Source: a virus. Taken from it: 35,360 nt of DNA. Location: positions 1 through 35,360 of the IMG/VR virus record IMGVR_UViG_3300013372_000564; one strand, 5' to 3'. A model generated the notes under the pieces. That model was not told the DNA's origin. It did not search any database and saw only the letters and a program-made list of their open reading frames with translations. Each line of letters begins with the position of its first letter. Positions within the stretch are counted from its first letter, which is position 1. The translations under genes and the position numbers were made by a program. This document shows positions 1 to 35,360 of the stretch, in pieces.

Positions 1-45
1 AAACGGAAATTAAAATGATATTTTCAGACCAATTTAGGAACCATT

Positions 46-483
46 GTGCCATCATATCAGCGTAAACCTACCACTGGTGGGGTTATAATCGGATCGTCGT
101 ATGACGAAGCGCGTACACGCAAGGTAAATGCCGAAGCCGAAATTGCGGAACTGGAACTTGCCAAGATTCGCGGAACTTTGTGCATGACGAACGATGTGGT
201 GGCGGCTTGGGAAAGCGTCCTTCATGCCTGTAAAGCCAAGTTCTTGGCCCTGCCTACAAAAGTCGCTCCAATTTTAGCCACGGAAACAGATGTTGTTGTG
301 GCGAAGGACCATTTGGAGAATGCAATCCGCGAAGCACTGGCGGAACTGTCCAACTACCAGCCCAGCATTGATCCTGTCCGCACTGGATCGGTGTCCGAAG
401 AGGCTCCAGCCGAAACTGCGGTGGTCGAACAGCCCAAGCGTAAAGTCGGACGCCCTAAGAAGGGCCGGACAATAATCGTATGA
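46..483 (+). CDS. terS: Terminase small subunit (Nu1-like)
   Basis: This 145-residue protein probably recognises phage DNA for packaging and recruits the large subunit. It starts at GTG 46 behind an AGGAA ribosome-binding site at 36-40. The region around residues 50-80, with the AWESVLHACKAKFLALPTK pattern, matches the helical core of Nu1-like small terminases. The C-terminus is basic and contains a GRP-type AT-hook-like motif (KRKVGRPKKGR), which could contact DNA. Its stop overlaps the start of the large terminase gene by four bases, the normal operon arrangement. The assignment rests on sequence pattern plus position. Confidence 0.85.
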   Translation: MPSYQRKPTTGGVIIGSSYDEARTRKVNAEAEIAELELAKIRGTLCMTNDVVAAWESVLHACKAKFLALPTKVAPILATETDVVVAKDHLENAIREALAELSNYQPSIDPVRTGSVSEEAPAETAVVEQPKRKVGRPKKGRTIIV

Positions 484-2336
484 TCGAACAAGCCACCAGA
501 GAAGCAGCACTGGAGCAAATGGCGAAGGCCATGAAGCAGATGACGCCACCGCCGCGTATGAGTGTGGCGCAGTGGGCCGACCATGAACGGCGATTGGACT
601 CGCAGAGCAGTTCGGAACCAGGCCGCTGGGTGACATCAAGGGCTGAATACCAGCGTGGCATCATGGACGCTTGCTCTGACCCGCTGGTAAAAGAGGTTGT
701 GGTGATGTGCGGTGCGCAGCTTGGCAAGTCTGAAATGCTGCTGAACACCATTGGCTACCACATGGCCCACGATCCAGCGCCAATTCTGATGATGCAACCA
801 ACCGTGGATATGGCGCAGTCGTTTTCCAAGGACCGTGTGACAGCGGGTCTGTTACGCTCAACCCCTTGCCTTCGGGACAAGGTCAAAGACAGTAAGGCTA
901 AAGATGCAAACAACACTACGCTTCATAAAGTTTTTCCCGGTGGCGCTCTTTCTCTTGTTGGCGCTAACTCTCCTAGTTCCCTTGCTTCTCGCCCGATTCG
1001 TGTTGTTCTTTGCGATGAAGTTGATCGATACCCTCCTTCTGCTGGTGAGGAAGGCGATCCAATATCTCTTGCCAAACGAAGAGCAGCAACCTTCTGGAAC
1101 AGGAAGATCATTCTAGTATCGACACCGACTAACAAGGGCGGAAGCCGGATAGAGTCGGCTTATACGGAAAGTGACCAGCGCAAGTTCATGGTTCCATGCC
1201 ATGAGTGCGGCCACAAACAGGTCTTGGCGTGGTCGAACGTGACTTGGCAGGACGATAATCCCAGCACTGGCGCGTATCACTGCGCTGAATGTGGTTCGGT
1301 CTGGTCCGATACGGATCGGCACAGGGCCGTTCGCAATGGTGAATGGGTTGCAAATGCGCCGTTTAATGGAGTTGCAGGATTCCATCTTAACGCGCTTTAC
1401 TCGCCTTGGTCAGTCCTATCTGACGCAATCGAAGAGTTTTTGGCGGCGCGAAAGAACCCAATGCGGCTCAAAACCTTTGTAAACACCTTCCTTGGTGAGA
1501 CATGGGAAGATGCTGGCGAGGGTGTCGATGATTATGCTGTTGCGCAGCGCAAGGAAGATTACGAAGGCATCCCTGATGAGGTTGTGCTGCTGACGGCTGG
1601 AGCCGACGTTCAGGATGACCGCGTCGAAGTCGAGATTGTGGGCTGGGGCGCTGGCGAAGAAAGCTGGCAGATCGATTACCATGTGATTTATGGCGATCCG
1701 TCCACCACCCAGCTTTGGCACAAGGTCGATGAGGTGTTGCTGGCGACCTATGAGCATCCTTGTGGTGAGCCAATGCTGGTCCGTGCAACCTGTATCGATA
1801 CTGGCGGACACCACACACGGGCCGTTTACAACTATGCCAAGACACGCGCCGGACACAGAGTATTTGCCATTAAGGGTGTTGGCGGAGAGGGTAAACCGAT
1901 TGTCGGGCGTCCGTCCAAGAACAATATCGGCAGGGTTCCGCTGTATCCCATTGGCGTTGATACAGCAAAAGAGGTTCACTACTCGCGACTGAAGATGGAT
2001 GAGGCTGGCCCAGGCTATTGTCACTTCCCCGCCAAGCGGGATGATGAGTATTTTAAGCAGCTAACTGCTGAAAAGCAGATGATTAAATACCATAAAGGCT
2101 TTCCGTCGCGGGTGTGGGTTAAAACCAGAACGCGAAACGAAGCTTTAGACGTTCGAGTGTACGCAATTGCTGCGCTTACTATCCTAAATGTAAATATGGA
2201 TAGCGTGGCCCGTAAGTTTTATGCTAACATGGAAAAGCATAAATTGCCAAATGTCGAAGAAGCTGATAAACCCCATCCATTAACGGCTGGCAAAAAGGCT
2301 GTTCGTAGAGGCGGTTTCGCTAACAACTGGCGCTGA
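480..2336 (+). CDS. terL: Terminase large subunit, GpA family
   Basis: This is the packaging ATPase and nuclease that docks on the portal and cuts and translocates DNA. Within 618 residues there is a deviant Walker A (GAQLGKSE, 78-85), a Walker B ending in DE (VVLCDEVD, 175-182) and a VSTPTNKG coupling motif at 213-220. A zinc-ribbon-like pair of CxxC motifs lies at 240-243 and 268-271. A nuclease-type acidic stretch starts at GADVQDD (374-380). This order and length fit the lambda gpA family (PF05876). The gene overlaps terS by four bases and precedes a gpW-like gene and the portal, as in lambda. Confidence 0.95.
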   Translation: MIEQATREAALEQMAKAMKQMTPPPRMSVAQWADHERRLDSQSSSEPGRWVTSRAEYQRGIMDACSDPLVKEVVVMCGAQLGKSEMLLNTIGYHMAHDPAPILMMQPTVDMAQSFSKDRVTAGLLRSTPCLRDKVKDSKAKDANNTTLHKVFPGGALSLVGANSPSSLASRPIRVVLCDEVDRYPPSAGEEGDPISLAKRRAATFWNRKIILVSTPTNKGGSRIESAYTESDQRKFMVPCHECGHKQVLAWSNVTWQDDNPSTGAYHCAECGSVWSDTDRHRAVRNGEWVANAPFNGVAGFHLNALYSPWSVLSDAIEEFLAARKNPMRLKTFVNTFLGETWEDAGEGVDDYAVAQRKEDYEGIPDEVVLLTAGADVQDDRVEVEIVGWGAGEESWQIDYHVIYGDPSTTQLWHKVDEVLLATYEHPCGEPMLVRATCIDTGGHHTRAVYNYAKTRAGHRVFAIKGVGGEGKPIVGRPSKNNIGRVPLYPIGVDTAKEVHYSRLKMDEAGPGYCHFPAKRDDEYFKQLTAEKQMIKYHKGFPSRVWVKTRTRNEALDVRVYAIAALTILNVNMDSVARKFYANMEKHKLPNVEEADKPHPLTAGKKAVRRGGFANNWR

Positions 2337-2342
2337 GGGATA

Positions 2343-2930
2343 ATGGCTAATCTTTTTGACGAGAATGAAGCACCAGAGGGCGAACCACTGAAGATCGTTG
2401 TCGGCGATTTTATTCAGTGGAAAAAGACGGCTCTGGCAGAGACATATCCCCCTGCACTTTACTCTGCAAACTATGTTGCGCGGATTACTGGCGGCGGCAG
2501 CACTGAAATACAATTACCAGCCGTTGAGCGTACAGGTTATTATCTGTTTACGGCAAGTAGCGCCACATCTGCTTCATTTACACCTGGCTTCTACCACTGG
2601 CAGCTTGAAATTGTGCAAACGTCAAGCAACAACCGTATTGTTGTTGAGCGCGGCGAGTTCGAGGCCATTCAGGACTTGGATGTAAACGGCGCTGATCCAC
2701 GCACCCACGCTGAAATCATGTTGGACAAGATTGAGTCTTTGCTACAGGGCCGCGCTGACAAGGACGTATCATCCTATTCTATCCAAGGCCGCTCTATTGC
2801 CAAAATGTCTATTGTGGACCTATTGCAGTGGCGTGATTATTATCGCAAAGAAGTTTTGAAACAGCGGCGCGATAATGCCATTGCTCTTGGCAAGCCGACC
2901 AAGACCACGATGAAGGTGCGTTTCCTATGA
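2343..2930 (+). CDS. gpW-like head-tail joining protein with extra N-terminal domain
   Basis: The gene sits exactly where lambda gpW lies, between large terminase and portal, and overlaps the portal start by four bases. Residues about 120-195 (SIQGRSIAKMSIVDLLQWRDYYRKE region) look like the small helical gpW fold that plugs the portal. The first ~110 residues look beta-rich, with many Thr/Ser/Tyr, and have no counterpart in lambda gpW, which is only about 68 residues. The protein therefore appears to be a two-domain version. The role is inferred from position and the C-terminal pattern; I cannot name the N-terminal domain. Confidence 0.6.
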   Translation: MANLFDENEAPEGEPLKIVVGDFIQWKKTALAETYPPALYSANYVARITGGGSTEIQLPAVERTGYYLFTASSATSASFTPGFYHWQLEIVQTSSNNRIVVERGEFEAIQDLDVNGADPRTHAEIMLDKIESLLQGRADKDVSSYSIQGRSIAKMSIVDLLQWRDYYRKEVLKQRRDNAIALGKPTKTTMKVRFL

Positions 2931-4405
2931 GTTTGTGGCGTGAAGCACTGGGCTTACCCCCAAAGGTACAGAACAAGGTAGCGAAGCGTAACTATCACGC
3001 TGCCAACACTGGTCGCCTATTTGCCGACTTTATGGCGTCGAGCCGTAGCCCAGACAGTGAACTGCGCCCTGACCTTGTCTTGATGCGCAACCGTTCGCGT
3101 GAACTGGCGCGGAATGATGTCTACGTTAAGCGTTTTATGAACTTGCTGAAGACCAACGTGGTCGGCGACAAGGGTATGACCCTGCAAGTCAAGGCGCGGA
3201 ACACAAACGGATCGTTGGATTCAATTGGCAACCAAATCATTGAAGACAGCTTTTACCAGTTCGCTCTTAAAGGTAACTGCACGGCAGATGGTCGCCTAAG
3301 CTGGATTGACCTACAGAAATATGTGATAGAAGCGACTGCGCGTGATGGCGAGGCGCTTATCCAGATCGTGAAAAACCGTGTGTTTATTCATGGCATTGCA
3401 TTCCACCCTATCGAATCTGACCAGATCGATGAGCAGAAGAACGAGAAGCTGCGTAACGGACGCGAAATCCGCATGGGCGTTGAGGTCGATGAGTTCCAGC
3501 GCCCTGTCGCCTATTGGGTAAAGAAGCGTCACCCTGGCGATTCTGAATTTTCGTCCATTTCCATCAATTCATCCAACCGTATTGATGCCAAGAACATCAT
3601 CCACGTTTACGATCCGCTTCGCGCTGGTCAGACACGCGGCGAACCTTGGTTGGCTCCTGCCATGAGCCAGTTGAAGATGCTGAACGCTCACCGTGAGGCT
3701 GAATTGGTCGCATCGCGTATGGCCGCGTCCAAGATGGGCTTCTTTACGTCAGACACTGGCGAAGATGCGCCAGCCGACGATTACGACAACACTGTCCCTA
3801 TCATCGACGCGGAACCTGGCACGTTTCACCAGTTACCTAACGGCGTTGACTTTAAACCATTTGATCCATCGCATCCGGCGACTGCGTTCAGCGACTTCCA
3901 GAAGGGCATTATTCGTGGGATAGCTTCTGGTCTTGGCGTATCTTACGCTGCGCTGTCGAACGATTTGGAAGGCACATCGTACAGTTCGATCCGTCAGGGT
4001 GCATTGGAAGAGCGTGATAGCTACAAGATGATGCAGCAGTTCCTGATGGAGCATTTTGTTATTCCTGCGTACAATGCTTGGCTTATGCACGTTATGGAGT
4101 TCGGATTTATTCCAATTCCAGCATCGCGCTTTGATAAGTTTTCGTCTGCATCAAGTTTCCGCCCCCGTGGTTGGCAGTGGGTCGATCCACAAAAGGAAAT
4201 CAACGCAGCGGTTACAGCTATGCACAATGGCGTTATGTCGATGCAGGACGTTGCTGGTCAGTATGGCCGCGATGTTGAAGAGACATTTAGCCAGTGGCAG
4301 CGTGACAAGGAAATGGCGGACGCTTTTGGCCTTGAATTGGCATTCTTCCCGTTTGGTGCGAATGAAGCAGGCAAGGGTCAAGATGAACCAGAACCGATTG
4401 TTTGA
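2927..4405 (+). CDS. Portal protein, lambda family
   Basis: This 492-residue protein should form the dodecameric portal at the capsid vertex through which DNA enters and leaves. The N-terminal pattern (RSRELARNDVYVKRFMNLLKTNVVG, about residues 56-80) and the central RAGQTRGEPWLAPAM stretch are typical of lambda-type portals (PF05136). The length is close to lambda gpB. The gene overlaps the upstream gpW-like gene and is followed by a 53-base gap before the capsid gene. That gap contains a short GTTTC/GAAAC dyad followed by T-rich sequence (about 4429-4448) that may be a weak terminator. Confidence 0.93.
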   Translation: MSLWREALGLPPKVQNKVAKRNYHAANTGRLFADFMASSRSPDSELRPDLVLMRNRSRELARNDVYVKRFMNLLKTNVVGDKGMTLQVKARNTNGSLDSIGNQIIEDSFYQFALKGNCTADGRLSWIDLQKYVIEATARDGEALIQIVKNRVFIHGIAFHPIESDQIDEQKNEKLRNGREIRMGVEVDEFQRPVAYWVKKRHPGDSEFSSISINSSNRIDAKNIIHVYDPLRAGQTRGEPWLAPAMSQLKMLNAHREAELVASRMAASKMGFFTSDTGEDAPADDYDNTVPIIDAEPGTFHQLPNGVDFKPFDPSHPATAFSDFQKGIIRGIASGLGVSYAALSNDLEGTSYSSIRQGALEERDSYKMMQQFLMEHFVIPAYNAWLMHVMEFGFIPIPASRFDKFSSASSFRPRGWQWVDPQKEINAAVTAMHNGVMSMQDVAGQYGRDVEETFSQWQRDKEMADAFGLELAFFPFGANEAGKGQDEPEPIV

Positions 4406-4458
4406 TTGTTGCATGATTTGGTGTTATTGTTTCGCTGAAACGCTTTTTGGAGCAATTT

Positions 4459-6375
4459 ATGTCAAAAGTTGAAAATGCTGTAGAAGCAGAGGTTGTAGAA
4501 ACTGAAGTTGCTGTAGAGGTTGAGGTTGTTGAGGCCGAAGTCGCTGAAGAAGCAACTGAAGTGGCGACTGAAGAAGCAACCGAAGAGCCTACTGAGGAAG
4601 AGCGTAAAGCCGCTGACCTTGAGCGCCGTTCTGCCGCTGTTGACATTGCTGTTCGTGGCGTTGACGAAAAGAAGCGTACCGTATCTATTGCGGTATCGTC
4701 GGAACTTCCTGTCGAACGCTCGTTTGGAAAAGAAATCCTTGTTCATGAGCCGAATGCTATTGATATGGCATTTTTGTCATCTGGCCGTGCGCCGTTGCTA
4801 CTGGACCATGATATGGAGCGCCAGATTGGCGTAATTGAATCTGTTAGTCTCGATGCTGATAGGGTGCTTAGGGCGAATGTCCGCTTTGGCCGCTCTGCTT
4901 TGGCGCAAGAGATTTTTCAGGACGTTGTCGATGGTATTCGCGGAAATGTCTCCGTCGGATACCGCGTCAACAAAATGGAGCGGTCCACGACGAATAAGGA
5001 CGAGTACCTTGTTCGCTCTTGGTCGGTCCTGGAGGTATCTGTCGTTTCCATCCCCGCTGATCAGTCAGTCGGTGTGGGGCGTAGCGCGGCTGCTCTCGAA
5101 CCCCAACCCAAAGTTGAACCATCTATCAAAAAGGAAGTCAAAATGACTGACGAAGTAAATATGGATGCGGTTCGTGCAGAAGCTGCTGAAGCCGCTGCTC
5201 GTAACGCCTCCGCAATCATCGAACTCGCCGCTCGTCACAACAAACGTGACCTTGGCGATGCCGCCCTCCGTTCGGGCAAGAGCATTGAACAGTTCCGTGG
5301 TGAACTGCTTGACGTAATCGGTTCGGACAAGCCGCTTGAAAACGAAAACATCGGCATGACGAAAAAAGAAATTCGTCAGTTCTCGGTTGTTCGTGCTATT
5401 GCTGCTCTTGCAAACCCAAGTGACCGTCGCCTCCGCGAAGCTGCTGCATTCGAGTTTGAAGTCTCGGAAGCTGCTGCACAGCGTTATGGCCGTGGCGCAC
5501 AGGGCGTTATGCTCCCAACCGACGTTCTTGGCGTCTGGAAGCGCGACCTGAACACCTCGGACGACAACGAAATCGTTGCAACCAACTTGCTTGCTAACGA
5601 GTTTATCGACGTTCTGCGTAACTCTTCGTCCGTAATGCAAGCTGGTGCGCGTATGCTCCCAGGTCTTGTTGGCAACGTAGCTATCCCTAAGAAGACTGCT
5701 GCATCTGCTTCTGGCTGGATCAGCACCGAAGGCGGCGCTGCTTCTGAATCAGAACCAACCTTCGGCACAGTTTCGCTGACGCCAAAGAATGTTGGTGCAT
5801 TTACCGACATGACCCGTCAGTTGATCCTCCAATCGACTCCTGCCATTGAGCAGTTGGTCCGTGACGATTTGACACAGGCTCTGGCCTTGGCAATCGACAA
5901 GGGCGCATTGGAAGGCTCAGGTTCGTCCGGTCAGCCAACAGGTATCTTGAACACCAGCGGTGTAAACAAGCCAACCTCGTTTGCTGCTGCTGTACCAACC
6001 TTTGCTGAAATGGTTGCGATGGAAACTGCTGTTGCAGAAGACAACGCTCTGTTCGGTAACTTGGCCTACATCACGGACGCAGCCACTTACGGCGGTCTGA
6101 AGACAAAGGCAAAGGACGCTGGTTCGGGCATGTTCGTCCTCGAAGGCGGTCAAGCCAACGGTTACAACGTAATCCGCACTCAGCAAGCAACTGCTGGTAA
6201 CGTTTATTTTGGGAATTTCGCTGACTGCATGATCGGCATGTGGGGCGGATTGGATCTCACCGTAGATCCTTATACCGCATCGACAACCGGAACTGTCCGC
6301 ATTGTTGCGCTTCAGACGATTGACGTTGCACTTCGCAACGCAGTCTCGTTCGCATACAACAACGACGGAGCATAA
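4459..6375 (+). CDS. Fused HK97-type prohead protease and major capsid protein
   Basis: One 638-residue frame carries two functions. Residues about 60-210 are a U35-like prohead protease, with His117 in LLLDHD and Ser165 in GNVSVGY as likely catalytic residues. Residues about 229-638 are an HK97-fold major capsid protein with its helical delta/scaffold-like region first. The first ~50 residues are an unusual Glu/Val-rich acidic tail. I chose ATG 4459 because GGAG at 4449-4452 is correctly spaced; a TTG at 4447 lies inside that site. In many phages these are two genes. The capsid half visibly favours C-ending codons, as expected for a highly expressed gene. No separate scaffold gene is seen. 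Confidence 0.9.
   Translation: MSKVENAVEAEVVETEVAVEVEVVEAEVAEEATEVATEEATEEPTEEERKAADLERRSAAVDIAVRGVDEKKRTVSIAVSSELPVERSFGKEILVHEPNAIDMAFLSSGRAPLLLDHDMERQIGVIESVSLDADRVLRANVRFGRSALAQEIFQDVVDGIRGNVSVGYRVNKMERSTTNKDEYLVRSWSVLEVSVVSIPADQSVGVGRSAAALEPQPKVEPSIKKEVKMTDEVNMDAVRAEAAEAAARNASAIIELAARHNKRDLGDAALRSGKSIEQFRGELLDVIGSDKPLENENIGMTKKEIRQFSVVRAIAALANPSDRRLREAAAFEFEVSEAAAQRYGRGAQGVMLPTDVLGVWKRDLNTSDDNEIVATNLLANEFIDVLRNSSSVMQAGARMLPGLVGNVAIPKKTAASASGWISTEGGAASESEPTFGTVSLTPKNVGAFTDMTRQLILQSTPAIEQLVRDDLTQALALAIDKGALEGSGSSGQPTGILNTSGVNKPTSFAAAVPTFAEMVAMETAVAEDNALFGNLAYITDAATYGGLKTKAKDAGSGMFVLEGGQANGYNVIRTQQATAGNVYFGNFADCMIGMWGGLDLTVDPYTASTTGTVRIVALQTIDVALRNAVSFAYNNDGA
5143..6375 (+). CDS. Possible internal start giving free major capsid protein
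   Basis: Inside the fused gene, ATG 5143 (residue 229) is preceded by AAGGAAG at 5131-5137 with good spacing, and it is in frame. Starting here would give a 410-residue protein beginning MTDEVNMDAV, a normal length for an HK97-type capsid precursor. This would let the phage make hundreds of capsid subunits for each protease-capsid fusion, comparable in principle to the nested C/Nu3 genes of lambda. The site is seen in the sequence; its use is inference. Confidence 0.55.
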   Translation: MTDEVNMDAVRAEAAEAAARNASAIIELAARHNKRDLGDAALRSGKSIEQFRGELLDVIGSDKPLENENIGMTKKEIRQFSVVRAIAALANPSDRRLREAAAFEFEVSEAAAQRYGRGAQGVMLPTDVLGVWKRDLNTSDDNEIVATNLLANEFIDVLRNSSSVMQAGARMLPGLVGNVAIPKKTAASASGWISTEGGAASESEPTFGTVSLTPKNVGAFTDMTRQLILQSTPAIEQLVRDDLTQALALAIDKGALEGSGSSGQPTGILNTSGVNKPTSFAAAVPTFAEMVAMETAVAEDNALFGNLAYITDAATYGGLKTKAKDAGSGMFVLEGGQANGYNVIRTQQATAGNVYFGNFADCMIGMWGGLDLTVDPYTASTTGTVRIVALQTIDVALRNAVSFAYNNDGA

Positions 6376-6380
6376 GAAAT

Positions 6381-6419
6381 GTTGAGGGCTGATATTTGGA
6401 AGTCATATCAGCCCTCGAC
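6381..6419 (+). terminator. Hairpin terminator after the capsid gene
   Basis: Bases 6381-6395 pair with 6405-6419 (15 pairs, one G-T wobble; core GAGGGCTGATAT / ATATCAGCCCTC is perfect) around a 9-base loop. TTCTTT follows immediately. This resembles an intrinsic terminator or attenuator that would trim transcription after the abundant capsid message. Confidence 0.65.
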
Positions 6420-6435
6420 TTCTTTGGAGAATGAT

Positions 6436-6672
6436 ATGCAATACAAGTGCATTCGTGGCGTAATAACATCGCAAGGCCCATTGGCTATTGGTGACGTTAC
6501 TACTCTTCCACACAGCGAAGCTTTGGTGCTTATCGCTCATAAGAAAATCGAAATCTTTGAAGAGGCAGTCCGCGTGGCTGAAGCACCAAAGGTTGAGCAT
6601 CGTGATCCTGTAGCCACAGAAATAGAAAATCACGATCCTGTCATTAAGCGCAGTTCCAAGAATGGGGATTGA
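6436..6672 (+). CDS. Small unknown protein after capsid
   Basis: This 78-residue protein of unknown function lies between the capsid and the head-tail joiner, where many siphoviruses keep a short gene of this kind. I chose ATG 6436 because GGAG at 6426-6429 precedes it by six bases. An upstream in-frame ATG at 6379 would place the 6381-6419 hairpin inside the coding region and lacks a ribosome-binding site. The first ~50 residues are compact and mixed hydrophobic (QYKCIRGVITSQGPLAIGD); the tail is charged. It overlaps the next gene by 11 bases. Confidence 0.7.
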   Translation: MQYKCIRGVITSQGPLAIGDVTTLPHSEALVLIAHKKIEIFEEAVRVAEAPKVEHRDPVATEIENHDPVIKRSSKNGD

Positions 6673-6973
6673 GAGCGCAAATGACATTCTCGATTTCTTT
6701 GAAGTCGATGATTTTGCAGACACTGCCACCTACACACCCGTAGGTGGTAGTGCTGTTTCTGTGAACGGTATCTTTGATGCCCCTCAAGCCAGCCGTGGCG
6801 CAACAGACCTGATGGACATCACAATTCCATCACCACAGTTTGTTTGCCGCACTGCTGACGTACCTTTGGCCGCTGACGGCGATGAAATCATCATTCGCTC
6901 TGTCGCCTATAACGTGCGTGTTGTTTTAACTGATGGAACTGGCGTAAGTACCCTTATTCTCGAAAAGGTGTAG
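6662..6973 (+). CDS. Head-tail joining protein, gpFII-like
   Basis: The protein is 103 residues, close to the 117 of lambda gpFII, the ring protein that joins capsid and tail. The opening SANDILDFFEVDDFADTATY and a following V-x-G-I-F-D segment match the pattern of the FII/phage attachment family. It is preceded by the small post-capsid gene and followed two bases later by the first tail-terminator-like gene, the order expected at the head-tail boundary. No strong ribosome-binding site is seen, so it may be translationally coupled to the overlapping upstream gene. Confidence 0.6.
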   Translation: MGIESANDILDFFEVDDFADTATYTPVGGSAVSVNGIFDAPQASRGATDLMDITIPSPQFVCRTADVPLAADGDEIIIRSVAYNVRVVLTDGTGVSTLILEKV

Positions 6974-6974
6974 T

Positions 6975-7490
6975 ATGAGCCACGTTCGGCAACAGATCAG
7001 AGATTATGCTGCAAACCTATTGATTAATTTCATCTACGACAGGTTCGGTATTGTCATACAGGACCGTTTTGGCGCGAATCTTGCCCCAAGAGTAGGCGAA
7101 GATTTGCTTTCTACTGGCACAATGTACAAATTTCGTAAGTATGCGCTTGATGAGGCGCAGCTTCCAGCTTTGCTTGTTTACACAACAAACGATGTAACAA
7201 GACTAGCTACTATGGGCAATCGCACCTTGTCACACAGCCTTGAACTACGGGTTGATGTGATTAACAAGGGATCAAGCATTAATATATTCGAGAACATTGA
7301 AGGTTTCTGCGCTGAATTAAATAGTGCCTTTGAAACTGATTACACCTTCAGAGGCCTTGTCAAAAGCTGTGTTCTGACACAGTCGGATTTTAGCGTCGAT
7401 ACAACTGGTGAAAAGGCAATCGGCACTGGCAAGATGATCTTTGATGTTAGGTATATGACCGCCATCGATAACTGCCAGGTGTCCATTTAA
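6975..7490 (+). CDS. Tail terminator-like protein, paralogue 1
   Basis: This 171-residue protein is clearly homologous to the next gene. Both begin MSH..QIRD, share a KYALD/SYALD-DAxLPA segment, VDxxxKGSS, and GLVKSCxLxxSD followed by GEK. The length, position before the tail tube genes and pattern suggest a gpU-like tail terminator, the ring that ends tail growth. This copy has an extra segment of about 26 residues near the N-terminus (YDRFGIVIQDRFGANLAPRV). Its stop overlaps the next ATG. The family call is inference from context and fold-like pattern. Confidence 0.5.
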   Translation: MSHVRQQIRDYAANLLINFIYDRFGIVIQDRFGANLAPRVGEDLLSTGTMYKFRKYALDEAQLPALLVYTTNDVTRLATMGNRTLSHSLELRVDVINKGSSINIFENIEGFCAELNSAFETDYTFRGLVKSCVLTQSDFSVDTTGEKAIGTGKMIFDVRYMTAIDNCQVSI

Positions 7491-7933
7491 TGTCGCACAT
7501 TAATAACCAGATTCGCGACCGAATCGCTGCAATCATTGGCGCTTTGCCATTCTTCTCTGGTCGCGTGTATAAGATGCGATCCTATGCGCTGGATGATGCC
7601 AAGCTACCAGCGGCTGTTATCTATACGAACAGCCAAAGCAGTTCATTGGCAACCATAGGTACGAAAACAGCCATCGGATCACTGCAAGTATATGTTGATA
7701 TTTTTATTAAGGGATCAAGTGCGACTATCGTGAACCAAATAGATGACGCTTGTGTTCTGATTGAGGACGCGGTTGGTTCTGATTTCCAGTTGTCAGGATT
7801 GGTGAAAAGCTGTATTCTATCTGAGTCTGACGTTGACATTAATGTTGAAGGCGAGAAGCCAGTTGCTAATGCACGGTTGTCTTACGCAGTCCAATATGTT
7901 ACGCTTCTTGCTGATCTGGAGACACCGCGATGA
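7490..7933 (+). CDS. Tail terminator-like protein, paralogue 2
   Basis: The protein is 147 residues, nearer to the usual length of gpU-like terminators than its upstream paralogue. Shared motifs include LPAAVIYTN, VDIFIKGSS and GLVKSCILSESDVD. The start overlaps the upstream stop by one base, and the stop overlaps the next ATG by four. Two tandem copies raise the possibility that one is the true terminator and the other a gpZ-like or ring component that has diverged. Confidence 0.55.
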   Translation: MSHINNQIRDRIAAIIGALPFFSGRVYKMRSYALDDAKLPAAVIYTNSQSSSLATIGTKTAIGSLQVYVDIFIKGSSATIVNQIDDACVLIEDAVGSDFQLSGLVKSCILSESDVDINVEGEKPVANARLSYAVQYVTLLADLETPR

Positions 7934-8076
7934 AGATGGTCAAAATTTACAACGCCCAAGGTGATGAAATACTCGCTTGTGAGGTCGATCTGGCAAATTA
8001 CCAATCCAAGGGTTGGGATGTAAAGAAGGCTGTGAAGCCAAAGGTTCAAGTAGAGAAAGTCGAGGAGTCTGAGTAA
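7930..8076 (+). CDS. Small unknown protein between tail terminator and tail tube
   Basis: This frame encodes 48 residues starting MKMVKIYNAQGDEI. It overlaps the upstream gene by four bases (ATGA) and its TAA shares a base with the ATG of the tail tube gene (TAATG), so it completely fills the gap between two structural genes. The first half is neutral, the second half is Lys/Val/Glu-rich. The perfect fit to the operon argues that it is real. I recognise no function. Confidence 0.65.
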   Translation: MKMVKIYNAQGDEILACEVDLANYQSKGWDVKKAVKPKVQVEKVEESE

Positions 8077-8474
8077 TGGCTACGCATACCGGAAGTGAAG
8101 GCACAGTCCGTGTTGGACTTAACGCCATTGCAGAGATTCGTTCGTATTCTGTGGAAGAAACCGCCGATACCGTCGAAGACTCAAGCATGGGTGACGCATA
8201 TAGAAGTTTCAAAACCACGCTGAAGGGCTGGTCTGGTTCTGTTGACGTATTCTGGGATGAGACTGACACCAATGGTCAGGTTGCTATGACTGTCGGTACG
8301 GAAGTAACTATTAACTTCTTCCCCGAAGGTGCGACGGCTGGAGCATCTGAAAAGTACTACTCTGGCACTGCTATTGTCACTGGTCGCACAGTTACTGGTA
8401 GCTTTGACGGAATGGTCGAATCCACAATCACGCTTCAAGGCACTGGTGCTTTGTCGCTGCTCACCTTGGCGTAA
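8076..8474 (+). CDS. Major tail tube protein, copy 1
   Basis: This 132-residue beta-rich protein has the MATHTGSEGTVRVG start, KGWSGSVDVFWDE core and ending GSFDGMVESTITLQGTGAL typical of a phage tail tube monomer, which would stack in rings to make the non-contractile tail. It is followed eight bases later by a close paralogue. Position after the terminator-like genes and before the tail chaperone agrees with gpV. It starts at the overlapping TAATG of the preceding small gene. Confidence 0.8.
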   Translation: MATHTGSEGTVRVGLNAIAEIRSYSVEETADTVEDSSMGDAYRSFKTTLKGWSGSVDVFWDETDTNGQVAMTVGTEVTINFFPEGATAGASEKYYSGTAIVTGRTVTGSFDGMVESTITLQGTGALSLLTLA

Positions 8475-8484
8475 GGAAACTTAA

Positions 8485-8877
8485 ATGGCTACTCACACTG
8501 GTTCAGAAGGCACTGTTCGCGTTGGCGCAACCAATGCCGTACTTGAAATCCGTTCTTATTCGGTCGAAGAAACCGCCGATACCGTCGAAGACTCAAGCAT
8601 GGGCGACGGATACCGCAGTTTTAAGACAACTTTGAAAGGTTGGTCTGGTTCGGTTGATGTGTTCTGGGATGAGTTGGACACCACAGGTCAGGGCGCATTG
8701 GTTCCTGGATCAGAAGTCAACGTCCGCTTCTACCCAGAAGGTACGACAACGGGCGATATTTATTACACAGGTCAAGCCATTGTAACGGGTAAGACTATCA
8801 CAGGCAGCTTCGATGGTATGGTGGAATCCACTATCACTGTTCAAGGAACAGGGGCTTTGACCAGCGCGGCTGTATAA
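8485..8877 (+). CDS. Major tail tube protein, copy 2
   Basis: This 130-residue protein is the tandem paralogue of the preceding tail tube gene, matching over its whole length at most positions. Differences include VGATNAVLEI versus VGLNAIAEI near the start and a three-residue shorter loop near YYTGQAIV. AAGGAAA before ATG 8485 is a good ribosome-binding site, so it is translated on its own. A 38-base stretch (8566-8603) is identical to 8154-8191 in copy 1. Either copy, or both, may form the tube. Confidence 0.8.
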   Translation: MATHTGSEGTVRVGATNAVLEIRSYSVEETADTVEDSSMGDGYRSFKTTLKGWSGSVDVFWDELDTTGQGALVPGSEVNVRFYPEGTTTGDIYYTGQAIVTGKTITGSFDGMVESTITVQGTGALTSAAV

Positions 8878-8893
8878 TTAGAAGGATATTAAT

Positions 8894-9232
8894 ATGAGTA
8901 TTGCCAAGCGTATTGCAGAGCGAACATCGAATAAGCGTCACATCGACGTTGCAGAATGGGGTGATGAAGGCAAGCCAGAGACGGTCTATTACGGCCCTCT
9001 GCTTGCTGGTGAACTGAACCGCATTCAGCGCAAGCACCCTAACTTTCTGGGTTCCGCATCATTTGATGCAATGGTTGACCTTATCATTCTCAAGGCTGAG
9101 AATGGTCAGGGCGAAAAGTTGTTCACGCTTGAGGATAAAGCGATCCTGATGCGTGAAGAAGTGTCCGTGATCTCGACTGTGGCCGCTGCATTTATGAGCG
9201 GTGATAGCGTCGAGGAGCAGGAAAAAAACTAA
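8894..9232 (+). CDS. Tail assembly chaperone, short form (gpG-like)
   Basis: This 112-residue protein sits between tail tube and tape measure, where lambda gpG lies. Such proteins coat the tape measure during tail assembly and are not in the virion. AGAAGGA upstream of ATG 8894 is the ribosome-binding site. The last codons before the stop are GAA AAA AAC TAA, which hold a perfect slippery heptamer, so a share of ribosomes should bypass the stop and make the longer form listed separately. The sequence is mixed charged/helical, as expected. Confidence 0.75.
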   Translation: MSIAKRIAERTSNKRHIDVAEWGDEGKPETVYYGPLLAGELNRIQRKHPNFLGSASFDAMVDLIILKAENGQGEKLFTLEDKAILMREEVSVISTVAAAFMSGDSVEEQEKN

Positions 9233-9390
9233 GAAACGATCCGCTAAGGTATAATTTAATCACCCTGGCGGATCGGCTCGGCAAGACCATCGCAGAGATT
9301 GAACAAATCTCAATTGAAGAGTATAACGAGTGGGTAGCATTCTTCAAAGTGAGTGAGGAAAACCAGAAGCGTGGCAGAGCAAAATCTTGA
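8894..9390 (+). CDS. Tail assembly chaperone, -1 frameshift long form (gpGT-like)
   Basis: A -1 shift at the slippery site 9223-9229 joins the 112-residue short form to a 53-residue extension ending at TGA 9390, giving 165 residues. The extension has no usable start of its own, yet it reads as protein: ADRLGKTIAEIEQIS followed by EEYNEWVAFFK. This is the signature of the T extension of gpGT-type chaperones. The end overlaps the tape measure start. Joining of two frames by frameshift is the known arrangement in lambda and most long-tailed phages. Confidence 0.8.
9223..9229 (+). promoter_or_regulatory. Programmed -1 frameshift slippery site
   Basis: The heptamer A AAA AAC fits X XXY YYZ in the zero frame, directly before the TAA at 9230-9232. 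It lies within a run of seven A residues. Simultaneous slippage of both tRNAs moves ribosomes into the frame encoding the gpGT-like extension. Confidence 0.85.
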
Positions 9391-11533
9391 TTTTAATATC
9401 ATTGCCCATACGCAGGGCATGGAGCAAATCGCCAATCTGATTAATCGGGTTGGTGCGCTTGAGGCTGAAACCAAGAAGTTAGCTTCGGCTAATACCACGC
9501 TTACAAAATCCACCGAAGCTGTTGTTGTCAATGGGAAGCGTTATAACACTGCCCTTGACGCGCAATCAAAGGCCCTGCGTAATGCGCGTCAGGGAACCCA
9601 GCAACTTGGTATGCAGTTTAACGACTTGGCAACGTCCATATCGACTGGTGCAAGTCCTGTTCAGGCGTTTAACCAGCAACTTGGTCAGATCGGCTTTGCC
9701 CTGTCGATGATGGGTGGTAGGCTTGGCGCGGTTGGAAACTTCCTTGCTGGTCCTTGGGGTGCGGCACTTCTTATCGGAACAATGGCGGTAAGCTATTTAA
9801 TTGAAACTCTTTCCGCTGGCAGTGAGGCCGCTGCCAAATTAGATGTTGCTTCATCATCTTTGGGCGAGGCGCAATCATCCCTTGGGGATATGTTTGATAT
9901 ATCTACGGGCAAGATCAAAAGTAACACAGCCGAAACGCGCCTCAACACGCTTGCCAAAATTGCAAATCTAAGGGTTATGGCCGCAGAGGCCCAAGCGGCT
10001 GCTGATGCGCGGTTTAATAAGATTGTTGACCCAGGCGTTTTTGAACGAGCCAAAAACATTGGGGCAGACGTACTAGGGGCCATATACACCCCTGGCGCTG
10101 GTATGTTTCCAGGCGTCTTCAATAAAGATTTTGTTGCTGACTTGGAGGACAGCCGCAAGGGTGCTGTGGCATTCTATACGGTTGCAGATGCCGCGTTTAA
10201 GGAATTGGCTGCCGGATCAAAGACCGCTGGCGCAGAAATTGAAAACCTATTCAAAAAGGGTGACCAGAAGTTTCAGCAATATCTCCTTAATAGGATGAAG
10301 GCGCTTTCTTATACAAAGGGTGCTGAATTAGGGCAGCAATCATTCGATCAAGGCGTTCTTGATTCGGCGCTTATAAGCCCAGATAAAACAAGGGAAAAAA
10401 AGCCAAAGGCTGTTTCAGAAGCTGATAAACTTCGTGCTGCTCAAGAGGCAGTAATTGCAGAGTATCAGTCCGGTGCTTTATCGCTTGGTGAATTTGAAAC
10501 TAAGCTGGTCGCCGTTACAGATGCTTTTCAAGATGCTCAAAACCCAGCACAAGATTGGTTGAAGCAGTTCAAGGAAGCTAATGACAATGTCGAAAAGTTC
10601 AAAAAGTCAACAAATGACCTGACAAAAAAGGCGCTGCCAGATTACATAAACAAGCTTCGTGACTTAGAAGCCCAATATGAAGGCATTCAAAAAAGTGAAA
10701 AAATGACAAGCGATCTTCAGATCGGTTTTATGAATGCAATTAAGGCTACTGCTACTGGCCCGATAGATACCCTTATTAAGAAGTATGAAAACCTTCATAC
10801 TGGCATGACGCAGTTTGAGCAGGATCAGGCTGCGGCAAAAGCTGTGCTTGATGCACTAGCCGCCGAAACTGGTGAAGCTGCTGGAGTAGGTGCTGATGCT
10901 GCTAGAGAGGCTATTGGCAGATTAAGCAAAGCAATGGATGATGCCAGAATCAGAGAAAAGAATGAGGAAATAAAGAACTCATTTGAATCCATTGGCATGG
11001 CTGTATCAGACTCATTTAAGGGCATGATAACTGGCGCTATGTCCTTCAAGGAATCCATGAAAAGCATTATTGGCGCAGTTATTGACCAGTTGTGGAAGCT
11101 GTTTGTTGTACAAAAGATTGTTGGTATTATTAGTGGTGCGCTAGGTGCTGGAGCAACTGCTGCACCTAGTTCTGCCAGCGGCTTTGGGAACATCGGCATG
11201 AGTAGCCCAGGCAGTTTTAAGCCAGTTACATTAAGAGCATTCGGCGGATCAGTTTCTGGAAAGACGCCGTACATGGTTGGCGAACGTGGACCAGAACTTT
11301 TTGTCCCTGGTGGTAATGGCACAATCATTCCTAACGGCAATATGCGCGGTGGTGGCAGTGGCGGAAGCCCTATCAGCATCAACGTAGACGCCCGTGGCTC
11401 CAGCGATCCAGCCGCAGTTCGCGCTCAGGTGCAGCAGGGCATCCTTGAAGCTGCTCCGGCAATTATCGCAGCGGCAGAGTCACGCACAATTGCGGGTCTT
11501 CGTAGGCCGCGCCTCGGTGGAGCAATGCAGTAA
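9371..11533 (+). CDS. Tail tape measure protein, lambda type
   Basis: At 720 residues this protein sets tail length and leaves the tail at injection. The N-terminus (MAEQNLDFNIIAHTQGMEQI) and the QFNDLATSISTGASPVQAFN segment are typical of lambda/prophage tape measures. Hydrophobic segments follow around residues 110-145. Residues about 560-590 (MAVSDSFKGMITGAMSFKES) match the conserved lambda C-terminal region. The tail end is Gly-rich. I prefer GTG 9371, with GAGGAA upstream, over GTG 9353, because the latter would put a GAGGAA site inside the gene. The coding length predicts a tail of roughly 100 nm by the usual ~0.15 nm per residue rule. Confidence 0.9.
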   Translation: MAEQNLDFNIIAHTQGMEQIANLINRVGALEAETKKLASANTTLTKSTEAVVVNGKRYNTALDAQSKALRNARQGTQQLGMQFNDLATSISTGASPVQAFNQQLGQIGFALSMMGGRLGAVGNFLAGPWGAALLIGTMAVSYLIETLSAGSEAAAKLDVASSSLGEAQSSLGDMFDISTGKIKSNTAETRLNTLAKIANLRVMAAEAQAAADARFNKIVDPGVFERAKNIGADVLGAIYTPGAGMFPGVFNKDFVADLEDSRKGAVAFYTVADAAFKELAAGSKTAGAEIENLFKKGDQKFQQYLLNRMKALSYTKGAELGQQSFDQGVLDSALISPDKTREKKPKAVSEADKLRAAQEAVIAEYQSGALSLGEFETKLVAVTDAFQDAQNPAQDWLKQFKEANDNVEKFKKSTNDLTKKALPDYINKLRDLEAQYEGIQKSEKMTSDLQIGFMNAIKATATGPIDTLIKKYENLHTGMTQFEQDQAAAKAVLDALAAETGEAAGVGADAAREAIGRLSKAMDDARIREKNEEIKNSFESIGMAVSDSFKGMITGAMSFKESMKSIIGAVIDQLWKLFVVQKIVGIISGALGAGATAAPSSASGFGNIGMSSPGSFKPVTLRAFGGSVSGKTPYMVGERGPELFVPGGNGTIIPNGNMRGGGSGGSPISINVDARGSSDPAAVRAQVQQGILEAAPAIIAAAESRTIAGLRRPRLGGAMQ

Positions 11534-12123
11534 TGGCTACAATCACATATCCTTCAACGCCGAAGCCACAGACAATGTCGTGGCGGCTGTTAATGCCAGC
11601 GCAGACCAACGTATCTGATTGGACAGGTCGGCGTCAGACGCTTGCCTCTGGCCGTGGCTGGTGGGAAGCCCAGATTACCTTCCCTCCAATTGTAGGCACA
11701 CTCAGCATCAATGCTTGGCGCTCGTTCATTGCCAAATCGCGTGGTGCGGCAAATGACTTTCGGGTTCCCGTCGATCCTGTCGAACAGTCGGCTTCAACAG
11801 CAACCCCACTAGTCAACGGCGCTGGTCAGACAGGCCGGACACTGAACACTGACGGCTGGCCTACATCAACCACTGTCTTACAGGCTGGTCAGTATGTGAC
11901 CATCAACAACCAGCTTTTGCAGTTGACTGAGAACGTCACATCCAATGGCTCTGGCGTTGCTGTGCTTACGTTTGAGCCGCCTGTGCGAGTTTCGCCATCG
12001 GATAACGCTGCGATTGAATACAAGAACCCTTATTGCCTAATGTATCTGGTAGAGGAGCCAACGCTTTCAGTCGAGACAGGTTATGTATATAGCCTCTCGC
12101 TGAACCTACGGGAGTCCTTCTAA
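11533..12123 (+). CDS. Distal/minor tail protein
   Basis: This 196-residue beta-rich protein directly follows the tape measure, where lambda gpM or a distal tail protein would lie. It opens MATITYPSTPKPQTMSWRLL and has a Trp/Arg-rich first third (DWTGRRQTLASGRGWWEA). No catalytic motif is seen. It starts at the TAATG overlap and ends overlapping the next ATG. The structural role is inferred from position; I cannot name a specific family with certainty. Confidence 0.55.
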   Translation: MATITYPSTPKPQTMSWRLLMPAQTNVSDWTGRRQTLASGRGWWEAQITFPPIVGTLSINAWRSFIAKSRGAANDFRVPVDPVEQSASTATPLVNGAGQTGRTLNTDGWPTSTTVLQAGQYVTINNQLLQLTENVTSNGSGVAVLTFEPPVRVSPSDNAAIEYKNPYCLMYLVEEPTLSVETGYVYSLSLNLRESF

Positions 12124-12755
12124 TGGTTGATGCAACCACACAGGCCGCACTGGAAGCCACAGTCGTTAATTGGCGGGTGCTTATTTACGCTGACTTTGTT
12201 GGCGATGTTTTGCGCGGCACAAGCGGTCTTTACGACAAGGTTATTTCTGGATCAGGCGACACTGAACTGGATGGCACTTATGATAGCTTTGATCACAATC
12301 TAATAAATGTATCTCCTGTCAAACATAATGAAACAGGTTCTGATACCGTAGCGATCTCCATGAGCGGCCTTGTGGTAAACAACGCTGACTTTTTGGCTAT
12401 TATTGGTGACAAGTCAAAGTGGCAGGGTCGCATTGCGCGGCTTTGGTTCTATTGCGTTAATGAAAATGAAGGCCAAGTCGGTTCTATCATTCCATATTAC
12501 ACTGGCTACATGAATGAGGTCAGTATTTCTGGTGGAGCGCAAAGCCAAACAGTTACTCTTACGATAGAGAACTATTTAACAAGCATTGCTGGCGCGCAAA
12601 ACAAAACATACCTTATTCAAAACATTTTTGATGCTGGCGATCTTAGCGCGGAACCATCTATCGCAGCGGCTAACGGCATGGCTGAAGCTGGTAACTACGG
12701 CTACGGCGGTGGCGGTGCTGGGGAAAACGATTTTGGAAGGATGAACTTCCGATGA
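12123..12755 (+). CDS. Minor tail protein (gpL-position, hub-like)
   Basis: This 210-residue protein lies between the distal tail protein and the NlpC-like gene, the position of lambda gpL or of the DUF2163-type hub protein in gene-transfer-agent-like tails. A YTGYMNEVSISGG segment followed by VTLTIENYLT is typical of tail hub beta domains. The last ~30 residues are Gly-rich (YGYGGGGAGENDFG). There are only two Cys, not the Fe-S cluster set of lambda gpL. The call is from position and pattern; confidence is moderate. Confidence 0.5.
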   Translation: MVDATTQAALEATVVNWRVLIYADFVGDVLRGTSGLYDKVISGSGDTELDGTYDSFDHNLINVSPVKHNETGSDTVAISMSGLVVNNADFLAIIGDKSKWQGRIARLWFYCVNENEGQVGSIIPYYTGYMNEVSISGGAQSQTVTLTIENYLTSIAGAQNKTYLIQNIFDAGDLSAEPSIAAANGMAEAGNYGYGGGGAGENDFGRMNFR

Positions 12756-13150
12756 GAATACCAACTTGGGAAGACGCTTTATCCAATTACATTCTTACCA
12801 AACGCCATGAGCCGTTTGAGTATGGTGTAAATGATTGCTCCATGTTTACGGCTGGTGCAGTGATTGCGGTAACGGGTGAAGACCCCATACCCGAATTGCG
12901 TGGGCAGTATGACAGCCTAAAGACCAGCCTGAAGGTCATCAAAGAGATTGGCGCAGGAACGCTTGAAGCAACGATTGATGCCAAGTTCCCAGAGGTCGCA
13001 ATAGGTCACGCGCAACGTGGAGACTTGGCTTTCTTTGATGGCTCAGTTGGTGTAGTGATGGGTGGCTTCGCTTATTTTGTTTCAGACGATGGGTTAGAGC
13101 GCATTAATCGATCCCTATGGGACAAGTGCTGGAGCGTGGGCCGTGGGTAA
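12752..13150 (+). CDS. NlpC/P60-like (DUF6950) tail protein
   Basis: This 132-residue protein has the opening pattern of the DUF6950 branch of the NlpC/P60 superfamily: an aromatic-rich start, then EPFEYGVNDCSMF with the nucleophile-position Cys, then QRGDLAFFDG. In lambda, gpK fills this position and is thought to help the tail tip through peptidoglycan. The His that normally follows in NlpC enzymes is not seen after the GDLAFFDG strand (SVGVVMG instead), which seems common in this branch, so activity is uncertain. It overlaps both neighbours. Confidence 0.65.
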   Translation: MRIPTWEDALSNYILTKRHEPFEYGVNDCSMFTAGAVIAVTGEDPIPELRGQYDSLKTSLKVIKEIGAGTLEATIDAKFPEVAIGHAQRGDLAFFDGSVGVVMGGFAYFVSDDGLERINRSLWDKCWSVGRG

Positions 13151-16100
13151 GACTTTAAAGACTGTTGCGATTATCGCGGCTGCTGTTGCAGTGGTTATTT
13201 TTGCACCGGAACTTGCACCTTTGTTTTTAGGTTCAACAGCCACAGCAGCCGCAACAGCCGCTACGGTTGCCACAATTACGGCTATAGGCGCTTCAATTGC
13301 CCTATCTACAGCTTCGATGGCACTGTTTGGCCCCAAAATACCGAAGACCCAATTATCTCGCCTTAACGTCAGCCTAGACCCGTCTACGCCACGCAAGGCT
13401 GTGTTCGGCACAACAGCTATGCCGCTTGATCTGCGTTATCACGAATCCAGTGGCACTGACCAAGAATATGTTGATTATATTATTGCTGTGGCTGCTCATA
13501 AAGTTGCGTCAATTACTGAGATATGGTTTGAAGAAAAGCAAGCATGGACACTCGCTGGCGGTGTTACAGGCACTTACTCCGGCTATCTGACGGTTGCTGT
13601 TCGCACTGAGGGAACGGCTGGTAACTATATTTCCATTAACGGTGGAACAAAGTGGGGTTCAAGCCGTCGTCTTACTGGCTGCGCTTATTTACATCTTCGC
13701 ATCAAGCGCACAGGTAACACCAAGAAGGCAGAAAGTCCTCTGGTAAGCGGATTGCCCAGCCGCGTAACTGTTATTGGCGACGGCGCTCTTCTTTACGATC
13801 CACGCAAGGATAGCACTGTACCAGGTGGCTCTGGTTCACATCGCGCAAACAACCAATCGACTTGGGGTGCATATACCAACGCGGATGACACGGACAACCC
13901 TGCCTTGCAACTGCTATGGTGGCTGCTTGGCTGGGAAATTAATAACAAACTATCTGTTGGCTGTGGTGTTCCATATACTCGTATCGATATGGAGTCGTTT
14001 ATTACAGCGGCCAACGCCTGTGATGAAAACGTAACTCTGGCAATTGGCGGAACTCAAAAGCGTTACCGCACCAGCGGAACAGCATCTGATGCTGATGACC
14101 GCATGGAAATCATTAACAACTTGCTTGCGTCAATGAACGGTACGCTTCGTGACAATGGCGGTAAGTTGACGGTAACGGCAATGAAAAACGACCTTGCCGA
14201 CTATGTGCTTACCTTTAATGAAGGCGACATGCTGGGTGAGTTTGATTGGCAGCAAACTCGCGGATTGACGGAAAATTATAACATTGCCCGTGGCCGTTAT
14301 GTCGATCCTTCAGCCAACAGTCTTTATCAGATGGTGGACTACCCAGAAGTAGGCTTTGCTGCCCCTGATGGGATTGAGCGGGTCATGTCCCTTGATCTTC
14401 CATATGTCGAAGATGGTCGCCGTGCGCAGCGTATTGCCAAGCAAGTTTTGCAGCGCAATCAGTATCGCGGCATGTTCTCTACAACCTTTAACACCAAAGC
14501 ATTGGGCTGTCAGGTTGGGGATGTTGTGCGCGTTAGCCTTGAAGCTTTGGGATGGTCGAACAAGCTATTCCGCGTTGTTAGCCAAGAGATTCGCTTTGAC
14601 GGTCAAGTGCCAATGGCTTTGGTCGAAGAAAACGCCGCGATCTACGCATGGGATGCGGATGACGTTGCTCCAATTACCCCAACTGCACCGACGATCTATA
14701 ACCCACTGAACAGCCCGTTTATCCTTGGGATTGATGTAGCAGGAACAACGGCTGAGTGGTCTGGCGTCATTGATGACAATGGCGATAAGCCAGATGACAA
14801 CGCCACCAGAAACGTGAACAGAGGCACTTGGTCAGGATTGTCGGTGGCATACATTGTTGGCGACTTTGTGCAGCGCGATGGCTCAAGCTATTCGGCTATT
14901 GTCGCCCACACATCAACAGCGATCAATGGGCCTCCGGGAGCAAACTGGGCGCTACTGGCTTCGCAGGGTGTTGCTGGTGACCCCGGCGATCCCGGCCCTG
15001 CTGGCACTCCGGCAATAAGTGGCTACCTTACCAAAGAAGCTGTCCAAGTATTTGCCTATGCCAATGGCGGCGTTGTTTCCTACGCTCCAGCAACGGGCAG
15101 CTTTAAGGTCTTCAGCGGCAATACGGATGTAAGTTCATCTTTTGCGCTTTCGACCCTGAGCAACCCACAGGCGCTGACTGTAGCCTATGTCAGCCAGACA
15201 TATTCGGTAACCAGTGGCTTTGATGCCAGTGAGGATACTGCAACACTTACGATTCGCGCCACCGGATCAGGAACCTATACTGGCGTAACAATCGACAAGG
15301 TGTTCTCGTTGTCCAAGGCAAAGGGCGGTTATGAAATCGTTGCGACATTGCCAACGACCAACCTATTTGAAGGCCGTGTCGTATTTTTAACGACTGACGA
15401 CAAACTGTATCGCTACACTGGATCGGCGTGGACGGCGGCAGTTCCTGCGGTTGATATTAGTGGAACTTTGGCTGACGCACAGATTGCAGCATTGGCGGCG
15501 TCTAAGATCACAGGTCAGCTAACAGACAGCCAATTGGCAGCAATAGCTGCGGCTAAATTGACAGGTCAGATTACCGGAACTCAGATTACTGATGGGGCCA
15601 TATCGACTGCAAAATTGTTGGCTGGCTCTGTTACGTCGAATGAAATTGCGGCTAATACGATTGTCGCTGCTGATATTGCGTCTGGCACTATTACTGCCAC
15701 GCAAATTGCTGCGGCAACAATCACTGGTGCAAACATTGCGGCTGGTGCAATCGCAGCGGGTAATATCGCAGCGAACACCATTACGGCATCGCAGATTGCT
15801 GCAAATACGATTACTGCCGGACAGATTGCCAGTAACGCCATTACTGCTGATAAAATATTGGCTGGCGCAATCACTGCGGCGAAGGTCGGAACGAACGAAA
15901 TTATAGCACTTTCTGCCAATATAAAAGATGGCGTTATCGAAACTGCAAAGATCGGCGATCTTCAAGTAAGCACCTTAAAGATTGCCGGAAACGCTATAAC
16001 CGTTCCCGTCACTTATACAGGTACTAACGCTTTTATCAGTTCGGCAGGGGGCGCTTCTACGGTTCTTGAAATGCCAAGTTTTCTAACTGTGGGTGACGCA

Positions 16101-16421
16101 ACAGACGGCGGAGTTATGGCCGTTTATTATGCTACATTTGATGGCAGATACTACCTTGATGCTGGACAGCTAATCACCTTCTATGCCGACTATAATAATG
16201 GCTTTGGTTATCAATTCCTTAGCTCTCAGATTGTTGGAACACCAACTACAAGCGGCGATACTTACTCGTGTATACCCGTTGCACTTGCTCAGTCTGTATC
16301 TGGAATCCAGCAAGTTAAGTTCAAAATTACAGTCCAGGTTTATAACTTGGGGACAGGTGGAACAACAAATTCCTCTTATCACAACGACATACAGCTTTGC
16401 GTTCTGGGGGTTAAACGATGA
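13143..16421 (+). CDS. Tail tip / host specificity protein (gpJ-like)
   Basis: This 1092-residue protein begins at GTG 13143, overlapping the NlpC-like gene. The N-terminus has a hydrophobic Ala-rich segment (about residues 7-55), as in lambda gpI/J-type proteins. Residues about 60-510 are the tail-hub region of the TipJ/phage-tail_3 type (for example IPKTQLSRLNVSLDPSTPRKA). A short collagen-like Gly-X-Y stretch (GDPGDPGPAGTP) lies near 615. Residues about 775-920 form about a dozen ten-residue beta-type repeats, and the last ~150 residues are a unique domain likely to touch the host receptor. The layout suggests a hub followed by a central fibre. Confidence 0.85.
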   Translation: MGKTLKTVAIIAAAVAVVIFAPELAPLFLGSTATAAATAATVATITAIGASIALSTASMALFGPKIPKTQLSRLNVSLDPSTPRKAVFGTTAMPLDLRYHESSGTDQEYVDYIIAVAAHKVASITEIWFEEKQAWTLAGGVTGTYSGYLTVAVRTEGTAGNYISINGGTKWGSSRRLTGCAYLHLRIKRTGNTKKAESPLVSGLPSRVTVIGDGALLYDPRKDSTVPGGSGSHRANNQSTWGAYTNADDTDNPALQLLWWLLGWEINNKLSVGCGVPYTRIDMESFITAANACDENVTLAIGGTQKRYRTSGTASDADDRMEIINNLLASMNGTLRDNGGKLTVTAMKNDLADYVLTFNEGDMLGEFDWQQTRGLTENYNIARGRYVDPSANSLYQMVDYPEVGFAAPDGIERVMSLDLPYVEDGRRAQRIAKQVLQRNQYRGMFSTTFNTKALGCQVGDVVRVSLEALGWSNKLFRVVSQEIRFDGQVPMALVEENAAIYAWDADDVAPITPTAPTIYNPLNSPFILGIDVAGTTAEWSGVIDDNGDKPDDNATRNVNRGTWSGLSVAYIVGDFVQRDGSSYSAIVAHTSTAINGPPGANWALLASQGVAGDPGDPGPAGTPAISGYLTKEAVQVFAYANGGVVSYAPATGSFKVFSGNTDVSSSFALSTLSNPQALTVAYVSQTYSVTSGFDASEDTATLTIRATGSGTYTGVTIDKVFSLSKAKGGYEIVATLPTTNLFEGRVVFLTTDDKLYRYTGSAWTAAVPAVDISGTLADAQIAALAASKITGQLTDSQLAAIAAAKLTGQITGTQITDGAISTAKLLAGSVTSNEIAANTIVAADIASGTITATQIAAATITGANIAAGAIAAGNIAANTITASQIAANTITAGQIASNAITADKILAGAITAAKVGTNEIIALSANIKDGVIETAKIGDLQVSTLKIAGNAITVPVTYTGTNAFISSAGGASTVLEMPSFLTVGDATDGGVMAVYYATFDGRYYLDAGQLITFYADYNNGFGYQFLSSQIVGTPTTSGDTYSCIPVALAQSVSGIQQVKFKITVQVYNLGTGGTTNSSYHNDIQLCVLGVKR
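15460..15900 (+). repeat. Degenerate ~30-base tandem repeats in the tail tip gene
   Basis: These repeats encode about a dozen ten-residue units such as AANTITASQI, AANTITAGQI and ASNAITADKI. The pattern of alternating small and hydrophobic residues suggests a slender trimeric beta-rich shaft. DNA copies differ at many third positions, so the array is not recent. Confidence 0.8.
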
Positions 16422-16771
16422 ACACATATGTTTTTAATCAAGCTGGCGAATGCACTTGTGCCGCCAATGTGGAATTAGATTTAGAGAGCCTTGGCGATGG
16501 ATTAACTGGTATCCACAGTGAATTAACGTATAAAGCATCTGAAATATATTACGATGGCCAGATAAAGCCAATTAAGGGCTTTGAGTTGGTGATAACCCCC
16601 AACTTGGTCACTGGTATACCTGTAGGCACAAAAGCATTTATCGAAAACGATATGCAGATTGTTGATGACGGATCATTGGAACTTGAAGTTACGTTCAAGA
16701 GCGTTGTGACCGTTGTGCTGGTGCATCCGCAATATCAGACTACATCCGTGGAGGTGTCTTGTGAAGTTTAA
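16418..16771 (+). CDS. Small tail-associated protein of unknown function
   Basis: This 117-residue protein starts in the ATGA overlap with the tail tip gene and ends overlapping the next small gene, so it is part of the tail operon. It opens MNTYVFNQAGECTCAANVEL with two nearby Cys and is rich in beta-forming residues through to its end. A role as a fibre cap or assembly partner is possible from position alone. I recognise no family. Confidence 0.55.
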   Translation: MNTYVFNQAGECTCAANVELDLESLGDGLTGIHSELTYKASEIYYDGQIKPIKGFELVITPNLVTGIPVGTKAFIENDMQIVDDGSLELEVTFKSVVTVVLVHPQYQTTSVEVSCEV

Positions 16772-16946
16772 GGTAGAACAGGATTATGCCCAAAAGCGCA
16801 GGGAAGATTATCCCGATATACGCGAACAGCTAGACGCCATCTGGAAGGGTGGCGCTGATGCCGAATTGATGCGTCAAAAAATACTAGCTGTAAAAGATCA
16901 GTATCCCAAGCCAGATGGCGACAATACTCATTTGGCATCTAACTGA
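16761..16946 (+). CDS. Small unknown protein with QLDAIWKG motif
   Basis: This 61-residue protein starts at GTG 16761, six bases after a strong GGAGG at 16750-16754; the start overlaps the upstream stop. The core RREDYPDIREQLDAIWKGG is a pattern often seen in short proteins encoded beside phage tail fibres. It is charged and probably helical. The biochemical role is unknown. Confidence 0.65.
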   Translation: MKFKVEQDYAQKRREDYPDIREQLDAIWKGGADAELMRQKILAVKDQYPKPDGDNTHLASN

Positions 16947-16979
16947 TAAAATGCTAAGGGTCGGACGAAAGGGAAACTG

Positions 16980-17354
16980 ATGTCATTTATCTACAACCTG
17001 ACCGATACTTGGGACAACATATCAGTTGCTTTCGACGGTATCAAAATCAATGTGACTGACACAGCCAGCGCCGCTGCATCGAAGTTGCTTGATCTGAAAA
17101 TCAATAACACTTCAAAGTTTAATGTCAGTAAAACCGGCAGTGTTACTGCTGCTGGGGTTGTAGAAAGCACTTCTGGTGGCTTCAAATTTCCAGACGGTAC
17201 AACCCAGACCGCAGCAGGCCCTAGAACTTTGGCTGACTTAGATGATGTAGATTTGTCTGATATTGCTGATGGTAATGTTTTATGTTATGCGTCGTCACTC
17301 AATAAGTGGCGCAATGAAGCGCGTGAAAATCTTGTTGATGGAGGCAACTTCTAA
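16980..17354 (+). CDS. Short fibre-like structural protein
   Basis: This 124-residue protein has a good AAGGGAAA ribosome-binding site ahead of ATG 16980. It contains NNTSKFNVSKTGSVTAAGVV and FKFPDGTTQTAAG, motifs widespread in phage fibre and appendage proteins. The C-terminal ~35 residues (DLDDVDLSDIADGNVL) occur in many modular fibre proteins as a connector. Its stop overlaps the next fibre start, suggesting that the two products act together. A role as an adaptor linking a side fibre to the tail is inference. Confidence 0.65.
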   Translation: MSFIYNLTDTWDNISVAFDGIKINVTDTASAAASKLLDLKINNTSKFNVSKTGSVTAAGVVESTSGGFKFPDGTTQTAAGPRTLADLDDVDLSDIADGNVLCYASSLNKWRNEARENLVDGGNF

Positions 17355-18793
17355 TGGCTAATACACTAAGAATTAAACGTAGAGCAAGTGGTGGTTCTGG
17401 AGCGCCAGCAAGCCTACAGAATGCTGAATTAGCCTTTAACGAAGTTGATAACGTACTTTACTACGGTAAGGGAACTGGTGGCGCTGGCGGATCAGCGACA
17501 ACTGTTGAAGCTATTGCTGGTAGTGGCGCTTACGTTGCTCTTGCTGGCGATCAAACAATCGCTGGCACTAAAACCTTTTCTAGCACTATTGGCGGTTCAA
17601 TTACTGGCAATGCCGCTACTGCGACAGCCCTTGCTACTGCAAGAAACCTATCACTCACTGGTGATGCAACTGCGACTCTGAGCAGCTTCAATGGTACTGC
17701 CAACGTCAGCGCGGCGCTTACACTAGCCAACTCTGGCGTTACCGCTGGAACATACGGAACATCTACCGCCGTTGGTCAATTCACAGTTGATGCCAAGGGT
17801 CGCATCACAGCGGCAGCGGCAGTCAACATTGCCTTTCCTGTAACTTCTGTAAACGGCGCAACTGGCGCGGTTGTTCTTACGACTTCGAATGTCGCTGAAG
17901 GCACAAACCTTTACTACACAGACACTCGCGTAAGGGCCAACCGCCTTGACCAATTGTCAGTGCCAACGGCAGCGGTAAGCCTAAACAGCCAGCGCATTAC
18001 AAACCTTGCAGAGCCTAGCGCATCGACTGACGCTGCGACTAAGAACTATGTTGATAGTGTTGCTCAGGGCTTGGATGTTAAGGCATCTGTCGTTGCGGCT
18101 ACCACTGCAAACATCACACTTTCGGCTCCTCAGACCATTGACGGAATCGCAGTAATTGCTGGTGACCGCGTTCTGGTTAAGAACCAAACAACTGCTTCTG
18201 CCAACGGTATTTACGTTGTTGCTGCTGGCTCTTGGACAAGGTCTACGGACGCAGACTCTTGGGCTGAATTGATCAGCGCATTTGTGTTTGTTGAGCGCGG
18301 AACAATTAACTCTGACACTGGTTATGTCTGCACAGTCGATGCTGGCGGCACACTTAACTCCACGAACGTCACCTTTGCTCAATTCTCAGGCGCTGGCACA
18401 TATGTAGCTGGCAACGGTCTTGCGCTTACAGGCAACTCATTCAGCGTCACTGGCACTGCAAACCGCATTTCGGTTAGCGGCTCAGGCGTTGACATCGCTT
18501 CGACCTATGTTGGTCAAACGTCAATCACCACGCTTGGAACGGTTGCCACCGGAACCTGGAACGCCACAACGATTGCAGTTGCTAATGGCGGCACTGGGGC
18601 CACCACACTTACCGGATACGTTAAGGGTAACGGCACAAGCGCGATGACGGCTTCTGCTACAATTCCTAACACCGACATTACTGGTCTTGGCACTATGTCC
18701 ACACAGGCGGCGTCGAACGTAGCAATTACAGGCGGATCGATTACCAACTTGACTACCTTTGATGGCGTAACAATCGACGGCGGTACATTCTAA
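17354..18793 (+). CDS. Tail fibre protein with Mtd-like N-terminal domain
   Basis: This 479-residue fibre begins LRIKRRASGGSGAPASLQNA, then ELAFNEVDNVLYYGKG, the pattern of the N-terminal domain named for the Bordetella phage major tropism determinant (Mtd_N). It continues with Gly/Ala/Thr-rich beta repeats. Around residues 235-345 a module with QTIDGIAVIAGDRVLVKNQT is seen in many phage fibres. There is no C-terminal chaperone. It lies between two other fibre genes and starts at a TAATG overlap. A 39-base gap with an AAGG site separates it from the next fibre. Confidence 0.8.
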   Translation: MANTLRIKRRASGGSGAPASLQNAELAFNEVDNVLYYGKGTGGAGGSATTVEAIAGSGAYVALAGDQTIAGTKTFSSTIGGSITGNAATATALATARNLSLTGDATATLSSFNGTANVSAALTLANSGVTAGTYGTSTAVGQFTVDAKGRITAAAAVNIAFPVTSVNGATGAVVLTTSNVAEGTNLYYTDTRVRANRLDQLSVPTAAVSLNSQRITNLAEPSASTDAATKNYVDSVAQGLDVKASVVAATTANITLSAPQTIDGIAVIAGDRVLVKNQTTASANGIYVVAAGSWTRSTDADSWAELISAFVFVERGTINSDTGYVCTVDAGGTLNSTNVTFAQFSGAGTYVAGNGLALTGNSFSVTGTANRISVSGSGVDIASTYVGQTSITTLGTVATGTWNATTIAVANGGTGATTLTGYVKGNGTSAMTASATIPNTDITGLGTMSTQAASNVAITGGSITNLTTFDGVTIDGGTF

Positions 18794-18832
18794 AAATTTT
18801 ACCAGGCTCAATAGCCAAAAAAAGGTAGCCCT

Positions 18833-21049
18833 ATGGCAAACACGATTATTTTGAAGAAGTCCTCGACGGCAAGCGCAATTCCAGCGGCAGGATCATTGCA
18901 GCCAGGAGAATTGGCTGTCAATCTTGCGGACGCAAAGTTGTACACTAAAACAACAGGTGGCACTGTAATCCTTGTCGGTTCGGGCGCTTCTGGCGGAGGT
19001 AGTGGCACAGTAACGTCTGTGGCTGCTTCTGGCGGCACTACTGGCCTGACGTTCACCGGATCACCAATCACTACATCAGGCACTTTGACGCTTGGTGGGA
19101 CGCTGGCTGTCGCTAATGGCGGTACGGGCGCAACCACAGCGGCTGGCGCACTGACTAACCTTGGTGCTTATCCAGCAACAAACCCTAGTGGGTATACAAG
19201 CAACACGGGTACGGTAACTGGTGTAACCGGAACTGCGCCTATTGTTAGTTCTGGCGGAACTGCTCCAGCTATCTCCATAAGCGCGGCAACCACCAGCGCG
19301 GCTGGCAGCATGTCATCTGCTGACAAAACAAAGCTTGATGGAATCGCTGCTAACGCGAACAACTATGTTCTGCCAAAAGCAACAGCCACAGCCTTGGGTG
19401 GTGTTGAGGTATTCGATGCTACTGTTCAAACCGTAGCAGCCAATGCCGTAACTGCCACAGCCTCGCGCACATACGGCGTTCAGCTAAATGCTGCCGATCA
19501 AATGGTGGTCAATGTTCCTTGGGTGGACACAAACTCCGGTGGAACAGTCACTGGCGTCACAGGCACTGCCCCTATTGTTAGTTCTGGTGGTAACGCCCCT
19601 GCTATCTCTATCAGTGCAGCGACAACTTCTGCGGCTGGCAGTATGTCCGCAGCAGACAAAACTAAATTAGACGGCATTGCTGCAAGCGCAAATAACTACG
19701 TTCTGCCCAAGGCTACTGCCACAGCATTAGGCGGTGTGGAAGTTTTTGATGCTACCGTGCAGACCGTTGCGGCAAATGCGGTCACCTCTACGGCGTCACG
19801 GACTTATGGCGTTCAGCTAAATGCCGCTGACCAGATGGTCGTAAACGTGCCTTGGACTGATGCAAACTCTGGCGGCACAGTAACATCTGTTGCGGGTACA
19901 GGAACTGTGTCTGGTTTGACACTATCTGGAACTGTAACGACATCTGGATCACTGACGCTTGGCGGCACACTATCGCTGACCTCTGGTAACGTCACCACAG
20001 CACTTGGCTACACCCCTTACAATGCGACCAATCCATCTGGATATATAACTAGCAGCGGTTCTATCAGCGGCAATGCAGCAACGGCGACTAACGCAACAGC
20101 AGCAACGCGCTTATCATTTAACGACATTCGCACAATCTCACCGTCATCTGCTGCTGTCACCACACTTAGTTTTGGTTTCACTTCATGGGCCAATAACAAT
20201 AGCGCCCCTTACGCAGACTTCTTGCATTTCCGTGGTTATGCGGATTCTAGCGGTGGCAATGAAAACCTGTTGATGCTTCGCAAAGACACGTTAGGTGTGC
20301 GAGTCTACCAGCAGACGTTTGGATCGGCCACGGCATATTCTACGTTCAAAGATGTCGCATGGACTGACGGCACAAACGCATCAGGAACTTGGGGCATTAA
20401 CGTCACTGGCAACGCTGCTACAGCTACAACGCTTCAAACTGCGCGGACAATCAATGGCGTATCCTTCAACGGCTCTGCAAACATAACGGTTGCAGATAGC
20501 ACCAAGCTACCTCTCGCTGGCGGCACTATGACTGGAGCAATTGCATTTGCTGCTGGACAGACATGGCCGACATTTAACCAAAGCACTACAGGGAACGCTA
20601 CGACTGCCACGACGGCGACAACGGCCAACGCCCTGAACACAAGCAACAACTATCAAGTCAACAGCCTCGGCGTCGGCACCGCTGGTTCAGGCACTGCCGG
20701 TGAAATCCGTGCAACCAACAACGTCACGGCATATTACTCCTCGGACGCCCGTCTAAAAGAGAACGTGCGTCCGATCGAGAACGCCCTCGGTATCGTGTCT
20801 GCGGTCGGCGGTAAGACATTCGACTGGACCGATGCCTACATCGCAGAGCATGGCGGCGAGGACGGCTACTTCGTCCAGAAGTCCGACTTCGGCGTCATCG
20901 CACAAGATGTGGAGGCAATGTTCCCATTGGCCGTTCGCACCCGCGACGATGGCACACTGGCTGTCGATTACGAGAAACTGGTCGCCGTGGCATTCGCGGC
21001 CATCAAAGAGTTAAAGGCAGAACTGGACGAGCTACGGGGAGCTAAATAA
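18833..21049 (+). CDS. Tail fibre with Mtd-like start and S74 self-cleaving chaperone
   Basis: This 738-residue protein starts with an Mtd_N-like domain (NTIILKKSSTASAIPAAGSL). It has long Gly/Thr-rich beta repeats, including a 111-residue internal duplication. It ends in a Peptidase_S74 intramolecular chaperone (about residues 635-738). The Ser-Asp dyad region is YYSSDARLKENV, followed by FGVIAQDVEAMFP and a C-terminal coiled coil. Such domains trimerise the fibre and then cut themselves off. Base composition of the chaperone part is clearly GC-richer than the rest. The stop overlaps the next gene's ATG. Confidence 0.88.
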   Translation: MANTIILKKSSTASAIPAAGSLQPGELAVNLADAKLYTKTTGGTVILVGSGASGGGSGTVTSVAASGGTTGLTFTGSPITTSGTLTLGGTLAVANGGTGATTAAGALTNLGAYPATNPSGYTSNTGTVTGVTGTAPIVSSGGTAPAISISAATTSAAGSMSSADKTKLDGIAANANNYVLPKATATALGGVEVFDATVQTVAANAVTATASRTYGVQLNAADQMVVNVPWVDTNSGGTVTGVTGTAPIVSSGGNAPAISISAATTSAAGSMSAADKTKLDGIAASANNYVLPKATATALGGVEVFDATVQTVAANAVTSTASRTYGVQLNAADQMVVNVPWTDANSGGTVTSVAGTGTVSGLTLSGTVTTSGSLTLGGTLSLTSGNVTTALGYTPYNATNPSGYITSSGSISGNAATATNATAATRLSFNDIRTISPSSAAVTTLSFGFTSWANNNSAPYADFLHFRGYADSSGGNENLLMLRKDTLGVRVYQQTFGSATAYSTFKDVAWTDGTNASGTWGINVTGNAATATTLQTARTINGVSFNGSANITVADSTKLPLAGGTMTGAIAFAAGQTWPTFNQSTTGNATTATTATTANALNTSNNYQVNSLGVGTAGSGTAGEIRATNNVTAYYSSDARLKENVRPIENALGIVSAVGGKTFDWTDAYIAEHGGEDGYFVQKSDFGVIAQDVEAMFPLAVRTRDDGTLAVDYEKLVAVAFAAIKELKAELDELRGAK
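19208..19873 (+). repeat. Two tandem 333-base (111-residue) units in the fibre gene
   Basis: Unit 1 is 19208-19540 and unit 2 is 19541-19873. By eye the proteins differ at 6 of 111 positions, while many codons differ at synonymous third positions. A shorter related segment begins right after at 19874. The duplication lengthens the fibre shaft. Confidence 0.9.
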
Positions 21050-21537
21050 TGACGCTCAACTCTTCAGGCCCAATCAGCTTGGGTGGCAGCACTGCGGGGC
21101 AGTCCATCAACCTTGAGTTGGGTAAATCCGCTACCGCCACGGTTTCATTGAACGACACCGATGTCCGCACACTGGCGGGCGTCGCGTCCGGCGCTATCAT
21201 CGTGCCGACCAACTTCTACGGCAAATCTAACGTGTCATTTACTCCAGATGGCGGAACAACCGCTGGGACAGCAGTGTATTTGTCAAGTGATGTTGCATAT
21301 GAAACAGCGCAAGTCACAATTACTTGCAGCCAAAGCGCCGTCTGGAATTGGACAAGGAGTGGCTCTGGGGTGCCAGCCGCAACTGCAAGCATTGCTAACG
21401 GCGGTTCTGGAACTACAATAGTATTCACGCTTGACCGCTTTGATGGCGGCATATCGCAATATACATATACTTTAAACGCAACAGCGGGTGGCGTTACAAG
21501 ATATTGGACAGTCTATTTGCGCGTGGAGAATGTTTAA
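21049..21537 (+). CDS. Fibre-tip or virion-surface protein with conserved start
   Basis: This 162-residue protein has an N-terminal half beginning MTLNSSGPISLGGSTAGQSI and ending near residue 60 at VPTNFYGKS, a pattern I recognise as widely shared in short phage structural proteins. The C-terminal ~100 residues look like a separate Ig-like beta domain with one Cys. The gene directly follows the S74 fibre with a TAATG-type overlap. The first half shares the GC-rich composition of the fibre's chaperone, the second half does not. It may attach a variable binding domain to the fibre. The function is inferred. Confidence 0.65.
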   Translation: MTLNSSGPISLGGSTAGQSINLELGKSATATVSLNDTDVRTLAGVASGAIIVPTNFYGKSNVSFTPDGGTTAGTAVYLSSDVAYETAQVTITCSQSAVWNWTRSGSGVPAATASIANGGSGTTIVFTLDRFDGGISQYTYTLNATAGGVTRYWTVYLRVENV

Positions 21538-21767
21538 TGGACACCACGACGCTTTTCACCATCCTTGGCTTTGTCATCACCGCCCTTAGCTTCATTGGGG
21601 CGCTGATAACTGTTTGGGTCAACCTGACAAACAAGCTGACGCTTCTTGAAGCGAGGTTGGGGTTTGGCGATGAGAAATTTCAAGCCATCGACAAGAAGTT
21701 TGACGAAGTGATGATGCACCTTCGCCGCATTGAAGATAAACTGGACAACAAGGCTGACCGACCATGA
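21537..21767 (+). CDS. Small membrane protein with coiled-coil tail
   Basis: This 76-residue protein has one N-terminal transmembrane helix (about residues 6-28, LFTILGFVITALSFIGALI) followed by a charged coiled coil with heptads (KLTLLEARLG, then MMHLRRIEDKL). ATG 21537 follows GGAGA at 21525-21529 and overlaps the fibre-tip stop. The topology resembles an inner-membrane spanin or a holin partner, but no outer-membrane lipoprotein partner is visible in the window. It starts the membrane/secreted block. The specific role is unknown. Confidence 0.6.
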   Translation: MDTTTLFTILGFVITALSFIGALITVWVNLTNKLTLLEARLGFGDEKFQAIDKKFDEVMMHLRRIEDKLDNKADRP

Positions 21768-22810
21768 AACAATTTGTGCTGGCTTTTATCGCGTTAATTT
21801 CGTCATCGTCAGTGGTGCTGGCACAGGCTGTATCTGTTGCCCCGACGGAATATGTTTACACCACAACCACGACAAGCACATCGGACAACAACAATACGTC
21901 CACCAGCACGAACACGAATAACAACAACAACAATTCGACTAGCACATCGACGAACACGAATAACAACAACAGCACATCTGCCAGCACTTCGGTCAACACG
22001 AACACCAACACGAATTTGAACACCAGCGATAGCACCAGCACATCGTTCAACACGAATAACAACGTGAACGCCAGCACCAGCACAAGCACATCGCTTAACA
22101 CGAACAACAACAACAATGTCAGTTCGTCAACTAACACCAACATCAACCAAAACACTGGGACGATGACCAACATCAACCAGAATACGAACATCAATTCTGG
22201 CACGATGACGAACATCAATCAGAATACCAACGTCAACACATCCGACGCGACCAATCGGAATTTCAACACCGACGTTAGCAACAGCACTGTAAACCAGACG
22301 GTCAACAGCAACAACAACAGCACCGTCAACACGAACAACACGAACAACGACACCAGCACGATTAACCAGACGACAAGCAGTGATAACCGCAACGTCAATC
22401 AGAACAACAACGTCAACGTGAGCGACAGCAAAAGCTACAGCGAAAGCGTCAATCGGCAGATCATAGACCAGAACATCAAGTCGCCACCGCCAAGCGCCAT
22501 CGCGCCGTCAATGATGTCCTATAGCCAAGACCTTTGCACCACGGGGCAATCGGGCGCTGTTCAGACGCAGATCATTGGCTTGTCGGCTGGGCGAACTGTG
22601 CGCGACCAAAACTGCGAACGCATGAAGCTGTCCAAGACCCTGTATGACATGGGTATGCGCGTTGCCGCCGTGAGCCTTCTTTGCCAAGATAAGCGGGTTT
22701 TTTCCGCAATGGAAATGGCTGGCACACCCTGCCCGTTTATGGGGGCAATCGGCGCGGACGCAACAACGGCTTGGGAAGAAAATGCTGACCGCCGCCCTGA
22801 CGCAGAATAA
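21764..22810 (+). CDS. Exported Asn/Ser/Thr-rich repeat protein with Cys domain
   Basis: This 348-residue protein has a clear Sec signal peptide (residues 1-20, cleavage after VVLA). Residues about 33-230 are almost only Asn, Thr and Ser, with Ile/Val/Gln appearing in a TNINQNTNI-like pattern from about 124. This resembles a beta-solenoid or amyloid-type stalk. Residues about 245-330 form a normal-looking compact domain with Cys258, Cys284, Cys307 and Cys323, suited to disulphides outside the cytoplasm. It overlaps the upstream gene by four bases and the next exported-protein gene by 29. No lipobox is seen. Function unknown; a surface, adhesion or envelope role is inference. Confidence 0.75.
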   Translation: MKQFVLAFIALISSSSVVLAQAVSVAPTEYVYTTTTTSTSDNNNTSTSTNTNNNNNNSTSTSTNTNNNNSTSASTSVNTNTNTNLNTSDSTSTSFNTNNNVNASTSTSTSLNTNNNNNVSSSTNTNINQNTGTMTNINQNTNINSGTMTNINQNTNVNTSDATNRNFNTDVSNSTVNQTVNSNNNSTVNTNNTNNDTSTINQTTSSDNRNVNQNNNVNVSDSKSYSESVNRQIIDQNIKSPPPSAIAPSMMSYSQDLCTTGQSGAVQTQIIGLSAGRTVRDQNCERMKLSKTLYDMGMRVAAVSLLCQDKRVFSAMEMAGTPCPFMGAIGADATTAWEENADRRPDAE

Positions 22811-24500
22811 GCGTCTTATATCCTTATTGGCTGCATTGCTGGTCAGCACATCTGCTGCTGCCCAAACATACGACCCGACACTTTTGCCGCCGCAAATCAA
22901 CGGCGCACCTACCACCATGACGCCGTTAAACCTTGGTGATGATGCTACGCGCCGTGTGAGCCTTGGCTTTGAATTTGAATATTGGGGCCAGACCTTCACC
23001 GACGTTTGGGTTTCGAGCAATGGCTTCGTATCGTTTGAGAGCGCGGCGAACCTTTGCTGCAATGGTCAACCCGTCGAACAAGCCCAGCGCAACACGATTT
23101 ACGCATACTGGTCAGACCTTATCAGCTACACTGGCAACCCATATTATCGCTTGGACGAAGGGTCTGCGCTGTTCGGGTGGTATGGCGTCCAAGAATACGG
23201 CACGAACAATTTGAACACGTTTGAAATTGGCCTATTCAGCAACGGCAATATCCAATTTAACTATGGGTCTTTGACTGCATCTGGTTGGCGCGACTTTACG
23301 GCTGGCATCACTGGCCCTGAAGCGGATGACAACGTGCCGCTTTTCTATGGTCGCAATCCGCAATTCCTGCAAAACCAATCTGGCCTTTTGACCTATGGTT
23401 CGCCAATTCCTGAAGAAGTAGCAATCGACTGCAATTCGACACCGCTGCACCCATCCTGCCCACCAGCATCAATGGGAATTGATGTCGGCGCACCTGACGC
23501 TACTGAAACTGCGCTCGAAGCTGCCGTGGCTTCGGTAGAACAAGCCGCGATGGAAGAAACCCAACAAGAAGTGCAAATCGAAGATGTTGCTGACATCGAA
23601 CAGGTGCTTGAAACCGCGCAAGAGGCATTGGAAACGGCGGAAGCATCGCTTGAAGCCGACGCTGCCACCGAAACTGAAGAACCTGTGGCAGATGAAGAAC
23701 CTGTCGAAGAAGATGCCATCGAAGAATTGATTTCGGAACAGGGCTTAGAAGACCTGAAGTCTGATGACGAACGCTTGTCGCCAGACGAATTGGCGGCACT
23801 GGCAGCGCAAGGCCCAGAAGATGATAACGCCGTTGAAGAAACAGAAGCGTCGGAAGCGCTGGCATCATTGGAACTGGAAGGCGCAGCGAACGCCACAGAA
23901 GGCCAAGACGCATCTGGTGGCACATTGGAGCAAGAAGCATCCAATCAGCTTGCTACGGCGCTGGAAGAAAGCGGACAGGGTATGCAATCCGCATTCTTTG
24001 AAGAAGCAGCGGAAGTAAGCCAAGCATCGGCGTTTGAAAGCGGGTCGCAATCGTCGCAAAGTTTTGGCAGCTTCCAAATGCGCGTTGATTTTGGGTCAAG
24101 CACTTCGGTTGCTGCTGGCGGCGGGGTTGGCTCTGGTGTTGGCTCATCGCCAGTGGAAGCAGCTATTTCGGCTGCTGGCCCTATGTCGATGTCCACCACG
24201 TTTGAAATCCTGAACAATGTCAGCGGTCAAAGTAACGCAGCACCTGTGTCTGCAAGCGCATCATCTGAAAAATCAGAAAACGAAATGGCAGAAGGCCAAT
24301 CGGAAACCATTAACGAAATGGGTTCTGTTCCTGCCTTCAATGCGTACCGACAGGTGTCACTATCTGACAGGGCTGACTTTTACGCAATTCGTGATATATA
24401 TCGCAACAGAAGGCTGCGCGATGCTGACTTTGAGATGTACAGGATGACCAAAACTAACGACGCCAAGTGGCGGGAGATTGTCGATGCCCAATACAAATGA
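22782..24500 (+). CDS. Exported acidic protein with nidogen-like N-terminal domain
   Basis: This 572-residue protein begins with a signal peptide (LLAALLVSTSAAA, cleavage near residue 27). Residues about 45-215 resemble a nidogen-like (NIDO) extracellular domain, with EYWGQTFTDVWVSSNGFVSF, then IYAYWSDL, then FEIGLFSNGNIQFNYGSL. Residues about 235-385 are extremely Glu/Asp/Ala-rich and probably disordered or helical. A Ser-rich stretch follows, then a basic C-terminal motif (SDRADFYAIRDIYRNRRLRD). Cys pairs (92-93 and near 225) could form disulphides. It overlaps neighbours on both sides, so it is embedded in the operon. NIDO domains are rare in phages. Function unknown. Confidence 0.75.
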   Translation: MLTAALTQNKRLISLLAALLVSTSAAAQTYDPTLLPPQINGAPTTMTPLNLGDDATRRVSLGFEFEYWGQTFTDVWVSSNGFVSFESAANLCCNGQPVEQAQRNTIYAYWSDLISYTGNPYYRLDEGSALFGWYGVQEYGTNNLNTFEIGLFSNGNIQFNYGSLTASGWRDFTAGITGPEADDNVPLFYGRNPQFLQNQSGLLTYGSPIPEEVAIDCNSTPLHPSCPPASMGIDVGAPDATETALEAAVASVEQAAMEETQQEVQIEDVADIEQVLETAQEALETAEASLEADAATETEEPVADEEPVEEDAIEELISEQGLEDLKSDDERLSPDELAALAAQGPEDDNAVEETEASEALASLELEGAANATEGQDASGGTLEQEASNQLATALEESGQGMQSAFFEEAAEVSQASAFESGSQSSQSFGSFQMRVDFGSSTSVAAGGGVGSGVGSSPVEAAISAAGPMSMSTTFEILNNVSGQSNAAPVSASASSEKSENEMAEGQSETINEMGSVPAFNAYRQVSLSDRADFYAIRDIYRNRRLRDADFEMYRMTKTNDAKWREIVDAQYK

Positions 24501-25014
24501 CGAAAAAGAAGAACCTAAGGTATCTTTTGATGAAAGCGGTTTCAGCTTCAACATTGGCGGCCTGAGCAGCGGCAAGATTGCTATCATCTTTGCTGCACTC
24601 TCAACGATCCTTGGCGGTCTATGGGGTGGCTTTCAGGTGTATCAGCAGTTCCTGACCATGAAGGAAGTCACAGCGGCCTATGTGCCGCCTGACCTTTCTG
24701 GAATCGAGGGCCGCATTTCGGTTCTTGATGAGCGTGTCACCAGCGTTGAGCGTCTCACCAAGATTAACAGCGAAGCCTTAAATTACATGACGGGCAGCAT
24801 CAGCAGCAGCGTCAGTGGAACGCGCCAGACGGTTGATGCTGTTTCAAGCAGCGTTAGGAGCAGCGATGCTCAAAACATGGCAATGCAACGTGCAGTGATC
24901 GATCAATTGCGGCAGCAAGATCAAGAGCAGCAACGGCGCATCAAAGAGTTGGAGGCGGAAACTAACGAACGTATCCAAAAGACGCTGGCAAATCCGCTGG
25001 CAGGAAAGGACTAA
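24484..25014 (+). CDS. Membrane-anchored coiled-coil protein
   Basis: This 176-residue protein has a charged cytoplasmic start of about 30 residues, one transmembrane helix (about 31-52) and a long helical/coiled-coil part. Ser-rich repeats occupy about 95-125, followed by RQQDQEQQRRIKELEAE. ATG 24484 is preferred because GGGAG at 24472-24476 is correctly placed; a TTG at 24478 would overlap it. Topology is that of an inner-membrane spanin, though such proteins are usually paired with a lipoprotein, which I do not see. It could instead anchor the exported proteins encoded upstream. Confidence 0.6.
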   Translation: MPNTNDEKEEPKVSFDESGFSFNIGGLSSGKIAIIFAALSTILGGLWGGFQVYQQFLTMKEVTAAYVPPDLSGIEGRISVLDERVTSVERLTKINSEALNYMTGSISSSVSGTRQTVDAVSSSVRSSDAQNMAMQRAVIDQLRQQDQEQQRRIKELEAETNERIQKTLANPLAGKD

Positions 25015-25017
25015 TAT

Positions 25018-25527
25018 ATGGATGATAAATTATTAGAGGCACGGATCAAAGCGTTGCTGCTGGCGGCAAAAACAATGGCATTCGTCATTGTCGCCATCAC
25101 TTGCGCCATGATTGTCGGCCTATTCATATCGAATGAAATTATCGACAATAAAGACGTATTCGGCTTGCTGTCATACGTCATGACTTCGGTTGTCGGCGCT
25201 GTGGCTGGCTCCTACGCCACTCTGATGGGCATGAAGGGCGAATTGGCCCCACCACCACCAGAAGACCGTGATGACCCAGAACCATCGCCTGTGGCCCCCG
25301 TAGCGCCACAACCAGACCCATTGCCGCTCACACCTGACATGGTTGCACCAGCACCACGTTACGATGACCCATCTGCTACTGTGTTTATTGATGAACCAGA
25401 AATCGATGATGACGATGACGAAATGGAGCCTTGGGAAAAGTATCGCGGTGATTTGCGTTACGATGCCAACGGTGACGGCGTAGTCGATGAACTTGATTTC
25501 CCTGATTGGCGGAGTGCTGGCAAATGA
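25018..25527 (+). CDS. Putative two-TM holin with proline-rich linker and EF-hand-like tail
   Basis: The protein has 169 residues. Two transmembrane helices (about 18-38 and 48-70) and a position directly before the endolysin suggest a holin-type role in timing lysis. After the membrane part comes a Pro-rich linker (77-112), an acidic run (IDDDDDE, about 129-135) and a C-terminal motif D149-A-N-G-D-G-V-V-D-E-L-D160. This fits the calcium-binding EF-hand/dockerin loop with ligands at positions 1, 3, 5, 9 and 12. That tail is unusual for a holin. The stop overlaps the endolysin start by four bases. Confidence 0.6.
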   Translation: MDDKLLEARIKALLLAAKTMAFVIVAITCAMIVGLFISNEIIDNKDVFGLLSYVMTSVVGAVAGSYATLMGMKGELAPPPPEDRDDPEPSPVAPVAPQPDPLPLTPDMVAPAPRYDDPSATVFIDEPEIDDDDDEMEPWEKYRGDLRYDANGDGVVDELDFPDWRSAGK

Positions 25528-26138
25528 GCTTAATTAATCTTCAAAGTAAATGTGGGTGTCATGCAGATGGTGCGTTCGGTCCAGGTACATGTAAGCAAGC
25601 TGCGGCTTTTTATAAACTATCACCTAATCGGGCTGCACATTTCTTTGCTCAAACGGCGCATGAATCGGGCAACTTCAAAGCGTTCAGCGAAAATCTGAAT
25701 TACGGCGCTAAGGGGCTGCGTGGCATCTTTGGCAAATACTTCCCAACTGATGCAATGGCCCGTGCCTATGAGCGTCAGCCACAGAAGATCGCCAACCGTG
25801 TCTATGCTAACCGTATGGGCAATGGTGACGAAGCGTCAGGCGAGGGGTGGAAATACCGGGGCAGGGGTCCGCTCCAACTCACCGGGAAAAACAACTACCG
25901 CGCATTCGGCAAGTACATCGGGCGCGAACAGGAGATTTTGGATAATCCAGACCTTGTGGCTACTGAACTGGGCTTTGAAAGCGCCCTCTGGTTCTTTGAC
26001 GCAAACAAGCTGTGGAGCATCTGCGATCAGGGCATCAATGACGCTGCCATTCTTGCACTTACTAAGCGCATAAATGGTGGAACGCACGGCTTGGATGACC
26101 GCAAACAAAAAACCAAGAAATACGCAACTTGGTTATAG
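25524..26138 (+). CDS. Endolysin, glycoside hydrolase 19 (chitinase-like)
   Basis: This 204-residue enzyme should cut the glycan strands of peptidoglycan at lysis. The signature AHFFAQTAHESGNF places the likely catalytic Glu at 47. The GWKYRGRGPLQLTGKNNY segment (108-125) is the classic GH19 core, with Glu103 or Glu107 as candidate second acid. The start (CGCHADGAFGPGT) resembles the end of a peptidoglycan-binding repeat but is too short for a full domain. ATG 25524 follows GGAG at 25511-25514 and overlaps the putative holin. No signal peptide is seen, so release through a holin is expected. Confidence 0.92.
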   Translation: MSLINLQSKCGCHADGAFGPGTCKQAAAFYKLSPNRAAHFFAQTAHESGNFKAFSENLNYGAKGLRGIFGKYFPTDAMARAYERQPQKIANRVYANRMGNGDEASGEGWKYRGRGPLQLTGKNNYRAFGKYIGREQEILDNPDLVATELGFESALWFFDANKLWSICDQGINDAAILALTKRINGGTHGLDDRKQKTKKYATWL

Positions 26139-26148
26139 GAGACTGAAC

Positions 26149-26355
26149 ATGGATTTGAAAAGCAAGCTGAAGAAAGAGGCTGGCAGGGCTTTGAAGAAAG
26201 AAGCCGAAAAAGCCATCATCAAGAAAGCTACAGGCAAACTTCTGCCTATGGTTGATGAATCTGAAAAGAAGCTGGGTTGGAAAACAACGGTTGCCGCTGC
26301 GTTGGCGTTTGTTGCCGCCGCTGCTGCTGGCCTGTTGCAGATCATCAACGGCTAA
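26149..26355 (+). CDS. Small basic membrane protein, last lysis-region gene
   Basis: This 68-residue protein follows the endolysin by ten bases with a TAGGAGA ribosome-binding site at 26136-26142. The first ~40 residues are a Lys-rich amphipathic helix (KSKLKKEAGRALKKEAEKAI); the end holds one Ala-rich transmembrane helix (about 45-65). It may help disrupt the membrane or modulate the holin; this is inferred from position and topology only. It is the final gene of the long plus-strand late operon. Confidence 0.65.
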   Translation: MDLKSKLKKEAGRALKKEAEKAIIKKATGKLLPMVDESEKKLGWKTTVAAALAFVAAAAAGLLQIING

Positions 26356-26363
26356 CTTGGTAT

Positions 26364-26391
26364 AATCCCGTCACTTTCGGGTGGCGGGATT
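26364..26391. terminator. Hairpin at the convergent late/early junction
   Basis: AATCCCGTCA (26364-26373) pairs with TGGCGGGATT (26382-26391), ten pairs with one wobble, around an eight-base loop. It lies where plus- and minus-strand operons meet, so a bidirectional terminator role is plausible. There is no clear T run on either side, so the call is tentative. The second arm overlaps the stop of the small minus-strand frame by two bases. Confidence 0.45.
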
Positions 26392-26539
26392 AACCCCACC
26401 ATTCTTCTTCCATTTCTTTGCGCTCCTGCGCTGTTATCTTTGGCGCTGTCGCGGTCAGATATGCGGTCAGGATTATTATCCCCATGACCAATATAAAAAG
26501 CCAGTTGTCGGCGGTCATTTTTTTATCCATTACGTTCAT
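26390..26539 (-). CDS. Small single-TM protein
   Basis: This short frame encodes 49 residues with one transmembrane helix (WLFILVMGIIILTAYL, about residues 13-28) and a charged end (AQERKEMEEEWWG). It overlaps the 3' end of the upstream minus-strand gene, as genes do throughout this operon. ATG 26539, ATG 26530 and ATG 26518 are all possible starts; only the last has a weak GGAT upstream. It fills what would otherwise be an empty 160-base gap. Unknown function. Confidence 0.45.
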   Translation of the reverse strand: MNVMDKKMTADNWLFILVMGIIILTAYLTATAPKITAQERKEMEEEWWG

Positions 26540-26885
26540 GTTGATATTCTTTAGGTAGGCAATCATCAGCTAAGGTGTTGCGATACTCTGGAACCACCAA
26601 CATTGCTTCGTGGACCATGTCTACAGGCACTCCATAAAAAGCAGTTGCTTGCCACATATCAATATACATTTGAGCGAGAAGATTTAATTTATCGCCAATA
26701 CTCGCCCAGTATTGCCAGTTTGAAAAACAAGCACCAACCTTAAATGTATATTCATCGTAATCTTCATGCCCAAGGGGAAGCACGGTAAATCTGGGCGGCT
26801 TACCCGTTGATGGGCTGTCGTAAAGCATAAGTGCTTGACCCAAAGGAATGTTTTTTAAAATTTTGGCTGTAATGTTATTAGTCAT
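26523..26885 (-). CDS. Unknown early protein
   Basis: This 120-residue protein starts at a TAATGA overlap with the upstream gene, with AAGGAT as ribosome-binding site. It is rich in aromatic residues (for example CFSNWQYWASIGDKLNLL and MYIDMWQATAFYG) and has no transmembrane segment or catalytic motif that I can see. It is part of the distal end of the minus-strand early operon. Function unknown. Confidence 0.6.
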   Translation of the reverse strand: MTNNITAKILKNIPLGQALMLYDSPSTGKPPRFTVLPLGHEDYDEYTFKVGACFSNWQYWASIGDKLNLLAQMYIDMWQATAFYGVPVDMVHEAMLVVPEYRNTLADDCLPKEYQHERNG

Positions 26886-27100
26886 TATTCATCCTTTAAT
26901 GCTTTTTCAGCGTCTTCGATCAATTCGATTGGAGGCCAGCGCAGATAATTGACATGCTCGTCGGTTATCACGCCCAGAAATTCCAAGTATTCCATCAGCC
27001 GATAAGCCAAGGTCGCTTCGGATCGTTGCGTGTAGTTTTCGAACTGTTCTTCGTCGTCCATTTGCTTTGTTCCTATGGTTTCAACGTGGGTGTGCGCCAT
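26885..27100 (-). CDS. Unknown small acidic early protein
   Basis: This 71-residue acidic protein has ATG 27100 behind a strong GGAGAAG site. It is probably helical (EATLAYRLMEYLEFLGVITD). It shares its stop/start region with the following gene. Small acidic early proteins of phages often bind and modulate host proteins, but nothing here identifies a target. Confidence 0.6.
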   Translation of the reverse strand: MAHTHVETIGTKQMDDEEQFENYTQRSEATLAYRLMEYLEFLGVITDEHVNYLRWPPIELIEDAEKALKDE

Positions 27101-27161
27101 TATCTTCTCCAGCTATGTAAGCTGCGCCAATGATAAAGGCGAAACATAGCAACATTGTCAT
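27081..27161 (-). CDS. Possible 26-residue membrane peptide
   Basis: This frame, MTMLLCFAFIIGAAYIAGED then a short tail, begins at the ATGA overlap with the upstream 44-residue gene and overlaps the start of the next one. It is almost entirely one hydrophobic helix. The coupled start and fill of the gap are the only evidence; it could be chance. Confidence 0.3.
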   Translation of the reverse strand: MTMLLCFAFIIGAAYIAGEDNGAHPR

Positions 27162-27292
27162 TTGCTTTGTTCCTGTTCCCTGCGGCGCTTCGCCTCTGCA
27201 AAGGTCAGACCCTCTGAGTTTCGTAAGGGAAATGCGCTTTCTGAAGAAACGCGGTAAGGTTTACCGATAGGTGCTGCTTGTGGTCTAATCAT
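27158..27292 (-). CDS. Small unknown early protein
   Basis: This 44-residue frame begins MIRPQAAPIGKPYRVSSESA and ends in a charged helix (FAEAKRRREQEQSK). AAGGAT lies eight bases before ATG 27292. It is the first gene after the promoter/operator-like site at 27336-27363, which supports it as a real translated unit. Function unknown; no motif recognised. Confidence 0.55.
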   Translation of the reverse strand: MIRPQAAPIGKPYRVSSESAFPLRNSEGLTFAEAKRRREQEQSK

Positions 27293-27335
27293 AATTAAAA
27301 TCCTTAAATGGCGGGGCGGCTGCCCCTAACCATTC

Positions 27336-27363
27336 ATATAAAGTTTGCTTTTATATATGTAAA
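27336..27363 (-). promoter_or_regulatory. Internal early promoter with operator-like palindrome
   Basis: Read on the minus strand: TTTACA (27358-27363) as -35, 16 bases, then TTATAT (27336-27341) as -10. The -35 lies in TTTACATATATAAA (27350-27363), which matches the perfect palindrome at 31502-31515 at 13 of 14 positions. Spacing and a downstream GGTTAGG are also shared, so the same regulator probably acts on both. Confidence 0.6.
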
Positions 27364-27372
27364 CACCTTTTT

Positions 27373-27606
27373 TCATTGAAGCAGTAATCGTTCTGGAATG
27401 TGCAATATCCAGCCATGATTTATAGCTGTCTGCACAAAGCGATCCTTGTCTAGTGTGTGTTGACCTGTTGCCAGTTGCGCCTTCAAAAGTGCCTTGCTGG
27501 ACTGTGCTACTGCATCTTGATAATGCCGTGCCAGCCATTCCTGGCGGTTTGTCATGGGCGGCGCTTTGCGTCGGTGATCTAAGTTAAGTCTTGATCCTAC
27601 TGCCAT
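27373..27606 (-). CDS. Unknown small early protein
   Basis: This 77-residue protein has GGAG eight bases before ATG 27606. It is basic at the start (GSRLNLDHRRKAPP) and helical in the middle (WLARHYQDAVAQSSKALLKA). It lies just downstream of ssb in the operon and ends next to the internal promoter/operator site. Another frame at 27326-27538 on the same strand overlaps it but lacks a ribosome-binding site. No function recognised. Confidence 0.6.
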   Translation of the reverse strand: MAVGSRLNLDHRRKAPPMTNRQEWLARHYQDAVAQSSKALLKAQLATGQHTLDKDRFVQTAINHGWILHIPERLLLQ

Positions 27607-27621
27607 GTTATATCTCCAGCC

Positions 27622-28002
27622 TTAAAACGGAACGTCATCATCAAGGTCGTTGTCCCAAGTGGTATGCGAACCGCCGTCAGCTTGGGCTTGTGAACCGCTA
27701 TCAGCTTGCGCCTGTGAGCGTGGGCCTGTGTCGATGCCGCCAACGCGCACATTGAACTGTGCCTTGCCTTCATATTCGTCGTGCGTCAGTTCGCCTGTGA
27801 TAAAGACCTTCGTGCCTTTGCTCAGGCTACCAGCAAACGCTTCCGCTGCCTTGCCCCATAAGCTGCAACGATACCAAACGCTGCCAGCATCTCTGCCAAA
27901 TCCGTTTTTGACGCCGACGTTAAAGCTTAAAACTTGCGTATCTCGAACTGTGCGCAATTCGGCATCCTTGCCGACGTTTCCTGATATTGTAATTAACTGC
28001 AT
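27622..28002 (-). CDS. ssb: Single-stranded DNA-binding protein
   Basis: This 126-residue protein has an OB-fold SSB start (MQLITISGNVGKDAELR) with the WYRCSLWGKAAEAF strand, then a Gln/Ala/Gly/Ser-rich linker with a short internal repeat (DSGSQAQAD/DGGSHT). It ends in DDDVPF, the acidic tip that binds partner proteins in bacterial SSBs. It would protect single strands during replication and exonuclease/annealase recombination encoded upstream. GGAGAAT precedes ATG 28002. Confidence 0.95.
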   Translation of the reverse strand: MQLITISGNVGKDAELRTVRDTQVLSFNVGVKNGFGRDAGSVWYRCSLWGKAAEAFAGSLSKGTKVFITGELTHDEYEGKAQFNVRVGGIDTGPRSQAQADSGSQAQADGGSHTTWDNDLDDDVPF

Positions 28003-28012
28003 AAATATTCTC

Positions 28013-28246
28013 CTATAGTCCTAATGCGGTCATGTATGTGTCGAGTATCGCTTGATATTCTGCGCGATCATGGTCTTTCATTGCCCGTAGGCGAATGACC
28101 GGACGCATAATTTTAGTATCATAACCCATAGCTTTTGCTTCATTAAAGACATCACGAATATTATCGCTGATGCCTTTTTTTTCCTCGTTCAAGCGTTCGA
28201 TCCGCTCAATAAAAAGCCGAAGTTGGTCGCTGTTCGCTTCACTCAT
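28013..28246 (-). CDS. GapR-like DNA-binding protein (DUF2312)
   Basis: This 77-residue protein has the GapR pattern: a helical [18 protein letters not shown] segment, then [16 protein letters not shown] and a final helix with [12 protein letters not shown]. Alphaproteobacterial GapR forms clamps around overtwisted AT-rich DNA ahead of replication forks and helps topoisomerases. ATG 28246 is chosen because GGAG lies eight bases upstream; a GTG at 28255 overlaps that site. It lies between NinB and SSB genes, so a role in phage replication or recombination is likely. Confidence 0.85.
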
Positions 28247-28619
28247 ATTTTTCACTCCATTTCACGTTATTTTGCGCCCCATACGCATATATAAATTCAA
28301 TCAGGTCAGACATCTGGGCCTTGTTTAGCTTTGATGTCTTAAAGCCTATGGGGAAGAGCTGATTGTTTAGGCCCATTGTGAACATCACTTCATGCCCCAA
28401 TGCTGCCATAAATATGCACTTCCAAACTTCTGGAATGTGATGCCTGTCCTCTGGTGCAGCCCGACTAATGTCTGACAGCATCGCCCACATTTTCGCATTC
28501 TGATCGTCACTGCGCTTAGCTGCGCTGATCTTAACGACTGCATCTTGTGGCGCTACGTCAATTAACTGGTGCGCCAATCGCCTTTGATGCTCACCGCGAA
28601 GCCAGACGGTCTGCGTCAC
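28239..28619 (-). CDS. NinB-like recombination protein
   Basis: This 126-residue protein has the NinB signature: [20 protein letters not shown], a central Trp-Lys segment, [20 protein letters not shown] and a final GVxW-like end ([10 protein letters not shown]). Lambda NinB (Orf) binds single-stranded DNA and helps load recombinases. I chose GTG 28619, nine bases after AAGGA, over ATG 28637, which has no ribosome-binding site; NinB proteins usually begin right at this QTxxLR strand. It overlaps genes on both sides by four to eight bases. Confidence 0.85.
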
Positions 28620-29260
28620 TTTTGTTGATCCTTCCATTTTTTTGCAAATTTAGGTATTGCAACCCGCATGAACTCATCTGAAAGTTTCCTACATTCGGGG
28701 CTATTGACTGTCGCAGTTCCTAGCTTTTTTATGTATTCGTAATAATCAGCATGATCACTAGGGCCGTCGTATGGCATTTCACGGCGCAACCTAAGATGTG
28801 CATCTCTGTAGACTTCATTGTAATTTGTTTCCGAATGCAAGGCAGCAAGGGCCGCTTTCATTATCCATTTACCAGCAGCTACCTTGGCAGATTTTGCTGC
28901 ATCGGAGTTTATACCAAGGCCAGCGTCATATCGGTCTTTGGCTAATTTTCTATACATTTCCTTATGTGCTTCGAGTGTTTTTTTGATGGCTCTGCTTGAA
29001 ATTCCAGACCTTCCACCTTCTGCTTTCCAGTCATCTTCGGCGTGGCGCTTTTTCATCCGCTCACTTACACGCTGTGCAAATTTTGCCGCATTTTTAGGAT
29101 TAGAATGCCACTTTTTAATTCCCGCAGCCATCCTTGCTTTATGCATTGCTGCATATTCTGGATCAGCAAATCTTGCGCGATGAGCAGCCGCAATTTTAGC
29201 TTTGTGTTCAGCAGACATTGGCTTGCGTTCTTTTTTATAGGTCATAACATTAGTTTCCAT
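28616..29260 (-). CDS. NUMOD3-like basic DNA-binding protein
   Basis: This 214-residue, highly basic protein has an opening SAEHKAKIAAAHRARF followed by related units (YAAMHKARMAAGIKKWHSN) that resemble NUMOD3 motifs, the short DNA-contacting modules usually attached to homing endonucleases. No GIY-YIG or HNH catalytic core is present in this frame, although an HNH protein is encoded directly upstream. The second half (about 140-214) is unrecognised. It may be a remnant of, or a partner to, a homing nuclease, or a phage DNA-binding protein. Confidence 0.6.
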   Translation of the reverse strand: METNVMTYKKERKPMSAEHKAKIAAAHRARFADPEYAAMHKARMAAGIKKWHSNPKNAAKFAQRVSERMKKRHAEDDWKAEGGRSGISSRAIKKTLEAHKEMYRKLAKDRYDAGLGINSDAAKSAKVAAGKWIMKAALAALHSETNYNEVYRDAHLRLRREMPYDGPSDHADYYEYIKKLGTATVNSPECRKLSDEFMRVAIPKFAKKWKDQQK

Positions 29261-29262
29261 AA

Positions 29263-29604
29263 CTATATGTCCTTTTTCTTTGCAGCAATCTCCGCTGCCT
29301 TTGGGCTTGCCTTTGCAAACGCTTCGGCCAGTGCAAACGGGTTGATATTATAGTTTGCCCAGAATGTAAGTTCACCGACGCTGTGCTGGTTCGTATGGCA
29401 TTGCTTGCACAAGCTAACAGTGAACCAATCGTGCGGCTTCTGCCCCATGCCAGCACCACTGCCATAGCGAACATGGGCAACTTCGATCCCTGCCATGCTA
29501 CCGCATACGGAACAGGCGTGGCCCCTGACAAAATTGCAATGCGCTGGCGACTTCCATCTGCTTTCGCGCTTTGCTTCTTTTGGTATCTTGCGTGGTAGGA
29601 TCAT
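29263..29604 (-). CDS. HNH nuclease-like protein (DUF968/NinX-type)
   Basis: This 113-residue protein has a zinc-binding HNH framework: C31xxC34, His44 in EVAHV, HDWFTVSLC with His58, then C66xxCH70 and His74. This layout matches the short HNH proteins of phage recombination clusters (DUF968-like). Nicking or cutting of DNA during recombination or packaging is the likely activity. The ATG overlaps the upstream stop (TCATGA), with no strong ribosome-binding site, suggesting coupled translation. Confidence 0.8.
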   Translation of the reverse strand: MILPRKIPKEAKRESRWKSPAHCNFVRGHACSVCGSMAGIEVAHVRYGSGAGMGQKPHDWFTVSLCKQCHTNQHSVGELTFWANYNINPFALAEAFAKASPKAAEIAAKKKDI

Positions 29605-29981
29605 GACAGCAACGTCGATTGCCAGATGATAATGTGCCTACCGTGCGTGGACAAGCTTTTTGACCGCATGGTTTCAAATTCAACCATGATGCCGTTTTTG
29701 CTGGCGGCCTTTGCAATATGGCCCCATGCGCTGTTGTTCGTGGCGGCAGGGACATTATTTGCAGCTTTACGCACATCTTCGGTGGTAAAAAACCTATGGC
29801 GCTTGGCGTGTTCCACATAGGCTTGGTAAGCCAATGCTTGCCATTCTTGTCCTTGTTTATCGGCTGACAATTTAGCCAGCCTTAGCCCTTCCTCTAAGGG
29901 CGTCGATTGTTGCGAGATCGGATTCGACTTCTGCAAGAAATTCGCAAACAGATTTCTCCAGTTCCAAGATTTGTTCGTCAT
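29601..29981 (-). CDS. Unknown protein, possible winged-helix fold
   Basis: Up to 126 residues. The part from QGQEWQALAYQAYVEHAKRH onward, with FFTTEDVRKAA and SAWGHIAKAASKNG, looks like a helical winged-helix-type DNA-binding domain. The first ~36 residues overlap the upstream exonuclease gene by 110 bases, which is unusually long, so a later start such as a TTG near 29871 is possible. The stop overlaps the HNH gene start by four bases. No known family named. Confidence 0.55.
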   Translation of the reverse strand: MTNKSWNWRNLFANFLQKSNPISQQSTPLEEGLRLAKLSADKQGQEWQALAYQAYVEHAKRHRFFTTEDVRKAANNVPAATNNSAWGHIAKAASKNGIMVEFETMRSKSLSTHGRHIIIWQSTLLS

Positions 29982-30513
29982 TTCGATAATGCCTTTTAAT
30001 GAAAAGTTTCAGTTCTTCAGGAAAGTCTGGGTTGTAACAAACATAATCAACCCATTGGCGTTCTGGCATACAAGCAAGCTGCCAGTTCATTTGCGTAACA
30101 TACTGCGATGGTATTTCGCCGGATGTTAGCGTTTCCAGATGCCCCGCTGGCTGGCGGCACTTGATCTCCACAAGCCCATCATCGCCCACAAGACCATCAG
30201 GTGAACAGTGCGTCCAAGGGATGCTTGAATGCCTTACTAGGCCCATTTCTGTAACAGTGACGTTTTGATCGAAAGAATAGGCTATTCTGGCTTCAGCTTC
30301 AGTGTCGATGCCATGCTGCATTGCTGCACTGGTAAAGCCAGCCGATTGCTTGCCTGTAAGCCTCTCCAGAGCCAGTTTTAAGCGCAAGTTGGTTCTCGTG
30401 GCGCTGTACCCGCTTTTAGTGCGTGATAGGGCGTCAGCGACCTGTGAGGCTCCAAGAGAGCCGCATCGTGCCGTAAACCAATCATCGCTGCGCTGTTCAA
30501 CATCAACCCGCAT
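29872..30513 (-). CDS. YqaJ/lambda-type exonuclease
   Basis: This 213-residue 5'-3' exonuclease would turn double-stranded ends into 3' tails for annealing. It opens RSDDWFTARCGSLGAS, typical of YqaJ-family viral recombinases. MQHGIDTEAEAR (65-76), SPDGL with Asp106, LVEIKC with Glu116 and Lys118, and Gln142 supply the expected PD-(D/E)xK active site. ATG 30513 follows GGAAGG and is preferred to the longer frame from 30552. It overlaps the ERF gene, so the two partners are made together. Confidence 0.92.
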   Translation of the reverse strand: MRVDVEQRSDDWFTARCGSLGASQVADALSRTKSGYSATRTNLRLKLALERLTGKQSAGFTSAAMQHGIDTEAEARIAYSFDQNVTVTEMGLVRHSSIPWTHCSPDGLVGDDGLVEIKCRQPAGHLETLTSGEIPSQYVTQMNWQLACMPERQWVDYVCYNPDFPEELKLFIKRHYRNDEQILELEKSVCEFLAEVESDLATIDALRGRAKAG

Positions 30514-31072
30514 TTTGCACCTTCCGCTCCAATGCCGCCTTTGCTGTTTCAAATAAGGTCGATGGAAGCATTACAAGGGCTGGCACTTTGTAATGCGCTG
30601 CCATGACAGCTACGTCAGTGCCTGTGCGGTCAATAAGGTCTTGCAGCACCGCAAACTGTTCTGCCGTGATTGGTTTGACTGGCGCTTGCTGCGATTTAAC
30701 CGCTGCGTTGCCATCGTCATCTTCTGTTGGCAGACCAAAGCAAGTTTGCAAAGCATACCTACGGGCATAGGTCAAAGCACTACCAAAGCCGTGGGCGTCA
30801 TTCTTATTGGCTGGCACGAACAACACGCCCATCGACAATTTGTCGCCGCTGCTGTGTATCAGGATTGTTTCGATTGATACGCCGCCTTCGCTTGGCTTGG
30901 GCATCTGCATAAATGCAAGACCATGCTTCGACAAATGAGGCTTGATGGCATCGATCACTGCTGGCAGATCGGCGTATTTAGATTTGAAATGCGGATTATT
31001 GGCCGTCTTTGTTGCCGCTTCTAATTCCGCAAATGCTGCAACATACGCAGCGCAGATTTTGTCTTCGCTCAT
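30503..31072 (-). CDS. erf: ERF-family single-strand annealing protein
   Basis: This 189-residue recombinase anneals complementary single strands produced by the neighbouring exonuclease. Diagnostic segments are NNPHFKSKYADLPAVIDAI near residue 26, then HGFGSALTYARRYALQT, then GLPTEDDDGNAA, all classic for the ERF family (PF04404). AAGGAT lies nine bases before ATG 31072. It is the second gene of the minus-strand early operon. Confidence 0.93.
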   Translation of the reverse strand: MSEDKICAAYVAAFAELEAATKTANNPHFKSKYADLPAVIDAIKPHLSKHGLAFMQMPKPSEGGVSIETILIHSSGDKLSMGVLFVPANKNDAHGFGSALTYARRYALQTCFGLPTEDDDGNAAVKSQQAPVKPITAEQFAVLQDLIDRTGTDVAVMAAHYKVPALVMLPSTLFETAKAALERKVQNAG

Positions 31073-31083
31073 TGATTTGATCC

Positions 31084-31440
31084 TTATTTTATACGCAAAA
31101 CTTCTACGGATTTTTCCTTGTCATTTCTTGCTGTGATAGCAGAAAAAGACCCCCATTTGTGGCAGAAAAATGCGCTGATGTTTGAGGCCAATACTTTTGG
31201 GTCAAAATAACTGTATGGGATCGATACATCTTCGCCAACTTGCAAATTTTCTATGTACGGCAGATAATACGAACGGGTTTCACCTTTAGGATATGGGCGA
31301 TTGCGCTTTGGCTCCTTAGCAACTGTCAATGTTCCGTAAACTTCGCCATCAATGTGAATGGCATACTTAGCGCCTATCGCCTCAAGTATCCTGATGGCTT
31401 TGTCTGTCGCTGTCTGGTGAATCGATAATTTATCAGGCAT
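31084..31440 (-). CDS. Unknown first gene of the minus-strand early operon
   Basis: This 118-residue protein has an excellent AAGGAG site eight bases before ATG 31440 and lies directly behind the 31467-31495 promoter. It has a beta-rich middle (HIDGEVYGTLTVAKEP) and a C-terminal part with FDPKVLASNISAFF, then TARNDKEKSVEVLRIK. Short proteins with this kind of ending are common next to ERF genes, where they might regulate or assist recombination. I do not recognise a function. Confidence 0.65.
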   Translation of the reverse strand: MPDKLSIHQTATDKAIRILEAIGAKYAIHIDGEVYGTLTVAKEPKRNRPYPKGETRSYYLPYIENLQVGEDVSIPYSYFDPKVLASNISAFFCHKWGSFSAITARNDKEKSVEVLRIK

Positions 31441-31466
31441 ATCATTTACTCCTTATAATAAACGTA

Positions 31467-31495
31467 ATAACACGATGTGTCGGGTTTTTATGCAA
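31467..31495 (-). promoter_or_regulatory. Divergent early promoter, minus strand
   Basis: On the minus strand TTGCAT (31490-31495) and TGTTAT (31467-31472) are separated by exactly 17 bases, a sigma-70-like promoter. It fires toward the gene at 31440, whose AAGGAG site lies about 15 bases further on. Its -35 box is only seven bases from the palindrome at 31502-31515, so a repressor bound there could block it as well. Confidence 0.65.
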
Positions 31496-31501
31496 GACCC
31501 A

Positions 31502-31529
31502 TTTACATATGTAAAGTGTTTTTTTATAT
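31502..31529 (+). promoter_or_regulatory. Divergent early promoter with operator palindrome, plus strand
   Basis: TTTACA (31502-31507), 16 bases, TTATAT (31524-31529). The -35 lies within a perfect 14-base palindrome TTTACATATGTAAA (31502-31515), the natural operator for a dimeric HTH regulator. The Cro-like gene starts 32 bases downstream at 31562. A near copy controls a minus-strand site at 27336-27363. Confidence 0.65.
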
Positions 31530-31561
31530 GGGTTAGGCATTAAACAAAAAAAGGATATAAA

Positions 31562-31774
31562 ATGACGTTAAGCTATCAAGCCATAATGCGTATATATGCA
31601 CGCGCTGCGCAGCATAATATCACCGCCATCCAACTTGCTAATGCCGCTGGCCTTAGTCGGGTCACATTGAGCAACTGGAAGTGCCAACGCGCCACGCCAA
31701 TGTTGGAAGCGTATCTTGCTGTAGAAAGCGCACTGGAGGATTTGATTGCTGACAAGGCTAATGACGCTGTTTAA
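31562..31774 (+). CDS. Cro-like helix-turn-helix regulator
   Basis: This 70-residue DNA-binding protein has a helix-turn-helix at about residues 20-42 (ITAIQLANAAGLSRVTLSNW), the usual form of phage Cro/CI N-terminal domains, plus a helical tail for dimerisation. AAGGAT precedes the ATG. It is first in the plus-strand early operon and directly behind a promoter with a palindromic operator, so autoregulation is likely. No CI-sized partner with a peptidase domain is present in the window. Confidence 0.85.
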   Translation: MTLSYQAIMRIYARAAQHNITAIQLANAAGLSRVTLSNWKCQRATPMLEAYLAVESALEDLIADKANDAV

Positions 31775-32114
31775 TCGTCGGTCAAAGTTCAACGCCAAGA
31801 AAGCCTATTGCGCTCAGTGCCACAAGCACGACAGCAAGCGCGAAGCTGCACGGTGTGATGAACTGCATACCCTGTGGGCTGCTGGTGCGATTGGCGATTT
31901 GGTGATCCACCCGCAGTTTTGGTTCGTCATCAATGGCAACCAAATTAAGCACGATAACGGGCGTAGGGTCGGATATAAGCCTGACTTTTCCTACACGGAA
32001 AACGGCCAGGATTGCGTGGAAGATGTGAAGGGCATGATTACCCCAGACTTCACGTTGCGCAAGGCGATCTTCAAAGTCTTGTTCCCAACAATTGAATTTC
32101 GGCAAACAAAGTAG
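31761..32114 (+). CDS. DUF1064 nuclease-like protein
   Basis: This 117-residue protein is of the phage DUF1064 type: an N-terminal SKFNAKKAYCAQCHKHDSKR, then REAARCDELHTLWAAGAIGDL, then VGYKPDFSYTENGQDCVEDV. It has the E, then PDF, then VEDVKG arrangement of a PD-(D/E)xK-like nuclease fold. Such proteins occur where lambdoid phages keep Holliday-junction resolvases. ATG 31761 (ACAAGG just upstream) overlaps the Cro-like stop by 14 bases. An upstream TTG at 31746 is less likely. A junction-resolving role is inference. Confidence 0.75.
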   Translation: MTLFNRRSKFNAKKAYCAQCHKHDSKREAARCDELHTLWAAGAIGDLVIHPQFWFVINGNQIKHDNGRRVGYKPDFSYTENGQDCVEDVKGMITPDFTLRKAIFKVLFPTIEFRQTK

Positions 32115-32146
32115 CTTTTAGAATTAATTATATTGATATAGGAGGG

Positions 32147-32185
32147 GGCCAGCGAAAATAATGGGGAATAAAATTTTCGCTGGCC
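32147..32185 (+). promoter_or_regulatory. Large perfect hairpin upstream of the replication gene
   Basis: GGCCAGCGAAAAT (32147-32159) pairs perfectly with ATTTTCGCTGGCC (32173-32185): 13 pairs, 13-base loop. A GGAGG (32141-32145) precedes it. There is no downstream T run, so it is not a standard terminator. An RNA attenuator or DNA-level recognition site ahead of the replication gene is possible. Confidence 0.7.
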
Positions 32186-32210
32186 GCAACGCTTTACAGG
32201 AGCATCGCAT

Positions 32211-32255
32211 ATGATGAATTATATACACCATAAAACTATTTTGCAAGGCGCGTAG
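32211..32255 (+). CDS. Leader peptide upstream of the replication gene
   Basis: This 14-residue frame (MMNYIHHKTILQGA) has a strong AGGAG (32198-32202) eight bases before ATG 32211. It stops at 32253-32255, two bases before the ATG of the DUF1376 gene. The spacing suggests that translation of the leader feeds ribosomes to the replication gene, coupling it to the structure at 32147-32185. It could be chance, but the signal is well placed. Confidence 0.45.
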   Translation: MMNYIHHKTILQGA

Positions 32256-32257
32256 CC

Positions 32258-33013
32258 ATGCACTATTATAAATTCAATATCGGCGATTATGCCAGATCGA
32301 CAAGGCATCTGAGCAACGAAGAGGACTTAGCTTTCCGTCGTTTGCTTGACATGTATTACGAAACCGAATCGCCTATCCCAGTGGAAACCCAGTGGGTTGC
32401 CAGACGTATCCGAGTAGATGCGGATGTGATCGAAGTTTTGTTAAATGACATGTTTATTCGTTCAGAAAATGGCTGGAGGCATCCACGATGTGATGCTGAA
32501 ATAGATGAATATCATCGTCAAGCTGAACGCAACAGACAGAATGGCAAGCGTGGTGGACGACCGAAAACTGCGGTAAAACAGACATCTGAAAACCCAGTGG
32601 GTTCCCATTCGGTATCCAGTGGGGAGCCAGTCGTAACCCTAACCATAAACCATAAACCATTAACCACTAACCATAAACCAATTATAAGAGAGGTTCCCGA
32701 TTGGTTTCCAATAGATGCTTGGCAGGGTTGGGTCGAGATGCGGAAGAAGCGCAAACGCCCATTAACTGAAAGGGCGGAGGCAAGGGCTATCAACAAGCTG
32801 GAAGCATTGCATTCAGCCGGACATGACATTGGGGAATTGCTGGACCGCTCAACAATCAACGGCTGGCTGGATATATACGAACCGAAAGGTAATACGAATG
32901 CAGGAAATAGCGAACACGCAACAGAGCCAACTAACCCAATGGTCAGAGCCGTCCTTGCCAGCCAAGCTAAACGATCTGCTGATGGGGAGCGATTTGCCGA
33001 CGATTGGCCCTAA
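32258..33013 (+). CDS. DUF1376 replication protein (lambda O-like position)
   Basis: This 251-residue protein has an N-terminal ~90-residue DUF1376 domain (HYYKFNIGDYARSTRHLSN, then FRRLLDMYYETESPIP), a winged-helix fold found in phage replication initiators. The middle is a linker encoded by an AACCATA repeat array that translates as TINHKPLTTNHKPI. The C-terminal half (about 145-215) has EVPDWFPIDAWQGWVEMRKK and a helical region like DnaD/helicase-associated proteins. The gene overlaps the next by 116 bases. Known DUF1376 proteins lie at phage origins; an origin-binding role is inferred. Confidence 0.8.
   Translation: MHYYKFNIGDYARSTRHLSNEEDLAFRRLLDMYYETESPIPVETQWVARRIRVDADVIEVLLNDMFIRSENGWRHPRCDAEIDEYHRQAERNRQNGKRGGRPKTAVKQTSENPVGSHSVSSGEPVVTLTINHKPLTTNHKPIIREVPDWFPIDAWQGWVEMRKKRKRPLTERAEARAINKLEALHSAGHDIGELLDRSTINGWLDIYEPKGNTNAGNSEHATEPTNPMVRAVLASQAKRSADGERFADDWP
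32635..32682 (+). repeat. Iteron array (AACCATA) inside the replication gene, putative origin
   Basis: AACC begins at 32635, 32641, 32648, 32655, 32662, 32669 and 32676: one 6-base step, then perfect 7-base spacing. The consensus unit is AACCATA. AT-rich sequence follows (32681-32688). Lambda keeps its origin iterons inside gene O in the same way. Initiator binding here is inference. Confidence 0.75.
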
Positions 33014-33440
33014 GTCTGCTGAAATCCTGCAACAGTATGTGGATGCCCCACGGCCACCAATGCCAGATCGTGAACAGGTCGAGGTGATGATTGCCAAGTT
33101 GGCGCTTGCCACTGCCAGCCAGAAGCGCAGTCAGGACGAAGAAGCGGAGCGGCTGGAACTTTACTGGATGACCCTTCGCATTTATCCGCTGGTCGATCTG
33201 CGGAGCGCGTTTCTCAAACTGCTACGCACTTGCAAGTTTATGCCGACCCCTGCTGAGATTGATTCCATTGTACAGGAAGAAGGCAGGGACCGCCGACGCA
33301 AATTAGCCAGAGCTGAATACCTGTTGATGATACATCGACGCCATTACACGCCGCCGCAGGAATATGTGACGGCTGAAGAGTTAGCTGCACTGAACGATGA
33401 ACTAACACAATCACTGAAAACCAAAGAAGGGATAGTTTAA
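32898..33440 (+). CDS. Putative helicase loader (lambda P / G39P-like position)
   Basis: This 180-residue protein starts at ATG 32898 after AAAGG, inside the 3' end of the DUF1376 gene in another frame. Residues about 85-130 (YWMTLRIYPLVDLRSAFLKL, then FMPTPAEIDSIVQ) have the pattern of the helical domain of phage helicase loaders such as G39P. The N-terminus is Gln/Ser-rich and the C-terminus basic and helical (RRRKLARAEYLLMIHRRH). Location behind the initiator, as with lambda O and P, supports a loader role. I am not certain of the family. Confidence 0.55.
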   Translation: MQEIANTQQSQLTQWSEPSLPAKLNDLLMGSDLPTIGPKSAEILQQYVDAPRPPMPDREQVEVMIAKLALATASQKRSQDEEAERLELYWMTLRIYPLVDLRSAFLKLLRTCKFMPTPAEIDSIVQEEGRDRRRKLARAEYLLMIHRRHYTPPQEYVTAEELAALNDELTQSLKTKEGIV

Positions 33441-33742
33441 TGATTTACGGAAACTCAATTCGCCAATGGGCAGAAGAACGCAACTTGATTGCTGGCAGCA
33501 CCGTGCAAGCCCAATTCGTAAAGCTGATTGAAGAGATAGGCGAACTGGCTGAAGCCATCGCCAAAGGCAAGGATGAGCAATTCATGGACAGCATTGGCGA
33601 TGCCTTTGTCGTGCTGACGATCCTGGCAGCGCAAAAGAATTTGGAGATTGAAGAATGCGTTGTTCACGCTTGGCATCAGATCAAAGACCGTAAGGGCCGG
33701 ATGGTTGACGGGATTTTTGTAAAGGAAGAAAACGATGTTTGA
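33440..33742 (+). CDS. MazG-like nucleotide pyrophosphohydrolase
   Basis: This 100-residue protein is of the all-alpha NTP pyrophosphohydrolase type. The metal-binding set EEIGE (31-35) plus D50 and D54 (DSIGDAFVVL) is intact. Such enzymes hydrolyse nucleoside triphosphates or ppGpp-like alarmones and are common in phages, where they may adjust the nucleotide pool or starvation signal. It starts at a TAATG overlap and ends overlapping the DnaA-like gene. Confidence 0.88.
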   Translation: MIYGNSIRQWAEERNLIAGSTVQAQFVKLIEEIGELAEAIAKGKDEQFMDSIGDAFVVLTILAAQKNLEIEECVVHAWHQIKDRKGRMVDGIFVKEENDV

Positions 33743-34034
33743 TGATGATTTCATGTGGGATGAAGAAGAAGACAAAGTGGTGCTTGTTGACAGCCTTGGT
33801 ATGACGCCTAGGCAAGCCAATTTGCTGCAAGTTGAAGCCATTGCTAAAGCGCACCGCTTCACTTTGGAGGACATTTTAGGCCCACGCAAGTTCAAGCCAT
33901 TGGTAGAAGTAAGGCGCAAATGCGCTGTCATGTTGCGTGAGAAGGGCCACACAATGACCGAAATCGGTCGTATTCTTCGCCGCGACCATAGTACAATTTG
34001 CCACTCGCTTCAGGTAATGGCACAAAAGCAATGA
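33735..34034 (+). CDS. DnaA domain IV-like DNA-binding protein
   Basis: This 99-residue protein consists of an acidic 25-residue start and then what looks like just the origin-binding domain of DnaA: VEAIAKAHRFTLEDILGP, VRRKCAVMLREKGHTMTEIG and the signature RRDHSTICHS (82-91). There is no ATPase domain. In DnaA this helix-turn-helix reads DnaA boxes. A free domain could bind the same boxes to block, recruit or compete with the host initiator. It overlaps both neighbours in the replication operon. Confidence 0.85.
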   Translation: MFDDDFMWDEEEDKVVLVDSLGMTPRQANLLQVEAIAKAHRFTLEDILGPRKFKPLVEVRRKCAVMLREKGHTMTEIGRILRRDHSTICHSLQVMAQKQ

Positions 34035-34186
34035 AGCTTACTGCCACAGATTTTTTGACTGATCTCATGCGACACAAACATGGTAGCATAAACAAAGCAG
34101 AACTGTTAAAAAAGTGGCAGAAGCATGTATGGTCGAATGACGAAATGCGGCAGTGGGCCAACTGGCAGTGGAAAGAAATGATATGA
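34031..34186 (+). CDS. Small unknown basic protein
   Basis: This 51-residue helical protein (KAELLKKWQKHVWSNDEM, then RQWANWQWKEMI) is rich in Trp and Lys. ATG 34031 overlaps the upstream stop by four bases (ATGA), and the stop overlaps the next ATG in the same way, so translational coupling is likely. Function unknown. Confidence 0.6.
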   Translation: MKLTATDFLTDLMRHKHGSINKAELLKKWQKHVWSNDEMRQWANWQWKEMI

Positions 34187-34371
34187 GCAAGAATGATGAT
34201 GATATTTGTGGGCAATGCTTGTTCTATCAGGGCAGCCCCACTGGCAGCCACGGCTTTTGCAAACGCTTCCCACCTGTGTTCACCCACATGGACAATGATG
34301 GTCGAGCAAAGTTCTTTAATCCAGTGACCTCACCCTTTAACTGGTGCGGTGAATTTGAGGCCGCAGACTAA
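34183..34371 (+). CDS. Small Cys-rich protein
   Basis: This 62-residue protein has four Cys in the pattern CGQC, then GFCKRFPP, then WCGEF. A set of this kind could hold one zinc ion or a small iron-sulphur cluster; short proteins with this pattern are frequent in phage early operons. ATG 34183 and the stop are both coupled to neighbours by overlap. The biochemical role is unknown. Confidence 0.65.
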   Translation: MSKNDDDICGQCLFYQGSPTGSHGFCKRFPPVFTHMDNDGRAKFFNPVTSPFNWCGEFEAAD

Positions 34372-35138
34372 TGTTAGCTATGCAGATCGATACAAGTGAC
34401 TTCGACAGGGGCTTACGGGTTCTTGCCGAAATGCCTGATATGATCCGCAAAGCCGTTGTGGGTGCGCTGTCTGACACAGTGGACGATCTATACACCCGTC
34501 AAGAGATGGAGATGAAAACCGTCTTCAATAAGCCGTCGCCATATGTGTTGAAGGGTCTGAAGAAAAGCTACCCTGGTGGCCGTGAAGGACAGTCGAGCAA
34601 GGCAAGATTCGGCCAGGGTGTTTTGAGGGCTGGGACATATTTCGAATACTTTGGCGGCACTGGCTCACCTGAAAGCATCGTTAAGCCACATGTGTTTGGT
34701 GGACAAAGGTCGCACAAAGCGTCTGAAAAGCGCCTTCAGCAGCAAATGCTGTCGCTTAGAAGCCAAGACACTGTGCAGGGCAGGAACTATCCGCGTGGAT
34801 CGGGCGGTGACATTAATGGCGCACGTTACAGCGAGATGTTGGCGGCAATGGGGGCATTGTCTGAGACTGCTCGTGGCGCAATGCCCAAGGGTAAGCAAAA
34901 GGACCGTAAGGGCGTGTCATTTTTTGCAATGGTCCCCAGGGGCGGAAAACGAGGTGATGCGCCAATGCTTATTGCTGAACGCCGTGGATCAGATGTGAAA
35001 ATAATGATTGTAAATACCAAAAGAAGAACGCAATATAAGAAGCGTTATGATTATTTTGGCGTTGGACAGAAGCAAGTCGCCTACAGTCTGCCGCTGCACT
35101 TTAACCGTATAATTAACCGAATGGTTACCAGGCTATAA
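34371..35138 (+). CDS. gpZ-like minor tail / head-tail structural protein
   Basis: This 255-residue basic protein begins with QIDTSDFDRGLRVLAEMPDM and has an early VVGALSDTVDDLYTRQEMEM helix, the pattern of lambda gpZ-type minor tail proteins that finish the head-proximal tail end. In lambda, Z lies between FII and U. Here it lies after small replication genes and just before the end of the window, which would be upstream of the terminase in a circular map. It starts in a TAATG overlap with the Cys-rich gene. Confidence 0.6.
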   Translation: MLAMQIDTSDFDRGLRVLAEMPDMIRKAVVGALSDTVDDLYTRQEMEMKTVFNKPSPYVLKGLKKSYPGGREGQSSKARFGQGVLRAGTYFEYFGGTGSPESIVKPHVFGGQRSHKASEKRLQQQMLSLRSQDTVQGRNYPRGSGGDINGARYSEMLAAMGALSETARGAMPKGKQKDRKGVSFFAMVPRGGKRGDAPMLIAERRGSDVKIMIVNTKRRTQYKKRYDYFGVGQKQVAYSLPLHFNRIINRMVTRL

Positions 35139-35141
35139 CAT

Positions 35142-35333
35142 ATGAATGATAACTTCGACCATGAAGGCCCAAAGCACCTGTTTGCTACAGACCTGTTAAA
35201 CTCTCTGATGATCCTGATGGACAATGCAGCCAAGGAAGGTCTGGATCGCAGAGATCACGAAGGCCTGATCTATGATTGGGCATTCTGGTCTGGCGAATGC
35301 GCCAAGGCGCTGGGCGTGAAGAAAATACCCTAG
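35142..35333 (+). CDS. Small unknown acidic protein
   Basis: This 63-residue helical protein (HLFATDLLNSLMILMDNAAK, then IYDWAFWSGECAKALG) starts three bases after the gpZ-like stop, with only a weak ribosome-binding site. Its stop lies in the 12-base palindrome TACCCTAGGGTA (35326-35337). In a circular map it would be the last gene before terS. Function unknown. The final 27 bases of the window show nothing else. Confidence 0.55.
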   Translation: MNDNFDHEGPKHLFATDLLNSLMILMDNAAKEGLDRRDHEGLIYDWAFWSGECAKALGVKKIP

Positions 35334-35360
35334 GGTAAGGGGCCACTGGCAGGATTGGGG

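Follow-up and report, generated by a model that had tools for sequence, protein, structure and literature searches.

A recurring P2-P3-P4 gene module in diverse tailed phages, with a putative role at the envelope of the infected cell

The window, a whole virus record of 35,360 bases, is a siphophage with terminase, portal, major head, tape measure, distal tail and fibre genes recognised with PHROGs. ORF analysis places five tightly packed genes, P1 to P5, at 21537-25527. A GH19 endolysin gene comes next, within four bases (Table 1). The junction before P1 is a TAATG overlap. Those that follow are overlaps of 4 bases (P1/P2), 29 bases (P2/P3) and 17 bases (P3/P4), a gap of 3 bases (P4/P5), and another 4-base overlap (P5/endolysin). 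A preliminary description had spoken of coupled genes in which every junction is an overlap or a few bases, and these coordinates bear it out. Its account of the gene types, namely two membrane coiled-coil proteins, two proteins with leaders and a two-TM protein with an EF-hand-like tail, agrees with hydropathy scripts and inspection of the translations. Leaders and transmembrane (TM) segments were called by such scripts and by eye rather than with SignalP or TMHMM. None of the five proteins matches Pfam above the cut-off. The genes are real: tblastn-confirmed scans of IMG/VR yielded 77 P3 loci and over 500 P2 stretches (the best 80 of 523 were used). On the 3' side of the endolysin lies the gene for Q, a small protein that is rich in lysine, has its TM segment at the C-terminus and is kept in close relatives.

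Table 1. Genes, domains and motifs of the locus, in window coordinates.
Feature	Description	Position	Strand	Basis
P1	76 aa; one TM and coiled coil	21537..21767	+	Lineage-specific neighbour
P2	348 aa; exported; leader ~1-20, Asn/Thr/Ser-rich linker ~21-240	21764..22810	+	phrog_20531
P2C	Conserved C-terminal domain of P2, four conserved Cys	22484..22807	+	Alignments of homologues
P3	572 aa; exported; head 31-206, acidic low-complexity middle, conserved tail	22782..24500	+	
P3 head	Nidogen-like all-beta domain, exchangeable part	22872..23399	+	AlphaFold; head-type tree
P3C	Conserved C-terminal tail of P3 (...WxxMVDxQY)	24288..24497	+	One cluster of 147
P4	176 aa; TM ~32-53, coiled coil, NPL tail	24484..25014	+	Hydropathy, alignment
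NPL	Codons near the P4 C-terminus	24991..24999	+	Alignment
P5	169 aa; two TM, Pro-rich linker, EF-hand-like loop	25018..25527	+	Lineage-specific
Endolysin	GH19; one transcription unit with the block in this lineage	25524..26138	+	Pfam PF00182 E=6e-12; PHROG endolysin E=5e-63
Q	Small TM protein	26149..26355	+	ORF, neighbourhood of relatives

The P2 leader is hydrophobic and ends in an AxA-type site, as does that of P3, and neither has a lipobox Cys. P2 belongs to phrog_20531 by profile match (E=9e-15 for the window protein; 36 of 37 homologues, over the C-terminal domain), a family that has no described function or genomic context. The four cysteines of P2C lie in the motif x-C...D-x-N-C-E-R...C-Q-D...G-T-P-C-P. 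The linker varies from 5 to 497 residues across P2 homologues (median 159) and is about 70% N+T+S where it has 40 residues or more. A hydrophobic stretch is found some 30-40 residues past P2C in 46 of 163 distinct P2 tails, and this C-terminus is likely an inner-membrane anchor. The AlphaFold model of P2 is poor (mean pLDDT 45).

Relatives of P2C also occur outside P2. An unannotated small lipoprotein gene overlaps the start of P2 in the roseophages CRP-810 (locus L162:5558-5818) and CRP-207 (L164:1725-1940), and its product resembles half of P2C (HMM scores of 24-27 bits); the P2C domain is therefore also used on lipid-anchored envelope proteins. Exported P2C-like proteins occur without a recognisable P3 or P4 in the N4-like Achromobacter phage JWAlpha (gp25; L163:3922-4836) and in Agrobacterium phage JP1 (gp110; L195:5851-6411), which suggests a wider P2C superfamily; a P2C alignment that takes in the far members is too divergent for scanning a sequence collection. 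A small TM coiled-coil gene lies 5' of the lipoprotein gene in CRP-810, in an arrangement like that of an i-spanin/o-spanin pair.

P3 combines a conserved tail with an exchangeable head. Residues 31-206 of the window protein are modelled by AlphaFold as a confident all-beta domain (pLDDT about 90 over most of it), and the remainder is poorly modelled. The name "nidogen-like" in the preliminary description is fair but weak: Pfam NIDO was matched in one of 35 homologues, at E=0.006, below the cut-off. A fold search gave no PDB match with E<=0.001 and four matches among viral models. Clustering of the heads yields two large groups, NIDO-type (74) and CBM-like (69), and a few others, whereas P3C forms one cluster of 147. 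The label "CBM-like" is based on weak CBM_4_9 matches in two pelagiphages (E of 0.009 and 0.02), on GenBank names and on the look of the sequence. No relation between the two head types was detected by hhalign (12.7% probability). On a P2C+P3C+P4 tree of 80 representatives, head type changes at least 14-16 times, compared with 21 for shuffled labels. Exchange is illustrated by loci L112 and L114, which are 95% identical in P2C and 84% in P4, and whose head regions share just a 15-residue stretch.

P4 has an architecture like that of an i-spanin, in that an N-terminal TM segment followed by a coiled coil is predicted. Its coiled coil varies in length, and N-P-L is invariant near its end in 27 aligned sequences. 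The roseophage P4 proteins (L164:3292-3873 and L162:7162-7584) were deposited as "lysozyme" but are TM coiled coils ending in NPL, and the P2 of CRP-810 was deposited as "OmpA family protein".

HMMs were built for P2C, P3C, P4 and the NIDO head and run over all fetched loci. The resulting rates apply to the nearest loci and not to every remote relative, because the scans keep the 80 most similar loci: P4-anchored loci with at least 4.5 kb upstream contain P2C in 54 of 54 and P3C in 52 of 54, P2-anchored loci with at least 4.5 kb downstream contain P3C in 54 of 54 and P4 in 53 of 54, in both cases in the same order, and P3-anchored loci contain P2C, P4, P5 and endolysin in 42 of 42 each. Among 15 contigs from genome bins, which include more distant members, 11 have P4 and 8 have P3C. 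P2 and P3 overlap or lie within 40 nt of each other in 125 of 136 distinct triads, and P3 and P4 do so in 94.

The outer genes behave differently. Loci anchored on P5 contain P2C, P3C, P4 and endolysin in 43 of 43 each and P1 in 38, so that P1 to P5 and the GH19 endolysin do co-occur in the window lineage. P1 was found in none of the 54 P4-anchored loci and P5 is absent from most triads; close relatives keep P1-P2-P3-P4-P5-endolysin in order, and distant relatives keep P2-P3-P4 only. On these counts P1, P5 and the GH19 endolysin are regarded as additions of one lineage. The five-gene unit proposed in the preliminary description is accordingly rejected, since P1 and P5 are missing from the P4-anchored triads and so are not obligate. 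The part of it that holds as one functional unit, by co-occurrence in fixed order, is P2, P3 and P4. By sequence comparison, P2-P3-P4 is an obligate, recurring module of tailed phages, and P1, P5 and GH19 are lineage extras.

P5 may be called holin-like by its two-TM topology, and matches no holin family in Pfam or PHROGs. Its EF-hand-like loop is DANGDGVVDELD, at 25462-25497. An EF-hand-like/TM neighbour was found beside P4, by set criteria, in 4 of 91 triads outside the window lineage, and was rejected as a general part of the module. Proteins with an EF-hand-like loop and TM segments are seen beside P4 in unrelated triads at L164:3870-4226, L180:8610-9053 and L155:7848-8195.

The module is widespread. 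P4 has at least 589 confirmed stretches in IMG/VR, and by P4 the triad is present in at least about 590 contigs, reaching 364-400 kb. It occurs in siphophages, in T7-like and other podophages, in the myophage Mosig and in roseophages. Named carriers of P2C include the Pelagibacter phages HTVC023P, HTVC033P, HTVC115P, HTVC202P, Baldr and Mosig, the roseophages CRP-207 and CRP-810, and the T7-like Votkovvirus S28-C10, and P3-like and P4-like genes lie 3' of P2 in these phages. The triad genes of cultured phages (HTVC023P gp45, gp46 and gp48; HTVC033P gp46-gp44; Mosig 202-200; CRP-207 gp75-gp73) were deposited as hypothetical, carbohydrate-binding, OmpA family or lysozyme proteins and not recognised as one module. 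There are also 26 matches from bacterial genomes. The MAG contigs that contain them are assigned to taxa that contradict one another (archaea, Bacteroidetes, Cyanobacteria and others). The matches are most simply mis-binned viral DNA, and host assignment from them was rejected. The P2-bearing contigs L169-L194 lie in bins labelled archaea, Bacteroidetes, Actinomycetota, Trichodesmium and others. One assembly that resembles a single-cell alphaproteobacterial genome also has the module.

The surroundings of the module are mixed. An endolysin directly adjoins it in 43 of 43 loci of the window lineage, the endolysin of HTVC023P, an M15 peptidase, is encoded next to P4, and in seven other triads no more than 80 bases separate the module from a GH19 lysin gene upstream of it. 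Outside the window lineage a detectable lysin lies within 5.5 kb in 16 of 69 triads, a count made with few seeds. Fibre genes and terL flank the module in S28-C10, an interval that holds the holin and Rz/Rz1 in T7. In HTVC202P and Baldr it is directly 5' of terL and the lysin is elsewhere, and in larger phages the neighbourhood is mixed and the module is often away from lysis genes. Fibre genes often adjoin it (the window, L162 and L165). Among the 25 families listed for 136 neighbouring ORFs searched against Pfam and PHROGs there is no dominant lysis signal, and a general lysis neighbourhood was not upheld.

Spanins are the closest known systems in form. Like the triad as predicted, lambda Rz/Rz1 and T4 PseT.3/PseT.2 consist of an inner-membrane coiled coil and one or more exported partners, have overlapping genes and are sometimes found beside the endolysin (PMC6139136). 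The triad differs in having three proteins, no lipobox on the partners, a large exchangeable head and a long Asn/Thr linker, and in coexisting with the Rz-like lipoprotein family in large phages. The curli/type VIII secretion clusters of pelagiphages are also exported to the envelope, in the same hosts, and have Asn-rich repeats; surface or lysis roles have been proposed for them (PMC7029224, PMC9599517, PMC9004378). CsgG (PF03783) was found in none of 15 triad-bearing records, with positive controls matched, and the Pfam matches to 37 P2 homologues, taken up to E=0.1, include no curlin family, so that curli was rejected. No Pfam family or PDB structure covers P2, P3 or P4, and the papers found in open-access PubMed Central text contain no description of the triad; the main text of a pelagiphage transcriptome paper (PMC12753301) does not mention its genes. 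The earlier view that these are not parts of a described virion or lysis structure agrees with Pfam, PHROGs and the papers found. The triad falls outside every known system with which it was compared and appears to be undescribed, which does not in itself imply a mechanism.

From these features we infer that P2, P3 and P4 would form a complex in the periplasm, tethered to the inner membrane and bearing a recognition head that can be exchanged. The inner membrane would anchor P4, whose coiled coil would lie on the periplasmic side. P2C would lie at the outer face of the same membrane, in many phages by its own C-terminal anchor, with the Asn/Thr-rich arm extending outward from it. P3 would dock on P2 and P4 through its conserved tail, and its beta-sandwich head would bind an envelope glycan or surface component that differs between hosts. 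The complex is placed in the periplasm because many P2 relatives are C-terminally anchored and P4 is membrane-anchored. The same anchors make doubtful the earlier reading of exported adhesion-like proteins facing outward; that the proteins are exported or membrane-bound is supported by their leaders and membrane segments.

Our best guess, a tentative one, is that this complex is made late and acts in lysis or egress, at the end of infection of a Gram-negative host. Around the action of the endolysin it might help to couple or breach the envelope, or else it might help to release progeny from it. It would be comparable to a lysis complex that spans the periplasm, though it is not a known spanin. 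The canonical two-component spanin, with P4 as i-spanin and P2 or P3 as o-spanin, is very improbable. The predicted topology of P4 and the overlapping genes are in its favour, and a lipobox scan found no plausible phage lipoprotein of o-spanin type in the window record, HTVC202P, S28-C10 or Baldr. The lipobox lipoprotein partner of such a spanin is, however, seen in neither the P2 nor the P3 leader, and six of nine large triad records match the Rz-like spanin family elsewhere (two weakly, one in a reading frame interrupted by a stop); in L120 a lipoprotein of this kind is encoded beside the endolysin. The module is therefore not needed to replace spanins in those six records. Somewhat less improbable is a lysis-timing device, in which P2 or P4 would act as the periplasmic antiholin RI does in T4 and would control a holin, for example P5. 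An exported disulfide-type domain near the inner membrane, and a holin-like P5 and endolysin in one unit with the triad, would suit it, but P5 is missing from most triads, no RI similarity is found in Pfam or PHROGs, and head exchange is left unexplained.

Frequent head exchange fits recognition or immunity better than a purely mechanical role in lysis. For that reason superinfection exclusion or receptor masking, although we hold it unlikely, is nearly as likely as lysis or egress. The head of the tethered complex would bind a receptor glycan or incoming phage parts, blocking adsorption, injection or the inactivation of progeny by debris. The 14-16 exchanges are as expected of a recognition part, the module often has the fibre genes as neighbours, and in many phages it is not tied to lysins. 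Known exclusion proteins are usually single small proteins, however, and three genes kept across unrelated phages would be unusual for this purpose; a late-region position is common, and no component that crosses the outer membrane is seen. An adhesin-like head, as variable as fibres and encoded close to them, could also belong to a virion decoration or a receptor-binding part added after export. This is improbable given the leaders and membrane anchors, and the presence of the module in sipho-, podo- and myophages argues for a role at the host envelope over a virion part. The P2C-like gp25 of JWAlpha is not among the identified virion proteins of that phage, which came from prominent gel bands only (PMC3915230). 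Virion proteomics of cultured triad phages was not found in the literature. Of the functions listed in the preliminary description (late envelope action, a superinfection block, an aid to lysis, decoration of the virion), decoration seems the least likely.

We give about even weight to a wider proposal, that the triad represents an unrecognised class of phage envelope machine, in genomes from ~32 kb to ~400 kb and across tail types, with a P2+P4 scaffold and swappable P3 heads, directed at competing phages or at the infected cell's envelope. The triad is found in hundreds of very different aquatic phages, including cultured phages that infect Pelagibacter (SAR11), one of the most abundant bacterial groups of the sea, yet its genes carry the label hypothetical or, wrongly, OmpA or lysozyme. 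It offers three defined proteins through which to study the ways in which these phages break through, reshape or protect the host envelope. Three small complete triad genomes are among those in which no canonical spanin gene was found, and a scaffold with swappable heads makes recognition specificity directly testable.

In one sub-group of triads P3 is short and three additional small genes stand between it and P4 (L187:7282-8756, L232:4692-5989, L236:4714-5979, L239:4661-5967, L256:4356-5678 and L265:4484-5766). In L187 these additional genes start with leader-like sequences.
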